Shown piece after piece: positions 1 to 64,000 of a stretch of 64,000 bases of DNA. The stretch is from the IMG/VR virus record IMGVR_UViG_3300025138_000032, positions 1 through 64,000 of that record; one strand, 5' to 3'. A program made the translations under genes and the position numbers. The notes beneath the pieces are model-generated. The model searched no databases and was not told where the DNA came from. It saw only the letters and a list, made by a program, of their open reading frames with translations. Positions within the stretch are counted from its first letter, which is position 1. Every line of letters starts with the position of its first letter. The stretch is from a virus.

Positions 1-2
1 CA

Positions 3-83
3 TCAACAAAAGTATTCACTAAGAAAGACAATTCAACAGTTGAGAAAATACATCAAGTACCTGCAATCGCCTTTGACAAATAG
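3..83 (+). CDS. 3' end of a truncated upstream gene
   Basis: The window opens inside a gene. Reading from base 3, 26 codons stay open and stop at TAG 81-83, ending ...VPAIAFDK. A second frame from base 1 is also open to a TAG at 94-96, but the base-3 frame looks more protein-like and stops just before the late promoter at 88. Too little remains to assign a family; by position it should belong to the tail or fibre block. Confidence 0.45.
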   Translation, partial: STKVFTKKDNSTVEKIHQVPAIAFDK

Positions 84-87
84 GATG

Positions 88-95
88 ACTAAATA
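88..95 (+). promoter_or_regulatory. T4-type late promoter -10 (ACTAAATA), leaderless layout
   Basis: ACTAAATA is a variant of the T4 late -10 consensus TATAAATA, which is read by the gp55 sigma factor encoded at 34184. Five bases (GTAAT) separate it from the ATG at 101, so +1 is expected at or next to that ATG and the mRNA should have no leader. Confidence 0.5.
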
Positions 96-100
96 GTAAT

Positions 101-433
101 ATGGCTATACTCGCAAACTTATTCATTGACCAAGGAACAGACTTCACTATTGTAGTCGATGTTTCAGATGCAACAGGAGAGATTTTAAATCTTTCAGGTT
201 ATGTTTCTGCTGGTCAAATTAGAAAGACTTATGGTTCTTCAACCATTGCAGCCACATTTACTACTACCAATGCAAACTCTACAGGTAAAGTAACTATGTC
301 TTTGACTGATACTCAAACTTCAGCATTAGAACCTGGAAGATATGTTTATGATATGAACATAACCAGTGCCGGTGGTGTAACAACAAGAGTAGTCGAAGGC
401 CAAGCAATCATAACACCAGGAGTGACAAGATAA
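101..433 (+). CDS. Small virion/appendage structural protein, Ig-like beta fold likely
   Basis: A 110-residue protein starting MAILANLFIDQGTDFTIVVD. It is rich in Thr, Val and Gly with alternating hydrophobic residues and has no signal peptide or membrane segment. The pattern of a short N-terminal stretch, 'DQGTDF', a beta-rich core and a closing 'VVEGQAIITPG' resembles small baseplate-upper or Ig-like structural proteins of marine T4-like phages. The family assignment is by resemblance only. It lies directly behind a late promoter and its stop overlaps the next start (TAATG), so it is probably co-translated with the gene at 433. Confidence 0.65.
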   Translation: MAILANLFIDQGTDFTIVVDVSDATGEILNLSGYVSAGQIRKTYGSSTIAATFTTTNANSTGKVTMSLTDTQTSALEPGRYVYDMNITSAGGVTTRVVEGQAIITPGVTR

Positions 434-672
434 TGGCAATCAAGGGAGTCGTATCTAGAGTTGCAACTATAGGTGGTGTATTGTCCAATACAACAAATTT
501 AAGAGCAAAACAGGTGACTGTTGGTGCTCAAGGTAACAATGATATTTCTGCCAAGTCAATCAATGAACTTGCAGATGTAAACGCATCCGAAACAGATGAT
601 GGTCTTCTCTCATATGACCAATCAACTGATAAGTGGACAACTACTACTACTATAGACGGCGGAACATTCTAG
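433..672 (+). CDS. Small tail-fibre-associated protein with C-terminal IDGGTF tag
   Basis: A 79-residue protein, coupled to the preceding gene by a TAATG overlap. The N-terminus (VVSRVATIGGVLSNTTNL) is followed by 'INELADVN..ETDDGLLSYDQSTDKW', a motif common in phage tail-fibre proteins. It ends in IDGGTF, exactly as the large fibre gene at 818 does, and almost as the gene at 4832 does (IDGGTI). I infer a structural subunit sharing an attachment or maturation signal with those proteins; the function is not known. Confidence 0.6.
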   Translation: MAIKGVVSRVATIGGVLSNTTNLRAKQVTVGAQGNNDISAKSINELADVNASETDDGLLSYDQSTDKWTTTTTIDGGTF

Positions 673-675
673 TTT

Positions 676-683
676 ACTAAATA
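676..683 (+). promoter_or_regulatory. Late promoter -10 (ACTAAATA) upstream of fibre leader
   Basis: ACTAAATA followed by ATAGT puts the expected +1 at about 689. The NNAGT stretch after the box recurs at other late promoters here (4783, 16089, 20852, 55101). Transcription would begin with the 129-base structured leader of the gene at 818. Confidence 0.5.
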
Positions 684-688
684 ATAGT

Positions 689-817
689 AACAAATCAAGG
701 ATACCGACCAGTGAAGGTATCGACCCACATTGTGAGTGGACTGAATTTATATTATGTAATCACGACTCAGGAGTGCTGGGTCAAAACAATTAATTTAATT
801 TTTATAGGAAAATAAAA
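689..817 (+). ncRNA. Structured 5' leader of fibre mRNA
   Basis: This 129-base non-coding stretch between the late promoter and the ATG at 818 holds two clear stems. GATACC (700-705) pairs with GGTATC (716-721). Immediately after, GACCCA (722-727) pairs with TGGGTC (777-782) and encloses a further possible GTGA/TCAC pairing (732-735 with 760-763). The rest, 783-817, is AT-rich and carries the ribosome-binding region (ATAGGA). Most leaders in this window are short or absent, so folded structure here is probably selected. No known riboswitch class is recognised. Confidence 0.45.
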
Positions 818-2548
818 ATGGCAACAGTAATTCAAATCAAAAGAAGTACAGGTTCCGCGGCTCCTTCAACTAGTAATCTAAGTGAAGGTGAAATGGCGTA
901 TGTACAAGATAGAAGTAATTCTGGTGCATCTGCTAAACTATTCATCGAATCAGTAGATTCAGATAATTCTACAGCCCTAATCCATGCGATTGGTGGTAAG
1001 TATTATACTGATATTCTTTCTGGTTCTTCAGCAACACCTGCTAACTTAAAAGTTGGTAATGGTTCTACTGCTGGTGCAACTTTACAAATCATGGAAGACT
1101 CCGATAACGGAACAAACTTCGTTGGTCTTAAAGCTGCAGATTCTCTTGGTTCTTCAGTAACTTTCACACTACCTAGTGCTGATGGTTCTGCTAATCAAGT
1201 TATAGGAACAGATGGTTCAGGAACTCTTTCTTTCGTATCAACAACTTCAACCCTTGCTGGTGGTAGTGATGTAAACATCACATCTGCTGCTGATGGTGCG
1301 ATGTTATTATATGATACAGGAACATCAAAATGGATTGATAATGTAATGTCTGGAGACGCCACTATGGCTGACACAGGTGTTCTAACTATCGGATCCCAAA
1401 AAATCGTTAATTCTATGTTGGCTGACGATGCAGTTGGAGCTGATGAATTAGCTTCAAACGCAGTCGTAACGGCATCTATCGTTGACGCAAATGTAACAAC
1501 TGATAAAATCGCTGACGATGCAGTCGATGCTGATAAATTAGCATCAAGTGCCGTAGTATTCGCTTCATTAGCGGGTGCAATGGTTCAGACATCTGGTGAA
1601 TCTTTCGCAGATAGTGACACAACTTTAATGACTTCAGCTGCTATTCAGGACAAAATCCAAGCATTAGCAACTACAGAAGACTTAGACCTTGCAGGTGACA
1701 GTGGAACTGGCGCAGTCGATTTAGACTCTCAGTCACTAACAATCGCTGGTACAGCAAATGAAGTTGAAACTTCAGCAAGTGGACAAACTATAACAGTTGG
1801 TCTACCTAACGATGTCACAATTGCAAACAATTTAACAGTTTCAGGTAACTTAATATCAGACGATATTACAACTGCAACTTTAACAACATCTGGTAACTTA
1901 ACAGTCACAGGAAACTTGGCAGTTAATGGTACTACAACAACAGTAAACTCTACTACAGTAAATATCGCAGACCCAGTGTTTGAAATCGGTGCTGACAGTT
2001 CAGATGACAACTTAGACCGTGGTATCAAATTTAAGTACAACTCCGGTGGTGCTAAGATTGGTTTCTTTGGTATGGATGATACAGATGGTTCTTTTGTCGC
2101 TCTAACAAGTGCAACAGATAGTTCATCAGTATTCTCTGGTACTGCAATGCCAGGTAAATTCGGTAACTTAACAGCTGCTGGTTTAGCAATGAGTGGAAGT
2201 ATTTCTTCTTATGCAGGTTCAGCTCCTACAGATGGTCAAGTCTTAATTGGTGACACATCTTCAGGTTTAATGGATGCGGCTACTCTTACTGCTGGTGATG
2301 GTATTGATATCACTAATGGTGCAGGTGCAATTACGATTGCAGCTGAAGTATCAACTGCTTCTAACTTAGGTTCTGTAATTGTCGCTGCTGGTGAAGGTAT
2401 GGATGTATCTTACTCTGGTGGAACTGCTACAATAGCTGGTGAAGATGCAACAACTTCAAATAAAGGTGTCGCAAGTTTTGCTAGTGCGAACTTTACAGTA
2501 TCAAGTGGTGCAGTGGCTATCACTGCTATTGACGGTGGAACATTCTAA
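818..2548 (+). CDS. Tail fibre / appendage protein, modular
   Basis: A 576-residue Gly/Ser/Thr/Ala/Asp-rich protein with no membrane segments. The N-terminus MATVIQIKRSTGSAAPST...L.EGE.AY is the typical phage tail-fibre attachment-type start, shared with the next gene (MATVIQFKRSS). The middle holds short Ala/Asp repeats (DDAVGADELASNAVV; DDAVDADKLASSAVV). Around residues 340-430 lies the 'NLTVTGN..VNGTTTTVNST' domain also found at 3914 and 5050. It ends in IDGGTF. It is translated from an SD (ATAGGA) after the structured leader. Probably a host-contacting fibre; which T4 fibre it replaces cannot be told from sequence. Confidence 0.8.
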   Translation: MATVIQIKRSTGSAAPSTSNLSEGEMAYVQDRSNSGASAKLFIESVDSDNSTALIHAIGGKYYTDILSGSSATPANLKVGNGSTAGATLQIMEDSDNGTNFVGLKAADSLGSSVTFTLPSADGSANQVIGTDGSGTLSFVSTTSTLAGGSDVNITSAADGAMLLYDTGTSKWIDNVMSGDATMADTGVLTIGSQKIVNSMLADDAVGADELASNAVVTASIVDANVTTDKIADDAVDADKLASSAVVFASLAGAMVQTSGESFADSDTTLMTSAAIQDKIQALATTEDLDLAGDSGTGAVDLDSQSLTIAGTANEVETSASGQTITVGLPNDVTIANNLTVSGNLISDDITTATLTTSGNLTVTGNLAVNGTTTTVNSTTVNIADPVFEIGADSSDDNLDRGIKFKYNSGGAKIGFFGMDDTDGSFVALTSATDSSSVFSGTAMPGKFGNLTAAGLAMSGSISSYAGSAPTDGQVLIGDTSSGLMDAATLTAGDGIDITNGAGAITIAAEVSTASNLGSVIVAAGEGMDVSYSGGTATIAGEDATTSNKGVASFASANFTVSSGAVAITAIDGGTF

Positions 2549-2589
2549 GGAAACTAAGAATATTTTAATTTAATCAATAGGAGATAGAC

Positions 2590-3414
2590 ATGGCAACAGT
2601 TATACAGTTTAAAAGAAGTTCTACTCAGAACGCAGTTCCGACTACAGGCAATTTAGCCTTAGGAGAATTGGCTGTCAATACTTATCACGGTAGATTTTAT
2701 ACCGAGAAGAATGACGGTTCCGCTGCTGTTGTAGAGATTGGGTCTAACCCAAAAACTCTACAGATTAATGACGCTATAACATTTCCAACCAGTGATGGTT
2801 CAAATGGACAAGTTCTTCAAACCAATGGTTCTGGAACAGTTTCATTTGCAACCTTAGGTGGTTCAGGTGTTTCAATTTTCAAATACACCGTTTCGGGTAA
2901 CCAAACTGTATTTACAGGTAATGATGATGACAGTAATGCATTATCTTACACTGTAGGTTCAGAACAGGTATTCTTAAATGGTGTTAAGTTAATTGATGGT
3001 GGTGCAGATTATACTGCAACAAGCACAACGACTATTACGCTGGCGGAAACTGCAATTGCAGGTGATACAGTAGAAGTAGTAGCAGTCACGGCTGCTAATT
3101 TAGTGCAAGGATTCTATACAAATAGTACCTTCACTGCAACTACTGCTAACCAAGTATTATCAAGTAATGCAGTTACGAACAAGGGTATTAAATATGTAAT
3201 TACTGCCACTCATGCGAGTGCAGGAACACATTCAGCCGAAGTATTATTAATCAATGATGGATCCAGTGCATATTTCGTTCAATATGGCGATATATTCAGT
3301 GCTGCTTCATTATTTTCGTTGACTGCTGATGTTAATTCAGGAAACATGAGACTCTTATGTACACCTGCTAACACCAACACAACGGTTAATACTTTCCAAA
3401 TAAGACAATCATAG
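2590..3414 (+). CDS. Tail fibre protein with conserved C-terminal knob-like domain
   Basis: A 274-residue fibre-type protein. The N-terminus (MATVIQFKRSS....TTGNLALGELAVN) matches the gene at 818. A middle 'TSDGSNGQVLQTNGSG' linker is shared with the protein at 3914. Residues about 195-274 form a domain found again at 3426 and 3914 (KY.V......E.LLI.DGS....QYG......F..D..SGN.RLL.TPA..N). An SD (AGGAGA) precedes the ATG. I infer that the repeated C-terminal domain is the distal or receptor-contacting part. Confidence 0.75.
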   Translation: MATVIQFKRSSTQNAVPTTGNLALGELAVNTYHGRFYTEKNDGSAAVVEIGSNPKTLQINDAITFPTSDGSNGQVLQTNGSGTVSFATLGGSGVSIFKYTVSGNQTVFTGNDDDSNALSYTVGSEQVFLNGVKLIDGGADYTATSTTTITLAETAIAGDTVEVVAVTAANLVQGFYTNSTFTATTANQVLSSNAVTNKGIKYVITATHASAGTHSAEVLLINDGSSAYFVQYGDIFSAASLFSLTADVNSGNMRLLCTPANTNTTVNTFQIRQS

Positions 3415-3425
3415 GGGGATAGAAA

Positions 3426-3836
3426 ATGGCTATAACAAGAAGTTTTAAACTTGCTGAATTTATTCGTCACATGTCTTATAACTCTAGTACAGATAGGATA
3501 GAAACAGTAAAAGAAATACAAGATGAGAATACAACAACAGGTGGAGTCACTAAGACTGCAACTACTGAATTCGCACTTGACAATTTTGCTCATGCTACCT
3601 ATAGAGCTGCGAGATATATCGTGGCTATGTCAGAGGGAAGTAATTTCCATTCAACGGAGATAATGTTGGTACACGATGGTTCTGCTGTTACTTTAACACA
3701 ATATGGAACACTGAAAGATACTAACTTAGCGACATTTGATGCAGACATTAGTGGAGATAATGTTAGACTATTATGTACACCGGCGAGTACAAACTCAACG
3801 GTTATCAAGTTTAACAGAACTACAGTAGAAGCTTAA
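3426..3836 (+). CDS. Stand-alone fibre knob-like domain protein
   Basis: A 136-residue protein that is little more than the C-terminal domain of the fibre at 2590. Its last 80 residues (RAARYIVAMSEGSNFHSTEI...VRLLCTPASTNST) align by eye with that domain and with the end of the protein at 3914. It lacks the MATVIQ attachment start, so it may be a small separate subunit or a domain cut loose from a longer fibre. A terminator follows at 3856. Confidence 0.65.
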   Translation: MAITRSFKLAEFIRHMSYNSSTDRIETVKEIQDENTTTGGVTKTATTEFALDNFAHATYRAARYIVAMSEGSNFHSTEIMLVHDGSAVTLTQYGTLKDTNLATFDADISGDNVRLLCTPASTNSTVIKFNRTTVEA

Positions 3837-3855
3837 ATACAGTAATTTATTATGT

Positions 3856-3882
3856 AAAGGGGACTTTTAGTCCCCTTTTTTG
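3856..3882 (+). terminator. Intrinsic terminator
   Basis: A 10-bp stem AAAGGGGACT/AGTCCCCTTT with loop TTT, followed by a T run. It closes the 818-3836 transcript. The stem sequence closely resembles the terminators at 28879, 29189 and 47297. Confidence 0.9.
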
Positions 3883-3900
3883 AGCTCAATATAAAAATAA

Positions 3901-3908
3901 CATAAATA
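3901..3908 (+). promoter_or_regulatory. Late promoter -10 (CATAAATA), leaderless layout
   Basis: CATAAATA, then five bases (ACACC), then ATG at 3914. No Shine-Dalgarno sequence is visible upstream of that ATG, fitting a leaderless mRNA. Confidence 0.65.
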
Positions 3909-3913
3909 ACACC

Positions 3914-4732
3914 ATGGCATCAAAAGTAAAATTTTTCGCAGATTTAGGTGTTCAGTCGAAACTAAACACCCAAGTAGATGGCGACCTAACTGTTGCAGGT
4001 AATCTAACGGTTACCGGAAATTCACTAACCGTTAATTCGACTACAACTTCTGTTGGCGACTCAATGTTTGAGTTCGCAAATCAAAATACTAGTTCAGACC
4101 TAATCGATATTGGTTTCTACGGAAACTACAACGATGGTTTATCAGATGGTGGTGCATCTGAATACACAGGTCTATTCAGAGATGCATCGGATTCTACATG
4201 GACATTATTTGATGGTTTAGAGGTAGAACCAGGAACTACAGTTAATACTGGTGGTTCGGGTTATGCACTTGCTGATTTAAAACTTGGAGATTTAACTTCT
4301 TCAACACTAACAGCAGGTGGATTATTATATCCAACTTCAGATGGTTCTAATAACCAAGTCTTAATGACTAATGGTTCAGGACAATTATCGTTTCAAGACG
4401 CTGGGTCAGGATTGACATCAGGTACAGTCACAACAACTTCTACTACTATCACAAATTTAGACACGATGGCAGTTGCAAGTTATAGGGGTGCAAAGTACAC
4501 TGTAACAGTCTCAGACGCTACAGGAGGCGATTACGAGATAACAGAGATACATGTGATACATGACGGCACTAATGCAAGTATAACGCAGTTTGGTACAGTA
4601 TTACAAGGTACTTCTAGTGAATTGGGAACATTTTCAGTAGACATCAGTTCAGGAAATCTAAGACTAAGAGTTACATCTTCTTCTTCTAATTCAACTGTTT
4701 ACAACTTCAAGAGAATTGACCATTCAACATAA
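3914..4732 (+). CDS. Tail fibre protein (NLTV domain plus knob-like C-terminus)
   Basis: A 272-residue fibre-type protein. Residues about 25-75 contain the repeated fibre domain (DGDLTVAGNLTVTGN...VNSTTTSVGDSMFEF). A 'TSDGSNNQVLMTNGSG' linker follows, and the last 80 residues are the third copy of the conserved C-terminal domain (RGAKYTVTVSDA..EITEIHVIHDG...SGNLRL). It therefore combines parts of the fibres at 818 and 2590. It has its own late promoter 5 bases upstream and no SD. Confidence 0.75.
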   Translation: MASKVKFFADLGVQSKLNTQVDGDLTVAGNLTVTGNSLTVNSTTTSVGDSMFEFANQNTSSDLIDIGFYGNYNDGLSDGGASEYTGLFRDASDSTWTLFDGLEVEPGTTVNTGGSGYALADLKLGDLTSSTLTAGGLLYPTSDGSNNQVLMTNGSGQLSFQDAGSGLTSGTVTTTSTTITNLDTMAVASYRGAKYTVTVSDATGGDYEITEIHVIHDGTNASITQFGTVLQGTSSELGTFSVDISSGNLRLRVTSSSSNSTVYNFKRIDHST

Positions 4733-4782
4733 AAAAAAGTTATTATTTTTTATTTGAGTAATGGTTTAGAACATCACCAATC

Positions 4783-4790
4783 TATAAATA
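4783..4790 (+). promoter_or_regulatory. Late promoter -10 (TATAAATA)
   Basis: A perfect T4 late -10 box followed by ATAGT. A leader of about 36 bases with an AAAGGA ribosome-binding site leads to the ATG at 4832. Confidence 0.75.
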
Positions 4791-4831
4791 ATAGTATTAA
4801 TTACTAACACTTTTACAAAAGGACACAAAGA

Positions 4832-5050
4832 ATGGCAACAACACAAACATTTGTAATCGAGTATGGGTTATCAGTAGGTTCATCAGAAGTTATCAATTCA
4901 AGTGGAAAAATCGCCCCAGGCGCTTTATCTAATGTTGATACGGATGATATTGCTGAGGGCACATCCGCTCTTTACTTTACTAATTCTAGATTTAATAGTT
5001 CTTTTGATACGAGACTATCTAATGCCACTATAGATGGAGGCACTATCTAA
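4832..5050 (+). CDS. Mini tail-fibre paralogue ending in IDGGTI
   Basis: A 72-residue protein whose N-terminus (TQTFVIEYGLSVGSSEVINS) parallels that of the 932-residue fibre that follows it (SKNFIIKNGLTVGTTEVITS). Its middle holds a single copy of the fibre repeat 'DDIAEG.SALYFTNSRF'. The C-terminus IDGGTI matches the IDGGTF ends of the proteins at 433 and 818. It overlaps the next gene by one base (TAATG). It looks like a fibre start joined directly to a common C-terminal tag. Confidence 0.65.
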   Translation: MATTQTFVIEYGLSVGSSEVINSSGKIAPGALSNVDTDDIAEGTSALYFTNSRFNSSFDTRLSNATIDGGTI

Positions 5051-7848
5051 TGACGAGTAAAAATTTCATAATCAAAAACGGCTTAACAGTAGGAACTACT
5101 GAAGTCATAACATCTGCTGGTGTAATTACTGGTGCAGGTGTAAACGAGGCAGTTGACGATAGAGTCAATTCACTATTAACAGCAGGTGCAGGCATTGGGC
5201 TTGCATATGATGACGCTGCTGGAACACTTACAATTACAGGTAATGTTGGGGACATCACAGGCGTAAACGCTGGTGCTGGTCTAACAGGAACTGCAACATC
5301 TGGTGATGCAACACTAAACATTGGTGCTGGTACAGGTATTACTGTAAACGCCGATGACATTGCAATCAATTTCAAAGACGAAGACGATATGTCTTCAAAC
5401 AGTGCAACTCACGCCGCTACTCAACAATCAGTCAAGGCATATGTAGATTCACAAATACAAACCAAAGATAATACAGACGAAATTACAGAGGGTTCAACAA
5501 ATCTTTACTTTACAAATACAAGAGCAGACGCTAGAATAGCTAATGCATTAGTAGATGAAGATAATATGGCATCAAATAGTGCTACTAAACTTCCTTCGCA
5601 ACAATCAGTTAAGGCATATGTAGATTCACAAGTAGCAGGCAAAGATAATACAGACGAAATCACTGAAGGTTCAAATCTTTACTTTACAAATGAAAGAGTA
5701 GATGACAGAGTTAATGCATTACTAGTTGCCGGAACAGGCATTACATCTACATACGATGATGCCGCTGGAACACTTACACTTAACGGACAAGTTGGTGATG
5801 TAACAAGTGTTGTCGCTGGAACTGGTCTAACAGGTGGTGGAACAAGTGGTGATGTAACAGTAAATGTTGTTGGTGGTACAGGTATAATCGCAAATGCGAA
5901 TGATATCGCAATCGATACTTCTGTAACAGTAGATTTAACTACTAGTCAAACACTTTCAGGCAAAACACTAACATCTCCAATCTTAAATACTGCTCTATCT
6001 GGTACTGCATTCTTAGACGAAGACGACTTCTCAAGTAATGCGAATGATAAAGTTGCATCTCAACAATCTATTAAAACATATGTTGATGCATCTGTTGCCG
6101 CTAAAGACAATACAGACGAAATCACTGAAGGTTCATCAAATCTATACTTCACAAATGAAAGAGTAGACGATAGAGTAGATGCTCTACTAACTTCTGGTGT
6201 CAATGTCGCTATGACATATGACGATGCAAATGGAAGTTTAGAGATTAGAGTACCTTTTGAGAATATACAAGATACAGTTGGTACTCAGATTGCAACCAAT
6301 GGTTCACATACAGGTCTTACTGCAACATATGATGATGCTGGTGACGGCGCTATAGACCTTGCAGTATCAACATCACATGTTAGGGGTTTAATATCTGCTG
6401 GTGGTGACTTATCATACAACAGTACAACTGGTGTAATGAGTTTCACAAACGATGCTGGAGATATTTCTTCAGTAGTTGCTGGAACTGGTACAACAGGTGG
6501 TGGAACTGCTGGCGATGTAACAATTAATGTTATTGGTGGCGATGGTATTACTGCAAACGCAAACGATATCGCATTATCATCTTCAGTCGCTGGTGATGGT
6601 CTTGCATTCTCAAGTGGTATTCTTGCAGTAAATGTAGATGATTCATCAATCGAAACAAGTTCAGACACATTACAAGTAAAAGCAAGTGGTGTCACAAATG
6701 CCATGCTGGCAGGGTCAATCGGTGCAGATAAACTTGCAGGTTCAATAGGGAACGCAAAACTATCTAACTCATCAATTACAATAGACGGAAGTGCTGTTTC
6801 ATTGGGTGGTTCAATAACTACTACAAATACACAACTTACACAAGAACAAGTCGAAGACTTTGTTGGTGGTATGTTAGATGGTACCGAAACAGGTATCTCT
6901 GTATCATACGATGATACAAATGGTAATCTTGACTTTGTTATTGGCGCTGACGACATTACTAACGATATGTTGGCAGGGTCAATTAATCAATCCAAACTTG
7001 CAGGTTCAATTGCAAACGCAAAACTTGCTAATAGTACGATAACAATTGATGGACAATCAGTTGCATTGGGTGGTTCAGTCACAACAACTAACACTCAATT
7101 ATCAACAGAGAATGTACAAGATATCGCTGGGGCGATGTTCTCAAGTAATACTGAAAGTGGTATTACTGCAACATATCAAGATGCAGATGGTACAATCGAT
7201 TTAGATGTTAATGACCCAACAATATCCTTGACAGGCGATGTGACAGGTTCTGCTACAATGACCAATTTAGGTAATGTTAGTATCTCTACTACAGTCGCTG
7301 CTAACTCAGTCGCACTTGGAACAGATACAACAGGTAACTATGTCGCAGGTGTAAGTGCAGGAACTGGTGTCTCAGTAAGTGGTTCTGGAGAAGGCGCAAC
7401 TTCAACAGTAAGTATTGGACAGGCAGTTTCAACATCAAGTAATGTTCAATTTGCAAACTTAGTGTTATCAGGCAACTTGACAGTTAATGGTGCAACATCA
7501 ACAGTTAGTTCAACTAACACAACAATCGAAGATGCATTGATAGAATTAGGGACAGGTACTTCTGGTACGCCTTCTAACGATGCAGGTTTTGTTATTGAAA
7601 GAGGAAGTTCTGACAATGTATTCATTGGTTGGGACGAGAGTGCAGATGCGATAACATTTGGTACTGGTAGTTTTACTGGTGCATCTACAGGTAATTTAAG
7701 TATTACACCAAGTGCAGTTAATACAGGCGCCTTGACGATTACTAATGCTAGTAACTCAGGCGGAACTGCGAGAAACATATATCAGTCAACATCAGCTCCA
7801 GGCGGAAGTGATGGCGCAGTTGGCGATTTATGGGTTCTCTACTCTTAA
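5050..7848 (+). CDS. Large tail fibre protein with YFTN repeats
   Basis: A 932-residue fibre, the longest coding unit here. Gly, Thr, Asp and Ala dominate and Cys is absent. The module 'DEITEGS.NLYFTN.R.D.R..ALL' occurs at least three times in the first 400 residues, together with repeated 'GDVTSVVAGTGLTGGG' and 'DDEDNMASNSATK.PSQQSVKAYVD' units. Near the C-terminus is the NLTVNG...TVSST domain also seen at 818 and 3914, ending ...GGSDGAVGDLWVLYS. These repeats are typical of fibres of marine T4-like phages; the protein probably forms a long trimeric fibre. Confidence 0.85.
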   Translation: MTSKNFIIKNGLTVGTTEVITSAGVITGAGVNEAVDDRVNSLLTAGAGIGLAYDDAAGTLTITGNVGDITGVNAGAGLTGTATSGDATLNIGAGTGITVNADDIAINFKDEDDMSSNSATHAATQQSVKAYVDSQIQTKDNTDEITEGSTNLYFTNTRADARIANALVDEDNMASNSATKLPSQQSVKAYVDSQVAGKDNTDEITEGSNLYFTNERVDDRVNALLVAGTGITSTYDDAAGTLTLNGQVGDVTSVVAGTGLTGGGTSGDVTVNVVGGTGIIANANDIAIDTSVTVDLTTSQTLSGKTLTSPILNTALSGTAFLDEDDFSSNANDKVASQQSIKTYVDASVAAKDNTDEITEGSSNLYFTNERVDDRVDALLTSGVNVAMTYDDANGSLEIRVPFENIQDTVGTQIATNGSHTGLTATYDDAGDGAIDLAVSTSHVRGLISAGGDLSYNSTTGVMSFTNDAGDISSVVAGTGTTGGGTAGDVTINVIGGDGITANANDIALSSSVAGDGLAFSSGILAVNVDDSSIETSSDTLQVKASGVTNAMLAGSIGADKLAGSIGNAKLSNSSITIDGSAVSLGGSITTTNTQLTQEQVEDFVGGMLDGTETGISVSYDDTNGNLDFVIGADDITNDMLAGSINQSKLAGSIANAKLANSTITIDGQSVALGGSVTTTNTQLSTENVQDIAGAMFSSNTESGITATYQDADGTIDLDVNDPTISLTGDVTGSATMTNLGNVSISTTVAANSVALGTDTTGNYVAGVSAGTGVSVSGSGEGATSTVSIGQAVSTSSNVQFANLVLSGNLTVNGATSTVSSTNTTIEDALIELGTGTSGTPSNDAGFVIERGSSDNVFIGWDESADAITFGTGSFTGASTGNLSITPSAVNTGALTITNASNSGGTARNIYQSTSAPGGSDGAVGDLWVLYS

Positions 7849-7854
7849 TAAATA
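7847..7854 (+). promoter_or_regulatory. Weak late promoter candidate (AATAAATA)
   Basis: AATAAATA overlaps the stop of the large fibre gene. It lies 21 bases before the ATG at 7876, which has its own AAGGA ribosome-binding site. First base differs from the common T/C. Confidence 0.35.
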
Positions 7855-7875
7855 ACCATTTAAGGATTATATAAT

Positions 7876-9942
7876 ATGGCGACAGGTTCACAAAAGGTCA
7901 AAACACCAACAGGTTGGAATTCTACAAGAGGTGCATGGGTAAAAACTGCATCTGGTACTTGGAAAGATGCAGAACAAATCTATGTCAAGACTCCAACAGG
8001 TTGGAATAACGCTTCAGGACAGGCAAGTGTCCAACAACCTTATCCGTACATTGCTAACGCTCAAGAACCCAATATAAGAAATAAACAAAACCCTTATCCT
8101 TATATTGCTAACGCTCAACAACCGAATATAAGAAATGCACAACAACCGTATCCTTATATCGCAAACAATCAAGAGCCTAATATTAGAGATGCAAGACAAC
8201 CTGCGATTTATCAAAATCCAGTAAGCGCACAAGAACCTAATATTAGAAGTCAACAAGAACCTAATATTAGAAGTCAACAAGAACCTAATATTAGACCGGC
8301 GAGACAACCTTCTACATATCAACATAGAAGTCCGTCAACATATAGAGACCCTAGAACATATCAACATCCGACTACCTATCAGCATAGAAGTCCTTTGACT
8401 TATCAACATAGAAGTCCATTGACTTATCAGCATAGAAGTCCGTTGACATATCAACATAGGTCTCCTTCTACTTATCAACATAGAGAACCGAACACTTATA
8501 ACCATAGGTCACCTTATAGAAGTCCGTTTACTTACAATCATAGAAGTCCTTTGACATATCAGCATAGGTCGCCATTTACATATCGTAATCCGTTTACCTA
8601 TAATCATAGAAGTCCGTTGATTTATCAACATAGGTCTCCTTATAGAAGTCCGTCCACTTATCAACATAGAGAACCGAACACTTATAACCATAGGTCACCT
8701 TATAGAAGTCCGTCCACTTATCAACATAGAGAACCGAACACTTATAACCATAGGTCGCCATTTACATATCGTAATCCGTTTACCTATAATCATAGAAGTC
8801 CGTTGATTTATAACCATAGGTCGCCACTTACATATGACCATAGGTCGCCATTTACATATCGTAATCCGTTTACCTATCAACATAGAAGTCCTTTAACATA
8901 TAATCATAGAAGTCCGTTGATTTATCAGCATAGGTCGCCATTTACATATCGTAATCCGTTTACCTATAATCATAGAAGTCCGTTGATTTATCAGCATAGA
9001 AGTCCGTTGACATATCAGCATCAAAGTCCTTCGACATATCAGCTTCCGTTTACATATCGTAATCCGTTTACATATAACCATAGGTCGCCATTTACATATC
9101 GTAATCCGTTTACCTATCGTAATCCGTTTACATATAACCATAGGTCGCCTTCTACATATAACCATAGGTCGCCTTCTACATATAACCATAGGTCGCCATT
9201 TGGATATCAGCTTCCGTTTACCTATCGTAATCCGTTTACATATAACAACAGACAACCGTTTACTTACAATCATAGAGAACCGTATACTGTTAATGCAAGA
9301 CAACCATTTACATATAATGCTCGTACTGGAGTTAATGTTCAGACTGCATCACAACAACCAAGTAGTTACTCATTCCGTAACCCAATCACTTTCCCACCAG
9401 GTGGTGGCGGAGGCGGCGGCGGAGGTTGCTTTGCTCCAGGTTCAATGATATGGCTTGCAGATGGAAGTCATTCGCCTATCGAGTCATGTGTTCTTGGTCA
9501 ATATGTAATGACTTGGAACGAAAGTACAAAACTTCTAGAACCTAGAGAGATATCTCTAATCATGAAACCAAGAATGTGTCCTATATTTGATGTTACATTC
9601 TCAGATGGAAGAATATTACAAATGACTGATACTCACCCATTAATGTTACCAAATGGCCAATGGGGTGCATTTGATGTTGAGAAATCAATTAGAGAACATG
9701 AATGGATGCAAGATATTGAAACGCATGAACTTACAGTTGGCGATAGTGTCTTTAGTATGTTAGATGGTATAATGTTTGACAGACAAGACGAAATGGGCTT
9801 AGAAATAGTATCTATAGAAGAACATTCTGAAATGGAAGTACATAACTTAAGTGGAGTTTATGAAAACAATAACTTCTTTGTTAATGGAATGCTCGCTCAT
9901 AACTTTGGTAATCAGAGTCAGAATACCCAGGCGAAGAACTAA
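7876..9942 (+). CDS. Octad-repeat fibre protein with C-terminal Hint (intein-like) domain
   Basis: A 688-residue, three-part protein. Residues 1-50 repeat 'VKTPTGWN' and Trp/Lys motifs like a fibre attachment region. Residues about 55-490 are tandem octads with Pro in the third place, first Q-E-P-N-I-R type, then R-S-P-x-T-Y-x-H. A run of nine Gly leads into Cys518, which opens a Hint domain (CFAPGSMIWLADGS..PIE; TDTHPLM near 584-590; ending VNGMLAHN at His675-Asn676). Residue +1 after Asn676 is Phe, not Cys/Ser/Thr, so cleavage rather than splicing is expected, as in bacterial intein-like proteins. Role in fibre maturation is inference. Confidence 0.8.
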   Translation: MATGSQKVKTPTGWNSTRGAWVKTASGTWKDAEQIYVKTPTGWNNASGQASVQQPYPYIANAQEPNIRNKQNPYPYIANAQQPNIRNAQQPYPYIANNQEPNIRDARQPAIYQNPVSAQEPNIRSQQEPNIRSQQEPNIRPARQPSTYQHRSPSTYRDPRTYQHPTTYQHRSPLTYQHRSPLTYQHRSPLTYQHRSPSTYQHREPNTYNHRSPYRSPFTYNHRSPLTYQHRSPFTYRNPFTYNHRSPLIYQHRSPYRSPSTYQHREPNTYNHRSPYRSPSTYQHREPNTYNHRSPFTYRNPFTYNHRSPLIYNHRSPLTYDHRSPFTYRNPFTYQHRSPLTYNHRSPLIYQHRSPFTYRNPFTYNHRSPLIYQHRSPLTYQHQSPSTYQLPFTYRNPFTYNHRSPFTYRNPFTYRNPFTYNHRSPSTYNHRSPSTYNHRSPFGYQLPFTYRNPFTYNNRQPFTYNHREPYTVNARQPFTYNARTGVNVQTASQQPSSYSFRNPITFPPGGGGGGGGGCFAPGSMIWLADGSHSPIESCVLGQYVMTWNESTKLLEPREISLIMKPRMCPIFDVTFSDGRILQMTDTHPLMLPNGQWGAFDVEKSIREHEWMQDIETHELTVGDSVFSMLDGIMFDRQDEMGLEIVSIEEHSEMEVHNLSGVYENNNFFVNGMLAHNFGNQSQNTQAKN
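8308..9318 (+). repeat. Tandem 24-base coding repeats (R-S-P-x-T-Y-x-H octads)
   Basis: About 1 kb of in-frame tandem repeats within the Hint-domain fibre gene. Units alternate TAYCARCATAGAAGTCCG-like and TATCGTAATCCGTTTAC-like forms, with some 12-base insertions (Y-R-S-P). Near-identical blocks recur, for instance at 8650-8700 and 8710-8760, pointing to recent duplication and likely copy-number variation. Confidence 0.85.
9427..9903 (+). other. Hint (intein/BIL-type) autoprocessing domain
   Basis: Encodes residues 518-676 of the preceding gene. Visible blocks are the N-terminal Cys after a poly-Gly linker, a TxxH motif (TDTH) and a C-terminal VNGMLAHN. There is no homing endonuclease insertion. 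Only 12 residues follow the terminal His-Asn. Confidence 0.8.
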
Positions 9943-9990
9943 AATGATAATACTAACAAACAAAAATATGATAGTAAGGGGTAATATCTA

Positions 9991-11409
9991 ATGCCACAAC
10001 AACCGGTAATAGCAAACGCTCAGACGACTGTTAGGTCTCCAAGCATAGGACAACAACCTTATATTGCTAATGGTCAAACACCATTTATTCAACCTACGCA
10101 GGGTCCTGCTATAAGAAACGGCCAGACGCCGTATATTGCGAATGGGCAGTCACCTAGTAATGCAAGAAGTCCGAGAAACGCACAGCAACCTAATATTAGA
10201 AATAATCAAGAACCTAATATTAGAAATAATCAAGAACCTAACATTAGAAGTGCCCAATCACCTAGTAATGCACAATCACCTAGTAACGCACAAGAACCTA
10301 ACATTAGAAGTGCCCAGTCACCTAGTAATGCAAGAAGTCCAAGAAACGCACAAGAACCTAACATTAGAAGTCAACAAGAACCTAACAGTAGAAGTCAACA
10401 AGAACCTAATATTAGGAATGCTCAGTCACCTAGTAATGCACAACAACCTAATAGTAGAAGTCAACAAGAACCTAATATTAGAAACCAACAAGAACCTAAC
10501 ATTAGAGATGCTCAGTCACCTAGTAGCGCACAGCAACCTAACATTAGAAGTCAACAACAACCTAATATTAGAAGTCAACAAGAACCTAATATTAGAGATG
10601 CTCAGTCGCCTAGTAATGCACAAGAACCTAATATAAGAAGTTATCAGTCTCCTTATATTGCTAACGCACAAACATCAGCACAAGAACCTAATATAAGAAA
10701 TTATCAGTCTCCTTATATTGCGAATAGACAAAATACAGCACAACAACCTAATAGTAGAAGTCAACAAGAACCTAATATTAGAAATGCTCAGTCACCTAGT
10801 AATGCACAAGAACCTAACATTAGAAGTCAACAAGAACCTAATATTCGTTCAGCACAAGCATCAGCACAAGAACCAAACATAAGAAGTTATCAGTCTCCTT
10901 ATATTGCGAATGCTCAGAATCCTTTTATTAGAAATCAACAAGAACCTAATATTAGAAATCAACAAGAACCTAACATTAGAAATCAACAAGAACCTAATAT
11001 AAGAAACAAACAGACTACTTCTAATTATCAGAATCCTGTAAATGCTCAGAATCCATTTATTAGAAATAGACAGACACCATTTACATATGACCATAGAAGT
11101 CCGTTGACATATGACCATAGGTCACCATTGATTTATAATCATAGAAGTCCGTTTACTTACAGGCATCCTGGAAATAGTCAGACTCCGTTTACCTATCAAC
11201 ATAGAAGTCCTTCAACATATGCTAGACAAGGTCAAACACCTTTCACATATCAACATAGAAGTCCTTCGACATATGCTAGACAAGGTCAGACGCCAACAAC
11301 CTATCAACATAGAAGTCCTTCGACATATGCTAGACAAGGACAAACACCTGTTATCCGTTGGGATGGTGTTCTATCGCAGACCTGGCCAGGCACTCCTATA
11401 TCGTCATAA
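9991..11409 (+). CDS. Octad/hexad-repeat fibre protein
   Basis: A 472-residue protein made almost wholly of short repeats: Q-E-P-N-I-R-S-Q octads and Q-S-P-S-N-A hexads for residues about 50-350, then R-S-P-x-T-Y-x-H octads identical in kind to those of the upstream gene, ending GVLSQTWPGTPISS. Every unit has Pro in the third place. Gln, Asn, Arg and Pro dominate; Cys is absent and there is no signal peptide. It has its own SD (AAGGGG) 48 bases after the Hint gene. Together the two look like paired subunits of one fibre. No known family is recognised. Confidence 0.7.
   Translation: MPQQPVIANAQTTVRSPSIGQQPYIANGQTPFIQPTQGPAIRNGQTPYIANGQSPSNARSPRNAQQPNIRNNQEPNIRNNQEPNIRSAQSPSNAQSPSNAQEPNIRSAQSPSNARSPRNAQEPNIRSQQEPNSRSQQEPNIRNAQSPSNAQQPNSRSQQEPNIRNQQEPNIRDAQSPSSAQQPNIRSQQQPNIRSQQEPNIRDAQSPSNAQEPNIRSYQSPYIANAQTSAQEPNIRNYQSPYIANRQNTAQQPNSRSQQEPNIRNAQSPSNAQEPNIRSQQEPNIRSAQASAQEPNIRSYQSPYIANAQNPFIRNQQEPNIRNQQEPNIRNQQEPNIRNKQTTSNYQNPVNAQNPFIRNRQTPFTYDHRSPLTYDHRSPLIYNHRSPFTYRHPGNSQTPFTYQHRSPSTYARQGQTPFTYQHRSPSTYARQGQTPTTYQHRSPSTYARQGQTPVIRWDGVLSQTWPGTPISS
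10123..11360 (+). repeat. Tandem coding repeats (Q-E-P-N-I-R and R-S-P octads)
   Basis: In-frame tandem units of 24 and 18 bases, such as CAAGAACCTAATATTAGAAA and CAGTCACCTAGTAATGCA. Many copies are identical, so unequal recombination should change array length easily. Spacing is continuous and translated, which excludes a CRISPR array. Confidence 0.85.
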
Positions 11410-11412
11410 ATA
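11405..11412 (+). promoter_or_regulatory. Late promoter -10 (CATAAATA)
   Basis: CATAAATA overlaps the end of the repeat-fibre gene. It is followed by a leader with a TTTAGGA ribosome-binding site before the ATG at 11437, so the glycosyltransferase-like gene and the oxygenase genes after it may form a separate late transcript. Confidence 0.6.
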
Positions 11413-11436
11413 TAAGACAATTTAGGAATTTACATT

Positions 11437-12984
11437 ATGAGTATCAAAAGCAAATCATTCGAGCATACAAAGGAATTACTCCAAGGACTCGACCCAACAG
11501 ATAAGAGTTTTCATCTACAGTTGGGTCAGTTCGATGTTCTAAAAGAATACAAAGAAACAGACACATACAAATCATTAAAGTATGTTACAGAGAATCACAC
11601 CGGAAAACTAAAACAAGTTAAATGGGGTGACATGACTAAACTAATCAAGGAAGAGAAATTTCTTGGTTGGAATAAACTACAGTCCCATGCATGGGCATAT
11701 CATTACTTTCTACCCCACGGATATACTGCACCGGAAGAAACTCCAGTACCAGGAATTTCGGGAATGGATTTTAAAAATTCTAACAATGAATATCAAAAGT
11801 TAGAAGACTTCACTGATAAAAAACTAAATGACCAACAGAATAACAGTATCAATTCTGTATATTATCATGGCGCCAAGGCTCATTGGTTAGTAGATAGTAT
11901 CAGAGAAGAGGGTCTATGGAATGCTATTCAAGGCACTGTAAGTTTAGCAGGAAAAAATAAAGATGGAGAACAGATGTATCAGTTATCAATACATCCAGGT
12001 TCAGTTCGTTCTGGTGTATTTGAAACAATGGATGACCCAAATTTAGATTTATGGATATGGGACAATCATGATGCTATACCTTTACCAGAGACATCTATAG
12101 ATGAAATGATTGATGAGATGAAAGGGCAACTTATAGAACGAGATGCAGAACACTATTCAATATCTTTTGGATATACTCGTGGTTACTTAGAGATACATAG
12201 TGACTTATTGAAGATGAACTTCAGAGGAAGTGTAACCGATTATAACATGAAAGTTAACCAATTGTCAAAGGGTAAACATCTAAACATATACATTGGTTAC
12301 GATTCTAGACATACTGATATCGCTGAGTTAAGTGCAAAATGTGTTAAAAGTAGTATATTATCTGGTGCCGGCAGAGGCGATGTGCATGATGTATTAGGAG
12401 ATTGGACTCCTGAGATAAAGTTTCTTGACATATCAAAGATTCCAGAGTATAATAGAGAGTATGCAGCTCAATCAACAGAGTTCACATATAGTAGATTCTT
12501 AATTCCTTACTTGGAAAACTATGAAGGATTTAGTATTTTTATTGATGATGATATACTATTCAATGAAAGTATCTTACCAATGTTCTACTACTTAGACTTA
12601 GACGATGCAGTTGCATGTGTACAGTATGACTTTGATAGTTATGCTGAAACAAAATTTAACGGTGAAAAGAATGTATCTTATCCTAAAAAACTTTGGTCTT
12701 CTTTGATGATATTTAATAATGGTCATGAAGACTGTAAGAAACTTACACCAGAAGTTGTTAATACTGAAAGTGGTAAGTATCTACATCAATTTGAATGGAC
12801 AGATAAGATATCAGAGATACCAGAGTGGTATGTTATAACAGAAGGACACGATACAGTAGAAGATAAGTGGCGTGCTTGTGCTATACATTACACACGAGGC
12901 GGTCCTTGGATTGAAGATATGGATATCTCTCAGATAGAACACCTAAATATGTATGAAAGATTAAAAAATAAACATCAAAACTAA
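11437..12984 (+). CDS. Two-domain glycosyltransferase-like protein
   Basis: A 515-residue protein. The C-terminal half, from about residue 283 (LNIYIGYDSRH), resembles GT-A glycosyltransferases: a GYDSR start, an 'IFIDDDILF' segment near 367-375 supplying a DxD metal/nucleotide-sugar motif, and late Trp/His residues (AIHYTRGGPW). Residues 140-230 (YYHGAKAHWLVDSIREEGL..., YQLSIHPGSVR) recall a ParB-like/nuclease-type fold common in phage sugar-transfer proteins; that part is uncertain. It sits directly behind the octad-repeat fibres and before hydroxylase-type genes, so fibre glycosylation is a reasonable inference. Confidence 0.65.
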   Translation: MSIKSKSFEHTKELLQGLDPTDKSFHLQLGQFDVLKEYKETDTYKSLKYVTENHTGKLKQVKWGDMTKLIKEEKFLGWNKLQSHAWAYHYFLPHGYTAPEETPVPGISGMDFKNSNNEYQKLEDFTDKKLNDQQNNSINSVYYHGAKAHWLVDSIREEGLWNAIQGTVSLAGKNKDGEQMYQLSIHPGSVRSGVFETMDDPNLDLWIWDNHDAIPLPETSIDEMIDEMKGQLIERDAEHYSISFGYTRGYLEIHSDLLKMNFRGSVTDYNMKVNQLSKGKHLNIYIGYDSRHTDIAELSAKCVKSSILSGAGRGDVHDVLGDWTPEIKFLDISKIPEYNREYAAQSTEFTYSRFLIPYLENYEGFSIFIDDDILFNESILPMFYYLDLDDAVACVQYDFDSYAETKFNGEKNVSYPKKLWSSLMIFNNGHEDCKKLTPEVVNTESGKYLHQFEWTDKISEIPEWYVITEGHDTVEDKWRACAIHYTRGGPWIEDMDISQIEHLNMYERLKNKHQN

Positions 12985-12998
12985 ATTATGGAGTTATT

Positions 12999-13550
12999 AT
13001 GAATATGTTAATTTATTGTGAGAATGGTCATCTTACTATCAGAAAACCAAATGGCCTAGAGTGGAGACACGAGAATGTCGACAAACCAGAATTAGGATTT
13101 GACTATGATGTTTTAATCTATGATGATATCGAAGTTAAGATTATGGAGTGGAAAGACGATGTTCAGTTTGATGACCAAGTTAAAGTTTCGCTTACAGATG
13201 TAGAGTCAGATGCAATTGAGAATTACATTGATAATTCTACACCACCTAATGATGTAACATTAGCAAATCAATACAGTCAACAAATCAATAATGTTTGTAA
13301 AGACTATGTAGAACAACAAATAGAATCTTATGGATTTGAAAGTTTAATAGATACCATGGCAGCTGCCAGAGATGGTTCGAATCACCCTTTAAGGTCAGAT
13401 GCAAGAAGAGCTTTAGAATACTATGATGTAATGTGGAATATTTACATCAATGTAATGAATGAAGTCAAGGCAACTAGAGAAGACTTACTGCCAGATGTTG
13501 AAGAGTTTATTAATAGATTTCCTCAACCACAACAAGCATTGATTGAATAG
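12999..13550 (+). CDS. Hypothetical protein, fibre-cassette member
   Basis: A 183-residue acidic protein, not recognised. It has an N-terminal beta-rich half (YCENGHLTIRKPNGLEWRH...YDVLIYDDIEV) and an alpha-helical C-terminal half with 'DGSNHPLRSDARRALEYYD..W', ending in LPDVEEFINRFPQP. The C-terminal half is reminiscent of phage tail-assembly chaperone-like proteins. It has an SD (GGAG) 14 bases after the glycosyltransferase-like gene and probably shares its transcript. Confidence 0.6.
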   Translation: MNMLIYCENGHLTIRKPNGLEWRHENVDKPELGFDYDVLIYDDIEVKIMEWKDDVQFDDQVKVSLTDVESDAIENYIDNSTPPNDVTLANQYSQQINNVCKDYVEQQIESYGFESLIDTMAAARDGSNHPLRSDARRALEYYDVMWNIYINVMNEVKATREDLLPDVEEFINRFPQPQQALIE

Positions 13551-13554
13551 TAGT

Positions 13555-14298
13555 ATGTCTAAGTTTAACTTAGAAATAGTCAAGATAGATAAACCCTTTG
13601 CTATAAAAGACATGCCTATGGGAAATAAAATCTATGTAATTGATGACTATCTTGAAACATCAACACATCATTGGATGAATAATAGTGTTACTCGAGGACC
13701 TAGATGGTGTAAATCAAATCAAGTAAACGCTCAACATCCTACAGGTTTGCCACATCATTCCCTTTGGGGAGCATCTTTCTTTAAGACAGATAGTAATGGC
13801 GCACCAATGATGGAAAAGGGCGAGAATGATTGGACAACTGAAGCCGCTAGATGGTTTAATAGAAAAATATGTACAGATTTTCTATTCAAATGGAAAAGAT
13901 TTCAATACATGGGTACTAATTCTCAAACTCATGGCCAACACGGAACAACTCACTCAGATTGTGCAGAAGAAGATGATTGGAACTTATCGTTTCTATATTA
14001 TTATAACACATTCTGGAATCCTGCATGGGGTGGTGATTTAAGATTCTATGAACCCGATGTTTATCAAGCAGGTTTAGACGGTAGAGATGAACACATAGAA
14101 AAACATTCAATAGGCAGTGTCGAGTTTAAACCAAACAGACTATTGATGTTTGACGGAAGAATACCTCATGGTGCAGATGCACCAACTTCTAGAGCCAGAT
14201 ATGCAGATAGATGTTCTATAGTACTTAGAGGCGATGAGATAGAACTTATTGAAAAGGAAGAATTATATAATGCCAACGATAGATTTCACTACATTTAA
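13555..14298 (+). CDS. 2OG-Fe(II) oxygenase (prolyl-4-hydroxylase-like)
   Basis: A 247-residue protein; the ATG at 13555 follows the previous stop by four bases. The double-stranded beta-helix signature is clear: an HxD iron pair in THSDC (about residue 131-133), 'FYNPAWGGDLRFYEP'-type turn, a distal iron His in RIPHGADAP (about 204) and a 2-oxoglutarate-binding Arg in the closing DRCSIVLR. Family members hydroxylate proteins or small molecules using Fe(II), O2 and 2-oxoglutarate. Position after the proline-rich repeat fibres suggests, but does not show, that the fibre is the substrate. Confidence 0.85.
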   Translation: MSKFNLEIVKIDKPFAIKDMPMGNKIYVIDDYLETSTHHWMNNSVTRGPRWCKSNQVNAQHPTGLPHHSLWGASFFKTDSNGAPMMEKGENDWTTEAARWFNRKICTDFLFKWKRFQYMGTNSQTHGQHGTTHSDCAEEDDWNLSFLYYYNTFWNPAWGGDLRFYEPDVYQAGLDGRDEHIEKHSIGSVEFKPNRLLMFDGRIPHGADAPTSRARYADRCSIVLRGDEIELIEKEELYNANDRFHYI

Positions 14299-15103
14299 CG
14301 AAGAGAGTCTTAGAGACTTTAAACCAGTTTTAGCTAAATCTCTAGCACCCGAATGGTTTAAAAAGATGAAAGTCTTTCAACACGATAGGGGTAAGAGAAT
14401 GCAAACTATTCGTGCTTGCCCTGCTATGGATGACTGGTTAAAATCTGGTTGGTTGATTCTTGCAAATAGAGACATGGAAGTTAATGTAGATGGTCCTTTT
14501 ACATATACAAAAGATACTGAATTAGGCAAACAAGGCACGGCATCTCCTTCTCACCCATCAGCTCAGTTTGGTTATGCATTTAGTTATCTAGGTGAAGAAG
14601 GTCCAATCAAAGATGCATTTAAAATGAGAAGTGCCTGGAACATAATAACACCCAAAGGATACTCATGTTTTTACTTAGACCCATTTCTATTTCAAAACAA
14701 TCACTTTGCTACATGGCAAGGTGTTATAGATACAGATGACTTTAATGTCAATCAAGACAATTCACAAATTATTTTTTATCCTAAAGTTAATCATTCGTTT
14801 ATTATACCAAAAGGAACTCCTTTAGTTCAAATCATACCGTTCAAAAGAGAAGAGTGGGTGGCGACATATCAATTAAAAGATGAGAAGGCCTGGCACAACG
14901 ACAGAGGCGAAAACAGACATCAAGATATGCCTGGAATGGATGAAATAAATAGAACTAAGTACAATAAACTTCAAGATGAGAATCCAAATCATATGGGTGC
15001 TTACAGAACTGAGGGTCATTGGAAAAGTAAAGGTAAAAACTTTAAAGAAATGGAACCACCACCAGAGTGTCCGTTTCATAAAGGAGATGTAGATGGCGAT
15101 TAA
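14270..15103 (+). CDS. Conserved phage protein, DUF6065-like beta-barrel
   Basis: A 277-residue protein; the ATG at 14270 lies inside the end of the oxygenase gene and follows an AAGGAAG ribosome-binding site. The core 'AWNIITPKGYSCFYLDPF...GVIDTDDF......IIPKGTPLVQIIPFKREEW' matches my memory of the DUF6065-type phage family, predicted beta-barrels of unknown role. The C-terminus has a possible metal site (PPPECPFH). It is embedded between two oxygenase genes by overlaps at both ends, so a shared pathway is likely. Not firmly identified. Confidence 0.6.
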   Translation: MPTIDFTTFNEESLRDFKPVLAKSLAPEWFKKMKVFQHDRGKRMQTIRACPAMDDWLKSGWLILANRDMEVNVDGPFTYTKDTELGKQGTASPSHPSAQFGYAFSYLGEEGPIKDAFKMRSAWNIITPKGYSCFYLDPFLFQNNHFATWQGVIDTDDFNVNQDNSQIIFYPKVNHSFIIPKGTPLVQIIPFKREEWVATYQLKDEKAWHNDRGENRHQDMPGMDEINRTKYNKLQDENPNHMGAYRTEGHWKSKGKNFKEMEPPPECPFHKGDVDGD

Positions 15104-15800
15104 ATTATTCAGTCCAGCAGTAATAGTAGTGAGACGATGGTTAGACGAACCAGATGATAAAGTAGAAGGACTTACTCCTGAATATTTTGCACTATTGAAG
15201 AACGAAATGGATGCGATGAGAACAAGAGACCCACAAGGCAGAAAGAGGTCTAATGCTGGTAATGGTTGGCAGTCAAATGATGGTATAGATAATAATCCCA
15301 TATTCAATAAGTTGATGAGAAACATTAAGAAGATGGCTCAAAACGAGTTGTTAGGATTCTGTGGATTTAAACCTGGCGAAGGTGAAATAGACCAACATAA
15401 TGCTTGGGGAAACATAAACTACAAAAATGGATCCAATCAACCACATTTACATAATGGGTGTAGTTATTCTGGTGCTTGTTATATTCATGCAGAAGGTGAT
15501 GAAGGTGATATTAGATTTATAGAGACATCAAAACATTTTGTGGGTATGCCTGTAAATACTCCTAGAATGGAAGAATCGTGGGCTGTAGCACCTAGAACAG
15601 GAGATATACTTTTGTTTCCTAGTGGATTGATGCATATGGTAGAAACAAACAAGACAGATAAAGATAGATACAGTATTTCATTTAACATGGATATAAGAGG
15701 TGCAGACAATTCAGATATTTTTATCGATGAGGATGAAGCAAGACAAGAGAAAATGGATAATATTTTCAAAACAGACCACTTTGGTAAGCTTATTCAGTAG
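15093..15800 (+). CDS. 2OG-Fe(II) oxygenase, TIGR02466-like
   Basis: A 235-residue protein overlapping the previous gene by 11 bases. The layout 'QPHLHNG.SYSGACYIH...GDIRFI...APRTGDILLFPSGLMHMVETN...RYSISFNMDI' matches the TIGR02466 family of putative 2OG-Fe(II) oxygenases: first iron His in HLHN, distal His in MHMVETN and the Arg in DRYSISFN. Substrate unknown. It is the last gene before the late promoter at 15809, so it probably closes the 11437-15800 unit. Confidence 0.8.
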   Translation: MAIKLFSPAVIVVRRWLDEPDDKVEGLTPEYFALLKNEMDAMRTRDPQGRKRSNAGNGWQSNDGIDNNPIFNKLMRNIKKMAQNELLGFCGFKPGEGEIDQHNAWGNINYKNGSNQPHLHNGCSYSGACYIHAEGDEGDIRFIETSKHFVGMPVNTPRMEESWAVAPRTGDILLFPSGLMHMVETNKTDKDRYSISFNMDIRGADNSDIFIDEDEARQEKMDNIFKTDHFGKLIQ

Positions 15801-15808
15801 CACATATT

Positions 15809-15816
15809 CATAAATA
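15809..15816 (+). promoter_or_regulatory. Late promoter -10 (CATAAATA), leaderless layout
   Basis: CATAAATA, five bases (AGAGT), then ATG at 15822. There is no SD before that ATG. Confidence 0.65.
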
Positions 15817-15821
15817 AGAGT

Positions 15822-16082
15822 ATGGATATAGTCGTAGACCCACATTTACTTTGGAACATCGTTTTAACTGTTGTTGTAGTTCCTGTCGGATGGATGATTC
15901 GAGGAATCTTTGCTGAACAGAAAAGAATGGATATTCTAATTAACAAAACACGAGAAGAAATTGCCAAAGAGTATGTTACCAGAGAACAAATGGAACAGAC
16001 ATTTCAGCGTATTATAGACTCAATCGAGCGTATAGACGAAAAGATAGATAGACTTCAAACTAAAACTTTTTTCCAAGATTAG
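15822..16082 (+). CDS. Small membrane-anchored coiled-coil protein
   Basis: An 86-residue protein with one N-terminal membrane segment (residues about 10-28, LLWNIVLTVVVVPVGWMI) and a charged helical tail (REQMEQTFQRIIDSIERIDEKID) with heptad spacing. This plan recurs at 47361 and 47657. A holin- or YvrJ-like role is possible but not shown. It sits between the fibre-modification block and the neck genes, and is read from its own leaderless-type late promoter. Confidence 0.6.
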   Translation: MDIVVDPHLLWNIVLTVVVVPVGWMIRGIFAEQKRMDILINKTREEIAKEYVTREQMEQTFQRIIDSIERIDEKIDRLQTKTFFQD

Positions 16083-16088
16083 ATTTCA

Positions 16089-16096
16089 TATAAATA
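16089..16096 (+). promoter_or_regulatory. Late promoter -10 (TATAAATA)
   Basis: A perfect late box with GTAGT after it. A 20-base leader with ACAGGA leads to gp13 at 16121; it likely drives the 13-14-15-16-17 block. Confidence 0.75.
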
Positions 16097-16120
16097 GTAG
16101 TATAAACAGGAAATACTACT

Positions 16121-16936
16121 ATGGCAGCTCCAAACAGCAAAGCAACATTTAAAGAATACATCAAGAGGAAACTTGGTGCTCCAGTCTTGGAAATCAATAT
16201 TGATGATGACCAATTTGACGATAGAATAGACGAGGCACTGCAATATTTCCATAACTACCATTACGATGGTACGATGAAAACTTATCTCAAACATCAAATG
16301 ACTTCAGTTAAGAAAGTTGCAATGAAGACCAATGAGACTGAAACAGAATCAGCAGCTGGTACCCACGCATACGCAGACGAAGAATTTGCAATGCAACAAA
16401 ACTACATAGTCTTACCAGAATCAGTTACGGCTGTAATGAACATATTTCCATTCAACGATAAGTCAGCACTTAATATGTGGGACATAAGATATCAGTTAAG
16501 ACTAAATGACTTATACAGTATGAATGCTACTAATTTACTACATTACGAAAGTGTTCAACAACAGATTCAAACAATGAATCACATTCTTATCGGAAGAACA
16601 CCAATCAATTACAATCAACATCAAAATAGATTATATCTTCATATGGATTCAAATATGATAAATGATAATGAGTGGTTGATTATCGAATGTTACAGAAAAA
16701 TAGACCCAAATAACTTTACAGATGTATACAATGATATGTGGTTAAAGAAATATGCAACTGCATTATGTAAATATCAGTGGGGTGAAAACTTATCTAAGTT
16801 CTCTGGTATCGCACTGCCAGGTGGTGTAACACTAGACGGACAACAGATGAAACAAGAAGCTCAAGAAGAGATAACAAGACTCGAAGAAGAGTCAAGACTA
16901 AATCATGACATGTTACCTATGGATATGATTGGATAA
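16121..16936 (+). CDS. gp13: Neck protein gp13
   Basis: A 271-residue head-completion/neck protein. The start 'TFKEYIKRKLGAP....NIDDDQFDDRIDEALQYFHNYHYDGT' is the characteristic gp13 opening of marine T4-like phages. T4 gp13 is 309 residues, so this is slightly shorter. In T4, gp13 with gp14 forms the neck that seals the filled head and joins the tail. The gene begins the canonical 13-14-15-16-17-18-19-20 order, which supports the call. Confidence 0.85.
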   Translation: MAAPNSKATFKEYIKRKLGAPVLEINIDDDQFDDRIDEALQYFHNYHYDGTMKTYLKHQMTSVKKVAMKTNETETESAAGTHAYADEEFAMQQNYIVLPESVTAVMNIFPFNDKSALNMWDIRYQLRLNDLYSMNATNLLHYESVQQQIQTMNHILIGRTPINYNQHQNRLYLHMDSNMINDNEWLIIECYRKIDPNNFTDVYNDMWLKKYATALCKYQWGENLSKFSGIALPGGVTLDGQQMKQEAQEEITRLEEESRLNHDMLPMDMIG

Positions 16937-16943
16937 TTAAATT

Positions 16944-17795
16944 ATGCCAACTAATGTATTTTTTAACCATGCAGTAAACTCTGAACAACATCTTTACGAA
17001 GATTTAGTTGTAGAGTCACTTAGATTCTATGGTCACGACTGCATGTATCTACCTCGACAAGTTATCGAAGAGGATAGTATACTCAATGAAGATGTTCAAT
17101 CTAGATTTGGTGATGCATACGGTGTTGAGATGTACATCGAAAATACAGATGGATTCGAAGGCGAAGGAGACTTAATGTCTAAGTTTGGTCTACAGATAAG
17201 AGACCAGGCAACATTCGTAATATCATTAAGAACATGGGAAAGATTCATATCATTAGATTCAAACCTTGCAACATCATTTAGACCCAACGAAGGAGATTTA
17301 ATTTACTTCCCTCTTAGTGGTTCAATGTTTGAGATAAAATTTGTAGAACATGAAGACCCATTCTATCAAGTAGGTAAACTATTTGTATTTAAGATGAGAT
17401 GTGAACTATTCGAATATAGTCAAGAAGACTTTGACACTGGTGTTGGTGATATAGACCTCATAGAAGACGAACAGGCATACTCATTAAATATGACAATGAA
17501 CAATGGAAATTCTCAAGACTATATTGCTAATGAGACACTTTCTCTTAGTGGTACAGTTGTTGCAGAAGTCGTATCTTGGAATCAACCAACAAGTAAACTA
17601 CTTGCAAAAGATATCACAACAACACTACAAGTTGGCGATGTATTAAATGGTGCCAATGGTGCAACATTTACAATTGCATCTATTGACGATAGAATGACAT
17701 TTAACAATGATGCAGCTGCTCAAAACTTAGACTTTGAGAATAAAGATTCATCATACTTAGACTTGAGTGAAACAAATCCATTCGGAGAACCATAA
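16944..17795 (+). CDS. gp14: Neck protein gp14
   Basis: A 283-residue protein starting MPTNVFFNH....LYEDLVVESLR.YG.D..YLPR, as in marine T4-like gp14. 'RDQATFVISLRTWERF', 'RPNEGDLIYFPLSGSMFEIKFVEHEDPFYQVGKL' are typical of the family. Works with gp13 in the neck. The last base of its stop overlaps the gp15 start (ATAATG). Confidence 0.85.
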   Translation: MPTNVFFNHAVNSEQHLYEDLVVESLRFYGHDCMYLPRQVIEEDSILNEDVQSRFGDAYGVEMYIENTDGFEGEGDLMSKFGLQIRDQATFVISLRTWERFISLDSNLATSFRPNEGDLIYFPLSGSMFEIKFVEHEDPFYQVGKLFVFKMRCELFEYSQEDFDTGVGDIDLIEDEQAYSLNMTMNNGNSQDYIANETLSLSGTVVAEVVSWNQPTSKLLAKDITTTLQVGDVLNGANGATFTIASIDDRMTFNNDAAAQNLDFENKDSSYLDLSETNPFGEP

Positions 17796-18832
17796 TGTTC
17801 GGAACATATTTTTACAATGAAACTATAAAGAGATGCGTATCAGTCTTTGGTACAATGTTCAATAATATAGAGTTTAAGAAAGTTAAGGCAGACGGAACAA
17901 TTCTATCTTCTCCTATGGTACCAATATCATATGGACCAAAACAGAAGTTCTTAGATAGAATATCAGAAGAAGCAAATCTGTCTGATAAGAATAGGAGTGC
18001 AATATCGTTGCCAAGGATGGCATTTGAACTTACAGGTTTTGAATACGATGTGCAAAGACAACAGAATAAACTCATAAGAGCTGTCAAACCCATCACCGAA
18101 TCAAATGGCAAGAAAGGGTTTCAATACGCACCTGCACCATACAACTTGAATTTTACATTGTCTATTCTAACTAAGAACATGAACGATGCACTACAAATAG
18201 TAGAACAAATACTACCATATTTTCAACCAGAGTATACAGTCACAATGAAAATGGTTGATACAATGGCAGACCATAGAGATGTGCCTATAGTTTTAAACTC
18301 TGTATCATTTCAAGACGATTATGAAGGTTCTTTTGAAGATAGAAGAGTCATAGAGTATACTTTAGACTTCACAATGAAGACATACTTCTTTGGTCCTATC
18401 TATACTGGTAACATCATTAAGAATGTTGTTGAAAGAACTTACATTGGCGACAACTCTAATACATTCTCATCATCAACAATAGGTGCCTCAGGATTAGTCA
18501 AAGAGGTTAAACACTATGAACCTGCATTTGCAGAGTCATCTAATGCAGTAAATAACAGTACGACAGTCACCTTTCCTACTGCAATAAATACTAGTATATC
18601 GGTAGGAGATGAAGTATTCGGAACTAATCTTACAACAAATCCAACGATATCGAGTATTGCAGGAAACAAAGAATCTATAGTACTAAGTGCAGCTGTCAAC
18701 ATGAATAAGGCTGTCAACAAGTTAAAGTTTGTGGGTTCAGTTGATGCAGACGACACATTTGTTGTCGCAGAGAATGTCAAATTCTATGACGATGGTGTTA
18801 AAGATGATTACAGTGAAGAAGACAATAGTTAA
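17795..18832 (+). CDS. gp15: Proximal tail sheath stabiliser gp15
   Basis: A 345-residue protein opening MFGTYFYNETIKRCVSVFGTMFNNI and followed by VPISYGPKQKFLDRI, both hallmarks of gp15. T4 gp15 is 272 residues; the extra length is mostly a C-terminal beta-rich extension from about residue 225 with an 'SSTTVTFPTAINTSISVGDEVFG' repeat-like domain similar to one near the end of gp14. It caps the tail and binds the neck. Confidence 0.85.
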   Translation: MFGTYFYNETIKRCVSVFGTMFNNIEFKKVKADGTILSSPMVPISYGPKQKFLDRISEEANLSDKNRSAISLPRMAFELTGFEYDVQRQQNKLIRAVKPITESNGKKGFQYAPAPYNLNFTLSILTKNMNDALQIVEQILPYFQPEYTVTMKMVDTMADHRDVPIVLNSVSFQDDYEGSFEDRRVIEYTLDFTMKTYFFGPIYTGNIIKNVVERTYIGDNSNTFSSSTIGASGLVKEVKHYEPAFAESSNAVNNSTTVTFPTAINTSISVGDEVFGTNLTTNPTISSIAGNKESIVLSAAVNMNKAVNKLKFVGSVDADDTFVVAENVKFYDDGVKDDYSEEDNS

Positions 18833-18834
18833 GT

Positions 18835-19230
18835 ATGAATGAAATAGATGAAACATTAGATGGCCTTCTAAATATAGAATCGGAAATCAAGCAAGAAACA
18901 AAAGTAGTTAAACTTCCGTCTCGACATGAGAACATGGAAACAGACTACAAGTACGCTAGAGAAAATCTTTATGGACTCGTAGAAAGAGGACAAGATGCAA
19001 TCGAAGGCATACTACAATTATCAAAAGAAACAGAACACCCTCGTGCATATGAAGTTGCAGGTCAGTTAATCAAAACAGTGGGTGAAACAGCAGAGAAACT
19101 TATAGATTTACAGAGTAAATTGAAGAAGTTAGAAGGCGAAGAACAACAGAAAATAGGACAACAACACAATCATTTGTATGTTGGGTCAACTTCTGAATTA
19201 CAAAAGTTTCTTAAAAAGAACAAAGACTAA
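18835..19230 (+). CDS. gp16: Small terminase subunit gp16
   Basis: A 131-residue mostly helical protein directly before gp17, as in T4 (T4 gp16 164 residues). The central 'DYKYARENLYGLVERGQDAIEGILQLSKETEHPRAYEVAGQLIKT' fits the oligomerising coiled coil of gp16, followed by a C-terminal tail (STSELQKFL) that would contact gp17. It recognises concatemeric DNA and stimulates the large subunit. Confidence 0.85.
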   Translation: MNEIDETLDGLLNIESEIKQETKVVKLPSRHENMETDYKYARENLYGLVERGQDAIEGILQLSKETEHPRAYEVAGQLIKTVGETAEKLIDLQSKLKKLEGEEQQKIGQQHNHLYVGSTSELQKFLKKNKD

Positions 19231-19233
19231 AAT

Positions 19234-20856
19234 ATGGTTCAAGCGAAGAACGAAGGTTACTTAGGTAACAATTTAATCAAAAGGGCAGGTACAGAAACTA
19301 AGTACACCCAAGAACAGATAGCAGAATATCAGAAATGTTCTTCGGATCCTTGTCACTTTATTGAAAACTATACTCAAATTATATCACTAGACGAAGGTTT
19401 AGTGCCATTTAAACTTCGTGGTTATCAAGATAAACTTATAAATCACTTCAATAGTAATAGATTTAATGTAGTTCTTGCAGCCAGACAGAGTGGTAAATCA
19501 ATAACATCGTGTGCATACTTACTATGGTACATATTGTTCACTCCAGAAGTCACCGTTGCTGTTCTGGCGAACAAAGGTGCGATTGCCAGAGAGATGGTGT
19601 CTCGTATTGTAACCATGCTGGAGACCGTTCCCTTCTTCTTACAGCCGGGTGTTAAAATACTAAACAAAGGTAATATAGAGTTTGGAAATGATAGTAAACT
19701 AGTCGCAGCCGCAACATCTTCAAGTTCTATTCGTGGTATGTCTATTAACATGCTATATCTAGATGAGTTCGCATTCGTAGAAGATGCAGAGACATTCTAT
19801 ACTGCAACATATCCAGTGGTAACATCGGGTAAAGACTCTAAGGTTATCATCACCTCGACTGCGAACGGTGTTGGTAATATGTTTCATAAAATATATGAAA
19901 GTGCAATACATGACCAATCAGAGTATAAGTCATTTACTATTGGTTGGCAAGATGTACCAGGTCGTGACGAGGCATGGAAGAAACAGACTATTGCAAACAC
20001 TTCAGAAGCGCAGTTCGAACAAGAGTATGGTAACTCATTTTTAGGAACAGGTAATACTCTTATCAATGCAGACACCCTATTGGGTATGAGAGCTGTAGAC
20101 GGTGAATGGCAAAAAGATGGTCTAACAGTATACGATAGACCAGTAGAGGGTCATAACTATGTAGTTACAGTCGATGTATCACAAGGAAGAGGGTTTGACT
20201 ACTCTACTTTTAGTATCTTCGATGTTTCTCAGAGACCATTTAAACAAGTTTGTACTTATAGAGATAACATGGTTAGCCCCATGCTGTTTCCGGATTTAAT
20301 AAATAAGTACTGTAGTAGATACAATGAGGCTCTAGTTATTATAGAAAATAATGCAGAAGGTTCAATGGTCGCTACACAATTGCATTATGATGTAGAATAT
20401 CCAAATGTTTTCGTTCAAGGAATGACACATGCAAAAGATATCGGCATTACAATGTCTAGAAAAATTAAGAGAGTTGGATGTTCCACTCTCAAAGAACTAT
20501 TAGAAGAGAACAGACTAGTTGTAGTAGATAGACCGACAATAACAGAGTTAATGACTTTTGTTAATAAAGGGTCGTCTTTTGAGGCAGATAGAGGTTATCA
20601 TGATGATATGGTAATGAATTGTGTATTATTTGCATGGTTTGTTACTACAGAATTCTTTACGCATTTAACAGATACCGCTGTAAAGGACTTATTATACTCA
20701 GAACAACAGAAGATGATTGAGGATGATATGTTACCAGCAGGGGTATTCGGTGATAACTATGGTGCTGAAATGATTGTTGACTCGTCAGGACAGGCATGGT
20801 CTGTTGCAGAACAAGAAAAACCTCAAGAAGAGTTCTTAGATAATATAAATATATAA
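19234..20856 (+). CDS. gp17: Terminase large subunit gp17
   Basis: A 540-residue packaging ATPase/nuclease. The N-terminal ATPase has Walker A LAARQSGKS (about residue 85-93) and Walker B MLYLDEFAFVED (about 172). The C-terminal RNase-H-like nuclease has its first acidic residue in TVDVSQGRGFDYS (about 311) and later acidic sites near 'EADRGYHDDMVMN'. Slightly shorter than T4 gp17 (610). The gene follows gp16 by three bases. Confidence 0.95.
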   Translation: MVQAKNEGYLGNNLIKRAGTETKYTQEQIAEYQKCSSDPCHFIENYTQIISLDEGLVPFKLRGYQDKLINHFNSNRFNVVLAARQSGKSITSCAYLLWYILFTPEVTVAVLANKGAIAREMVSRIVTMLETVPFFLQPGVKILNKGNIEFGNDSKLVAAATSSSSIRGMSINMLYLDEFAFVEDAETFYTATYPVVTSGKDSKVIITSTANGVGNMFHKIYESAIHDQSEYKSFTIGWQDVPGRDEAWKKQTIANTSEAQFEQEYGNSFLGTGNTLINADTLLGMRAVDGEWQKDGLTVYDRPVEGHNYVVTVDVSQGRGFDYSTFSIFDVSQRPFKQVCTYRDNMVSPMLFPDLINKYCSRYNEALVIIENNAEGSMVATQLHYDVEYPNVFVQGMTHAKDIGITMSRKIKRVGCSTLKELLEENRLVVVDRPTITELMTFVNKGSSFEADRGYHDDMVMNCVLFAWFVTTEFFTHLTDTAVKDLLYSEQQKMIEDDMLPAGVFGDNYGAEMIVDSSGQAWSVAEQEKPQEEFLDNINI

Positions 20857-20859
20857 ATA
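20844..20859 (+). promoter_or_regulatory. Tandem late promoter boxes for gp18
   Basis: Two overlapping-phase TATAAATA boxes abut at 20844-20851 and 20852-20859, across the gp17 stop. The second predicts +1 near 20865, exactly where a hairpin begins. Doubling may raise output of the abundant sheath protein. Confidence 0.7.
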
Positions 20860-20864
20860 AAAGT

Positions 20865-20895
20865 GTAAACAACTTTTACAATGTAACAATACATT
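20865..20895 (+). other. Two back-to-back hairpins at the gp18 mRNA 5' end
   Basis: GTAAA (20865-20869) pairs with TTTAC (20875-20879), and AATGTA (20880-20885) pairs with TACATT (20890-20895) around an ACAA loop. The first stem begins at the expected transcription start. Such 5' stems commonly protect mRNA from decay; that role is inferred. Confidence 0.5.
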
Positions 20896-20909
20896 AACAG
20901 GAGAAAAGT

Positions 20910-22913
20910 ATGGCATTTCAAGTTTCACCAGGCGTTCAAGTCAAAGAGATTGACTTATCGAATGTTGTTCCGGCAGTATCCTCAACAAGAGGTGCTTTTG
21001 CTGGCGTATTCCAATGGGGACCTGTTGATGAAGTAAAAACAGTTTCAGATGGACAACAACTAGTTGAAGAATTCTACAAACCAGCAGACACAAACGCATC
21101 TGTTGAAGACTTCTACACTGCCGAGTCTTTCCTGAGATATGGTTCTTCATTATCAGTAGTTAGAATATCTAACACTGGTTTATTCAACGCAAACCAAGCA
21201 GGAAACTCAGCAACATTATTAAAACATTCAGATGACTATGTGAACACCTATAAATCAGGCGCTCTACATGGTACAGTAGGAAAATGGGTGGCAAGATACG
21301 CAGGCGCTTTAGGTAACTCACTTAAAGTTTCAATGTGTGCTTCGTCCAACGCATATTTCAATGACGCTGTAACTGCTGTCAACCTTTCGAATGGATACGC
21401 AGTTGGTTCTACTTCAGTAGTAACCGATGCAGGCGCATCATTCTTAGTTGGCGACATCATCAAATTCGCAAATCATTCAACACATTACTCAGTTGACGGT
21501 ATCTCATCACAAACATTAACAATCAAGGCATTAGGTCAACCCGCTGGGACTGGTCTTACAGCTGCTGTAGTTGATAATGAAACCATCGATAGATTTTGGG
21601 AACATTATGCATTGTTTGACAAGGCACCAGGAACATCAGCAGGGGCCAAATTAGTTGGTTCTGTAAATGATGAAGTTCATATTGTCGTAACAGACGAAGA
21701 TGGTCTATTCACAGGCACTAAAGGTGCTGTGTTAGAATCACACGCATTCCTATCATTAGGGTCAGATGCAAAAGACTCAACAGGTAATTCAAGTTATTAT
21801 AAAGATGTGTTAGAGAGAGAATCTACACATATATGGTGGTCTGGTCATTCAACAGGGGTTTACGCTTCTGCTAATGAGACTAGAACATTACAACAGGCAG
21901 TTGGCGCTGCTTTCACTAGACCTTCTCTTCCTGAGAATTCATCACTAACAGGTGGTGCAGATGGAAGAAAAAATTCATCAGTCGCACAAAAAACCGCTGC
22001 TTGGGATACACATTTTGCAGATGCAGAAACAATAGATATCTCATTCTTAATAGTTGGTTCATCATTGAGTGACGCTGGAGCTGGTTCTGAGTCAGAAGTA
22101 GATACAATTGCAAATCATAATTCACTAGTAAACAGTGCAATACAACTTGCAGAGTTAAGAAAAGATTGTTTAGTAATTGCATCACCTAGAAAAACTTCAG
22201 TAGTTGGTGTCGCAAGTGAATCAACTCAATCAACAAATGTTAAGGCAGATTACACAAATTGTACATCTAGTTCTTACGCAGTATTCGACAGTGGTTGGAC
22301 TTATCAATATGAGAAGTACAATGACAAATATTGTTGGATTCCTGCATGTGGACACACCGCAGGCATCATGGCAAGAAGTGACTTACTTCAAGACCCATGG
22401 TTCTCACCTGCTGGGTTCTCAAGAGGACAATACTTAGGTATCACTAAACTTGCTTTCAATCCGAAACAAGCATCTAGAGATGACCTATATCGTGCAAGAA
22501 TTAATCCAATAGTCACATTCCCTGGACAAGGTACTGTACTATTTGGTGATAAGACTGCATTAACAAGTCCTAGTGCATTCGATAGAATCAATGTAAGAAG
22601 ACTATTCATCGTATTAGAAAAGGCAATCGCTACTGCCGCTAAAGCTCAACTGTTTGAATTCAACGATTCATTCACAAGGGCTCAATTCCGTGCAAGTGTA
22701 GAACCTTTCTTAAGAGATGTGAAGAACAGAAGAGGTTTAGTAGACTTCTCAGTAGTTTGTGACGAAACAAACAATACAGATGCAGTTCAAGATAGAAACG
22801 AATTCGTTTGTTCAATATTCTTGAAACCTGCTAAATCAATCAACTACATAACTTTAAACTTTGTTGCCGCTAGAAGTGGTGTTCAGTTTGAAGAAATTTA
22901 CGGCGCAGTATAA
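20910..22913 (+). CDS. gp18: Tail sheath protein gp18
   Basis: A 667-residue contractile sheath protein (T4 gp18 659). The N-terminus MAFQVSPGVQVKEIDLSNVVPAVSSTRGAF...WGPVDE is diagnostic for phage sheath proteins, as is the C-terminal 'DRINVRRLFIVLEKAI......FEFND..TR..FR..VEPFLRDVK'. A strong SD (AGGAG) sits 8 bases before the ATG, behind two 5' hairpins. It polymerises around the gp19 tube. Confidence 0.95.
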   Translation: MAFQVSPGVQVKEIDLSNVVPAVSSTRGAFAGVFQWGPVDEVKTVSDGQQLVEEFYKPADTNASVEDFYTAESFLRYGSSLSVVRISNTGLFNANQAGNSATLLKHSDDYVNTYKSGALHGTVGKWVARYAGALGNSLKVSMCASSNAYFNDAVTAVNLSNGYAVGSTSVVTDAGASFLVGDIIKFANHSTHYSVDGISSQTLTIKALGQPAGTGLTAAVVDNETIDRFWEHYALFDKAPGTSAGAKLVGSVNDEVHIVVTDEDGLFTGTKGAVLESHAFLSLGSDAKDSTGNSSYYKDVLERESTHIWWSGHSTGVYASANETRTLQQAVGAAFTRPSLPENSSLTGGADGRKNSSVAQKTAAWDTHFADAETIDISFLIVGSSLSDAGAGSESEVDTIANHNSLVNSAIQLAELRKDCLVIASPRKTSVVGVASESTQSTNVKADYTNCTSSSYAVFDSGWTYQYEKYNDKYCWIPACGHTAGIMARSDLLQDPWFSPAGFSRGQYLGITKLAFNPKQASRDDLYRARINPIVTFPGQGTVLFGDKTALTSPSAFDRINVRRLFIVLEKAIATAAKAQLFEFNDSFTRAQFRASVEPFLRDVKNRRGLVDFSVVCDETNNTDAVQDRNEFVCSIFLKPAKSINYITLNFVAARSGVQFEEIYGAV

Positions 22914-22924
22914 GGAGTAATTAG

Positions 22925-23422
22925 ATGGCAAGTATAGACCAATTCAAAGCACAACTTTTAGGTGGTGGGCCAAGAGCTAACCGATTTAGAGTTTTTATAC
23001 CTAGAACAGGTAACAAGATTGAATTTTTATGTCAATCAGCACAAATTCCCGCTGCTACATTAGGTGTTGTAGAACAACAGTTTAGAGGACATACACTGAA
23101 ACTCGCAGGAGACAGGACATTCGAACCTTGGACAGTTACAATAATTAATGATGTGGAATTCTCTTCCAGAACAGCACTAGAGGGATGGCAAACAGACATC
23201 CAGTCACTAGACAGTGGTGAGGGACAAACAAATTTAGATTACCTAGTAGACAGAGCATTTGTCGAACAATTAAACAAAGACGATTCAGTCCTTGCAAGAT
23301 ACGAATTCTTTAATATGTTTCCCACCTCTATTGGTGCGATTGACTTATCTTACGAGACAGTTGATACATTGGAGACATTTGATGTTGAATTCCAGTACTC
23401 GCATTGGGAAAGAGTTCTTTAA
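22925..23422 (+). CDS. gp19: Tail tube protein gp19
   Basis: A 165-residue protein (T4 gp19 163). The start FKAQLLGGGPRANRFRVFIP and the C-terminal 'LSYETVDTLETFDVEFQYSHWE' match gp19. It forms the inner tail tube. A TAAGGAGT ribosome-binding site lies close upstream, 11 bases after gp18. Confidence 0.95.
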   Translation: MASIDQFKAQLLGGGPRANRFRVFIPRTGNKIEFLCQSAQIPAATLGVVEQQFRGHTLKLAGDRTFEPWTVTIINDVEFSSRTALEGWQTDIQSLDSGEGQTNLDYLVDRAFVEQLNKDDSVLARYEFFNMFPTSIGAIDLSYETVDTLETFDVEFQYSHWERVL

Positions 23423-23454
23423 AAATAAAGTGAATTTAACGCCTAAAAGGGTGT

Positions 23455-23462
23455 TATAAATA
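23455..23462 (+). promoter_or_regulatory. Late promoter -10 (TATAAATA), leaderless layout before gp20
   Basis: TATAAATA, five bases (TAGTT), ATG at 23468. An AAAAGGG lies upstream of the box and would not be transcribed from it. No SD lies between the box and the start. Confidence 0.75.
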
Positions 23463-23467
23463 TAGTT

Positions 23468-25000
23468 ATGGATATTTTAGGATTTGAAATCACTCGTAAG
23501 AAAGACGAGTTAAGAACAACAGATGTGGCAAAGAAAAACGCCACATCTTTTGTCGCTCCGCAGGAAGATGATGGTACGCCCATTATCCAACAATCACCAG
23601 GCGGATACATATCAGGTGGGGCATATGGTTCCTATGTTGATATGGAAGGTGGTATTAAGAATGAGGTTGCACTCATTAGAAGATACCGAGAAACATCTCT
23701 CGTACCTGAGTGTGATATTGCTATCGAAGATATAGTAAATGAATGTATAGTTTCAGATACCCAAGATAGAGTAGTCTCGCTAGACTTAAGAGATGTAGAT
23801 TTATCAGATGCAATTCAGAAGAAAATGCATGCTGAGTTTAGGGAAGTTCTTTCCCTAATGAAATTTCATCAAAATTCGCACGAGATATTCAGAAAATGGT
23901 ATGTCGATGGTCGTATCTACTTCCACAAAATAGTAGATTCTAAGAGACCTCAGGCAGGCATGGTTGATATTAGAAATATTGACCCATTAAAAGTTAAGAA
24001 AGTTCGTAATGTCGAGAAAGAGAAAGATAATAAAACAAAAATCGATGTTATTAAGAGAGTTGAAGAATTTTATGTTTTCAACGACAAAGGATTTGATAAA
24101 GGTAGTGCCTCAGAAGGTGCTACAGTAAGAATTGCACCAGAGGCAATAAGTTATACTACTTCTGGTATGCTAGATTACACAAAGAATGTTGTAATCGGAT
24201 ACTTACATAAAGCATTGAAGACTGCAAATCAGTTATCAATGATGGAAGATGCACTTGTTATCTATAGGATTTCAAGAGCACCAGAAAGAAGAATATTCTA
24301 TATTGATGTTGGTAACTTGCCAAAAGCAAAGGCAGAACAATATCTTGCAGATACTATGAACAAGTATAGAAACAAACTTGTTTATAATGCAGATACAGGC
24401 GAAGTTAAAGACGATAGACGCCATCAATCAATGTTAGAAGACTTCTGGTTACCTAGAAGAGAAGGTGGCAGAGGAACAGAGATTACGACTCTTCCAGGTG
24501 GACAAAACTTGGCTGAGATAGAAGATATAGAATACTTCAAGAAGAAGTTATATCGTTCTCTGAATGTTCCTACTTCAAGACTTGAGGCTGATAATGGTTT
24601 CAATATGGGTAGGGCATCTGAAATTAGTAGAGATGAACTTAAATTTAATAAGTTCACTAGTAGATTGCAAACTAAGTTTGCTAGACTATTTACTGATTTA
24701 CTCAGAACACAATTGATTTTAAAGAACATTGTATCGGGTCCAGAATTTGATGCAATAAAAGATTTCATACATTATGATTTTGCGACAGATAATCACTTTC
24801 AAGAATTAAAAGAAGGTGAGATTATAAGAGAAAGATTAGATATTCTTTCACAGGCTGAGTCATTTATTGGTAAATATTTTTCTGATGATTATATCAGAAA
24901 GCATGTACTTCGTTTTACAGAAGAAGATATTTCTAGAATACAGAAAGAAATAGATTCAGAAGGACATGATAGTGAAGAAGAAGAAGGAGATGACTACTAA
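23468..25000 (+). CDS. gp20: Portal protein gp20
   Basis: A 510-residue portal (T4 gp20 524). Recognised by 'GGAYGSYVDMEGGIKNEVALIRRYRE', 'CDIAIEDIVNECIV', 'RAPERRIFYIDVGNLPKAKAEQYL' and 'MGRASEISRDELKFNKF..RLQ.KF', all typical of T4-like gp20, plus an acidic C-terminus. Twelve copies form the vertex through which DNA is packaged. The ATG is 5 bases from a late -10 box and the stop overlaps the next start. Confidence 0.95.
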   Translation: MDILGFEITRKKDELRTTDVAKKNATSFVAPQEDDGTPIIQQSPGGYISGGAYGSYVDMEGGIKNEVALIRRYRETSLVPECDIAIEDIVNECIVSDTQDRVVSLDLRDVDLSDAIQKKMHAEFREVLSLMKFHQNSHEIFRKWYVDGRIYFHKIVDSKRPQAGMVDIRNIDPLKVKKVRNVEKEKDNKTKIDVIKRVEEFYVFNDKGFDKGSASEGATVRIAPEAISYTTSGMLDYTKNVVIGYLHKALKTANQLSMMEDALVIYRISRAPERRIFYIDVGNLPKAKAEQYLADTMNKYRNKLVYNADTGEVKDDRRHQSMLEDFWLPRREGGRGTEITTLPGGQNLAEIEDIEYFKKKLYRSLNVPTSRLEADNGFNMGRASEISRDELKFNKFTSRLQTKFARLFTDLLRTQLILKNIVSGPEFDAIKDFIHYDFATDNHFQELKEGEIIRERLDILSQAESFIGKYFSDDYIRKHVLRFTEEDISRIQKEIDSEGHDSEEEEGDDY

Positions 25001-25176
25001 TGTCAGAAATAGCTAAGAAAATAGTGGACCAAATAGAGTCCGGAAGATTACAAGATGCCCAGGATAGTATACATCAAGGTATCAAACAAAAGGCTGCTGA
25101 CCAGGTCGACATGAAAAGAGTCGAAATGTCAGTTGATTGGACAAATGGCGAAAACTTGGGAACAGATAACGACTAG
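25000..25176 (+). CDS. Small prohead core protein (gp67 position)
   Basis: A 58-residue protein whose ATG at 25000 overlaps the last base of gp20 (TAATG). It reads MSEIAKKIVDQIESGRLQDA...KRVEMSVDW and is predicted helical. In T4 the small prohead core gene 67 lies between 20 and 21; position, size and helical nature fit, though I see no clear sequence match. It overlaps the next gene by 32 bases. Confidence 0.65.
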   Translation: MSEIAKKIVDQIESGRLQDAQDSIHQGIKQKAADQVDMKRVEMSVDWTNGENLGTDND

Positions 25177-25453
25177 TCTTAATGAAGCGAAGTTTAAACT
25201 TCCCTCAGGACAGACTGAAGTTAAAAAGGCTACTGAAAAAGTAGGCGGTAAAACTCTGGACATAAGGTTTGGCGAAGATAAACGAGGCAAGATTCATGTT
25301 TATGTTAATACAGTCTCAATGGGAGACCCATACAAAAACATGAAAGAAGCTGAAAAAGAGATGAAGCATATAAAACAGGTAATGAAGCAAATGAATGAAG
25401 ACGACATCTCATTAAAGGAAATTTTAGGAGTTATAAATGAAACTAATATCTGA
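25145..25453 (+). CDS. Prohead core protein (gp68 position)
   Basis: A 102-residue basic protein from ATG 25145 (MAKTWEQITTSLNEAKFKLP); a TTG at 25133 is an alternative start. Its middle 'KVGGKTLDIRFGEDKRGKIHVYVN' is beta-rich and the end is helical and charged. It sits where T4 has gene 68, a prohead core component, and overlaps both neighbours. Assignment rests on position. Confidence 0.6.
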   Translation: MAKTWEQITTSLNEAKFKLPSGQTEVKKATEKVGGKTLDIRFGEDKRGKIHVYVNTVSMGDPYKNMKEAEKEMKHIKQVMKQMNEDDISLKEILGVINETNI

Positions 25454-26090
25454 ATTTGTTGATTACGCAATTGAACCAGTAATCGTAGAAGAAAACGAGA
25501 AAGGTGAAAAAGAATATTTCATCGAAGGTGTATTCATGCAGGCTGATATTAAAAACAGAAATGGTCGTGTATACCCTAAAGAAGTCATGAAAAAAGAAGT
25601 AGACCGCTACTGTAAAGAGTTCGTTGAGAAAGGACGAGCATTCGGTGAGTTAGGACATCCTGACGGACCAACAATCAATTTAGATAAAGTATCTCACATG
25701 ATAACAAAATTAGACGAAGATGGTTCTAATTTCATGGGAAGAGCAAAGATTTTAAGCACACCAAATGGGCAGATTGTAAAAAATCTAATCAATGACGGTG
25801 CAAAACTTGGCGTATCATCACGAGGTTTGGGTTCGCTCGAACAAAGAGGTGGTGCCCAATATGTTAAAGGCGATTTTCAACTTGCAACCGCAGCTGATAT
25901 CGTTGCAGACCCCTCAGCACCTGAGGCCTTCGTTGAAGGAATCATGGAAGGTGTAGAATGGGTCTACGAGTCTGGTGTACTAAGAGCTCAAGATGTTGAA
26001 GTAATGCGTGATAATTTGCGTAATACCAAAATGAATAAACTCGAAGAAACTAAACTAAAAATGTGGAAAAAGTTCGTAGAGAACCTATAA
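25437..26090 (+). CDS. gp21: Prohead core protease gp21
   Basis: A 217-residue serine protease of the phage prohead protease (S77-like) family; T4 gp21 is 212. 'EGVFMQADIKNRNGRVYPKEVM', the catalytic-His region 'GELGHPDGPTINLDKVSH' and the Ser region 'LGVSSRGLGSL' are all present. It digests the scaffold and trims gp23 during head maturation. It overlaps the gp68-position gene by 17 bases. Confidence 0.95.
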   Translation: MKLISEFVDYAIEPVIVEENEKGEKEYFIEGVFMQADIKNRNGRVYPKEVMKKEVDRYCKEFVEKGRAFGELGHPDGPTINLDKVSHMITKLDEDGSNFMGRAKILSTPNGQIVKNLINDGAKLGVSSRGLGSLEQRGGAQYVKGDFQLATAADIVADPSAPEAFVEGIMEGVEWVYESGVLRAQDVEVMRDNLRNTKMNKLEETKLKMWKKFVENL

Positions 26091-26092
26091 TA

Positions 26093-26100
26093 TATAAATA
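26093..26100 (+). promoter_or_regulatory. Late promoter -10 (TATAAATA) for scaffold/capsid
   Basis: A perfect late box just after the gp21 stop. The leader carries a strong CAGGAGA ribosome-binding site before the gp22 ATG at 26136. Confidence 0.75.
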
Positions 26101-26135
26101 AAAGAGTTAAGCTAAAACTCAAACAGGAGAAAAAA

Positions 26136-27515
26136 ATGGCAGATTTAGAAAAATCCCTAGAACAAGCAATAGAAGAGGCTATGAAACAGCCTACTGATAA
26201 AGCTCAAAAAGGTGACTCAAAACCTGTTAAGCAAGGTTCATCCGATGCCGCCAAAATAGAAGGTGGAAAAGGTGAAGTCGTCAAACCAGAAGAAAATCCT
26301 GTTGGCAAAGCAGTTGCATCCGTTAAGAGCGCAGAGAAAGGAACCAAAGAAGTTAGTGGTGACCCACAACAGAAAGGTGAATCACCTGCCGAGAAGCAAC
26401 CTAAGTTGAAGAATGTTAAAGAAGAGGAAGTATCCGAAACAATGGATAAACCTTCTAAGATGCAAACTATCAAGGCTATGGTCAACGCAATGAAGGATAT
26501 GAGTAAATCAGATTTACAAGCAATGCATTCAAAAATGGATGTTGACAGTGAAGATGAAGACTCAAAAGAGGTTGACGAATCCTTGACTAAAGCAGAGATT
26601 GCGAGAAGCATCGTAGAATTCTTAAAGAGTTCAGACGAAGAAACAGTCGAAGAAACTTACAATTCAATTATTGAAGCTAAGAAAGAAGAAGAAGAAGACG
26701 AAGAAGATAAAGACGAAGATGAAGATGAAGATGAAAAGGATGTTAAAGAATCCTCAGACATCGATTCCGACCTCGTTGAGATGGAAATAGAAGACGACCT
26801 ATCTAAAATCTCAGAAGCACTTGACCTATCAGAAGAAAATTCTGAGAAAGCAAGAGTTATCTTTAAGGCTGCAGTTACTTCTAAAGTGGCAGAAATAAAA
26901 GAAGAGTTAGAAACAACTTATTCAAATAATTTAAAAACCTCAGTAGAGATTGTCAAAGGCGACCTAACAGAAGCAGTTGATAAGTATCTATCGTATTGTG
27001 CAGAAGAGTGGACGAAAGAAAACGAACTTGCAATTGAAAGAGGTTTGAGGTCAGAAATGACAGATAACTTTATTGATGGACTTAAAACATTGTTCGTAGA
27101 ACATTATGTTGAGATTCCAGAAGATAAATACAATGTTATTGATGAACTCGCAAATCGTCTTGATGAGATGGAAGACAAACTAGACACTGAAGTATCTAAA
27201 AATATGGATGTTGTCCAAGAAAACGACCAACTCAAAAGAGGCAATGTGATAATTGAGGCCTGTAAAGACCTTACCGAATCACAAACAGAGAAGATGAATT
27301 CACTTGCAGAAGGTGTAGATTTCATTAGTGCTGAAGACTTTAGTGATAAAGTTCAAGAATTAAAGAACGCTTACTTTCCAACAGACGAAAACATCGCTGA
27401 AGAAACTGTAGTAGAAGAAGGAACTGGTGATTTCTCAGAAGAGAATGAAGTCAGACTTGACCCTACAATGAACGCATATACTTCAGCAATTAGTAAACTA
27501 AAACCTTTGGGATAA
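26136..27515 (+). CDS. gp22: Prohead scaffold protein gp22
   Basis: A 459-residue, very acidic protein with long Glu/Asp/Lys runs (around residues 185-205), predicted coiled coil and no Cys-rich or membrane regions. The C-terminal half ('LNSLAEGVDFISAEDFSDKV..LK..YFP' and final 'DPTMNAYTSAISKL') matches T4-like gp22. Longer than T4 gp22 (269) because of an extended low-complexity acidic N-terminus. It should be cleaved by gp21. It directly precedes gp23. Confidence 0.9.
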   Translation: MADLEKSLEQAIEEAMKQPTDKAQKGDSKPVKQGSSDAAKIEGGKGEVVKPEENPVGKAVASVKSAEKGTKEVSGDPQQKGESPAEKQPKLKNVKEEEVSETMDKPSKMQTIKAMVNAMKDMSKSDLQAMHSKMDVDSEDEDSKEVDESLTKAEIARSIVEFLKSSDEETVEETYNSIIEAKKEEEEDEEDKDEDEDEDEKDVKESSDIDSDLVEMEIEDDLSKISEALDLSEENSEKARVIFKAAVTSKVAEIKEELETTYSNNLKTSVEIVKGDLTEAVDKYLSYCAEEWTKENELAIERGLRSEMTDNFIDGLKTLFVEHYVEIPEDKYNVIDELANRLDEMEDKLDTEVSKNMDVVQENDQLKRGNVIIEACKDLTESQTEKMNSLAEGVDFISAEDFSDKVQELKNAYFPTDENIAEETVVEEGTGDFSEENEVRLDPTMNAYTSAISKLKPLG

Positions 27516-27545
27516 ACCTAAAGGTTATTAATAGGAAATAAAACA

Positions 27546-28850
27546 ATGTTTTTATCAGAAAACTTACAAGAAAAGTGGAGCCCTATTCTAGAACACTCCG
27601 ATTTACCTAAAATCGAAGACAACTACAAAAGAGCCGTCACAGCAGTAATTCTTGAGAACCAAGAGAAAGCCCTTAACGAAGATAGAGCTACTCTCTCAGA
27701 AGCTGCACCTATTAATGCTACTGGTTCTGCCATATCTAACTGGGATCCAATCCTAATTAGTTTAGTGCGTAGAGCTATGCCAAATCTCGTTGCTTACGAC
27801 ATTTGCGGTGTTCAACCGATGACTGGTCCTACAGGACTTATCTTTGCTATGAAAGCAAGATATCAAGATTACCCAACAAACAGCACAAGACTGAATCAGA
27901 CTGAAGCTATGGGCGTAAACGAAGTACAAGATTCTTCAAGCGTCAAAGCAAAACAAGCTGGTCCTTTATATACTGCTAGAGAAGGTGATCCATTTGCTAG
28001 TTCAAGTGCGTACGCTAACGCAACTACAACTGGTATGAGCACAGCTACTTCAGAAGCATTAGGTGATTCAAGTACTAACCATTTCGCAGAAATGAGTTTT
28101 ACAATTGAAAAATCTACTGTAACTGCTGTATCAAGAGCATTAAAAGCCGAATACACACTCGAACTTGCACAAGACTTAAAAGCTATCCACGGTCTTGACG
28201 CTGAGTCTGAGTTAGCAAACATCTTATCTTCAGAAATACTTGCTGAAATTAACAGAGAAGTAGTAAGAAGTGTAAATGTACAAGCAAAAACTGGTGCTAC
28301 AGGCACTGCATCTGCTGGTACATTCAACTTAGATGTTGACGCTAACGGAAGATGGTCAGTTGAGAAGTTCAAAGGTTTGTTATTCCAAATCGAAAGAGAA
28401 TCAAATGTAATCGCAAAAGAAACTCGTAGAGGTAAAGGTAACTTTATTCTATGTAGTTCTGATGTTGCATCTGCTCTTTCAATGGCAGGCGTATTAGATT
28501 ACGCTCCAGCACTTTCAACTTCTTTGAATGTTGATGACACAGGCAATACATTTGCTGGTGTTCTTAACGGAAGAGTTAAAGTGTATATCGATCCATATGC
28601 TGGGTCTGATTACATGACAGTTGGTTATAGAGGTTCAAACCCATATGACGCTGGTATGTTCTATTGTCCGTATGTTCCATTACAAATGGTTCGTGCAGTT
28701 GGCGAGAACACATTCCAACCGAAAATTGGTTTCAAAACAAGATACGGAATGGTATCTAACCCATTCGTTGGTGCTACACCATCAAGTGGCCTTGCTTCCG
28801 CTGGAACAAACCAATACTACAGAAAGATTGCAGTTTCAAACATCCTGTAA
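27546..28850 (+). CDS. gp23: Major capsid protein gp23
   Basis: A 434-residue capsid protein. 'LSENLQEKWSPILEHSDLPKI', 'VRRAMPNLVAYDICGVQPMTGPTGLIFAM', 'FAEMSFTIEKSTVTAVSRALKAEYT' and 'GRVKVYIDPYAG' are classic T4-like gp23 signatures. T4 gp23 is 521 residues before gp21 cleavage. An AGGAAATAAA stretch precedes the ATG and a strong terminator follows. Confidence 0.97.
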   Translation: MFLSENLQEKWSPILEHSDLPKIEDNYKRAVTAVILENQEKALNEDRATLSEAAPINATGSAISNWDPILISLVRRAMPNLVAYDICGVQPMTGPTGLIFAMKARYQDYPTNSTRLNQTEAMGVNEVQDSSSVKAKQAGPLYTAREGDPFASSSAYANATTTGMSTATSEALGDSSTNHFAEMSFTIEKSTVTAVSRALKAEYTLELAQDLKAIHGLDAESELANILSSEILAEINREVVRSVNVQAKTGATGTASAGTFNLDVDANGRWSVEKFKGLLFQIERESNVIAKETRRGKGNFILCSSDVASALSMAGVLDYAPALSTSLNVDDTGNTFAGVLNGRVKVYIDPYAGSDYMTVGYRGSNPYDAGMFYCPYVPLQMVRAVGENTFQPKIGFKTRYGMVSNPFVGATPSSGLASAGTNQYYRKIAVSNIL

Positions 28851-28878
28851 ACTTAGTAGTTTCGAATTTATTCGAATT

Positions 28879-28908
28879 AAAAAGGGACTTTCAGAGTCCC
28901 TTTTTTTT
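28879..28908 (+). terminator. Intrinsic terminator after gp23
   Basis: An AAAAGGGACT/AGTCCCTTTT stem with a short TTCAG loop and a run of eight T. Confidence 0.92.
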
Positions 28909-28913
28909 AGCGT

Positions 28914-28921
28914 ACTAAATA
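28914..28921 (+). promoter_or_regulatory. Late promoter candidate (ACTAAATA)
   Basis: ACTAAATA directly after the gp23 terminator. The leader holds a TGTAC/GTACA inverted repeat (28925-28940) and CGGAG before the ATG at 28961. Confidence 0.45.
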
Positions 28922-28960
28922 CTACTGTACAATAAAGTACAACACACACACGGAGAAAGT

Positions 28961-29182
28961 ATGAACAATACACAACCTAAAAGTGGCTTTGAAATCAGAG
29001 CCGATTTACTTCAACAAAGTGAGAGTATACTCACTGGAAACATCTATAGAATGAATGATGCTATCGTTCAACATAACGATAATTTTCCAAACGATAAGAA
29101 ACCATTAGGTGACCAATTCGTTTCCACGGAAGATGTTATTTCAACTGCAAGATTATTAAACGAATTTGTAAACGAGAAGTAA
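28961..29182 (+). CDS. Small conserved phage protein downstream of gp23
   Basis: A 73-residue helical protein. 'SGFEIRADLLQQSESIL......VSTEDVISTARLLNEFV' resembles small proteins of unknown function found in T4-like cyanophages near the capsid genes (from memory, not checked). It is an independent unit: its own promoter candidate, SD (CGGAG) and terminator (29189). Confidence 0.65.
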   Translation: MNNTQPKSGFEIRADLLQQSESILTGNIYRMNDAIVQHNDNFPNDKKPLGDQFVSTEDVISTARLLNEFVNEK

Positions 29183-29188
29183 AACTTT

Positions 29189-29211
29189 AGGGGACTTCGG
29201 TCCCCTTTTTT
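29189..29211 (+). terminator. Intrinsic terminator with UUCG tetraloop
   Basis: AGGGGAC (29189-29195) pairs with GTCCCCT (29200-29206) across TTCG, then T6. Confidence 0.93.
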
Positions 29212-29223
29212 GTAGACAATATT

Positions 29224-29712
29224 ATGGAATTGTACACCGAGTCAGTATCACCTGATTTGACACATAGAATATATGCTGTTTATCGTAACTCAGATAATAA
29301 TTATTTTGATGACGATAGACATCATGCAAGTTCTATAGGTCATTTTCTTTTGAGTAGTTATACTATAGAAGAAATGCAATTTGTTTGGTCTACATTGTTA
29401 GAAAATGAGAAATCATTTGCTCTAGATTACGAACCAGTTCTGTTTAGAGTATTAAAGTACACGCCAGGTTGTTATGTGCAACCTCATGAAGATGTCGCAA
29501 AATATGGCGATGAAACAGACCATAGTCTTATCATTCAATTGAATCCCACAAATGAGTTTAAAGGTGGTATTCCTACGGTTGCAGATAAAGAATATCGTAT
29601 AGAACAAGGCGATGCCTTGATTTATCAATACGGAGAAAGACACGGAGTTACAGAAGTCACCGAAGGTGTTCGATATGTACTCAATGTGAGAATGAAGAAA
29701 ATACATAAATAG
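29224..29712 (+). CDS. 2OG-Fe(II) oxygenase
   Basis: A 162-residue protein. First iron pair in 'YVQPHEDVAKYGDE', 'FKGGIPTVADKEYRIEQGDALIYQYGERHGVTEVTEGVRYVLNVRM' giving the distal His (RHGV) and the 2OG-binding Arg. Note HxD is HED here. Substrate unknown. There is no SD before its ATG, which lies 13 bases after the terminator T-run; an alternative start further in is possible. Confidence 0.8.
   Translation: MELYTESVSPDLTHRIYAVYRNSDNNYFDDDRHHASSIGHFLLSSYTIEEMQFVWSTLLENEKSFALDYEPVLFRVLKYTPGCYVQPHEDVAKYGDETDHSLIIQLNPTNEFKGGIPTVADKEYRIEQGDALIYQYGERHGVTEVTEGVRYVLNVRMKKIHK
29704..29711 (+). promoter_or_regulatory. Late promoter -10 (CATAAATA), leaderless layout
   Basis: CATAAATA overlaps the stop of the oxygenase gene. 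Five bases (GTATT) then ATG at 29717. No SD. Confidence 0.65.
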
Positions 29713-29716
29713 TATT

Positions 29717-30262
29717 ATGGGTATAAAAACAGATATAAACAAGTCAATACTAAACAGAAACAACTTTAGACTTCTGATAGATAAAGTTCCTACTGTAGAG
29801 TATTATGTCAGAACAGTAAACATACCAGGTGTTCAATTTGGTGAAACTGTTCAGTCAGCAGGTGTTGGTCTAGATGCATTCTTTCCAGGCGATAAGGCAT
29901 CATTTGATACATTAGAAGTATCATTCTTAGTAGACGAAGACTTAGAAAACTTTGTTGAGATGTACAACTGGATAGACTCTATTGTACCTCTAAGTGACCC
30001 AAAACTATATGGCACATACACTGATACTGCTGTGACTAGAACAAATGTTCTCGCATCTATTGATAACGATAGAAATCAGTACTCAGATATAACACTAGTT
30101 ATAAACACAAATAAAAATTTACCTAATAGATACATAAGATTTCATGATGCATTCCCTACATCGCTAGGGTCAATCGAATTGGAATCAGGCGCAGATGCCG
30201 AACCGGCAGTAGTCACTGTATCATTTAGATTTTCGTATTACGAGATAAAAACCACCTCGTAA
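29717..30262 (+). CDS. Tail completion protein gp3-like (tail-tube fold)
   Basis: A 181-residue protein with the tail-tube plan: 'NNFRLLIDKVPTVEYYVRTVNIPGVQFGET', a central 'FDTLEVSFLVDEDLENFVEMYNWI' and 'FPTSLGSIELESG....VTVSFRFSYYEI', parallel to gp19. T4 gp3 (176 residues, tail terminator) has this fold, and marine T4-like phages place gp3 between gp23 and uvsY, as here. gp54 is longer, so gp3 is the better call. Confidence 0.7.
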   Translation: MGIKTDINKSILNRNNFRLLIDKVPTVEYYVRTVNIPGVQFGETVQSAGVGLDAFFPGDKASFDTLEVSFLVDEDLENFVEMYNWIDSIVPLSDPKLYGTYTDTAVTRTNVLASIDNDRNQYSDITLVINTNKNLPNRYIRFHDAFPTSLGSIELESGADAEPAVVTVSFRFSYYEIKTTS

Positions 30263-30279
30263 TTTACTACAAACTGTAG

Positions 30280-30285
30280 TATAAT
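30280..30285 (+). promoter_or_regulatory. -10 box before uvsY
   Basis: TATAAT lies 8 bases before the uvsY ATG at 30294. It is preceded by the inverted repeat CTACA/TGTAG (30267-30279) and lacks a recognisable TTGACA, so an activator may be needed. The leader would be only 1-2 bases. Confidence 0.45.
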
Positions 30286-30293
30286 AGTATATT

Positions 30294-30737
30294 ATGAACT
30301 TAGAACAATTGAAAGCAGAATGGGAAAAGGATTGTGAGATAGACGATATCGAACTTGATACGGCATCTTTACATGTACCCAAACTACACGCAAAATACTC
30401 AGACCTATTAACAAGTAAAATCTTACTGTTAAAAAAATACAACCAAGACTACAACGAACTACTTAAGTATAAGTGGATGTGGTTCAATGGCAAACTTGAC
30501 GATGATATGATAAAAAAGTTTGGTTGGCAAACAGACCCATTTGATGGTCTAAAAATAATGAAAACAGACTTTAATTATTTCTTCAATTCTGATAAAGATT
30601 TAGTCGAATTACAAGCGAAGATTGACTATCTACAAGTCACCGTTGACTTTGTAAAGAGATGCATGGATAATATCACATGGAGACATCAAACAATTAAGAA
30701 CACAATAGAATGGCGTAAATTCATGGCAGGACAATAA
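30294..30737 (+). CDS. uvsY: Recombination mediator UvsY
   Basis: A 147-residue protein (T4 UvsY 137). It opens MNLEQLKAEWEKDCEIDDIELD, continues 'LHAKYSDLLTSKILLLKKYNQDYNELLKYKW..FNGK' and ends 'TIEWRKFMAGQ', all as in UvsY. It loads UvsX onto gp32-coated ssDNA. The neighbourhood with uvsW downstream supports the assignment. Confidence 0.9.
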   Translation: MNLEQLKAEWEKDCEIDDIELDTASLHVPKLHAKYSDLLTSKILLLKKYNQDYNELLKYKWMWFNGKLDDDMIKKFGWQTDPFDGLKIMKTDFNYFFNSDKDLVELQAKIDYLQVTVDFVKRCMDNITWRHQTIKNTIEWRKFMAGQ

Positions 30738-30739
30738 TA

Positions 30740-31429
30740 ATGAACTTAAGAAAATATGCAATGATATATCCTAGTTATCTATCTCAACATGAGTGTGATA
30801 CAATACAAACTTTTTCTGAAAGATACGAAGAAGTTGTATCTGGTATAGGTCAAAAAAATAATGATGTAGATGCTGAAGAACTTCAAGAACACGGCCAGGT
30901 TGATGACAATATCAGACAATCAGATGTCAGATGGTTAATACATGAAGAGTTTCCACTTGAGATTGCACAAAAAATAGAAAAAGGAATCAACATGGCGTCA
31001 GCTGATGCTGGTTGGTTACATCAATGGGACTATGTAGAACATCATCAATACACGACATATAGACATAGACCAGATGCACGAGTAACTGGAGATTTCTATA
31101 CATGGCATACAGATTCAAGCGATGAAGCACAATCAGACGGTGGCAAATACAGAAAGTTAAGTTCTACTATTCAATTATCACATCCAGACGAATATGAAGG
31201 TGGATTGTTTCAATGGTTAGAACCAAGAGGAATGTTTGATATGTTAAGAAACAATCAAAGTCTTCAGTCTGTTTGTGTTGATGAATATATTCAAACTGTT
31301 CCATTCAGTGGAAAAGAAAGAGGAAGTCTTATAGTATTTCCTTCTTTTGTACATCACCAAGTAACACCAGTTACCAGAGGGACTAGAATATCACTAGTTA
31401 GTTGGTTTCATGGTCATCCCTATGTCTAA
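30740..31429 (+). CDS. PKHD-type 2OG-Fe(II) oxygenase
   Basis: A 229-residue oxygenase inserted between uvsY and uvsW. 'GDFYTWHTDSSDEAQSDGGKYRKLSSTIQLS' supplies the HxD pair, 'YEGGLFQW' the GG turn, and 'RGSLIVFPSFVHHQVTPVTRGTRISLVSWFHG' the distal His and Arg. This matches the PiuC/PKHD hydroxylase group common in marine T4-like phages. Its end overlaps the uvsW start. Confidence 0.85.
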   Translation: MNLRKYAMIYPSYLSQHECDTIQTFSERYEEVVSGIGQKNNDVDAEELQEHGQVDDNIRQSDVRWLIHEEFPLEIAQKIEKGINMASADAGWLHQWDYVEHHQYTTYRHRPDARVTGDFYTWHTDSSDEAQSDGGKYRKLSSTIQLSHPDEYEGGLFQWLEPRGMFDMLRNNQSLQSVCVDEYIQTVPFSGKERGSLIVFPSFVHHQVTPVTRGTRISLVSWFHGHPYV

Positions 31430-32828
31430 TCTAGTCACCGTCTCTAAAGTAGACGAGTGTTTTCTAAAAGTAAATTGTGACAAAGGTCTTGCAAGAGACT
31501 TATACGATTTCTTTTCATTTACTGTACCTGGCGCCAAGTTCATGCCGTCATACAAAAACAAATGGTGGGATGGTAAAGTAAGACTATTCTCTCTAAAAAC
31601 TCAGAAGATATACATAGGTCTACTACCCTACATTGACGAGTTTTGTAGAGAAAGAGGATTCGATTTCGAGGGCGTAGAAGATGTCATCGGACACAAACAT
31701 AAACTCAAAGATTGGAATGTAGAAGACTTAAACTTACCCTTTGCTCCTAGAGATTACCAACTCGAAGCATTCAAAGAGACAGTCAAGTATGGTAGACAAC
31801 TTCTTTTGTCTCCTACGGCATCTGGCAAGTCTTTAATCATATATATGATAGCCAGATACTATAACATGAAAACAATTATAATTGTTCCTACTACATCACT
31901 AGTAGAACAAATGACAAAAGATTTTCAGGAGTATGGATATGATAAACAAGTATGTAAAATTTATAGTGGTCAACCTGTATTTCCTGCTGACATTACGGTT
32001 ACTACATGGCAGAGTTTTGCTAAAGCACCTAAAGAGGTTATGCAATCGTTTGATGTAGTAATAGGAGATGAGGCACATCTATTCAAGGCACAAACACTCA
32101 AAGGTATATTAGAGAAGATGAAGACCACTGCAATTAGAGTTGGTCTTACAGGAACATTAGATGGTACAGAAGTTCATAGACTACAACTAGAAGGACTATT
32201 TGGTCCTGTTAAGAAAGTAGTATCTTCGGCACAACTTATGGAAGAAGGTACAATTGCTAATTTAAAAATTGATTGTGTCATACTCCGTCATACTAAACAG
32301 AAAAAAATGTCGTATCAAGATGAGATGGATTACTTAGTCGGCAATGATAGTAGGAACGAATTCATATGTAATCTAGTATATTCACTGAAAGGAAATACTC
32401 TAGTATTGTTTCAGTTTGTAGAGAAACATGGGGTTCTACTGCATAAGAAAATGTTTGAAAGATTAGATGATAAACTGCATTATGTATACGGTGGTACAGA
32501 TGTAGAAGACAGAGAGAATGTAAGAGAAGTCGTAGAAAAGGCCAGTGATAATGTCATACTGGCGTCATACGGAACTTTTTCAACAGGAGTAAACATTAAG
32601 AAAATAGATAATGTTGTATTTGCAAGTCCCTCTAAATCTAGAATAAGAAATTTACAATCAATTGGTCGTGGTCTTCGTAAGGCAGAAGGCAAAACTGAGA
32701 TGAGGTTATTTGATATTGCAGATGACCTACAATGTGAAAATCATACTTTAAATCACCTTAAAGAACGGATAAATATATATAACGAAGAAAGTTTTTCATA
32801 TGAACTCAAACAATTTGACCTTAAATGA
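31422..32828 (+). CDS. uvsW: UvsW RNA/DNA helicase
   Basis: A 469-residue SF2 helicase from ATG 31422 (MSNLVTVSKVDE); ATG 31410 adds four residues. N-terminal DNA-contact domain (YDFFSFTVPGAKFMP...WWDGKVRL), Walker A SPTASGKS, DEAH box in VVIGDEAHLF, motif III VGLTGTLDG and motif VI QSIGRGLRKAEGK. In T4 it remodels branched DNA and shuts off origin R-loops late in infection. It overlaps the next gene by 4 bases. Confidence 0.95.
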   Translation: MSNLVTVSKVDECFLKVNCDKGLARDLYDFFSFTVPGAKFMPSYKNKWWDGKVRLFSLKTQKIYIGLLPYIDEFCRERGFDFEGVEDVIGHKHKLKDWNVEDLNLPFAPRDYQLEAFKETVKYGRQLLLSPTASGKSLIIYMIARYYNMKTIIIVPTTSLVEQMTKDFQEYGYDKQVCKIYSGQPVFPADITVTTWQSFAKAPKEVMQSFDVVIGDEAHLFKAQTLKGILEKMKTTAIRVGLTGTLDGTEVHRLQLEGLFGPVKKVVSSAQLMEEGTIANLKIDCVILRHTKQKKMSYQDEMDYLVGNDSRNEFICNLVYSLKGNTLVLFQFVEKHGVLLHKKMFERLDDKLHYVYGGTDVEDRENVREVVEKASDNVILASYGTFSTGVNIKKIDNVVFASPSKSRIRNLQSIGRGLRKAEGKTEMRLFDIADDLQCENHTLNHLKERINIYNEESFSYELKQFDLK

Positions 32829-33319
32829 CATCACCAATAGATTTAGTACCAAATAGATACGAAGTAATTAAACTCAAAGACGGAGCAGAAATAGTCGGAA
32901 TGACTAAAGACTGTGGAGATTACTTAGAGATAACATTACCTATGATATGTCAGTTATCTATTGTACCAGGAACACCAAGAACAAATGCAGTGTTTTACCC
33001 TTACTCACCATTGAGTTCGGACGAGAGAGTTCAATTACCAAAATCACAAGTCGTTCATAGAAATTTAATGAACCCTCAGTTTATAGAATTTTATGATAAT
33101 GCATCAAGCAAATGGTTCGAGATGATTGAGAACCAAAGTATACCTCTAATGACTAAACAAGACGAAAAGATTGCAGATAGAATGAGAGGTGCTCTAAATG
33201 AAATGATGAGTAAATACCAACACATAGATGATGCAACACTAGACAGAGCCTTAGAAGATTTAGAATTCGAAGATGATTTCGATGAAGATTATATAATCGA
33301 CAAAAAGAAATTACATTAG
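32825..33319 (+). CDS. LSm/Hfq-like N-terminal domain protein
   Basis: A 164-residue protein. Residues 10-80 (YEVIKLKDGAEIVGMTKDCGDYLEITLPMICQLSIVPGT...QLPKSQVV) read as an Sm-like barrel and resemble the smaller protein at 60015. The C-terminal third is strongly acidic and helical (LDRALEDLEFEDDFDED). Such proteins occur in T4-like cyanophages with unknown role; RNA binding is inferred. Coupled to uvsW by an ATGA overlap. Confidence 0.6.
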   Translation: MTSPIDLVPNRYEVIKLKDGAEIVGMTKDCGDYLEITLPMICQLSIVPGTPRTNAVFYPYSPLSSDERVQLPKSQVVHRNLMNPQFIEFYDNASSKWFEMIENQSIPLMTKQDEKIADRMRGALNEMMSKYQHIDDATLDRALEDLEFEDDFDEDYIIDKKKLH

Positions 33320-33331
33320 GCTTTTGAAATG

Positions 33332-33339
33332 ACTAAATA
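33332..33339 (+). promoter_or_regulatory. Late promoter candidate (ACTAAATA) for small membrane cluster
   Basis: ACTAAATA about 13 bases past the previous stop. The leader to 33405 is AT-rich with a final CTGGAGA ribosome-binding site. Confidence 0.45.
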
Positions 33340-33404
33340 AGTGCGTATAACTTTGAGTTATATACATTTATCATTATAATTTATATATTTAAACTGGAGA
33401 TACC

Positions 33405-33569
33405 ATGTCAGCTGCAATCAGATTGATTCAGAAGAGCATGGTGGGACGATTCGAAGACCTGAAAGAAGTGCTACCTAGCATCATAGAAGCAATTGAGTTT
33501 ACGACACTATTGACTCTTCCTGTTTTACTACCGTTTTTCATTATGTTTATGTCGAAAGGCATTGTATAG
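33405..33569 (+). CDS. Small membrane protein
   Basis: A 54-residue ORF, ATG 33405 preceded by CTGGAGA. A basic amphipathic N-terminus (SAAIRLIQKSMVGRFEDLKE) leads to one membrane segment (about 33-51, LLTLPVLLPFFIMFM). First of four consecutive tiny membrane-type ORFs. No family recognised. The stop TAG overlaps the GTG start of the next ORF. Confidence 0.6.
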   Translation: MSAAIRLIQKSMVGRFEDLKEVLPSIIEAIEFTTLLTLPVLLPFFIMFMSKGIV

Positions 33570-33667
33570 TGTCTAACAAGACTAAAACTAACTTACAAAA
33601 CACAGCAGAGGTGGCAACACTTCTGTTCGTGTTCTGTATTTCAATAATAGGACTACTACCAAAGTGA
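33569..33667 (+). CDS. Tiny membrane protein (GTG start)
   Basis: A 32-residue ORF from GTG 33569, coupled to the upstream stop (TAGTG), with one hydrophobic stretch (VATLLFVFCISIIGLL). The stop overlaps the next start. Because it is so short, confidence rests on the tight stop-start coupling on both sides. Confidence 0.45.
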   Translation: MSNKTKTNLQNTAEVATLLFVFCISIIGLLPK

Positions 33668-33918
33668 AACTAGATTCATGGAAAAGACCGAAAGATGTTA
33701 TATATTGCGAATACAGACAAGAAGACCTCAATTTTAACTCACTAAATATAGTAGAAGATGCAACTCCTGAAGAAGTTGATGAGTGGATGAACACTGATTA
33801 CTTCATGAAAGGCGAATTCGATGTAATGAAATTGTTCGTTCTAGTTCCTGCATTGATTCAAGTTACAGTATTTTTTATGATGCTCTTTATGTTTTATGTC
33901 AATAGTCTCGTATTTTAG
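33664..33918 (+). CDS. Small membrane protein, C-terminal anchor
   Basis: An 84-residue protein from GTG 33664. A soluble acidic N-terminal domain (VIYCEYRQEDLNFNSLNIVEDATPEEVDEW) is followed by a C-terminal membrane segment (about 60-82, FVLVPALIQVTVFFMMLFMF). Unknown function; likely cytoplasmic domain tethered to the inner membrane. Confidence 0.6.
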   Translation: MKLDSWKRPKDVIYCEYRQEDLNFNSLNIVEDATPEEVDEWMNTDYFMKGEFDVMKLFVLVPALIQVTVFFMMLFMFYVNSLVF

Positions 33919-33934
33919 AAAAACGCTTAAACTC

Positions 33935-34069
33935 ATGTTTGGGTTAGGCAAATCCGAAGACTTTGAGATAAGTATACTTAATATACTAATAATTGCGATA
34001 TTATTAGGAATTATGTTTGTAGTAGGTAATGGATTACTCCTTATATGGATCCTGACCCTGGCGACATAA
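33935..34069 (+). CDS. Tiny membrane protein
   Basis: A 44-residue ORF, MFGLGKSEDFEISILNILII..., almost wholly one or two membrane segments (ISILNILIIAILLGIMFVVG). No strong SD. Last of the small membrane run; the divergent promoter candidate at 34072 lies just behind it. Confidence 0.5.
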   Translation: MFGLGKSEDFEISILNILIIAILLGIMFVVGNGLLLIWILTLAT

Positions 34070-34071
34070 TT

Positions 34072-34110
34072 AGTTTATCATGCTATTTGTATCCTCACAA
34101 GGGGGTTTTT
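34072..34110 (-). promoter_or_regulatory. Minus-strand sigma70-like promoter candidate (antisense)
   Basis: On the minus strand: AAAAACCCCC, -35 TTGTGA, 17-base spacer ending TGA, -10 TAAACT (extended -10 TGnTAAACT). The AAAA-C5 tract abutting the -35 is shared with promoters at 46932 and 55705. It would read antisense through 34069-33405. It is the only minus-strand signal I can argue for. Confidence 0.35.
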
Positions 34111-34143
34111 AAATTAATTTTAATTTAATTAACCTAAAAAACC
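34104..34143. other. AT-rich imperfect inverted repeat
   Basis: GGTTTTT...AAAAACC arms enclose AAATTA/TAATTT. It has no clear T tract on either side, so it is not a confident terminator. Confidence 0.35.
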
Positions 34144-34168
34144 ACTATCCCTACAACAACTAATCTAG

Positions 34169-34174
34169 TATAAT
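34169..34174 (+). promoter_or_regulatory. -10 box before gp55
   Basis: TATAAT, 9 bases before the gp55 ATG. No good -35; the leader would be about 2 bases. Confidence 0.4.
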
Positions 34175-34183
34175 AAGTACATC

Positions 34184-34726
34184 ATGGCAAAAAACGCAAA
34201 ACAACAAGAACACTATGTTAATAACAAAGAGTTCACAGCCGCAGTCGCCGAGTTTAACGAGAAAGTAAAGCTCGCCCAGGCAGAAGGTAAAACACCTCCA
34301 CAAATGTCTAATTACATAGGAGAGTGCATCTATAAGATTGCTACTCGACTATCTACAAGACCAAATTTCATAAACTACACTTACAGAGACGAAATGATAT
34401 GTGATGGCATAGAAAATTGCATTCAATATATCAAAAACTTTAATGTAGAAAAATCTAATAATGCATTCGCATATATTACTCAGATTTGTTACTATGCTTT
34501 CTTAAGAAGAATACAGAAAGAAAAGAAACAAGTCTATATCAAACAACAAGTCATATCAGACATAACACAAGAAACACTGGATTCCATTGATGGCGATACC
34601 ACAGGTATGGTCAACACCAATGTAGAGTGGATGCAAGATAACATGAATCATGTTGCTTATGAACCACGCAAATCAAAACGAGAAAAAGTCAAAAAAGAAA
34701 AAGGTTTAGATAAATTTACTGAATGA
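34184..34726 (+). CDS. gp55: Late sigma factor gp55
   Basis: A 180-residue sigma70-region-2-like factor (T4 gp55 185). 'PQMSNYIGECIYKIATRLSTRPNFINYTYRDEMICDGIENCIQYIKNF..EKSNNAFAYITQICYYAFLRRIQKEKKQ' is the conserved core that binds host RNA polymerase and reads the TATAAATA box. Its C-terminus is basic (RKSKREKVKKEKG) and should contact the sliding clamp, encoded at 43296. ATGA overlap with gp47. Confidence 0.93.
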   Translation: MAKNAKQQEHYVNNKEFTAAVAEFNEKVKLAQAEGKTPPQMSNYIGECIYKIATRLSTRPNFINYTYRDEMICDGIENCIQYIKNFNVEKSNNAFAYITQICYYAFLRRIQKEKKQVYIKQQVISDITQETLDSIDGDTTGMVNTNVEWMQDNMNHVAYEPRKSKREKVKKEKGLDKFTE

Positions 34727-35790
34727 AAATAGCGATACTTAACGATACACATGCTGGTGTTCGTGGTGATATGTTGGAAATGTCCAAATATCAAGGAAGA
34801 TTCTACAAAGAGATATTCTTTCCATACCTAGACGAACACAACATAACACAAATCTTACACTTGGGTGATTACTTCGATAGACGAAAGTTTGTCAACTTTG
34901 TAACACTTGAAGCAAATAGAGAACACTTTATTAAACCTATGTTAGAGAGAAACATCTCTATGGATTTGATATTGGGTAATCATGATGTATATTACAAGAA
35001 TACAAATACTGTAAATGCACCAGACTTACTACTATTTGAAAGTGATAATATCAATGTGATACATCATCCTATTGTAAAAGAATACGATGGAGTTAATCTT
35101 GCACTTGTACCTTGGATTAATAACGAGAACTATGCCGACAGTATAGATTTTCTATTGAGTGCAAATGCAGATACATGTATGGGTCACTTCGAGATAGAAG
35201 GTGCATTGATGATGCCTGGAATGACATGTCAACATGGTCTAGACCACACATATCTAAAACGATTCGATAAAGTTTATAGTGGTCATTTTCATCAAAAGTC
35301 GGAAGTAAAGAACATTAAGTATCTTGGTTCTCAAATGGAGTTCACATGGTCAGACTATGGTGATAACAAATACTTTCATATCTTTGATACAGATACAAGA
35401 GAGATGTTACCAGTACATAATCCATTAACGATGTTCGAGAAAGTCTTTTACGATGACAGTAAAGAGACATTTGAAACAATCAATAACAAAGACTATTCTA
35501 AGTACAAGGGTAAATTCTGTAAAGTAATAGTAGTAAACAAAGACAATCCATATTGGTTCGACTCAATGGTCGACAAACTTCATGCAGCCAATCCTTTGCA
35601 TGTTGTCGTAGTTGATGACCATAAACATATGGACTTGATGGACGACAATGATATAGAAGGAGTAGAAGATACTCTTACCATACTAGAAAAGTATGTTGAC
35701 GGTCTAGAAATACAAGGTCAGAAAAAACCCCTTCTGGAAATGATGACTTCGTTGTATAATGAAGCACTTGAAGAACATAATTATCTATGA
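34723..35790 (+). CDS. gp47: Recombination endonuclease subunit gp47 (Mre11-like)
   Basis: A 355-residue metallophosphoesterase (T4 gp47 339). Motifs: LNDTHAGVRG, LHLGDYFDRR, LGNHDVYYKN, GHFEIEG and YSGHFHQKS. With gp46 it resects DNA ends for recombination-dependent replication. Overlaps both gp55 and gp46 by 4 bases. Confidence 0.95.
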   Translation: MKIAILNDTHAGVRGDMLEMSKYQGRFYKEIFFPYLDEHNITQILHLGDYFDRRKFVNFVTLEANREHFIKPMLERNISMDLILGNHDVYYKNTNTVNAPDLLLFESDNINVIHHPIVKEYDGVNLALVPWINNENYADSIDFLLSANADTCMGHFEIEGALMMPGMTCQHGLDHTYLKRFDKVYSGHFHQKSEVKNIKYLGSQMEFTWSDYGDNKYFHIFDTDTREMLPVHNPLTMFEKVFYDDSKETFETINNKDYSKYKGKFCKVIVVNKDNPYWFDSMVDKLHAANPLHVVVVDDHKHMDLMDDNDIEGVEDTLTILEKYVDGLEIQGQKKPLLEMMTSLYNEALEEHNYL

Positions 35791-37505
35791 TTAATTTTAG
35801 CAAAATACGATACAAGAACTTGTTATCGTCTGGTAACACATTTACTAGTTTCGACCTAGACAGGTCGCAGACAACATTAATTGTTGGAGATAATGGTGCA
35901 GGTAAGTCTACACTATTAGATGCATTGTGTTTCGTGTTGTATGGCAAAGGTTTTCGTAATCTTAAAAAAGACTTATTGGTAAACTCTATCAATCAGAAAG
36001 ACCTAGTAGTTGAGATAGAATTTACAGTTGGTAGAAAATCATACAAAGTTATTCGTGGTGCAAAACCAAATAAGTTTGAGTTATATGTCAATGGTACAAT
36101 GCTCAATCAAGATGCAACAGTCAGAGATTATCAAGAACACTTAGAGAAGAACATTCTAAAGATGTCCTTTCGTTCATTCACTCAAGTTGCAGTATTGGGT
36201 TCGGCTAACTTTACTCCTTTCATGCAGTTAAAGTCAGTAGAGAGAAGAAGACTAGTAGAAGACCTACTCGACATATCTATATTCTCAACCATGCAAGACA
36301 TTCTTAAGAAGAGAGTTACACAACACAATATAGATGTCAGAGAAACCAAACACAACATTGAACTATTAGAAGAAAGAATAAGTGGTCTCAATGAACAAGT
36401 AAATCTACTTTCAAAGTCTCGTGATAAGAAAGTAGAGAAGTATGAAAATACAATAAGAGAAACTCAGAGTAACATAGACTCCGTAATGGGTGTCATTAAA
36501 CTAAATACTGAGGTGGTGAAAGAGAAGAGACATTCTATCTCAGACAGAGACCCACAAGGTGACAGATTAAAGCGGGCCTTAGACTTAGAAAGTAAACTAG
36601 AAGAGTCACAAAGAAAGGCACTTAAAGAAATAGAATTCTACAAAAACAATGATGATTGTCCAACTTGCAAACAGGGATTAGATGAACAGCATAAGAAGAA
36701 ACACATTAAAGATAAATCAGATAAGGTCAGCGAGCTCAAGGCGGCGGTGCTTTCGATTAACGAAACAATCGATGCATCAAGAAATAGAATGGCAGAAATC
36801 AACGATGTCCTCGGAGACATCGAAGAAGTCCAAAGACAAATAGGTTTACATCAAACAGAGATTTTATCTAATCAAAAGTACATAGAGAAATTGAATCAGG
36901 AAATCAGTGACTTAAAGAGTGAAGTTAATTCTGAGACTGGTGTAAATGATAAACTCAGTAATGCTGAAGATGACCTAGATAAATTACATTCTAAGAAAGA
37001 AAGTCTTACAGATAGACAACATTACTTTGACCTTGCAACAACTTTACTCAGAGACCAAGGTGTAAGACAAAGAATAATTAAACAATATGTTCCTGTAATG
37101 AACAAGATGATTAACAAGTATCTTGCAAATTTAGAATTCTATGTTGGGTTTGAATTGAATGAATCATTCGAAGAGACAATCAAATCCAGATTTAGAGATG
37201 TATTTAAGTATGATAATTTCTCACAAGGAGAAAAGATGAGAATTGACCTTGCATTGTTGTTCACATGGAGAGCAGTCGCAAGAATCAAGAACTCAGTCAA
37301 TACAAACATACTTATACTTGACGAGGTATTTGACTCCTCTTTAGATTCACAAGGTACAGATGACTTCTTGAAGTTACTGAACTCACTGAATGAGAAGACA
37401 AATGCATTTATTATCTCCCATAAAGGAGACCAACTATATGATAAGTTTGAAGAAGTGGTTCGATTTGAGAAACACAAGAATTTCAGCCGTATCGCAATTT
37501 CATAA
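35787..37505 (+). CDS. gp46: Recombination endonuclease subunit gp46 (Rad50-like)
   Basis: A 572-residue SMC-like ATPase (T4 gp46 560). Walker A VGDNGAGKSTLLDA, a zinc hook CPTC in DDCPTCKQGL (about residue 290) between two coiled-coil arms, signature FSQGEKMRIDLAL and Walker B ILILDEVFDSSLDSQG. Partner of gp47. Confidence 0.95.
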   Translation: MINFSKIRYKNLLSSGNTFTSFDLDRSQTTLIVGDNGAGKSTLLDALCFVLYGKGFRNLKKDLLVNSINQKDLVVEIEFTVGRKSYKVIRGAKPNKFELYVNGTMLNQDATVRDYQEHLEKNILKMSFRSFTQVAVLGSANFTPFMQLKSVERRRLVEDLLDISIFSTMQDILKKRVTQHNIDVRETKHNIELLEERISGLNEQVNLLSKSRDKKVEKYENTIRETQSNIDSVMGVIKLNTEVVKEKRHSISDRDPQGDRLKRALDLESKLEESQRKALKEIEFYKNNDDCPTCKQGLDEQHKKKHIKDKSDKVSELKAAVLSINETIDASRNRMAEINDVLGDIEEVQRQIGLHQTEILSNQKYIEKLNQEISDLKSEVNSETGVNDKLSNAEDDLDKLHSKKESLTDRQHYFDLATTLLRDQGVRQRIIKQYVPVMNKMINKYLANLEFYVGFELNESFEETIKSRFRDVFKYDNFSQGEKMRIDLALLFTWRAVARIKNSVNTNILILDEVFDSSLDSQGTDDFLKLLNSLNEKTNAFIISHKGDQLYDKFEEVVRFEKHKNFSRIAIS

Positions 37506-37508
37506 ATA
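37501..37508 (+). promoter_or_regulatory. Late promoter -10 (CATAAATA), leaderless layout
   Basis: CATAAATA overlaps the gp46 stop. Five bases (AAACT), then ATG of the deformylase at 37514; no SD. Confidence 0.65.
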
Positions 37509-37513
37509 AAACT

Positions 37514-38149
37514 ATGTATCAATTAATAGAAGAAGCATCAAATGTATTAAGAACTCCACCTCCGGAGTTTGACTTTGAAAATCCACCAGAAGACCCAATT
37601 GAAATTGCCAAGAACATGGCAGAGGCAATGGACAAATTTGGGGGTTTAGGACTCTCATGTAATCAAGTTGGATTACCTTACAGAATGTTTGTCATGAGAA
37701 CAATGCATGAGGGCGATAAAGAATCAAAAGTCATCGCATACTATAATCCTAAGTTGACACGAGTGTCACAAGATACAGACTTAATGAAAGAGGGGTGTTT
37801 ATCGTTCCCAGACCTATTCTTAATGATTAAAAGGTCTAAAACGATAGAATTCACATATCAAGATGAAACCGGTGAAGAGAAGAGTGCAGTGCTAGAAGGC
37901 ATTGGTGCAAGATGTGTTCAACATGAAATTGACCACTTGAATGGAATCTTATTTTTACAAAGGGCATCAAGATTAAAACTTGAGAGAGCTCAAAAGGCTC
38001 GAGTAAAAGAAAAAAAGAAAAGACTAGAATATGAAAGAAGAATCGCACTTGCAAAATACTTCCAAGAATTGCAGTCCTCCAAGGATGCTGAAATATCTAA
38101 TGATGCCGGAGAGGTGTCAACAGATAATAGAGTTTCACAAGAGTCATAG
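37514..38149 (+). CDS. def: Peptide deformylase
   Basis: A 211-residue metalloenzyme that removes the formyl group from nascent proteins. Motif 1 GLSCNQVGLP, motif 2 EGCLSFP and motif 3 QHEIDHLNGILF (Fe/Zn ligands Cys and two His, catalytic Glu) are intact. Typical bacterial enzymes are about 165-190; the extra is a charged C-terminal tail (RVKEKKKRLEYERR...). Deformylases are common in marine T4-like phages. Expected to be leaderless from a late promoter. Confidence 0.95.
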   Translation: MYQLIEEASNVLRTPPPEFDFENPPEDPIEIAKNMAEAMDKFGGLGLSCNQVGLPYRMFVMRTMHEGDKESKVIAYYNPKLTRVSQDTDLMKEGCLSFPDLFLMIKRSKTIEFTYQDETGEEKSAVLEGIGARCVQHEIDHLNGILFLQRASRLKLERAQKARVKEKKKRLEYERRIALAKYFQELQSSKDAEISNDAGEVSTDNRVSQES

Positions 38150-38669
38150 ACACTTACAAGCTGTAGGAGATGGGTCTGATTACTTTGGTATCAGACTTAT
38201 GCACATTCACAATCCTGACATTAGACAATGGGTCTTTGAAGTCATGGTGGATTTAATTGGTGAAATAAGAAAAACATCTGACCAGATAGTATTTCCAGAA
38301 ATGGTGGCAATCAATGAATGGCCAATTGGTGGTATTCAAGACCCACACCTAGACACCTATTCTAATCAACAATTCGAAGCCGGTACCCAAGAAACTCATC
38401 CTTCCAGAGAGTGGACTTGTATTCTATATCTAAACGATGACTTCAGAGGTGGCAGAACTTATGTGCCAGATGGAGAGACATATGAACCAGAGATGGGTTC
38501 AGGTCTACTATTTCAAGGAATCTACATACCTCATGGTGTAGAAAAAGTGAGAAGAAACTCACGACACACAATCTCATTATGGTTCACAACTGATTCGTCC
38601 AGAGTCATGCCCATATATCCAGTAAGAGACTTAAATCTCAACGAAGACAACATCCGACAACAACCTTAA
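38085..38669 (+). CDS. 2OG-Fe(II) oxygenase
   Basis: About 194 residues from ATG 38085; ATGs at 38100/38103 are alternatives and an ATG at 38031 would overlap the deformylase by 119 bases. Iron pair in QDPHLDTY, 'REWTCILYLNDDFRGGRTYVPDGE', distal His in YIPHGVEKV and Arg in RHTISLWFT. Fifth oxygenase of this superfamily in the window. Followed at once by the TTGACA inverted repeat. Confidence 0.8.
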   Translation: MLKYLMMPERCQQIIEFHKSHRHLQAVGDGSDYFGIRLMHIHNPDIRQWVFEVMVDLIGEIRKTSDQIVFPEMVAINEWPIGGIQDPHLDTYSNQQFEAGTQETHPSREWTCILYLNDDFRGGRTYVPDGETYEPEMGSGLLFQGIYIPHGVEKVRRNSRHTISLWFTTDSSRVMPIYPVRDLNLNEDNIRQQP

Positions 38670-38677
38670 TTTATCTA

Positions 38678-38722
38678 GGGGTTGACAGCGACCCTCACTT
38701 TTTGTTACCATTATCCTATAAT
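38678..38722 (+). promoter_or_regulatory. TTGACA inverted-repeat element, copy 1
   Basis: GGGGT (38678-38682) and ACCCT (38691-38695) form a stem around TGACAGCG. TTGACA (38682-38687) straddles the left arm, followed by CACTTTTTG and, further on, TATAAT (38717-38722). Copies 2 and 3 are at 39028 and 41678. Could act as promoter/operator, weak terminator, or both. Confidence 0.55.
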
Positions 38723-38740
38723 GAAAAAGGAGATAATATA

Positions 38741-39028
38741 ATGCCAAAATTTAATGACCGAGTAGAGGTTGCAGGAAGACACTATTCTAGGTGGGGAATC
38801 ACAGGTACATTCAGTACGACTAGAGATGCAGTCGAAAAATACAAAAATGATTTTATAATCGTAGAGGGCGTAGTTCGTTGGAAGTCCAATGACCAAATTC
38901 CTTTTGGTGATATGTTATTAGATTTTTGTGAAGCAAGTCTTATTAGTCCGAAACAAGTAAGAGTTTCTTCAGAAATTAGAGAAAAAGAAACTGATGAGTT
39001 TTGGGAAAGATTTGGACTTGGGGCCTAA
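38741..39028 (+). CDS. Hypothetical protein
   Basis: A 95-residue protein, ATG 38741 behind a strong AAGGAGAT ribosome-binding site. 'VEVAGRHYSRWGITGTFSTTRDAVEKYKNDFIIVEGVVRWKS' looks alpha/beta; the end is charged (REKETDEFWERFGLG). No family recognised. It is framed on both sides by TTGACA inverted-repeat elements, so it may be expressed separately. Confidence 0.65.
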   Translation: MPKFNDRVEVAGRHYSRWGITGTFSTTRDAVEKYKNDFIIVEGVVRWKSNDQIPFGDMLLDFCEASLISPKQVRVSSEIREKETDEFWERFGLGA

Positions 39029-39061
39029 AGGTTGACAATGACCTTCACTTTTTGATAGGAT
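39028..39061 (+). promoter_or_regulatory. TTGACA inverted-repeat element, copy 2
   Basis: AAGGT (39028-39032) pairs with ACCTT (39041-39045) around TGACAATG, then CACTTTTTGATAGGAT. The arms differ from copies 1 and 3 but remain complementary (covariation). The AGGA also serves as SD for 39068. Confidence 0.6.
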
Positions 39062-39067
39062 ATAAAC

Positions 39068-41446
39068 ATGACAGAAAAACTTAAAAACCAAAAAGACTCA
39101 CTCGCAAGATTAATGGCAACAGAAAATCTTACGATTGTACATAAAAAAATACCAACTGCATACTTTGATGTTAAGAATAGGATACTCGCTTGTCCTACTT
39201 TCAAAGATGACATTTCTCCAGAACTATATGACTTGTTCATGGGGCATGAAGTTGGCCATGCACTGAATACTCCTTACGAGGGACTTCATTCTACATTAGT
39301 TGAGAATAGAACTCTTAAGGGTTATCTTAATGTTGTCGAAGATGTAAGAATCGAGAAGGCAATCAAACAGAAGTATCAAGGGTTGAGAACTTCTTTCTTT
39401 AAGGCATACAATGAACTTATGGAAAAGAACTTCTTCGGCATCGAGGGTAGAGACTTACAAGAACTTGCATTGATTGACAAAATCAATTTGATTACTAAGT
39501 GTGGTTCTAGAGTCAACATCAAACTTAATTCTGAAGAACAAACATTCTTAGATATGGCAGAGGCATGTAAGACTTGGGAAGAAGTTGTCGCTTGTGCTAA
39601 TTCAATCTATGAGTACTCTAAAGAAAACGAAGACAGAACTAAAGAAGACGAACAAATTTCTACTATGCAAATGCCTGATATTGAAGAGTCTGAAGAAGAA
39701 GACGAAGATGCAGAATCAAATCAGATGCCTGGTAACTATGACGAATCAGAAGAAGAGTCTGAAGAAGAAGACGAAGTATCAAAGGCTGACTCTGAAGTAG
39801 ACGAGAAAGGCGAAGAGACTGATAACCAGATTAAAGAAGTTGGTTCTAAGGGTGGCAAGTTCGAAGGCGCCTATGACGAATTAGATGGTGCTAGAGAGTC
39901 AATCACCGAACACTTTGCACATAACAACGAAGATGACTTTGTTGACGAAAATGCAAACATAAAAACTAATGTTGACTTGAGAACTAAATTCAAGAATGCT
40001 GATATAGACTCTATGATTTACACTCACAAACAAGTTGCCACTGATTGGCAAGAATGGTTAGTCGCTGCTGATTGGGACAGACAAATTGCAGAAGATGACT
40101 ACTACAATCAAGAACATAAAGATGAGGCACTTACTGAAAGAAGTCACACTATTATTCTTGGCAAACATTACAGAAAACATCTTCAAAACAAAAACAAAAA
40201 GATTGTTGCCCACATGGCAAAAGAGTTTGAGTTAAGACAAAATGCACATAGAAGTGCTAAGGCATATACAGGCACTAGTGGTGACCTTGATATGAATAGA
40301 CTTGCTAAGTATCAGATTGTTGATGACATTTTCAAAAGAGTCACATACATTCCAGATGGCAAGAATCATGGTGTCAATGTTTTACTTGACTGGTCTGGTT
40401 CTATTCATAATGAGTGTGCCGACATGTTAGAACAATCAATTATACTTTCAGAGTTCTGTAGAAAAGTAAACATTCCTTACAGAGTGTATCTCTTCTCAGA
40501 TTCTATTCAAAGACAAGACAGATATGACTACTCAAGTGGCACTGCAAAACTTGTCGAGATTATGACTAACGAAATGTCTAACAGAAAATACTCAGAGATT
40601 CTAGATTACTTATCTTGTATACTAGTTGGCAAAATGCATGATGAGCTTCAGCACTCATGGGGTGGTTCAACAAAGGCCGAGAAACTTGCTGAAGAATACA
40701 ATGCGATATTCAGTTCAATTCAACAATGGGATCCTGCAACTTCATACTGGAGAGATTCAAGATTCTCAAGACATTGTTGTCCTGAGAATTACAGATTGGG
40801 TGGTACACCTCTTGACCATTGTTTAGTTGCTATGAGAAAATTCTTACCAGAGTTCAACAGACAGTATGGTATTGAGAAATCAATTCTAACAATCATCACC
40901 GATGGGTTCAGTTTCAGAAGTGACTTCTTTGACGAATCAGAAGCAGAGTCTACTGACTACAAGGCTCAGGCAGGCGATGACTACTGGTATTCTGCCAAGA
41001 GAGAGAGAAGTTTCATCGACCCATACATCAACAAGAACTTTCTTTACACAACTAATTCTGGTTATGGCAGAAACGACTTCGAGAAAACTCAGAACATATT
41101 AGAGTGGTTATCAGATACTTGCAATGTCACCGTGACAGGATACTTTGTTTTCACCAAGAAGAGAGACTTCCAGTCAATGGGTGAATACATCATACCAAAC
41201 TTTTGGGCAGAAGTTGATGGGTTGTGGAAAGATATGAGAAAATCAGGTGTAGTAGTTGACACCAAGGGTTACAACAAATTGTTCTTGACCACTGCATCTA
41301 ATCTTGCTACGACAGGCGATGACGAACTTGGCGAAGAGTTCATTGGTGCAAACAAAAACAGAGTGACTGCCGCTTTCAAAAGAAATCAGAAAGGCAAGTC
41401 AACATCAAGATTTCTAACTAACGAATTTATAAAGGAGATTGCATAA
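39068..41446 (+). CDS. CobT-like VWA protein with HExxH metallopeptidase motif
   Basis: A 792-residue protein. A zinc-protease motif HEVGH at residues 60-64 is followed by 'VVEDVRIEKAI.QKY.G', a strongly acidic linker (about 195-260, Glu/Asp/Ser runs) and a VWA domain with MIDAS-type DWSGS near residue 441, plus a later 'TDGFSFRSDFFDES'. Cobaltochelatase CobT has the acidic-linker plus VWA plan and works with the AAA+ CobS, whose homologue lies two genes downstream. In a phage it is more likely a protein-remodelling or protease module than cobalamin synthesis. Confidence 0.75.
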   Translation: MTEKLKNQKDSLARLMATENLTIVHKKIPTAYFDVKNRILACPTFKDDISPELYDLFMGHEVGHALNTPYEGLHSTLVENRTLKGYLNVVEDVRIEKAIKQKYQGLRTSFFKAYNELMEKNFFGIEGRDLQELALIDKINLITKCGSRVNIKLNSEEQTFLDMAEACKTWEEVVACANSIYEYSKENEDRTKEDEQISTMQMPDIEESEEEDEDAESNQMPGNYDESEEESEEEDEVSKADSEVDEKGEETDNQIKEVGSKGGKFEGAYDELDGARESITEHFAHNNEDDFVDENANIKTNVDLRTKFKNADIDSMIYTHKQVATDWQEWLVAADWDRQIAEDDYYNQEHKDEALTERSHTIILGKHYRKHLQNKNKKIVAHMAKEFELRQNAHRSAKAYTGTSGDLDMNRLAKYQIVDDIFKRVTYIPDGKNHGVNVLLDWSGSIHNECADMLEQSIILSEFCRKVNIPYRVYLFSDSIQRQDRYDYSSGTAKLVEIMTNEMSNRKYSEILDYLSCILVGKMHDELQHSWGGSTKAEKLAEEYNAIFSSIQQWDPATSYWRDSRFSRHCCPENYRLGGTPLDHCLVAMRKFLPEFNRQYGIEKSILTIITDGFSFRSDFFDESEAESTDYKAQAGDDYWYSAKRERSFIDPYINKNFLYTTNSGYGRNDFEKTQNILEWLSDTCNVTVTGYFVFTKKRDFQSMGEYIIPNFWAEVDGLWKDMRKSGVVVDTKGYNKLFLTTASNLATTGDDELGEEFIGANKNRVTAAFKRNQKGKSTSRFLTNEFIKEIA

Positions 41447-41679
41447 TGGAAATGATAGGTACTATTAATATTGATAAATTTCAAGACGCCATACAACAGG
41501 TCGGTAAAGGACCTTGTGTAGAGTTTGATTGCCCTAGGCAAAGGGCTTGTGGCGAAGAAGAGGTTGAATGTAAGGCATTTAGGTTTTGGGTCAACAATGA
41601 TTCATACACCACAATGAGAAAAGGTCAGAAGACTTCTATTGCAATTGACATGGAAAGATTACTAAAAGAAATTGAATAG
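41446..41679 (+). CDS. Small Cys-containing protein
   Basis: A 77-residue protein overlapping the stop of the VWA gene by one base. Four Cys in 'CVEFDCPRQRACGEEEVEC' look like a small metal site. Otherwise unrecognised. Its position between the CobT-like and CobS-like genes suggests a partner. Its stop codon lies inside the left arm of inverted-repeat copy 3. Confidence 0.6.
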   Translation: MEMIGTINIDKFQDAIQQVGKGPCVEFDCPRQRACGEEEVECKAFRFWVNNDSYTTMRKGQKTSIAIDMERLLKEIE

Positions 41680-41714
41680 GGTTGACAATGACCCTCACTT
41701 TTTGATAGGATAAT
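41678..41714 (+). promoter_or_regulatory. TTGACA inverted-repeat element, copy 3
   Basis: AGGGT (41678-41682) pairs with ACCCT (41691-41695) around TGACAATG, then CACTTTTTGATAGGATAAT. Nearly identical to copy 2 apart from compensating arm changes. Confidence 0.6.
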
Positions 41715-41719
41715 AACTG

Positions 41720-41761
41720 ATGAGAAATAAAACTACTTTAACGGAGACAAATTATGAGTAA
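41720..41761 (+). CDS. Putative 13-residue leader peptide overlapping cobS start
   Basis: ATG 41720 opens MRNKTTLTETNYE and stops with TAA at 41759-41761, 8 bases into the CobS-like gene (ATG 41754). It is preceded by TAGGA. The stop-over-start layout would allow translational coupling. Too short to be sure it is translated. Confidence 0.3.
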   Translation: MRNKTTLTETNYE

Positions 41762-42968
41762 GTGGACATACGACCCAACAGAGTCGATTAATATAGGGAA
41801 TGCAAATTTCCACCTGACACCTGACAGGAAAGAATTTATTCAGGCATTAAAGGAAAAATATCCGAATCAATTGCAATTCACGAAAGAGCAATTCAATTCG
41901 TTAGGACATTTTCCATATTGGCTGAAGTCAAACAGGTATAACTTTAAAGATGGTTCAGTCTTTAATCTTCAACCTATTCTTGCTGTCGATAATAACGGCA
42001 CGACTATTGCAGTTTCTAATAAACCAGAACCTCTTGCAGTTCCTCAGACCAAGAGGGTTCAACAGATGCCTGTTGCCGCTCAATCTGAGAGTGTGAATAT
42101 CATGAGTGATGTCAAAATCATTCCTGAGAAGATGCCAAACTATGTGCCTTTTGGTCATGCTAAAGATGTTAAGAACATTCTTAAATCTAAGATATTCTTT
42201 CCTTTCTTTGTGACAGGTCTTTCAGGTAATGGTAAAACATTAATGATTGAACAAACTTGTGCTCAGTTGAAGAGAGAACTCTTCAGAGTCAATATCACTA
42301 TTGAGACAGACGAAGACGACCTAATGGGTGGTCACACTTTGCAGAATGGTAACATCATCTTCAGAGAAGGTCCAGTTATCAAGGCAATGAGAAAAGGCGC
42401 TGTCTTACTTCTTGACGAAGTTGACTTAGGGTCTAACAAAATGATGTGTTTACAATCAGTTCTTGAGGGCAAAGGTTACTTAATCAAGAAAACTGGTGAG
42501 TGGGTTACACCGACTCCTGGTTTCACTGTTGTCGCAACTGCCAACACTAAGGGCCAAGGGTCTGAAGATGGCAAGTTCATTGGTACTCAAATCATGAATG
42601 AGGCGATGCTTGAAAGATTCGCTATCACAATGCAACAAGAATATCCACCAGTAACTACTGAGAGAAATATTCTAAAACAAGAAATGGCTTTGACTGGCGA
42701 TGTTGACGATGACTTCGTTAAGAAACTAGTTGATTGGGCTGACATAATCAGAAAGACTTATTACGAAGGCGCCATTGATGATGTGATTACGACCAGAAGG
42801 TTAGTTCACATTGTTAGTGCTTACAAGATGTTTGGTGACAAACTAAAGGCGATTACAATGTGCATATCTAGATTTGACGAAGAAACTAGAAATGCTGTTC
42901 TTGACCTTTACACCAAAGTCGATGATGGTGTGCATTTAGAAAACCCTGTTGACGAAACAGACTCTTAA
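41754..42968 (+). CDS. cobS: CobS-like AAA+ ATPase
   Basis: A 404-residue MoxR/CobS-type ATPase. N-terminal region (YWLKSNRYNFKDGSVFNL), Walker A GLSGNGKT (about residue 155-162), 'DEDDLMGGHTLQNG...REGPVIKAMR', Walker B VLLLDEVDL (about 216-224), sensor 'VVATANTKGQG' and 'MLERFAITM'. CobS-like genes are recurrent in T4-like marine phages. SD ACGGAGAC. Partner of the VWA protein at 39068 by analogy with CobS-CobT and MoxR-VWA pairs. Confidence 0.85.
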   Translation: MSKWTYDPTESINIGNANFHLTPDRKEFIQALKEKYPNQLQFTKEQFNSLGHFPYWLKSNRYNFKDGSVFNLQPILAVDNNGTTIAVSNKPEPLAVPQTKRVQQMPVAAQSESVNIMSDVKIIPEKMPNYVPFGHAKDVKNILKSKIFFPFFVTGLSGNGKTLMIEQTCAQLKRELFRVNITIETDEDDLMGGHTLQNGNIIFREGPVIKAMRKGAVLLLDEVDLGSNKMMCLQSVLEGKGYLIKKTGEWVTPTPGFTVVATANTKGQGSEDGKFIGTQIMNEAMLERFAITMQQEYPPVTTERNILKQEMALTGDVDDDFVKKLVDWADIIRKTYYEGAIDDVITTRRLVHIVSAYKMFGDKLKAITMCISRFDEETRNAVLDLYTKVDDGVHLENPVDETDS

Positions 42969-42977
42969 GAGTATAAT
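42946..42977 (+). promoter_or_regulatory. Sigma70 promoter TTGACG-N17-TATAAT, leaderless layout
   Basis: TTGACG (42949-42954), 17-base spacer, TATAAT (42972-42977), six bases, ATG 42984, which falls at the expected +1. The -35 is inside CTGTT/AACAG (42946-42960) and the spacer holds the perfect palindrome ACTCTTAAGAGT (42961-42972). Confidence 0.75.
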
Positions 42978-42983
42978 ACTAAT

Positions 42984-43292
42984 ATGGGTTTATTTACTAA
43001 GTCAAACAACAAAGTCCAACGAGGCATTGACTACAAATACAATGAGGGAGAACTTCTAAAAGAGTTCTCTCAATATGTAGATTCAACTTATGACCAACAC
43101 TACAGTCTGAACAAGTATCAGGCAACTGAATTCATTATGGATGCAGGACACGGTGAAGGTTTTTGTATTGGGAATATTTTAAAGTATGCCCAACGATATG
43201 GCAAAAAGGGTGGGAAAAATCGTGCCGACCTTTTGAAAGTAATTCATTATGGGTTTCTTGCTTTAAATAATCACGATAAAAATGGAGACTAA
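42984..43292 (+). CDS. DUF3310-like protein
   Basis: A 102-residue protein. 'YSLNKYQATEFIMDAGHGEGFCIGNILKYAQRYGKKGGKNRADLLKVIHYGFLAL' fits the DUF3310 family of small phage proteins (often near nucleotide-metabolism genes; function unknown). Predicted leaderless from a strong sigma70-like promoter. It leads the clamp and clamp-loader block. Confidence 0.75.
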   Translation: MGLFTKSNNKVQRGIDYKYNEGELLKEFSQYVDSTYDQHYSLNKYQATEFIMDAGHGEGFCIGNILKYAQRYGKKGGKNRADLLKVIHYGFLALNNHDKNGD

Positions 43293-43295
43293 GAA

Positions 43296-43961
43296 ATGAA
43301 AATTTCAAGTGAAACAAAGGCGATACTAAAAAACTTCGCTACAATTAATTCAGGTATCAAAGTTGATTCAGGTAATCAACTTAAGACGATATCTAACATG
43401 AAGAATATTCTGGCTGTCGCTACGATACCAGAAACATTCGACAAGTCATTTAGTATCTACAATCTTGTAGAATTTCTAGGTGCAACTAGTCTATTAGAGA
43501 ATCCAGAATTCAATTTCAATGATTCGTCATTGAGTATTGCTGATGCTGATACATCTCTAACTTACTTCTATGCCTCAGAGGGTATGGTCACTTCACCAGA
43601 GAAGATGATTACTATGCCAGATGCAGAGATTAATATAGAATTATCTTCTACACTTCTAACTGAATTGCAAAAGGCAGCTTCAGTATTGGGTGTTAATGAT
43701 TTGATACTTACATCTGATGGGACTAAAATTCAGATGCAAGTAACTGATAAGAAGAATACAACTTCGAACACATTCAGTAGAACTGTTGGCGAAGGCAATG
43801 GTGACACATTCACCATGAATTTCAAGATTGAGAACTTGAAAGTTTTAGATGGCAACTACTCAGTTGCAGTATCCTCAAAAGGCATATCTCATTTCAATAA
43901 TAAAGATTTGGCTTTAGAATACTTTATTGCTTTAGAACCAGATAGTTCTTACAGCGCTTAG
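43296..43961 (+). CDS. gp45: Sliding clamp gp45
   Basis: A 221-residue processivity clamp (T4 gp45 228). 'MKISSETKAILKNFATINSGIKVDSGNQLKTIS' start, 'FSIYNLVEFLGATSLLE', 'KMITMPDAEINIELSS' and the C-terminal 'NYSVAVSSKGISHFNNKDLALEYFIALE' are gp45 signatures. It tethers gp43 and, in T4, activates late transcription with gp55. Confidence 0.95.
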   Translation: MKISSETKAILKNFATINSGIKVDSGNQLKTISNMKNILAVATIPETFDKSFSIYNLVEFLGATSLLENPEFNFNDSSLSIADADTSLTYFYASEGMVTSPEKMITMPDAEINIELSSTLLTELQKAASVLGVNDLILTSDGTKIQMQVTDKKNTTSNTFSRTVGEGNGDTFTMNFKIENLKVLDGNYSVAVSSKGISHFNNKDLALEYFIALEPDSSYSA

Positions 43962-43969
43962 CATAAATA
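43962..43969 (+). promoter_or_regulatory. Late promoter candidate (CATAAATA)
   Basis: CATAAATA directly after the gp45 stop. The nearest ATG (43973) is only three bases away, so it does not follow the N5 rule; expected +1 is about 43975. Confidence 0.4.
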
Positions 43970-43972
43970 CTT

Positions 43973-44074
43973 ATGTGTGAAACAGCGCCAGTCTCCGCTA
44001 CTTTCATGGGAGTATTAGAATCTCATCATCAATGGTCTAATACACGAACACTCGGAGGGGTTTGTTCTTCTTAA
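43973..44074 (+). CDS. Possible 33-residue peptide before gp44
   Basis: ATG 43973 opens a 33-codon frame (MCETAPVSATFMGVLESHHQW...) ending 2 bases before the gp44 start. No SD, and composition is not distinctive. It may instead be untranslated leader. Kept because it fills the gap exactly and abuts gp44. Confidence 0.25.
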   Translation: MCETAPVSATFMGVLESHHQWSNTRTLGGVCSS

Positions 44075-44076
44075 TT

Positions 44077-45021
44077 ATGAATACAAATGAATTTTTATAT
44101 GTAGAAAAGTATCGTCCTACTATCATTGCCGATACTATACTACCCAAAGGCGTTAAGAAAACATTCCGAGAGTTTGTTTCTAATAACGAGATACCAAATC
44201 TAATGCTTTGTGGTTCACAAGGTACAGGCAAAACAACGGTCGCTAAGGCACTCTGTAATGAGTTAGGAGCTGATTTCATTGTCATTAATGGCAGTGACGA
44301 GGGCCGTCTTATCGACACTTTGCGAACAAAGATTAAAAACTTCGCATCTACTGTATCTCTTCAAGGTGGCCCGAAAGTGGTCATACTTGATGAGGCAGAT
44401 TATATATCTGCTGACTCAGTACAACCTGCATTGAGAAACTTCATAGAAGAGTTCTCAAGTAACTGTAGGTTTATCTTTACATGTAACTACAAGAATAGAA
44501 TCATTGCACCTCTACATAGTAGATGTACTGTAATTGATTTCTCAATACCCAAGAACGAAAAACAAGCACTCGCAATGGGTGGTCTAGATAGACTAAAATC
44601 TATATGTGACAATGAGGGTATTAAGTATGATGAGAAGGTATTAGTAGAACTTATACTAAAGTTCTTTCCAGATTTCAGACGATGTATCAACGAAGTTCAA
44701 CGATATGGTGCAAGTGGTGTAATCGATAGTGGTCTATTAGCGACATTATCAGAAGAAAAACTGACACCATTGATTGATATGATTGCAGGTAAAAACTGGG
44801 GCGCCATGAGAAAATGGGTCGCTCAAAATTCTGATAATGATTTCAATGGTTTATATCGTAAGATATTTGATGCACTCGAACAAAGATTAGAACCAAGTTC
44901 TATACCTGCAGCTGTTTTGTTCATCGCTGATTATCAATACAAGGCTGCATTCGCTATGGATTCAGAAATTAACTTCACCGCATGTCTCACCGAGATTATG
45001 TCCGAGTGCAAGTTTAAGTGA
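44077..45021 (+). CDS. gp44: Clamp-loader ATPase gp44
   Basis: A 315-residue AAA+ protein from ATG 44077 (MNTNEFLYVEKYRPTIIADTILP; T4 gp44 319). Walker A CGSQGTGKTT, Walker B VVILDEADYI, arginine-finger 'APLHSRC'. A TTG at 44062 would extend it by five residues. With gp62 it loads gp45. Stop overlaps the next start (GTGA). Confidence 0.95.
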   Translation: MNTNEFLYVEKYRPTIIADTILPKGVKKTFREFVSNNEIPNLMLCGSQGTGKTTVAKALCNELGADFIVINGSDEGRLIDTLRTKIKNFASTVSLQGGPKVVILDEADYISADSVQPALRNFIEEFSSNCRFIFTCNYKNRIIAPLHSRCTVIDFSIPKNEKQALAMGGLDRLKSICDNEGIKYDEKVLVELILKFFPDFRRCINEVQRYGASGVIDSGLLATLSEEKLTPLIDMIAGKNWGAMRKWVAQNSDNDFNGLYRKIFDALEQRLEPSSIPAAVLFIADYQYKAAFAMDSEINFTACLTEIMSECKFK

Positions 45022-45113
45022 TTGAATTATTAGTATGGAGTTTAATAGTAATTACATGGGCAACATATGGTATGCATGTAATAAAAGAGTTTGTGAGAAA
45101 TCACATAGAATAG
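45018..45113 (+). CDS. Tiny membrane protein (GTG start)
   Basis: A 31-residue ORF overlapping the gp44 stop (GTGA). One membrane segment (IELLVWSLIVITWATYGM) and a short basic tail. Stop-start coupling supports translation; function unknown. Confidence 0.45.
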   Translation: MIELLVWSLIVITWATYGMHVIKEFVRNHIE

Positions 45114-45122
45114 GAGACTGAA

Positions 45123-45536
45123 ATGAAAGTAGAACCAATAATGAAAAAACCAACTAGATTCAGACGATTTGCATTTGCACTTGTGAATGCTTGGAGAAGA
45201 GTAATGGATGTGAAATATAATCCATTAAAATATATACCCGACCCAAGTTTACAGACTTACTTTATGTTAGTTTTGTTTACTGTATGGAGTGTATTCTTTG
45301 GGTTTCTGGCTGCAAACTACTTAGGGTTCTTTAATTACAATACTCTAATTAGTATCATCATACATATTGCAATACTATTACCATTAGCATTTACCAATGC
45401 AATCTTTGTTGATGCAGAGAGAGATGGACATAAATGGTTAAAAGAATGGACAGAAGAAAGAAACAGATATCGTATTGTCGCTAACAGACTCAGAACTAAA
45501 AACTTAGTTATGTGGAATCCAAACGAGGAAGCATAA
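45123..45536 (+). CDS. Membrane protein, two transmembrane segments
   Basis: A 137-residue protein with SD TAGGAGA. A basic N-terminus (KKPTRFRRFAFALVNAWRRV) is followed by two membrane segments (about 49-71, FMLVLFTVWSVFFGFLAANYL; about 78-98) and a cytoplasmic basic tail. It lies oddly between the two clamp-loader genes. Not identified. Confidence 0.65.
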   Translation: MKVEPIMKKPTRFRRFAFALVNAWRRVMDVKYNPLKYIPDPSLQTYFMLVLFTVWSVFFGFLAANYLGFFNYNTLISIIIHIAILLPLAFTNAIFVDAERDGHKWLKEWTEERNRYRIVANRLRTKNLVMWNPNEEA

Positions 45537-45649
45537 TGGGTAAATTAAGACAATGGTTAGCAAGATGGTTTGATTACCACTTAGAAAAAAGTCTACAAAG
45601 ACATGCCGATAAAATATGGCGGGAAAGTAAAGATGACAGAACACAATAA
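45536..45649 (+). CDS. Small basic protein
   Basis: A 37-residue ORF (MGKLRQWLARWFDYHLEKSL...) coupled to the previous stop by TAATG. Amphipathic and basic. It overlaps the next gene by 17 bases. Function unknown. Confidence 0.5.
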   Translation: MGKLRQWLARWFDYHLEKSLQRHADKIWRESKDDRTQ

Positions 45650-45902
45650 TATAGTAGAATTTCAAAGACAATTATTGGCCGCAGAAGAATGGTCGAGTAA
45701 AGTTAAGGGCATACATGCACATTCAATAAACTCTATGTGGTACGATGACAGACCACAAGATACTTCAGAAGGCAAGTGTGTTACCGATGTTGAATACAAT
45801 AACGGCACAATTGAGAGAACTCAACAAGACGGAACTAAGCATATGTTTGGCACTGCTCTTACTGGTCAAGCCCTAGTTGATTCTATGAATAGAAACACTT
45901 AA
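45633..45902 (+). CDS. Hypothetical protein before gp62
   Basis: An 89-residue protein from ATG 45633 (MTEHNNIVEFQRQLLAAEEW); upstream in-frame starts would overlap further. 'GKCVTDVEYNNGTIERTQQDGTKHMFG' is a beta-hairpin-like core. Not recognised. Ends one base before gp62. Confidence 0.6.
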   Translation: MTEHNNIVEFQRQLLAAEEWSSKVKGIHAHSINSMWYDDRPQDTSEGKCVTDVEYNNGTIERTQQDGTKHMFGTALTGQALVDSMNRNT

Positions 45903-46295
45903 GTGTCAAAACGAAATCCATTCGACTTCGTTAAGTCGGTCTCTTACGACAAAAAAGATATCATGGTTGATGATATCGAAGAGAAAGCATATCAACCATT
46001 CTTAATCAATAAGGCATTATCTTATCACCAAGATGCAGTCTTTCTAGTAAACGAGATGAATACACGGTTTGATACTGATAACCGTCTTCAATACTTGTTT
46101 TTCATAAATACTCTTAGAAAACGACAAAGATTTTCTAAATGGCATAAACCTTTCGAAAGTAAGAAGTTAGATACAGTGAAGCAGGCCTTCGGCGTATCCT
46201 CACAAAGGGCCAAAGAATATCTTGAGTTATTAAATGATAAACAGTATCGTGACTTGAAAGACAGTATGAAAATTGGTGGAAAGAATAATGGATGA
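45903..46295 (+). CDS. gp62: Clamp-loader subunit gp62
   Basis: A 130-residue protein from GTG 45903, directly after the previous stop. 'NPFDFVKSVSYDKKDIM.DDIEEKAYQPFLINKALSYHQDAVFLVNEMN' is the gp62 signature of marine T4-like phages, which are shorter than T4 gp62 (187). It pairs with gp44. In T4 the order is also 45-44-62-regA. Confidence 0.88.
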   Translation: MSKRNPFDFVKSVSYDKKDIMVDDIEEKAYQPFLINKALSYHQDAVFLVNEMNTRFDTDNRLQYLFFINTLRKRQRFSKWHKPFESKKLDTVKQAFGVSSQRAKEYLELLNDKQYRDLKDSMKIGGKNNG

Positions 46296-46698
46296 CTTAT
46301 TAGAATCAGTAAAAGACTTAGTAGAAATAACATTTCCTGAAAAGGACGACTTCTTAAAGATAAGAGAAACACTATCTAGAATTGGTGTAGCGTCTCGAAA
46401 AGAGAAAGAACTCTTTCAGTCATGTCATATACTACACAAAAGAGGCAAGTATTACATTGTCCACTTCAAAGAGTTATTCAAACTCGATGGCAAACAAACA
46501 AACTTTGACGAATCAGATGTCGCTAGACGAAACACTATTGTCGATTTATTAAGACAATGGAACCTTGTCAAGGTACTTGACTCGAAGAGAATAGAAGAGC
46601 CTAGAGCGCCACTTTCTCAAATTAAGGTTATACCTTATAAAGAAAAGAACCAGTGGAAACTCACACAAAAATACTCTATAGGCACTAACATAAACTAA
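46288..46698 (+). CDS. regA: RegA translational repressor
   Basis: A 136-residue protein from ATG 46288 (T4 RegA 122). 'FLKIRETLSRIGVASRKEKELFQSCHILHKRGKYYIVHFKELFKLDGKQTNF' aligns closely with T4 RegA, and it ends '..WKLTQKYSIGTNIN' like T4's WKLVPKYTIGN. RegA binds early mRNA start regions to block translation, including in T4 those of 44 and 45. Follows gp62 with an 8-base overlap. Confidence 0.93.
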   Translation: MDDLLESVKDLVEITFPEKDDFLKIRETLSRIGVASRKEKELFQSCHILHKRGKYYIVHFKELFKLDGKQTNFDESDVARRNTIVDLLRQWNLVKVLDSKRIEEPRAPLSQIKVIPYKEKNQWKLTQKYSIGTNIN

Positions 46699-46701
46699 AT
46701 A
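46694..46701 (+). promoter_or_regulatory. Late promoter candidate (ACTAAATA)
   Basis: ACTAAATA overlapping the regA stop; leader with ACAGGAG before ATG 46738. Confidence 0.5.
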
Positions 46702-46737
46702 CCCTTGTTATAAATCAATTAATAACAGGAGTATTAT

Positions 46738-46911
46738 ATGTTGGAATTTCTTCAATGGATAATTGCTTGGGTACAAGTGTTACCTTGGTTAGTAATGGGT
46801 GCATCTTTAGTTGCAGCTCTTACACCTACACCAGTTGATGATGGCATAGTCAAGAAAGCTTACAAAGTACTTGATTGGGTCGCATTAAATGTTGGAAAAG
46901 CAAAGGACTAA
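46738..46911 (+). CDS. Small membrane protein, holin-like candidate
   Basis: A 57-residue ORF with strong SD (CAGGAG). One Trp-rich membrane segment (residues about 3-28) is followed by a TPTPVDDGIVKKAYKVLDWVALNVGKAKD tail, split here as an amphipathic helix. Size and late expression would fit a holin or accessory lysis protein, but lysozyme is far away at 59567 and nothing proves it. Confidence 0.55.
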   Translation: MLEFLQWIIAWVQVLPWLVMGASLVAALTPTPVDDGIVKKAYKVLDWVALNVGKAKD

Positions 46912-46931
46912 AAAGTTCTATAAAAACCCCC

Positions 46932-46960
46932 TTTACAAATTAGCGAAACTTCGATATACT
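46932..46960 (+). promoter_or_regulatory. Sigma70 promoter TTTACA-N17-TATACT with C5 tract
   Basis: TTTACA (46932-46937), 17-base spacer, TATACT (46955-46960). The AAAAACCCCC immediately upstream is shared with the promoter before the tRNA (55705) and the minus-strand candidate (34072). It serves the gene at 46991, which has SD ATAGGAG. Confidence 0.7.
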
Positions 46961-46990
46961 GGAGACTCATAATTTCAATAGGAGTATATT

Positions 46991-47278
46991 ATGGAATACG
47001 CAATTGCAATTGTAGTGTTATTTGTTATTGTTTACGCTTATCTCAATAGAGATGAAAGTGGTACTACAACTTCATCGGCTCCTGCTCCGGTTTCAAGACC
47101 AAGAGTAGTAAAGTCTAATGTTGCAGATAAAAACAATAATGGTGTTACATCTAAGGCTGAACTTAAGACATTAACTAAGGTTCAACTATTAGAACTTGCT
47201 GACAAACAATCACTGAAAGTTAAAAGAAGTGGTTCTAAAGCAGCTGTAATCAACGAGATACACTCGCAATTAAAGTAA
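46991..47278 (+). CDS. Membrane-anchored SAP-like domain protein
   Basis: A 95-residue protein. N-terminal membrane segment (AIAIVVLFVIVYAYL), a Ser/Thr/Pro linker (TTTSSAPAPVSRPRV), then a C-terminal helix-turn-helix reminiscent of SAP/Rho-N domains (LKTLTKVQLLELADKQSLKVKRSGSK..., LL..A). Could tether DNA or RNA to the membrane. Single-gene unit: own promoter and terminator. Confidence 0.6.
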   Translation: MEYAIAIVVLFVIVYAYLNRDESGTTTSSAPAPVSRPRVVKSNVADKNNNGVTSKAELKTLTKVQLLELADKQSLKVKRSGSKAAVINEIHSQLK

Positions 47279-47296
47279 GTCCTCACAAGGACACTT

Positions 47297-47325
47297 AAAG
47301 GGACTCATCTGAGTCCCTTTTTTTT
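47297..47325 (+). terminator. Intrinsic terminator
   Basis: AAAGGGACTC (47297-47306) pairs with GAGTCCCTTT (47311-47320) across ATCT, followed by T5. Confidence 0.92.
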
Positions 47326-47347
47326 AGCCTACATGAAAGTCTATTTG

Positions 47348-47355
47348 TATAAATA
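47348..47355 (+). promoter_or_regulatory. Late promoter -10 (TATAAATA), leaderless, heads curli/cyclase operon
   Basis: TATAAATA, five bases (ACAGT), ATG 47361; no SD. It is the only promoter I see before the overlapping genes 47361-54317, so the operon is expected to be late. Confidence 0.75.
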
Positions 47356-47360
47356 ACAGT

Positions 47361-47657
47361 ATGGAAGAGATTTTTAATCTAATAGGTGAAGTGGGTGCCC
47401 CAATTGCAGGTAGTCTGTTAATGGGCTTTTTCATCTTTATAGTCATCAAACAGATACTAGAAGGTGTAGTAGATTCAATAGCAACTCTAACAATATTTTG
47501 TGTTTCGCTAGAGAATCGTGCAAGAACCATGTCAAACGAAATGATTAAGATAGACCTGTTAGTTTCATCAGCGTTGGAATTAAGACCAGACATAGAACGC
47601 ATCGCTAGAGCAGAAAATTTCATAGAAGACGAAAAACTAGATGTAAGGAGAGATTGA
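47361..47657 (+). CDS. Small membrane/coiled-coil protein, operon lead gene
   Basis: A 98-residue protein with an N-terminal membrane segment (about 13-35, GAPIAGSLLMGFFIFIVIK) and a helical tail. It resembles its neighbour at 47657 in plan and faintly in sequence (ISDYGFPIVMS / IGEVGAPIAGS). YvrJ-like or holin-like function is possible; its place at the head of the csgF-csgG operon suggests a membrane role in secretion. Stop overlaps next start (TGATG). Confidence 0.6.
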   Translation: MEEIFNLIGEVGAPIAGSLLMGFFIFIVIKQILEGVVDSIATLTIFCVSLENRARTMSNEMIKIDLLVSSALELRPDIERIARAENFIEDEKLDVRRD

Positions 47658-47926
47658 TGGATATCGCTCAAATTATATCTGATTACGGATTCCCAATAGT
47701 CATGTCAGTGGGACTTGGCTATTTCATATATTACATTTGGTGGTTTGTAGGCGAAAAACTAGAACCCGAAATTGAAAAGATGCATTTTCAATTAATTAAA
47801 GTAATAGACCAAACAAGAATGTTAGACCAAGATTTGATAAGATTACAACAGAAAGTTGATGTAGTTTTAGAAATGAAGGAGAATATGAAAGTACAAAGGT
47901 TACAAGAAGAGGCGAAACGAAAATGA
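47657..47926 (+). CDS. Small membrane/coiled-coil protein, YvrJ-like
   Basis: An 89-residue protein from ATG 47657 behind AAGGAG. N-terminal membrane segment (about 8-32, GFPIVMSVGLGYFIYYIWWF) and a long coiled coil (QLIKVIDQTRMLDQDLIRLQ...). The first 30 residues recall the YvrJ family. ATGA overlap with csgF. Confidence 0.6.
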   Translation: MDIAQIISDYGFPIVMSVGLGYFIYYIWWFVGEKLEPEIEKMHFQLIKVIDQTRMLDQDLIRLQQKVDVVLEMKENMKVQRLQEEAKRK

Positions 47927-48414
47927 ACAAATATCTACTTACATTAATACTACTCGGTGGAATACTTTTTATGAGCGCTCTAAGTGCTGATATAAAACAC
48001 AAATTTAAGAACCCTAGTTTCAGTGGAATAGGTACAGCATCACATTACCTAACCGTTGAGAACCAAGAGTTCACAAGAAAAAAAGAAATAGAAGATGCAC
48101 TTGAATCTGCTAGAAAGGCAGCTGAAAGGGCAGAAGATAATACAACCATGGCCAAATTTATTCGGAATCTAGAATCACGAATTTATGCACAAATGGCTAA
48201 ACAATTAGTTGAGTCTATGTTTTCGAATGACGGTTCAGTTAGATTTGGTTCATTCAGTTTAGAGGGTAATGTTGTCACATATGAAGTGATAACTAACGAA
48301 GATGGTTCAGAATTTATACGAATGACAATTGTTGATTCCGATGGAACAGAAACAATTTTAGAAATACCAATCGGAACAGGAAACTTTGGACAAGACTCAG
48401 ATGGCACTGGTTAA
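47923..48414 (+). CDS. csgF: CsgF-like curli secretion factor
   Basis: A 163-residue secreted protein with a signal peptide (LLTLILLGGILFMSALSA). 'KHKFKNPSFSGIGTASHYLTVENQEFT' matches the CsgF mature N-terminus (F.NP.FGG......L...A..QN), the part that plugs into the CsgG pore. The C-terminal beta region ('VTYEVITNEDGSEFIRMTIVDSDG') also fits. E. coli CsgF is 138. Overlaps csgG by 14 bases. Confidence 0.85.
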   Translation: MNKYLLTLILLGGILFMSALSADIKHKFKNPSFSGIGTASHYLTVENQEFTRKKEIEDALESARKAAERAEDNTTMAKFIRNLESRIYAQMAKQLVESMFSNDGSVRFGSFSLEGNVVTYEVITNEDGSEFIRMTIVDSDGTETILEIPIGTGNFGQDSDGTG

Positions 48415-49369
48415 ATATTTACTTACCGGCGTAATTTTACTATCTGGATGTGCATCTGTTCCAAAGTGGTCAGACAACCCAGCAGATTGTGCCTATGAGA
48501 CAGGAAGATTTGATGAGGGTTTCGGCAGAGATGTTGTCACAGGTGTCGCAAAGGCTTGGTCTAGAAATTACATATGTGTGGAAAATGCTACTGTAGTTAA
48601 TCTTCCTTCACATTTAGAACTACTTAATTTGCCTAAGGCAAAAGATAGACCTACTGTTGCAGTTTATAACTTTGTGGACAAAACAGGACAGAGAAAATCA
48701 GAAGATAATCTTGCATCATTCTCTACTGCTGTGACACAAGGTGCAACCGAAATGGTTATTGATGCACTTAAAACGGCAGGTAAAGGAACATGGTTCAGAG
48801 TTGTTGAAAGGTCTGGCATAGACAACTTGGTAAGAGAGAGACAAATTATTCGTTCTGCTAGACAAGACTTTGCTAAACAACAAGGCGAAGAGAAGTTTCA
48901 AAATTTACAACCCTTACTATTCGCAGGTATGATAATAGAGGGTGGTATAATAGGTTATGATTCCAATTTATTAACTGGTGGTCGAGGCGCAAGGACACTA
49001 GGAATTGGAGTTAGTAGACAGTATCGTCAAGATGCTGTCACGGTTAGTATGAGAGCTGTTTCAGTTCTAACAGGTGAAGTATTATTGAATGTCCAAACAA
49101 GAAAGACTATCCTTTCTTATGGTTCAGGCGGCGATGTATTCCGATTCATTGAAGAAGGAACACAATTGCTAGAGTTCGAGGACGGAGTGGGTAATAATGA
49201 GTCAGTGACATATGCAGTACGAACAGCTATCGAGGCTGCCGTACTGGAATTAATCTACCAAGGACATGATAGGGGTTTTTGGAAAATCGAGGAAAATCAT
49301 AGACACCCACACAATAGTGATGGTGTAAATGATTTACACTCATTAAAAGGAGAAGAAGAAAATGAATAA
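48401..49369 (+). CDS. csgG: CsgG-like outer-membrane secretion channel lipoprotein
   Basis: A 322-residue lipoprotein from ATG 48401; lipobox LLSGC puts the acylated Cys near residue 17. 'RPTVAVYNFVDKTGQRK', 'ATEMVIDALKTAGKGTWFRVVERSGIDNLVRERQIIR', 'LLFAGMIIEGGIIGYDSNLLTGG' and 'YRQDAVTVSMRAVSVLTGEVL' are strong CsgG signatures. CsgG forms a nonameric outer-membrane pore exporting curli subunits. CsgE is not seen. Confidence 0.92.
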   Translation: MALVKYLLTGVILLSGCASVPKWSDNPADCAYETGRFDEGFGRDVVTGVAKAWSRNYICVENATVVNLPSHLELLNLPKAKDRPTVAVYNFVDKTGQRKSEDNLASFSTAVTQGATEMVIDALKTAGKGTWFRVVERSGIDNLVRERQIIRSARQDFAKQQGEEKFQNLQPLLFAGMIIEGGIIGYDSNLLTGGRGARTLGIGVSRQYRQDAVTVSMRAVSVLTGEVLLNVQTRKTILSYGSGGDVFRFIEEGTQLLEFEDGVGNNESVTYAVRTAIEAAVLELIYQGHDRGFWKIEENHRHPHNSDGVNDLHSLKGEEENE

Positions 49370-50096
49370 AATTTTAAGTATTTTATTACTAATGTCGACA
49401 CCATTCGTTTTCGCAGCTGCAACTGATGATAATGAGATTATGATAACACAAGTTGGTGATACTCTAAAATTATATGTTGACCAAGTTGGTTTTGGTAACA
49501 AAGTGGGATTGAACAACTTTTCAAGTGGTTCTGGTTCAAACATGACCATTACTGGTGTGACTTTGGATTTCAACATAGATATGATAGGTAACAAGAACTT
49601 GTTATTCGGACCTCTCGTTGCCGATACATCTAACTATACTTTATTGATGACTGGTGACTCTAACTCTATTGACTGGAACATAGGTTCTACAGGTAGTTCA
49701 GACGATTCAGATATCAATTTCAACATGACCGGCGATTCGAATACATTCGATTTAGACCAAGGTTCTGTTGCAAGTGCAGAGAGATTAAATGCGGATTTAG
49801 TTATCATCGGAAGTAGTAATGTTTTTGATGTTGATTGGGAATCAGATGATATCACATGGAATTTCGATGTGACTGGTTCTAGTTCTAATATCAACACATT
49901 GCAGAAAGATGGTTCACAAACACTTAATTTTGATTTTACAGGAGACAGCGCTGATGTTGATATCACTCAGATATCAGGCACATGTGCAGCTTCTGGCGGA
50001 GGGTGTGCAACACCTAATGCAAATGTCAATCTTAATGTAAATAGTGACAATGCGATTATTCAGATTACACAAAAAGATTCAAACAGCGATAGTTAG
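49362..50096 (+). CDS. Curlin-like secreted repeat protein 1
   Basis: A 244-residue protein with signal peptide (ILSILLLMSTPFVFAAA). The body is Asn/Asp/Ser/Gly-rich with curlin-like strand-loop units: 'ITQVGDTLKLYVDQVGFGNK', 'MTGDSNSIDWNI', 'MTGDSNTFDLDQGS', ending 'NAIIQITQKDSNSDS'. A Cys pair (TCAASGGGC) lies near the C-terminus, matched in the paralogue at 51352. Following csgG by an 8-base overlap, it is the likely CsgG cargo. Confidence 0.75.
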   Translation: MNKILSILLLMSTPFVFAAATDDNEIMITQVGDTLKLYVDQVGFGNKVGLNNFSSGSGSNMTITGVTLDFNIDMIGNKNLLFGPLVADTSNYTLLMTGDSNSIDWNIGSTGSSDDSDINFNMTGDSNTFDLDQGSVASAERLNADLVIIGSSNVFDVDWESDDITWNFDVTGSSSNINTLQKDGSQTLNFDFTGDSADVDITQISGTCAASGGGCATPNANVNLNVNSDNAIIQITQKDSNSDS

Positions 50097-51201
50097 TTTC
50101 TTTTTACTATTCGCTGGTGGGTTCAGTTCTGCTGAACCCATTGGCGGTGTAATTGAATCTACAGGTGTTACATCTGTAAAAAGAGAGCAGGACAGAATTC
50201 TAACAGATGTCGGTACAGACATCAACATGTATGATGAAGCAGAGACTGCCAATGGTCGTATGCTCATACAATTCTTAGATAATGAAAAATTGAGTTTAAC
50301 AGAAAACTCACTCGTTTACATAGACGAGGCATATTACGACCCCGACCCAAGTTTATCCAAAATGTCAATACGAATGGCACGAGGCACAGCACGATTCGCC
50401 TCGGGTGGTGGTTCAAGAATTAAAAAACAAAATGTAGATGTATCTACTCCTACAGCCAATATCACAATGAGAGGGACAGATTTTACAACCACCATTGATG
50501 AGTTGGGAAGGACTATGGTAATCTTACTTCCGGATGAAGAGACAGGTGAATCATCTGGAGAAATACTAGTTTATAATGACGGTGGTGAAACCGTTTTAAA
50601 TCAACCATATCAGGCAACTACTGTTGCATCGTATGATTCACCACCAACTACAGCAGTCACGGTTCAAGGTATTACGCCGAATCTGATTGACAATATGTTT
50701 ATCGTAAATCCACCTTCGGAAATACGACAGGCGATGGAAGAATCCTATCAAGATGAAAATTATGATGACCAGGGTTTATTAGATGTAGACTTCTTAGAGT
50801 TCAATGAACTTGAGGGAGATGCTTTGGCCGATACGACTGAAGATTTATCATTTTCAGAGTTGGACATAGATTATTTGGATGTGGATTTTTTACAAGACTT
50901 ATTAGATGTTATAGAAGAATTAGAGAGAACCACGGTATCGTTAGGTTCCAGAGGTGGTTCAAGTACTGAATTAGCTGGGTTTGCACTTAAAGGTGCATCA
51001 CCAGGTTTCAACAAAGATTCTCAGTTTAATGTTTTCGAACAAGACGGAGACCTAGTTTTCTTTCGTGATGTCCAAGGAGTCATAAATATAATTATAACAA
51101 GTGGTGGTTCGGGCATTGTAGATGCCGAAGTTCCAGGATATTCAGGTGTCATGACATTTGGAGATGGAGATGGAATTACAATTGTTATACGACAAGACTA
51201 A
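50050..51201 (+). CDS. FecR-domain secreted protein
   Basis: About 383 residues from ATG 50050 (a GTG at 50044 is possible). Signal peptide (IQTAIVSFFLLFAGGFSSA). A FecR domain spans about 30-180, with 'TANGRMLIQFLDNEKLSLTENS' and the diagnostic 'VSTPTANITMRGTDFTT'. The C-terminal half is very acidic. In bacteria FecR-domain proteins often neighbour CHASE2 cyclases, as here (52476), suggesting a joint envelope signalling role. It overlaps the curlin-like gene by 47 bases. Confidence 0.8.
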   Translation: MRLFRLHKKIQTAIVSFFLLFAGGFSSAEPIGGVIESTGVTSVKREQDRILTDVGTDINMYDEAETANGRMLIQFLDNEKLSLTENSLVYIDEAYYDPDPSLSKMSIRMARGTARFASGGGSRIKKQNVDVSTPTANITMRGTDFTTTIDELGRTMVILLPDEETGESSGEILVYNDGGETVLNQPYQATTVASYDSPPTTAVTVQGITPNLIDNMFIVNPPSEIRQAMEESYQDENYDDQGLLDVDFLEFNELEGDALADTTEDLSFSELDIDYLDVDFLQDLLDVIEELERTTVSLGSRGGSSTELAGFALKGASPGFNKDSQFNVFEQDGDLVFFRDVQGVINIIITSGGSGIVDAEVPGYSGVMTFGDGDGITIVIRQD

Positions 51202-51211
51202 GGAGAGATTT

Positions 51212-51367
51212 ATGAACATAAATATTGACTTTACTAAACTAAGACAATGGCATGAAAACATTACATGGGAAGTTGCCGATTTTTTTGGTTTAGATGAATA
51301 TGAAATGTTATGGGTGTCATACACCGAGGGATTAATTTTAGGATTATTATTATGGTGGATTTTTTAA
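51212..51367 (+). CDS. Small membrane protein
   Basis: A 51-residue protein from ATG 51212 with strong SD AAGGAG. N-terminal amphipathic part (FTKLRQWHENITWEVADFFG) and a C-terminal membrane segment ending LGLLLWWIF. Overlaps the second curlin-like gene by 16 bases. Function unknown. Confidence 0.6.
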   Translation: MNINIDFTKLRQWHENITWEVADFFGLDEYEMLWVSYTEGLILGLLLWWIF

Positions 51368-52014
51368 AAAGAACATTTATTGTAGGGGCATTTATTTTGA
51401 TAAGTGGCCTTACTTTTGCTGACGACAATCATGTTCATGTCGAACAAGTAGCTAGTGGAGATAACTTAAATTTAAACATAACACAAATAGGTTATGATAA
51501 CGAAATAAACTTCACTGTAGGACATTCTGGTAATGTATTCAACTTAATTCAAAACGGTAATGGAAATTACATTGGTTGGGTATCTTATTGGGGTTCAGGT
51601 AAAGCATGGGGTGGTGATATTGATGGAACAGATAATACTGAAAACATAGAACAATGGAATGGTGCAACATATGGCCGTCACATATTGGGAAATAATAATG
51701 AAGTAGATGTCTATCAGAATGGTTCACATACTCATTGGTTAGATATACATATAGATGATGCTGACCATGATGCACATCAATCTGGAACAGGAAGTCATTA
51801 CGCACATACATATTACTATGGCACTCAAGACGGTTCTGTTGCTAGCATTATGCAGAAAGATACAGGAAGTCATAACGCACAAATAACACTTACAGGCAGT
51901 CAACCAACAACACTTAATTTATTACAACAAGGCGCAACCAATAAGTCTTACAATCTAACTCAAAATTGTATGACTGTTGGAGGGTGTACAGTATCGGTGA
52001 CTCAAAGTGACTGA
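51352..52014 (+). CDS. Curlin-like secreted repeat protein 2
   Basis: A 220-residue protein from ATG 51352 with signal peptide (FIVGAFILISGLTFA). Curlin-type units: 'VEQVASGDNLNLNITQIGYDNE', 'FNLIQNGNGNYIGW', 'LNLLQQGATNKSYNLTQNC', ending 'GCTVSVTQSD'. The middle is unusually His-rich (about 130-165: HTHWLDIHIDDADHDAHQ), which suggests metal binding. Paralogue of the protein at 49362; the two could play nucleator and subunit (CsgB/CsgA) roles. Confidence 0.75.
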   Translation: MVDFLKRTFIVGAFILISGLTFADDNHVHVEQVASGDNLNLNITQIGYDNEINFTVGHSGNVFNLIQNGNGNYIGWVSYWGSGKAWGGDIDGTDNTENIEQWNGATYGRHILGNNNEVDVYQNGSHTHWLDIHIDDADHDAHQSGTGSHYAHTYYYGTQDGSVASIMQKDTGSHNAQITLTGSQPTTLNLLQQGATNKSYNLTQNCMTVGGCTVSVTQSD

Positions 52015-52273
52015 ATGTCCAGAAGAGTATTATCATTGTCTCAGTGAAAACGAATATGAAGAGTGGATCACACTTCTAGAAGATAATGAATTAGAAATGC
52101 CTGAATCACTTGCACCATTAGGTGACGGTGAAGCTGCAGCTAACTTTGTTTGGAATGTTCTTTTCTTGTCACCAGTAGAATTATTCTATATCGGAATATC
52201 AATGTCCGTACTTGCATTCTATGGACTCTCTATATACTATATGTACAAAAAAATACAGAAGAAATTTTCATGA
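52007..52273 (+). CDS. Small acidic membrane protein
   Basis: An 88-residue protein from GTG 52007 overlapping the curlin stop by 8 bases. Acidic N-terminal half with two Cys (TECPEEYYHC), then a membrane segment (about 58-80, FYIGISMSVLAFYGLSIYYM) and a basic end. ATGA overlap with the next gene. Function unknown. Confidence 0.6.
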   Translation: MTECPEEYYHCLSENEYEEWITLLEDNELEMPESLAPLGDGEAAANFVWNVLFLSPVELFYIGISMSVLAFYGLSIYYMYKKIQKKFS

Positions 52274-52428
52274 GTCAAGAACGAGTTATAAAAGAAGTCA
52301 ACGAGTATCGTAAAAAGAAGAAACAACAACAATGGTCTCAAGCCTGGAATGTTATTCTTGCCACATCTTTGCTATTAGTATGTCTTTACATATTTTTCTT
52401 TGCGTGGCCAACAGTTGAACAAGTTTAG
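52270..52428 (+). CDS. Small membrane protein
   Basis: A 52-residue protein from ATG 52270. Basic N-terminal helix (EVNEYRKKKKQQQWSQAW) and one membrane segment (about 28-45, VILATSLLLVCLYIFFFAW). Coupled to the upstream gene. Precedes the cyclase by 47 bases. Confidence 0.6.
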   Translation: MSQERVIKEVNEYRKKKKQQQWSQAWNVILATSLLLVCLYIFFFAWPTVEQV

Positions 52429-52475
52429 AAAATACAGATTAGTCGAGTGGAAAAAAGGTAATCTGATAGACATCT

Positions 52476-54317
52476 ATGTATAATTGGAAAACAGTTTTAA
52501 TAACCATAGTCGCCCTAGTGGGTATAAAGATATGGTCGCCCTATCTAATAGACAATGTTAGATGGTCTTACTTCGATGTTCTACATCAACAAAAAGAAAA
52601 GGTGATAGTAGATAACATTCTACTAGTCAACATCGATGAGAAGGCAATAGAGAAGTATGGTCAGTATCCTTTCCCTAGAAATATATACGCAGACACATTA
52701 TGGGAAACTCATTTCTCAAACACTCATGTATTCAACATACTCTTTGCAGAGAAAGATAGATTTGGTGGAGATGAACTCTTTGCAGAGGCATTAGAAAACA
52801 GACTAACTATATTATCTTCATCGCCCACAATACAAAAAGAATCTGGTAATGCACCATTCGTAAACACCTCAGTATTTGGTGATGGTGATATACAAGACCA
52901 TGTGTGGAACTTTCCAGGTCTAGTATCGCCAATCCCGGAACTACAAAACAGTGCTTGGGGCATGGGCGTGACAGTTGCCACACCACCTGTGGCGAATACA
53001 CCTAATTTTGACGGAACAAACAGAGCGGTTCCGCTAGTCATCCAGGCAAATGGTCAATTATATCCAAGTTTAGGATTCGAAGTTCTCAGAGCATACTATG
53101 ACCAACCCAATTATCAAACTAGGGTAACTGCTGATGCCGGTATTGAGTGGGTTAAAATGGGCAGAGATAAACCAATAGAGACCACATCAAGCGCTGACTT
53201 GATGGTATCGTATTGGAACGAATTCGAGTCTATCTCGTTCGCAGACTTAAGAGAATCTAATTTAGAGAATAAGATTCTAGTCTATGGATTAACCGCTGAG
53301 GGGTTATCTATTCCAGTTTCAACCCCAATGGGTGTAATGTATCCCCACGAAGTTCAAGCACACCTAATCCAAACCGTTTCGTCAGGAGTTCAAATACATG
53401 TATCCGACTATCTTGAATTCGTAGAAACCGTTCTTCTTCTGATAGTCCTTCTAGGAATACTGGTATCGGTCTACAGACTTCCCACAGCCTACTCGGCGAT
53501 AGTTTCAGTAGGTTTCGTAGTACTTCAGGTGGGAGGGAGTTATTATATGTGGTCTTACAATCTCGTTCTTTTCGATATTTTCTGGTCATCGTTAAGCTCC
53601 GTTGTGGTTTTTGGTCATGCGTCCTTCAACAAATACTATGTAACTTTCCAAGAAAAGCAACAAATAAAGAAGCAGTTCCAAAAGTATTTATCTCCTGACA
53701 TGATTGAGGAACTACAAAAAGACCCTTCTAAATTAAGATTAGGGGGAGATAGAAAAGAAATGACCTTCATGTTTATGGACATAATCGGATTCACTCCCAT
53801 AAGCGAACACTACATGCAACAAGACAATCCGGAAGGTCTAGTAGAACTCATCAACAAGTTTTTAGACATGCAGACTAAGATAATTCTAAATAATAGTGGT
53901 ACCATAGATAAGTATATGGGGGACTGCATAATGAGTTTTTGGAATGCACCACTTGATTGTGAAAACCACGCAGACCTTGCCGTAAAATCAGCACTAGAAG
54001 TTCTAGATGCAACAAAGGAATTAAATGAAGAACTTAAACCTCTTAACCTGCCTCCTATTAATGTGGGCATCGGTATCAGTTCAGGCGAATGCATCGTTGG
54101 AAACATGGGGTCAGAACTTAGATTTGACTATTCCGTCATTGGAGATGCCGTCAACCTTGGTGCTAGACTCGAAGGCCAAACAAGAAATTACGATGGGGTG
54201 GACTTGTTGTTATCGGAAAGAACTTATCAACTATGTCCAGACAGAGCATTCACTAAAGTTGATAGGATTACAGTTAAAGGAAAATCAGAACAAGTCACAA
54301 TATACACTCCAGTCTGA
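52476..54317 (+). CDS. CHASE2-domain class III adenylate/guanylate cyclase
   Basis: A 613-residue membrane enzyme. One N-terminal membrane helix (about 4-20), an extracytoplasmic CHASE2 sensor (about 40-300, 'ILLVNIDEKAIEKYGQYPFPRN'), three further helices (about 308-385), then a class III cyclase domain (about 430-610). Metal Asp in MFMDIIGFT (about 433) and KYMGDCIM (about 482), and 'VIGDAVNLGARLEG' carrying the transition-state Asn/Arg. All catalytic positions look intact, so it should make cAMP (or cGMP). Last gene of the late curli-type operon. Confidence 0.9.
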   Translation: MYNWKTVLITIVALVGIKIWSPYLIDNVRWSYFDVLHQQKEKVIVDNILLVNIDEKAIEKYGQYPFPRNIYADTLWETHFSNTHVFNILFAEKDRFGGDELFAEALENRLTILSSSPTIQKESGNAPFVNTSVFGDGDIQDHVWNFPGLVSPIPELQNSAWGMGVTVATPPVANTPNFDGTNRAVPLVIQANGQLYPSLGFEVLRAYYDQPNYQTRVTADAGIEWVKMGRDKPIETTSSADLMVSYWNEFESISFADLRESNLENKILVYGLTAEGLSIPVSTPMGVMYPHEVQAHLIQTVSSGVQIHVSDYLEFVETVLLLIVLLGILVSVYRLPTAYSAIVSVGFVVLQVGGSYYMWSYNLVLFDIFWSSLSSVVVFGHASFNKYYVTFQEKQQIKKQFQKYLSPDMIEELQKDPSKLRLGGDRKEMTFMFMDIIGFTPISEHYMQQDNPEGLVELINKFLDMQTKIILNNSGTIDKYMGDCIMSFWNAPLDCENHADLAVKSALEVLDATKELNEELKPLNLPPINVGIGISSGECIVGNMGSELRFDYSVIGDAVNLGARLEGQTRNYDGVDLLLSERTYQLCPDRAFTKVDRITVKGKSEQVTIYTPV

Positions 54318-54600
54318 TACTGATAACCGTGACTGGTTGGTGTTTTATACCGTTCAGATACTAGATATACATTCTACCACACAAGGTCTAAAGTATAGTT
54401 GTATTTATGAAGCAAATCCACTTTTACCATCTGTTCCACATAGAGACCATCTCATATTACAAAAGGCAATCTTAATGCTTACAGTCTTCCGTCAAGAATA
54501 TTGGCAAATGGAACAGATTAACGCATTGACTTTGTTTACTGGTGCAGTTGTTATAGAAAATAATAGAATAACTAATAAGGCAACTTGTCCTTTAAGATAA
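54025..54600 (+). CDS. Secreted protein with N-terminus overprinted on cyclase gene
   Basis: An open frame of 191 codons. ATG 54025 has an SD (AAAGGA) and opens a convincing signal peptide (LNLLTCLLLMWASVSVQANA), yet lies 293 bases inside the cyclase gene in another frame. The downstream part (54325-54600: 'DWLVFYTVQILDIHSTTQGLKYSCIYEANPLLPSVP') recalls small phage proteins with a signal peptide and a DW...D..ST/QT...E.NPLL core. If the overlap is chance, the start would be a TTG at 54259 or 54337 or GTG 54340, without a signal peptide. The stop is secure, the start is not. Confidence 0.5.
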   Translation: MKNLNLLTCLLLMWASVSVQANASLETWGQNLDLTIPSLEMPSTLVLDSKAKQEITMGWTCCYRKELINYVQTEHSLKLIGLQLKENQNKSQYTLQSDTDNRDWLVFYTVQILDIHSTTQGLKYSCIYEANPLLPSVPHRDHLILQKAILMLTVFRQEYWQMEQINALTLFTGAVVIENNRITNKATCPLR

Positions 54601-54626
54601 AACCACCTATACATAACATGAGTAAT

Positions 54627-54645
54627 GTTGTATAATTGTTACAAC
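54627..54645 (+). promoter_or_regulatory. -10 box inside a 6-7-6 inverted repeat
   Basis: TATAAT (54631-54636) lies within GTTGTA-N7-TACAAC (54627-54645). TATACA lies 17 bases upstream as a poor -35. It precedes ATG 54657 with SD CAGGAG. The repeat has the same 6-7-6 geometry as one around the gp43 -10 (60537). Confidence 0.5.
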
Positions 54646-54656
54646 AGGAGTAAATC

Positions 54657-54878
54657 ATGCCAATCAAATTCGGACCAACAATAGTTACTAAAGACAGAAA
54701 CACTGGAAAAGTAACGACAAAAACAAATTACATTAAAAACTTATCAGTTGATGAACTCATCAAAGCTTATAACAAACCAGTCATACCTAAACTTCGTCAG
54801 AAAGTTAAGAATGAAATTGTTAGAAGAAATAAAGAGAAGTTGATAATTGAATTCGGACCGAAAACCGCAGAGGTTTAA
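54657..54878 (+). CDS. Small basic hypothetical protein
   Basis: A 73-residue protein. 'KFGPTIVTKDRNTGKVTTKTNYIKNLSVDELIKAYNKPVIPKLRQKVKNEIVRRN' suggests a beta hairpin followed by a basic helix-turn-helix-like stretch, perhaps nucleic-acid binding. Not recognised. Single-gene unit with SD CAGGAG. Confidence 0.6.
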   Translation: MPIKFGPTIVTKDRNTGKVTTKTNYIKNLSVDELIKAYNKPVIPKLRQKVKNEIVRRNKEKLIIEFGPKTAEV

Positions 54879-54883
54879 AAAAC

Positions 54884-54891
54884 ACTAAATA
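54884..54891 (+). promoter_or_regulatory. Late promoter candidate (ACTAAATA)
   Basis: ACTAAATA after the previous stop; the leader has a direct repeat TGTGACA-N4-TGTGACA (54895-54912) and SD CAGGAGA before 54983. Confidence 0.4.
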
Positions 54892-54982
54892 ATTGTGTGA
54901 CATTTATGTGACAAAAGAGTGAGTAGATGGCAACATCGAAGACCAAGTTCACGGATAGTCCACAACATAACAGGAGATAACA

Positions 54983-55093
54983 ATGCAACATTACGCATCA
55001 TTATCTGCCGAGTATCTAACAACCTTCGCAGATAAATTCGACAACATGATGAAGTCAGGCACATTACTGAATATACTTTCAAAAAACTGGTAA
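54983..55093 (+). CDS. 36-residue peptide
   Basis: ATG 54983 with good SD (CAGGAGA) opens MQHYASLSAEYLTTFADKFD and ends ILSKNW. Soluble helical peptide; no family. Ends just before the late promoter of hsp20. Kept because of its ribosome-binding site. Confidence 0.5.
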   Translation: MQHYASLSAEYLTTFADKFDNMMKSGTLLNILSKNW

Positions 55094-55100
55094 CATCTGT

Positions 55101-55108
55101 TATAAATA
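55101..55108 (+). promoter_or_regulatory. Late promoter -10 (TATAAATA) for hsp20 leader
   Basis: A perfect late box followed by ATAGT; expected +1 about 55114, at the foot of a long RNA stem. Confidence 0.75.
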
Positions 55109-55111
55109 ATA

Positions 55112-55223
55112 GTGTAGAGAGTTCTAGGTAGAGACAATCTATAAGACTGAACAGAAGGTCTTCGTGTAGTCACATTAAATCCTAGATACTTCTACACGCC
55201 TAATGCCCAATTGGGGTTAGGAA
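55112..55223 (+). ncRNA. Structured RNA leader upstream of hsp20
   Basis: A long closing stem pairs 55112-55128 with 55181-55197: GTGTAGA/TCTACAC, AGT/ACT and TCTAGG/CCTAGA, interrupted only by single-base bulges. It encloses hairpins TAGA/TCTA (55129-55141), AAGAC/GTCTT (55143-55162) and a weak GTG/CAC (55164-55173). A second hairpin CCTAA..CCC-AATT-GGG..TTAGG (55199-55221) follows. The SD of hsp20 (AAAGGAG) is outside. It superficially resembles a tRNA but lacks a canonical anticodon arm. Candidate regulatory leader or stable RNA. Confidence 0.55.
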
Positions 55224-55252
55224 TATAAACTTGCTTAATAAAGGAGAAAACT

Positions 55253-55690
55253 ATGACAAGTAAACAGCTCGGAGACTTCGATGTCTTCAATTTCGGGAAA
55301 TCATTCCCATTCGCAATCGGGTTCGACAGAACTCTTCAACTATTAGAAAGGGCTAATCAGTCACCGACTAATACAAACTATCCACCTTACAATATTGTAA
55401 AACACGATGCAGAGAACTTCAGTATCGAACTTGCATTAGCTGGATTTGATAAGAAAGACATCACAATCTCAAAAGAGAAAGAGGTTCTTAATATCGAAGG
55501 TAAACAGAAGGAAGGGGAAAACCTTGAGTATGTCCATAGAGGACTTGCATCTCGTTCATTCAAAAGAACATTCACACTTGCAGACGATATAATCGTTAAA
55601 GGTGCAGATATGAAGAATGGTATTTTGAGTGTATCTTTAGAAAGGATTGTTCCCGAAGAAGATAAACCCCAAGAAATTAAGATTAAATAA
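55253..55690 (+). CDS. hsp20: Small heat shock protein Hsp20
   Basis: A 145-residue alpha-crystallin protein. Core 'YNIVKHDAENFSIELALAGFDKKDITISKEKEVLNIEGKQ', 'YVHRGLASRSFKRTFTLADDI..KGADMKNGILSVSLERIVPEE' and a C-terminal IKIK (I-x-I) tail. Holdase chaperone, common in T4-like marine phages and possibly aiding virion assembly. Strong SD AAAGGAG; behind a structured late leader. Confidence 0.95.
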   Translation: MTSKQLGDFDVFNFGKSFPFAIGFDRTLQLLERANQSPTNTNYPPYNIVKHDAENFSIELALAGFDKKDITISKEKEVLNIEGKQKEGENLEYVHRGLASRSFKRTFTLADDIIVKGADMKNGILSVSLERIVPEEDKPQEIKIK

Positions 55691-55704
55691 TTTCGAAAAC
55701 CCCC

Positions 55705-55733
55705 TTGCAAATTGGGCACTGATTTAGTATAAT
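55705..55733 (+). promoter_or_regulatory. Sigma70 promoter TTGCAA-N17-TATAAT before tRNA
   Basis: TTGCAA (55705-55710), 17-base spacer, TATAAT (55728-55733), preceded by AAAACCCCC. Expected +1 about 55740, two bases before the tRNA. It should also serve the peroxiredoxin gene. Confidence 0.8.
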
Positions 55734-55741
55734 AAATGAGT

Positions 55742-55815
55742 GCGGAGATAGTTTACTAGAAAAACGGTCTAATACCATTAGACAGACGAGAGTGCAAATC
55801 TTTCTCTCCGCTCCA
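55742..55815 (+). tRNA. tRNA-Gly (anticodon ACC), CCA encoded
   Basis: A cloverleaf: acceptor GCGGAGA/TCTCCGC, D arm GTTT/AAAC with a short 7-base loop lacking GG, anticodon stem GTCTA/TAGAC with loop ATACCAT (anticodon ACC after T33), 4-base variable loop, T arm GAGAG/CTTTC with loop TGCAAAT, discriminator T and encoded CCA. G1-C72, C2-G71, U73 and C35-C36 are glycine identity elements. A34 is unusual for bacterial tRNA-Gly; it would read GGU, the glycine codon favoured in these genes. Confidence 0.75.
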
Positions 55816-55835
55816 ATTTTTTTACGGAGAACAAT

Positions 55836-56381
55836 ATGTCATACCCTTATAATAACGGAATGCTAACAGTTGGGGACGAATTCCCACCTTTTGAATTACA
55901 AGGAGTTAATCCCAGTAATGAACTTGTATCAGTCTCAGTAGAAGGTAGTTACACGCCACATAAACATGATTGGTCAGTAATCTATTTCTATCCTAAAGAC
56001 TTTACATTCATTTGTCCTACAGAAATTTCTGCAATGGATATTTTAGTAGACGAAGCCAATGTCATTGGTATTAGTGGTGACAATGAGTTTTGTAAACTTG
56101 CATGGAAAAACGACAATGATTTGATAGGTAATATCAGACACCCATTGGCCGCAGATTGTGGGTTGTATCTTTCAGAAGAACTCGGTATTGTAAATCAACG
56201 AGAAGGTGTTTGCTATAGGGCAACATTTATTATTGATAAAGACCGTGTAATTCAACATGTATCAGTGAACGCATTAGATACAGGTAGAAATGCAGACGAA
56301 GTGTTAAGAACTCTTCAGGCACTTAAGGCAGGCGGACTAACTGGTTGCTCTTGGTCACCAGAAGATGACTTCGTAGCATAA
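55836..56381 (+). CDS. Peroxiredoxin (AhpC/Prx)
   Basis: A 181-residue thiol peroxidase. Peroxidatic Cys in 'IYFYPKDFTFICPTEISAMD' (about residue 65), 'VIGISGDNEFCKLAW', 'GVCYRATFIIDKDRVIQHVSVN' and a resolving Cys near the C-terminus (LTGCSWSP). Typical 2-Cys enzyme, shortened by lack of the long C-terminal tail. Would detoxify peroxide in the infected cell. Lies 20 bases after the tRNA with SD ACGGAG. Confidence 0.92.
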   Translation: MSYPYNNGMLTVGDEFPPFELQGVNPSNELVSVSVEGSYTPHKHDWSVIYFYPKDFTFICPTEISAMDILVDEANVIGISGDNEFCKLAWKNDNDLIGNIRHPLAADCGLYLSEELGIVNQREGVCYRATFIIDKDRVIQHVSVNALDTGRNADEVLRTLQALKAGGLTGCSWSPEDDFVA

Positions 56382-56394
56382 TACAAAAACTCAC

Positions 56395-56438
56395 TAGACA
56401 GGAACCCAAGTTCATCGTATAATGGACTTGGGTTTTTT
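56395..56438 (+). promoter_or_regulatory. Overlapping promoter and intrinsic terminator
   Basis: A 9-bp stem AACCCAAGT (56403-56411) / ACTTGGGTT (56426-56434) followed by T6 is a terminator for the peroxiredoxin unit. Within it, TAGACA (56395-56400), 17-base spacer and TATAAT (56418-56423, in the hairpin loop) form a sigma70-like promoter for the gene at 56442. Confidence 0.7.
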
Positions 56439-56441
56439 ATT

Positions 56442-57566
56442 ATGTTAATACTTTCAAAACAAGATGCTGAATATGTAGGTCAAATTTTTATTGACTACTA
56501 TTCTAATTTCGATAGAATCGATGACTATTTACGCAAGGTTAAACTTGAGAAAATGGCAGAGAGACCTGCGTCCTTATTTGGCATGGGTCCAGAAGATGAT
56601 ATGTTTCAAGACTTTACTATGCACCCAAATGATATGGACTTCGTGTGTAGAGAAATGCCAATCTATGATGATTACATTGACATAGTTGCATCTCAAATGA
56701 TACAAAAGTCTATACCAGGCAAAACTCTAAAGTGGGTAGTTTATGAAAAGAATACGAATAAGATTGTTGGATTTATTAGATTTGGCAGTCCTACTATTAA
56801 TAGTAAACCTCGTAACGAGTTCTTAGGCAAACCTCTAAATACAACAGACAAAGATACAATGAAGAGATTCAATGATTCTACAATCATGGGTTTCAATATC
56901 ATACCAACTCAACCATTTGGTTTTAATTATCTAGGTGGTAAACTTCTTGCCGCCATTTGCACTTCGCATTACGCCAGAAGAGCATTGAACAAGAAGTACA
57001 ATACAAACTATTGTATGTTTGAAACTACATCGTTATATGGTTCAAGCAAATCATCATCAATGTATGACGGCATGAAACCTTATCTAAAATTCATTGGTCT
57101 AACTGATTCAGATTTTGTACCTAGTATCAATGATGATAAGTATCATCATTTAAAAGATTGGTTCGAAAACAAAAACAGTGGCGTACCTTTAGTAGATGCA
57201 GAGGCGTCAAGTAGAAAGTTGAAGACTCAAAGTAAGATGATATCTATTATAAGAAACTCACTAGCGATGGCAAATAGTGAAATGTATGAACCATTCAAAC
57301 AATGTTTTATAGATGCCAAGAATCTTACAGAAAGAAAGAGACAATACTTAGGTACATATGGTTATGCAAATGTAAAAGAGTATATGAACTCAGAGACAGA
57401 TACCCTAGTGAAGAATGTAAACTTTGACAGATTTGAATTAGACAATGTTTATACATGGTGGAAAAAGATGGCAACTAAAAGATATGAAAATCTCCAGAGA
57501 GATGGTAGATTAAGAACTGAACTAGAAGTTTGGTCAAAGAATTCAAACATAGATATTATAAGATGA
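56442..57566 (+). CDS. DruA-like (DUF4338-type) protein
   Basis: A 374-residue protein. 'VVYEKNTNKIVGFIRFGSPTIN', 'NDSTIMGFNIIPTQPFGFNYLGGKLLAAICTSHYARRALN', 'ETTSLYGSSKSSSMYDGMKPYLKFIGLTDSDF' follow the order of the DUF4338/DruA family, in which a GNAT-like fold is predicted; DruA is a subunit of the Druantia defence system. Here no other Druantia gene is present. Assignment is by motif order from memory. The leader is about a dozen bases with no SD. Confidence 0.55.
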   Translation: MLILSKQDAEYVGQIFIDYYSNFDRIDDYLRKVKLEKMAERPASLFGMGPEDDMFQDFTMHPNDMDFVCREMPIYDDYIDIVASQMIQKSIPGKTLKWVVYEKNTNKIVGFIRFGSPTINSKPRNEFLGKPLNTTDKDTMKRFNDSTIMGFNIIPTQPFGFNYLGGKLLAAICTSHYARRALNKKYNTNYCMFETTSLYGSSKSSSMYDGMKPYLKFIGLTDSDFVPSINDDKYHHLKDWFENKNSGVPLVDAEASSRKLKTQSKMISIIRNSLAMANSEMYEPFKQCFIDAKNLTERKRQYLGTYGYANVKEYMNSETDTLVKNVNFDRFELDNVYTWWKKMATKRYENLQRDGRLRTELEVWSKNSNIDIIR

Positions 57567-57715
57567 AGAACATAAGAGAACAAGAAACTACTGATAACCA
57601 TTTAGAACTAATAGAAAGAATAGACAAACTATTAATGGTCGTTTATCTGATAAGTGAAGACTTAAAAGAAGTCAAGGCAAAACAACAGAGGCAGATAGAA
57701 AGAAGTGGGTACTAA
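57563..57715 (+). CDS. Small coiled-coil protein
   Basis: A 50-residue helical protein from ATG 57563 (ATGA overlap). 'NHLELIERIDKLLMVVYLISEDLKEVKAKQQRQIE' has heptad spacing. Overlaps the next gene by 11 bases. Function unknown. Confidence 0.55.
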   Translation: MKNIREQETTDNHLELIERIDKLLMVVYLISEDLKEVKAKQQRQIERSGY

Positions 57716-58106
57716 GATAGGGTTTACATGTGGTGCTTGGGACTTATTACACGCAGGTCATGTAGTCATGTTAAAACAGGCAAGACAGAATTGTGACTAT
57801 TTAATTGTCGGACTTCAGACTGACCCAAGTATCGATAGACAAGAAAAAAATCAACCAGTGCAATCTGTATACGAGAGATTCGTTCAAGTTTCTGCTTTAA
57901 GAGATGTAGACGAAGTTGTACCATACGATACTGAACAAAGTTTAATTGACTTACTAGAATCAACATCTATAGATGTTAGATTTATAGGTGAGGATTATAA
58001 AGATAAATCTTTCACAGGCGATTACTTGCCTATAAAGATTTTTTACACAAATAGAAAACACTCATTTAGTTCGAGTGGTTTAAGAGAGAGGGTTACACAA
58101 TCATGA
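57705..58106 (+). CDS. Cytidylyltransferase-family nucleotidyltransferase
   Basis: A 133-residue protein from GTG 57705. 'GFTCGAWDLLHAGHVVMLKQAR' holds the HxGH motif and 'NRKHSFSSSGLRERV' the ISSTxxR-type motif of the TagD/glycerol-3-phosphate cytidylyltransferase group. It would activate a sugar- or alcohol-phosphate as a CDP derivative. ATGA overlap with the glycosyltransferase-like gene suggests a donor-acceptor pair. Confidence 0.85.
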   Translation: MGTKIGFTCGAWDLLHAGHVVMLKQARQNCDYLIVGLQTDPSIDRQEKNQPVQSVYERFVQVSALRDVDEVVPYDTEQSLIDLLESTSIDVRFIGEDYKDKSFTGDYLPIKIFYTNRKHSFSSSGLRERVTQS

Positions 58107-59089
58107 ATATAACAATAGCAAGACTTCGTTCAAATGTAAAGTACTTAGGTCCATTAGAAACTGTACTAGATAGTTTCTTTGAGAATTACATAAAATGGAT
58201 GAGAGACCATCCAGAACATAACTATGATACTTACAATGTATCATTTGAAAACAAAAGACCTAAGAGAACGCCAGAGACTATTGAATGGGCAGATTGCATT
58301 GTTATACCAAGTGACTCAGAGTTTAGATATCATGGCGAATTGCAGATGAACCCTAAAGACCTTGCAACATCAAATGAACATATGGCAAAGATTGTACCTC
58401 ATTTTGAAGGTAAACATGTCATCATGTTCTGTAGTGATAGAGCAGATACAGAAGAGTTATATGTCAACGAAGTATTTAAGGGTATCAATTTAAAATCATT
58501 CACTAAAATCGATGAGATAGATTTCAGTGGTAACATTCACGGCATGAAGTATCACTTTATAAATACTTTAAAAAACCCATTGGCAGAAATGGTTGGGTCA
58601 TCTAAGACTCACGACTTTGGATATTGGGGTCGTATGAAACATGGCCACGATAGAGAGAAGACAATTCGCCAAATTTATCGTAGTGACCTTTCATGCCAAC
58701 TTATTGGTGGTATGCCATCTGGTGTAGAAAGAAAGTCTAAATGGATTAAAGATTGGAAAGTTCTTTATCCTCTCTTAGAGGGTTGCAGAGAAACATTATG
58801 TTTCAACTGGTTAGATGAAACTGCAACAACATCTAGATATGTAGAGGCACTTGCAATTGGTATCGTACCACTAGTATGGAGAAATTACGATTGTAACAAT
58901 ACATACAGAATAAATAAGTGGCAGAGATGTTATACTTTTGAAGAGTTCTTAGAGAAGTCTTTAGAGTTAAGAGATGACTCATTTAGAGAAGCGAAACTAG
59001 AAGAGTATAGAAATAACTATGCAGAAGTGCATCTAACAGAAGAAGGTTATTACAAAGAATTCGCAAGGAGAATGGACAATGCTTTTTAA
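58103..59089 (+). CDS. Glycosyltransferase-like protein (GT-B type)
   Basis: A 328-residue protein. The C-terminal part 'CRETLCFNWLDETATTSRYVEALAIGIVPLVWRNYDCNNTY' and following 'FEEFLEKSLEL' look like the nucleotide-sugar-binding half of GT-B enzymes; the N-terminal half ('EWADCIVIPSDSEFRY') is less clear. Coupled on both sides; together with the cytidylyltransferase it may decorate DNA, lipid or virion protein. Substrate unknown. Confidence 0.6.
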   Translation: MNITIARLRSNVKYLGPLETVLDSFFENYIKWMRDHPEHNYDTYNVSFENKRPKRTPETIEWADCIVIPSDSEFRYHGELQMNPKDLATSNEHMAKIVPHFEGKHVIMFCSDRADTEELYVNEVFKGINLKSFTKIDEIDFSGNIHGMKYHFINTLKNPLAEMVGSSKTHDFGYWGRMKHGHDREKTIRQIYRSDLSCQLIGGMPSGVERKSKWIKDWKVLYPLLEGCRETLCFNWLDETATTSRYVEALAIGIVPLVWRNYDCNNTYRINKWQRCYTFEEFLEKSLELRDDSFREAKLEEYRNNYAEVHLTEEGYYKEFARRMDNAF

Positions 59090-59402
59090 AGAAGTTTATC
59101 AAGTTGTAGAGAACCCACATGAAGCCGATGCAGGTATAGAACTTCTATCTGGTGAGTGGCAGGGTTTAGTATTTCAGTTTGGTGATGTTCAATTCGAAGA
59201 CGGCAAACCTCAAATGAACTTCAAAAGAACTATAAGAAGAATGCCGGAAAGTGTAGAAGGTACGGAGGAGAACATTCAAGAATTACTAAATAATGGTGAA
59301 TTAAATAAACTCATGGGTGACATTCTAGTAGAACTAATCCAAGAACAAATCAAAAGAGAAGAGGAAACAAAAAATGGCAAGAATAAATCTAAAATTTCAT
59401 AA
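59079..59402 (+). CDS. Conserved hypothetical protein
   Basis: A 107-residue acidic protein overlapping the previous gene by 11 bases. 'GIELLSGEWQGLVFQFGDVQFEDGKPQMNFKRTIRRMPESV' beta-rich, then a helical Lys/Glu end. Resembles small proteins of T4-like cyanophages, not identified. Confidence 0.65.
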   Translation: MLFKEVYQVVENPHEADAGIELLSGEWQGLVFQFGDVQFEDGKPQMNFKRTIRRMPESVEGTEENIQELLNNGELNKLMGDILVELIQEQIKREEETKNGKNKSKIS

Positions 59403-59556
59403 AATGGAAGGCGACCCAGAAATTAAAGTAGGTTATTACTTTAATTGTGAAGAAGGTGATAGAGCAGAATTTCAGGCAGCAAAAGAAAGCGAAGGCTTTA
59501 CATTTGATGAACTAAAGGATCCAGATTTTACTAATGCAGTAGAAGACGATTCATAA
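59374..59556 (+). CDS. Small acidic hypothetical protein
   Basis: A 60-residue protein overlapping the previous gene by 29 bases. 'LKFHKMEGDPEIKVGYYFNCEEGDRAEFQAAKESEGFTFDEL' compact alpha/beta. Unknown function. Confidence 0.6.
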   Translation: MARINLKFHKMEGDPEIKVGYYFNCEEGDRAEFQAAKESEGFTFDELKDPDFTNAVEDDS

Positions 59557-59566
59557 GGAATAAATC

Positions 59567-60022
59567 ATGAATAAAGATGTTTTAAAAGAACAAATCAAAA
59601 GACATGAGGGCGAAGTGCTTGAAGTCTATGCAGACTCATTAGGGTATCTAACACTAGGTGTTGGGCATCTTATCAGAGAAGATGATGCAGAGTTTGGAGA
59701 ACCAGCAGGAACTCCAGTCAGTCAAGATACTGTTGACCGTTATTACGAAGCAGATTTTGACAAACATGTTGATGAAACTATACATCTATTTGAATCAAAG
59801 GGTGGAGAAGACTTCTATAGTCTACCAGAAGATATTCAACATGTACTAGTCAATATGACATTCAACTTAGGTGGAAGTCGTTTTGGTAAATTCAATAACA
59901 TGTGGAAAGGAGTCATCTCAGAAGATTGGGATACAGTCGCAGTTGAAATGGAAGACTCAAAATGGTTTGGTCAAGTTGGCCGCCGTTCAGTTGAATTACA
60001 GGAAATGGTAAGAAATGCGTAG
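59567..60022 (+). CDS. e: T4-type lysozyme (GH24 endolysin)
   Basis: A 151-residue muramidase (T4 lysozyme 164). Catalytic triad Glu14 (RHEGE), Asp23 (YADS) and Thr29 (YLTLGVGH) has exactly the T4 spacing (11-20-26). Later 'NMTFNLGGSRFGKFNNMWKG' and 'WFGQVGRRSVELQEM' fit. It cleaves host peptidoglycan; no signal peptide, so it needs a holin. SD AAGGA. Confidence 0.95.
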   Translation: MNKDVLKEQIKRHEGEVLEVYADSLGYLTLGVGHLIREDDAEFGEPAGTPVSQDTVDRYYEADFDKHVDETIHLFESKGGEDFYSLPEDIQHVLVNMTFNLGGSRFGKFNNMWKGVISEDWDTVAVEMEDSKWFGQVGRRSVELQEMVRNA

Positions 60023-60308
60023 AGTAAGATGTATCAGACTTGACACAGGGGAAGTGCTAATAGGTTTCGTAGAACGAAAGTGGAATGGTGATTATGTCAT
60101 TAGTGAAGCTCAAGTATGCCTAATGGAAGTAAAAGAAGGAACTATGGAAGTCAACATGGCACCATGGATACCATTTGCTAAAGAGTACACATTTACAATC
60201 AACGCAGGTCTTATACAGACTGTATTTGATGCGAAACCACAACTAGAAACTAATTTCAAAGTTTCAACAGGTAATAACTTCCAACAGAGGGGCAAAGTCG
60301 CTAAGTAA
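60015..60308 (+). CDS. Small LSm/Hfq-like protein
   Basis: A 97-residue protein. 'RCIRLDTGEVLIGFVERKWNGDYVISEAQVCLMEVKEGTMEVNMAPWIPFAKEYTFTINAGLIQTV' matches the N-terminal half of the protein at 32825 in layout and reads as an Sm-like barrel. RNA binding inferred. Overlaps the lysozyme end by 8 bases. Confidence 0.65.
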   Translation: MRRVRCIRLDTGEVLIGFVERKWNGDYVISEAQVCLMEVKEGTMEVNMAPWIPFAKEYTFTINAGLIQTVFDAKPQLETNFKVSTGNNFQQRGKVAK

Positions 60309-60309
60309 T

Positions 60310-60531
60310 ATGGCAGATGTATTAAGAGCCCTAGAAAAAAAATACGAAGGTGACATTGCAGTTCACACTACAAATATCCAAGTATATCAAGAAAACCCAG
60401 CAGGTATTGGAGAACACTCAGACATAGTTCAAACACTAGACTTAGAGGTTGCTAAACTTGCTGATGCAAAAGACAAACTAAACGCAATAAAAGAATTATT
60501 GCATCCAACAAGAAAAACCCTTGTAGAATAA
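60310..60531 (+). CDS. Small helical hypothetical protein
   Basis: A 73-residue helical protein (MADVLRALEKKYEGDIAVHTTNI..., ending KELLHPTRKTLVE), similar in kind to small proteins next to gp43 in T4-like cyanophages. The gp43 promoter begins within its last codons. Confidence 0.65.
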   Translation: MADVLRALEKKYEGDIAVHTTNIQVYQENPAGIGEHSDIVQTLDLEVAKLADAKDKLNAIKELLHPTRKTLVE

Positions 60532-60555
60532 CCAAAACTGTAGTATACTTACAGT
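60521..60555 (+). promoter_or_regulatory. Sigma70-like promoter TTGTAG-N17-TATACT, leaderless, gp43
   Basis: TTGTAG (60521-60526), 17 bases, TATACT (60544-60549), six bases, ATG 60556 at the expected +1. ACTGTA-N7-TACAGT (60537-60555) surrounds the -10 and could be an operator or, in RNA, a stem abutting the start codon. Confidence 0.65.
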
Positions 60556-63063
60556 ATGGATTTTTACACAAATGTATGTCGCACTCGTGACAAAATATTA
60601 GCGATTGGTTACCAGAACGGAAAGAAACAAAAACTTTCCGTTTCTTATCGTCCCAATCATTTCATTCCCTCAAAGAAAAGTTCAACGCCTTACAAAGCAC
60701 TTGACGGCAGACCACTAGATGTAGTCAATCTTGACTCTATGGGTGGGGCAAGAAAGTTCAAAGAGAAGTATCAAGGCATAGATGGTTTCGAAGTACATGG
60801 TTACGATAGATATGTTTATACTTACATATCTGATAAGTTTCCTGGCAAGATAGACTTTGACCCAAAAGTTATCAAAATCGCTACACTCGATATAGAGTGT
60901 GAGTCTGAAAATGGTTTTCCAGAACCAGGCGAAGCGATAGAAAAAGTCAACGCAATCTCAATCAAACCATTCGGTAAGTCTTGTGTTGTATTTGGTTTAG
61001 GTGAATGGGAAACAGAATCAGATGTAATCTATTTCAACTGCCGTAACGAGGCACATCTACTAACAGAGTTTATCAAGTACTGGCGCCAAGAATGGTTCGA
61101 TATCATTACTGGTTGGAATGTAGATGCATTTGATATGACCTATCTTTGCAATCGTATTGATAGACTTTTTGGTGAAGATGCACATAAGAAATTATCACCA
61201 TGGGGTATGTCTTCAAGTAGAGAGTTTCTACAGAATGGTTATCAGAAGACTCAGATATTTGATTTGTACGGCGTCAACATAGTTGATTACTTAGAACTGT
61301 ATCGTAAGTCTACTTTTCACAATCAAGAATCATACAAACTAGATTACATTGCTCACTTCGAGTTGGGTAAGAAGAAACTAGATTATTCAGAGTATGGTTC
61401 ATTACACACCTTATACAAAAACAACTATGCCAAGTTCTTAGAATACAATGTCAAAGATGTTGTTCTCGTAGAAGAACTAGAAGACAAACTAGGGTTCTTA
61501 GACTTGACTCAGGCAATGGCATATGATGCCAAGTGTAATTACACCGACACATTCGGTATGGTTAAGTATTGGGAAACAATCATCTACAACTTCTTAAAAG
61601 AACAAGGAGTTCAAACGCCACCTCAGAAAAGACATGAGAACAAGACCAATCAGATTGCAGGTGCATATGTAAAAGAACCAATCACTGGTGGCCACAATTG
61701 GGTTATGTCATTCGACTTGAACTCATTGTATCCTCATTTGATTATGCAGTGGAATATCTCACCAGAGAAAATGATTAAAGGTCATAGACAAGATGTTAAT
61801 GTAGATTTAATGTTGCATAAGAAAGTAGATTTGTCTGTTGCAAAAGAGATGAACGCTACAGTTGCACCCAATGGTGTAATGTTTACAAGAGAAAAACAAG
61901 GTTTCTTTCCAGAGATTATGGAAGTCATGTATGACGAGCGTAAAGCCTGGAAGAAAAAGATGATTGAGTATCAGAAAGAAAAAGAAAAAGAACGAGACCC
62001 TAAACGAATTGCAGAACTCGATACTCTTATTAAGAGGGCATACAACAATCAACAAGTAAGAAAGATTGCATTGAACTCTGCTTATGGTTCTATGGCGAAT
62101 CAATGGTTCGCATTCTTTGACCCAAATCTTGCAGAGGCAATTACTTACTCAGGTCAGTTAGTTATCAAATGGTCAGAGAAGATAGTCAATGAATATCTAA
62201 ACAAGATACTCAAAACAGATAACGAAGATTATGTTATCGCAATGGACACTGATTCAATCTATCTAACAATGGATAAATTTGTAGAAACAGTAATGCCAGG
62301 TGAAACAGATAAAAACAAGATATGTGATTTCTTATCTAAGGCAGAGTCTAAGATTGAAGATGTATTAGATGCAGGTTTCGAAGACCTTGCAGAATACACC
62401 AACGCATATCAACAGAAAATGGAAATGGGTCGTGAAGTAATTGCAGATAGAGGTATCTGGACTGCAAAGAAAAGATACATTCTAAATGTATATGACAATG
62501 AGGGTGTGAGACTAGACGAACCTAAACTCAAACTTATGGGCATTGAGACTGCAAAGTCATCAACGCCGTTATGGGTGAGACGAAAATTAGAAAAAGCAAT
62601 CAGAATTGTCATGCGTGGTGATGAACAGCAGTTATGGGACTTTGTAGAAACTGCAAGAAAAGAATTCAGAGAATTACCTCCAGAAGATGTTGCATTCCCT
62701 AGAGGGTGTAAAGGTATGATTCAGTATGCAGACCCTACACACATCTATGGCAAAGGCACACCAATTCATGTCAGAGGTTCATTGTTGTTCAATCATAGAC
62801 TCAAAGAAATGAATCTACTTAAACGATACGAACCTATTAGAAATGGTGAGAAGATACATTTCACATACCTTACTATGCCAAACCCTATCAATGAGAATGT
62901 GATATCATTTACTAACTCATTGCCGAAAGAGTTTGATTTACATAGATTTGTAGATTACGATTTACAGTTTGACAAATCATTTATAGACCCATTACGCAAT
63001 ATAATTCAGTTAATTAACTGGAATGTAGAGCCAGTCGCAAGTTTAGACTCCTTTTTTGGATAA
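60556..63063 (+). CDS. gp43: Family B DNA polymerase gp43
   Basis: An 835-residue polymerase (T4 gp43 898). Exonuclease motif I 'ATLDIECESENGFP', Exo III-like 'YNVKDVVLVEELEDKL', palm motif A 'SFDLNSLYPHLIMQWNISPE', motif B 'KIALNSAYGSMANQWF', motif C 'AMDTDSIYL' and KKRY. C-terminal clamp-binding tail ends SLDSFFG. Replicates the phage genome with gp45/44/62. No SD; promoter places +1 on the ATG. Confidence 0.97.
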   Translation: MDFYTNVCRTRDKILAIGYQNGKKQKLSVSYRPNHFIPSKKSSTPYKALDGRPLDVVNLDSMGGARKFKEKYQGIDGFEVHGYDRYVYTYISDKFPGKIDFDPKVIKIATLDIECESENGFPEPGEAIEKVNAISIKPFGKSCVVFGLGEWETESDVIYFNCRNEAHLLTEFIKYWRQEWFDIITGWNVDAFDMTYLCNRIDRLFGEDAHKKLSPWGMSSSREFLQNGYQKTQIFDLYGVNIVDYLELYRKSTFHNQESYKLDYIAHFELGKKKLDYSEYGSLHTLYKNNYAKFLEYNVKDVVLVEELEDKLGFLDLTQAMAYDAKCNYTDTFGMVKYWETIIYNFLKEQGVQTPPQKRHENKTNQIAGAYVKEPITGGHNWVMSFDLNSLYPHLIMQWNISPEKMIKGHRQDVNVDLMLHKKVDLSVAKEMNATVAPNGVMFTREKQGFFPEIMEVMYDERKAWKKKMIEYQKEKEKERDPKRIAELDTLIKRAYNNQQVRKIALNSAYGSMANQWFAFFDPNLAEAITYSGQLVIKWSEKIVNEYLNKILKTDNEDYVIAMDTDSIYLTMDKFVETVMPGETDKNKICDFLSKAESKIEDVLDAGFEDLAEYTNAYQQKMEMGREVIADRGIWTAKKRYILNVYDNEGVRLDEPKLKLMGIETAKSSTPLWVRRKLEKAIRIVMRGDEQQLWDFVETARKEFRELPPEDVAFPRGCKGMIQYADPTHIYGKGTPIHVRGSLLFNHRLKEMNLLKRYEPIRNGEKIHFTYLTMPNPINENVISFTNSLPKEFDLHRFVDYDLQFDKSFIDPLRNIIQLINWNVEPVASLDSFFG

Positions 63064-63066
63064 ATA
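63059..63066 (+). promoter_or_regulatory. Late promoter candidate (GATAAATA), leaderless with GTG
   Basis: GATAAATA overlaps the gp43 stop. Five bases (AACAT after the final A) then GTG 63072, which opens a good small ORF. Confidence 0.5.
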
Positions 63067-63071
63067 AACAT

Positions 63072-63221
63072 GTGTATGAAGAACTTAAAGAGATTATAAA
63101 ACGACTAGAGAGCCTTGAAGAAGACTCTCATCCTTCTATTGGTCTTTGTGAGTTTGATGGATATAAAGATTTAGTTAAACGAATAGAAATAATAGAAAAT
63201 GTACTCAAAAAAAGTAGTTGA
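63072..63221 (+). CDS. Small coiled-coil protein (GTG start)
   Basis: A 49-residue ORF from GTG 63072: (M)YEELKEIIKRLESLEEDSHP, then GYKDLVKRIEIIENVLKK. Two amphipathic helices with heptad leucines/isoleucines. Position five bases after a late box and overlap with iscU support it. Function unknown. Confidence 0.55.
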   Translation: MYEELKEIIKRLESLEEDSHPSIGLCEFDGYKDLVKRIEIIENVLKKSS

Positions 63222-63615
63222 TAGATTCGAGGCAGTGTTAAACGCACCTGAACAGTTTTCAGTAGGGAGTTTCGACCCGAAGGATCCTAATGTTGCAACA
63301 GGATTATCTGGTGCTCCTGCATGTGGCGATGTCATGAAACTACAACTCAAACTTAATGAAGATAGAGTGATTACAGATGTCAAATTTAAAACCTACGGAT
63401 GTGGTTCAGCAATTGCATCAAGTTCAATGTTCGTTGACTTACTTACAGGGAAAACGATTGACGAAGCAAAACTCATTAAAGATAAAGAGATTGCAGATGC
63501 GCTTGAATTACCTCCTATCAAACTACACTGTTCCGTACTCGCAGAGGACTCAATCAGAAGAGCAATTCTAGATTGGGAAAGCAAATCAGGAGAGAACAAT
63601 GGCAGAACAGAATAA
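63199..63615 (+). CDS. iscU: Iron-sulfur cluster scaffold IscU
   Basis: A 138-residue protein strikingly like bacterial IscU (E. coli 128): 'LSGAPACGDVMKLQLKLNEDRVITDVKFKTYGCGSAIASSSM' and 'ALELPPIKLHCSVLAEDSIRRAI'. The three cluster-binding Cys (42, 68, 111) and Asp44 are kept, so it should be functional. It would feed Fe-S clusters to host or phage enzymes; no phage IscS is seen here. A 5-residue insertion (APEQF region) lies near the N-terminus. It overlaps its neighbours at both ends. Confidence 0.93.
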   Translation: MYSKKVVDRFEAVLNAPEQFSVGSFDPKDPNVATGLSGAPACGDVMKLQLKLNEDRVITDVKFKTYGCGSAIASSSMFVDLLTGKTIDEAKLIKDKEIADALELPPIKLHCSVLAEDSIRRAILDWESKSGENNGRTE

Positions 63616-64000
63616 TTACAGATATACAGTAAATGTAGTGAAGGTTGTCGATGGAGATACAGTAGATGTAGATATCGATTTAGGGTTTGGTATGGTATAC
63701 AAGAAACAGAGAGTTAGAATGCTGGGCATCGATACTCCTGAAAGCCGTACAAGAGACTTAGTAGAAAAGAAATTTGGTAAAGCATCAAAGAAACATCTTA
63801 AAAGTATTATAGAAAACGCTGAGTCAATTGAACTAGTATCACACGACAAAGGAAAGTTTGGAAGAATCTTGGGTGACTTATTCATAGGAAATAGTCATTA
63901 CTCAATCAACCAACAAATGATTGATGAAAATCATGCAGTCGCATATACAGGTGGTAATAAAGAAGAGACTCAAGCTGAACATATGGCAAATAGATTAGTA
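63599..64000 (+). CDS. Staphylococcal-nuclease-like protein, cut by window end
   Basis: ATG 63599; 134 codons open to the window edge. 'NVVKVVDGDTVDVDIDLGFG', 'VRMLGIDTPESRTRD', 'HDKGKFGRILGDLFI' carry the SNase active-site layout (Asp in DGDT, Arg in R.LGIDTPE, Glu, Arg in GRIL). No signal peptide, so it would act inside the cell, for example on host DNA. The C-terminus is missing. Confidence 0.85.
   Translation, partial: MAEQNNYRYTVNVVKVVDGDTVDVDIDLGFGMVYKKQRVRMLGIDTPESRTRDLVEKKFGKASKKHLKSIIENAESIELVSHDKGKFGRILGDLFIGNSHYSINQQMIDENHAVAYTGGNKEETQAEHMANRLV

Follow-up and report, generated by a model that had tools for sequence, protein, structure and literature searches.

A single tRNA gene between hsp20 and a peroxiredoxin gene

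Looking along the window (the whole 64,000-nucleotide stretch of DNA that we analysed, positions 1 to 64,000 of IMG/VR record IMGVR_UViG_3300025138_000032), ARAGORN calls a single tRNA: a tRNA-Gly(ACC) of 74 nt, located on the plus strand at positions 55742–55815. The Rfam tRNA model scores the gene at 47.3 bits (RF00005, E 1.5e-10; cut-off 29), and finds no further tRNA anywhere in the virus record, which is 69,687 bases long. An Rfam search of the entire window at curated cut-offs skipped the gene; it was the RF00005 search of the record that picked it up. Both programs thus agree with the first-pass annotation, which had described a cloverleaf tRNA-Gly(ACC) at this position and proposed such a scan.

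The 69.7 kb virus record, that of a marine phage, belongs to an uncultured clade near the pelagimyophages HTVC008M and Melnitz, and represents a T4-type myovirus as judged from PHROGs matches for tail sheath, portal, terminase and major head protein. Its head protein is 67% identical to that of Methylophilales phage Melnitz and 66% identical to that of Pelagibacter phage HTVC008M, distances too great to name a host. HTVC008M likewise carries Hsp20, curli genes and an adenylate cyclase, and has no annotated tRNA in the two stretches examined, which lie outside its positions 50001–97999; the four tRNAs of Melnitz (Arg, Arg, Leu, Trp) include none for glycine (PMC9004378). A search at the DNA level with the region around the tRNA returned no match among 50,697 phage records.

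Upstream of the tRNA lies a gene for an Hsp20 small heat-shock protein (55253–55690, plus strand; PF00011, E 3.1e-18), and downstream, starting 20 nt past the tRNA, one for an AhpC/TSA peroxiredoxin (55836–56381, plus strand; PF00578, E 1.7e-22); the order hsp20–tRNA–peroxiredoxin is common to the window and to the related loci L006, L142 and L288. Directly 5' of hsp20, at 55197–55258, is a ROSE_3-like RNA thermometer match (32.5 bits, under the 43-bit cut-off), with a similar match of 35 bits in L139; a hairpin whose stem bases vary is common to 40 distinct hsp20 upstream stretches from related phages, which also have AACTTGCTTAAT-AAGGAG ahead of the start codon. Further afield, the curlin-repeat, FecR-domain and CHASE2-adenylate cyclase genes form one cluster (49362–54317) that is also present in HTVC008M; a strong intrinsic-terminator-like hairpin of 16 pairs sits 3' of the peroxiredoxin gene (56400–56437); and beyond this, a protein with a match to the DruA (Druantia defence) domain is encoded at 56442–57566, a gene that adjoins the tRNA in many relatives.

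Between hsp20 and the tRNA, we see a putative promoter on the plus strand: a -35-like hexamer, TTGCAA (55705–55710), and, after a 17-nt spacer, a -10-like hexamer, TATAAT (55728–55733), placed 8 nt 5' of the tRNA, the two hexamers together matching the consensus at 10 of 12 positions. TTG recurs at equal spacing in L006, L142 and L288, with TATACT or TAATAT in place of the -10-like hexamer in relatives; a conservation that favours a real promoter in these phages. The proposal that the tRNA has a strong promoter of its own therefore holds in part: sister phages retain the site, whilst the number of promoter-like sites in the stretch is not in excess of shuffled sequence (5 versus 6.7 ± 2.2), and the site is absent from the branch formed by L139, L203 and L167. 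Here the same tRNA directly abuts the upstream stop codon, with no promoter-like site, so that in this branch it probably arises by processing of a longer RNA.

An intact cloverleaf with a coupled change at residues 18 and 55

All four stems of the tRNA are intact (acceptor 7/7, D stem 4/4, anticodon stem 5/5, T stem 5/5 with one G–U), and U73 and the CCA end are encoded, as befits an elongator tRNA-Gly. The glycine identity bases reported by the first-pass annotation are indeed present, as the complete set listed in PMC9976931: G1–C72, C2–G71, U73, C35, C36 and G10–Y25. The anticodon ACC occupies 55774–55776, with A34 at 55774, and is flanked by U33 and A37.

The elbow departs from this pattern. 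In place of the usual G18–U55 and G19–C56 contacts, the D loop (ACTAGAA, 55755–55761) has A18 at 55758 followed by G19 at 55759, and the T loop (TGCAAAT, 55793–55799) has G55 at 55794 followed by C56 at 55795; that is, G19 and C56 are retained, and both partners of the other pair are replaced. Besides the elbow, the core departs from the norm only in C15/C48, where the usual Levitt pair is not formed, and in the G–U of the T stem. G18 and U55 (Psi55) are described as conserved in every domain of life (PMC7912444). With A for G18 and G for U55, neither Psi55 nor Gm18 is possible in this tRNA, and the enzymes that make these two modifications (PMC7912444) lose their target bases. It had been remarked that the D loop is short, lacks GG and may give an unusual tertiary fold. 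The lack of GG is real, but at 7 nt the loop is not unusually short, and the expectation about the fold, although right, was incomplete, having overlooked that the change in the D loop is coupled to that of U55 to G55; C15/C48 went unremarked too.

This coupling emerges when the same residues are tallied in other viral-contig tRNAs, setting positions 18–19 with A21 as the anchor (loops such as AGGAGTA have GG outside 18–19). Among 1128 distinct tRNAs there are 71 with AG at 18–19 and G55 (hereafter AG/G55), none with GG/G55, 841 with GG/U55 and 3 with AG/U55, C56 being part of the AG/G55 and GG/U55 classes; the patterns used to fetch the loci fixed G55 or U55 in tRNA-Gly and left the D loop unconstrained, such that G55 is partly preselected. 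The AG/G55 set extends to tRNAs chosen by no pattern: Met (12), Thr (5), Lys (3), His, Ile and single others. Pooled Fisher tests on the 18/55 pairs ignore relatedness. Between close relatives, the D loop reads AAGGCA in company with TTC (L021, L142, L288) and AAAGTA in company with TGC (L006), in tRNAs that are otherwise closely alike. A tree built from the linked DruA-like protein shows five changes of elbow state, at least four of them forced by well supported branches, and in 4/4 independent pairs residue 18 tracks residue 55, a number too small for significance (sign test p 0.125). Read from this tree, sites 18 and 55 switched together at least four times.

No marks of decay are seen, either here or in G55 tRNA-Gly genes as a group. 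Stem pairs are retained at 97.6% in 45 distinct G55 tRNA-Gly of the viral contigs versus 97.9% in 102 with U55; the stems carry many compensatory changes; and in the core U8, U54, A58 and G53–C61 are invariant, with A14 and U33 nearly so. Two further groups turned up in the same contigs. Twelve tRNAs, mostly Arg (L287, L298, L321, L333, L337, L327 and others), have G18–A19 with U55–U56, a swap that, from the sequences, is plain Watson–Crick covariation at 19–56, from G–C to A–U. In addition, L163, L178, L207, L511, L534, L166 and others contain glycine-tRNA-like genes of 69–70 nt for which ARAGORN makes no call; these have GTGC, their D arm is very short, and their ends read CCGCTCCA.

Turning to cellular genomes, a pattern scan finds AG/G55 tRNA-Gly in Patescibacteria, Verrucomicrobia and Streptomyces. 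In seven patescibacterial genomes (G001–G006 and G012) it is the only GCC cloverleaf found; a second GCC match in G002 is doubtful, and reads as no tRNA. In a draw of 59 Patescibacteria genomes a GCC tRNA was found in 34, being AG/G55 in 2 and GG/U55 in 32, and never mixed. A GCC tRNA is needed for GGC and GGU. Since the AG/G55 gene is the only GCC tRNA-Gly found in the seven genomes, this elbow is compatible with translation; to judge from these gene sets, it must work on the ribosome in those Patescibacteria, unless a GCC tRNA lies beyond both of our patterns or in missing parts of the genomes. The usual elbow, G18–U55 with G19–C56, is thus not strictly defining for an elongator tRNA-Gly, as several Patescibacteria lack it too in the one GCC tRNA found in them.

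Anticodon, codon use and the competing explanations

That A34 is rare amongst bacterial glycine tRNAs, as originally suggested, is borne out: no tRNA-Gly(ACC) gene was found in 399 genomes of Pseudomonadota by a pattern scan whose all-anticodon version recovers the normal glycine tRNAs of that group. Among the fetched viral contigs ACC is present in 16 of 151 distinct tRNA-Gly, and among phage tRNAs those for Arg and Thr, with a few others, also have A34. For close relatives we count six to seven anticodon changes on the DruA-like tree.

These repeated changes, together with the five of the elbow, could be taken to mean that both serve to evade host nucleases or toxins that hit glycine tRNA, the phage tRNA then outlasting that of the host. 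Phage tRNAs have been proposed to evade anticodon nucleases via loop mutations (PMC10264068); the published pattern, however, concerns anticodon loops and not the elbow, and the same elbow is found in cellular genomes, where evasion is unneeded. As an account of the locus we regard evasion as conceivable, if on the whole unlikely.

A second explanation, that of the first-pass annotation, is that the ACC tRNA is retained owing to the GGU-rich genes of the phage. The codon count behind it is sound, GGT making up 54% of the 1249 Gly codons in the window and being the commonest of them. The match is not specific, however, because related phages with a UCC tRNA are equally rich in GGT: the median share is 0.52 for 15 distinct ACC loci versus 0.53 for 45 low-GC3 UCC loci (Mann–Whitney p = 0.82), with p = 0.18 once the T/(T+A) ratio seen in six other codon boxes is subtracted. 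The preference for GGT belongs to these phages regardless of which tRNA-Gly they carry. Moreover, a GCC tRNA with G34 is present in nearly all bacteria and already reads GGU. We therefore think codon matching a poor candidate for what keeps the ACC gene in place, and this part of the original interpretation, which is partly supported as a whole, lacks support.

Next, the tRNA might be non-proteinogenic, similar to those of staphylococcal peptidoglycan synthesis, a weak elbow and T stem barring it from translation and leaving it to some other glycyl transfer. Both kinds have GTGC for GTTC in the T arm, hence G55, and a D loop without GG. In the staphylococcal tRNAs GG is replaced by UU or CU, and binding to EF-Tu is weak (PMC4052509); among the staphylococcal-type tRNA-Gly that we examined (L407, L430, L446, L454), UU or CU is seen at 18–19 in L407, L430 and L446, in company with a weak T stem. 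The window tRNA, by contrast, keeps G19 and has A at 18, its T stem has G49–C65 and G51–U63 and not A49–U65 and A51–U63, and its anticodon is ACC with A37. The AG/G55 elbow is also that of the one GCC tRNA in several Patescibacteria, and viral contigs have it in tRNAs for Met, Thr, Lys and His, amongst others. We rejected a staphylococcal-type identity on residues 18–19, the T stem and the anticodon, and hold a non-proteinogenic role to be very improbable. A viral-collection contig, L597, has staphylococcal-type non-proteinogenic tRNA-Gly genes, and may be host DNA.

Lastly, a decaying pseudogene or relic, as the loss of the near-universal G18 and U55, the C15/C48 combination and the existence of lone GG/G55 copies in multicopy arrays (1/8 GCC genes in genome G073) might suggest, is the least credible reading, given that the stems are all intact, that residues 18 and 55 switched as a pair, leaving neither a broken stem nor an uncompensated core loss, that the gene is widely conserved with covarying stems, and that the promoter position is conserved in sister phages. 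The lone copies are single GG/G55 tRNA-Gly(GCC) genes within U55 tandem arrays of two Proteus-like genomes (G073:C48:63654–63725 and G074:C7:152165–152236); we rejected them as evidence for an uncompensated elbow, as they are single copies amid normal array copies.

A probably compensated elbow and its known counterparts

Taken together, the locus probably encodes a functional phage-borne glycine tRNA that reads GGU, with an elbow that is compensated rather than broken. The gene is of a known kind with an unusual, recurrent variant, the main point of which is the paired swap in the elbow and not the anticodon. We envisage that host RNA polymerase would transcribe the tRNA from its own sigma-70-like promoter, starting almost at its 5' end, with RNase P trimming the transcript and the host GlyRS charging the product. 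A34 would probably remain unmodified, the ACC anticodon then reading mainly GGU; as regards inosine at 34, no PF00383 (dCMP/TadA-type) deaminase was found in the phage record. At the elbow, A18 and G55 could form an alternative purine–purine contact that replaces G18–Psi55 and keeps the L shape. The tRNA may in this way supplement glycine decoding during infection, and would be no better tuned to phage codon use than the UCC versions of sister phages.

A bolder proposal, which we make tentatively, is that A18–G55 is a second, fully working solution for the elbow, with many origins by paired substitution, that translates without Psi55 or Gm18 and to which phages have repeatedly switched, perhaps to escape host enzymes that hold tRNA by this region. 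The recurrent paired replacement amounts to a natural test of the need for Psi55, Gm18, TruB and TrmH, and closely related phages offer a ready set of elbow switch pairs. On the practical side, a D loop without GG should not mark a tRNA as dead. Our literature search, in a coverage that excludes most subscription journals, found no description of a tRNA with A18 and G55, and no paper combining Patescibacteria with the D and T loops.

Set against canonical bacterial and phage tRNA-Gly, the window tRNA is alike in its cloverleaf, U73, G1–C72, C2–G71, C35–C36, U33 and CCA, and differs in having A18 for G18, G55 for U55, A34 and C15/C48. The tRNA-Gly(GCC) of Patescibacteria and Verrucomicrobia shares the elbow, A18–G19 with G55, and differs in being cellular, in its GCC anticodon and in being, apparently, the only GCC gene found there.
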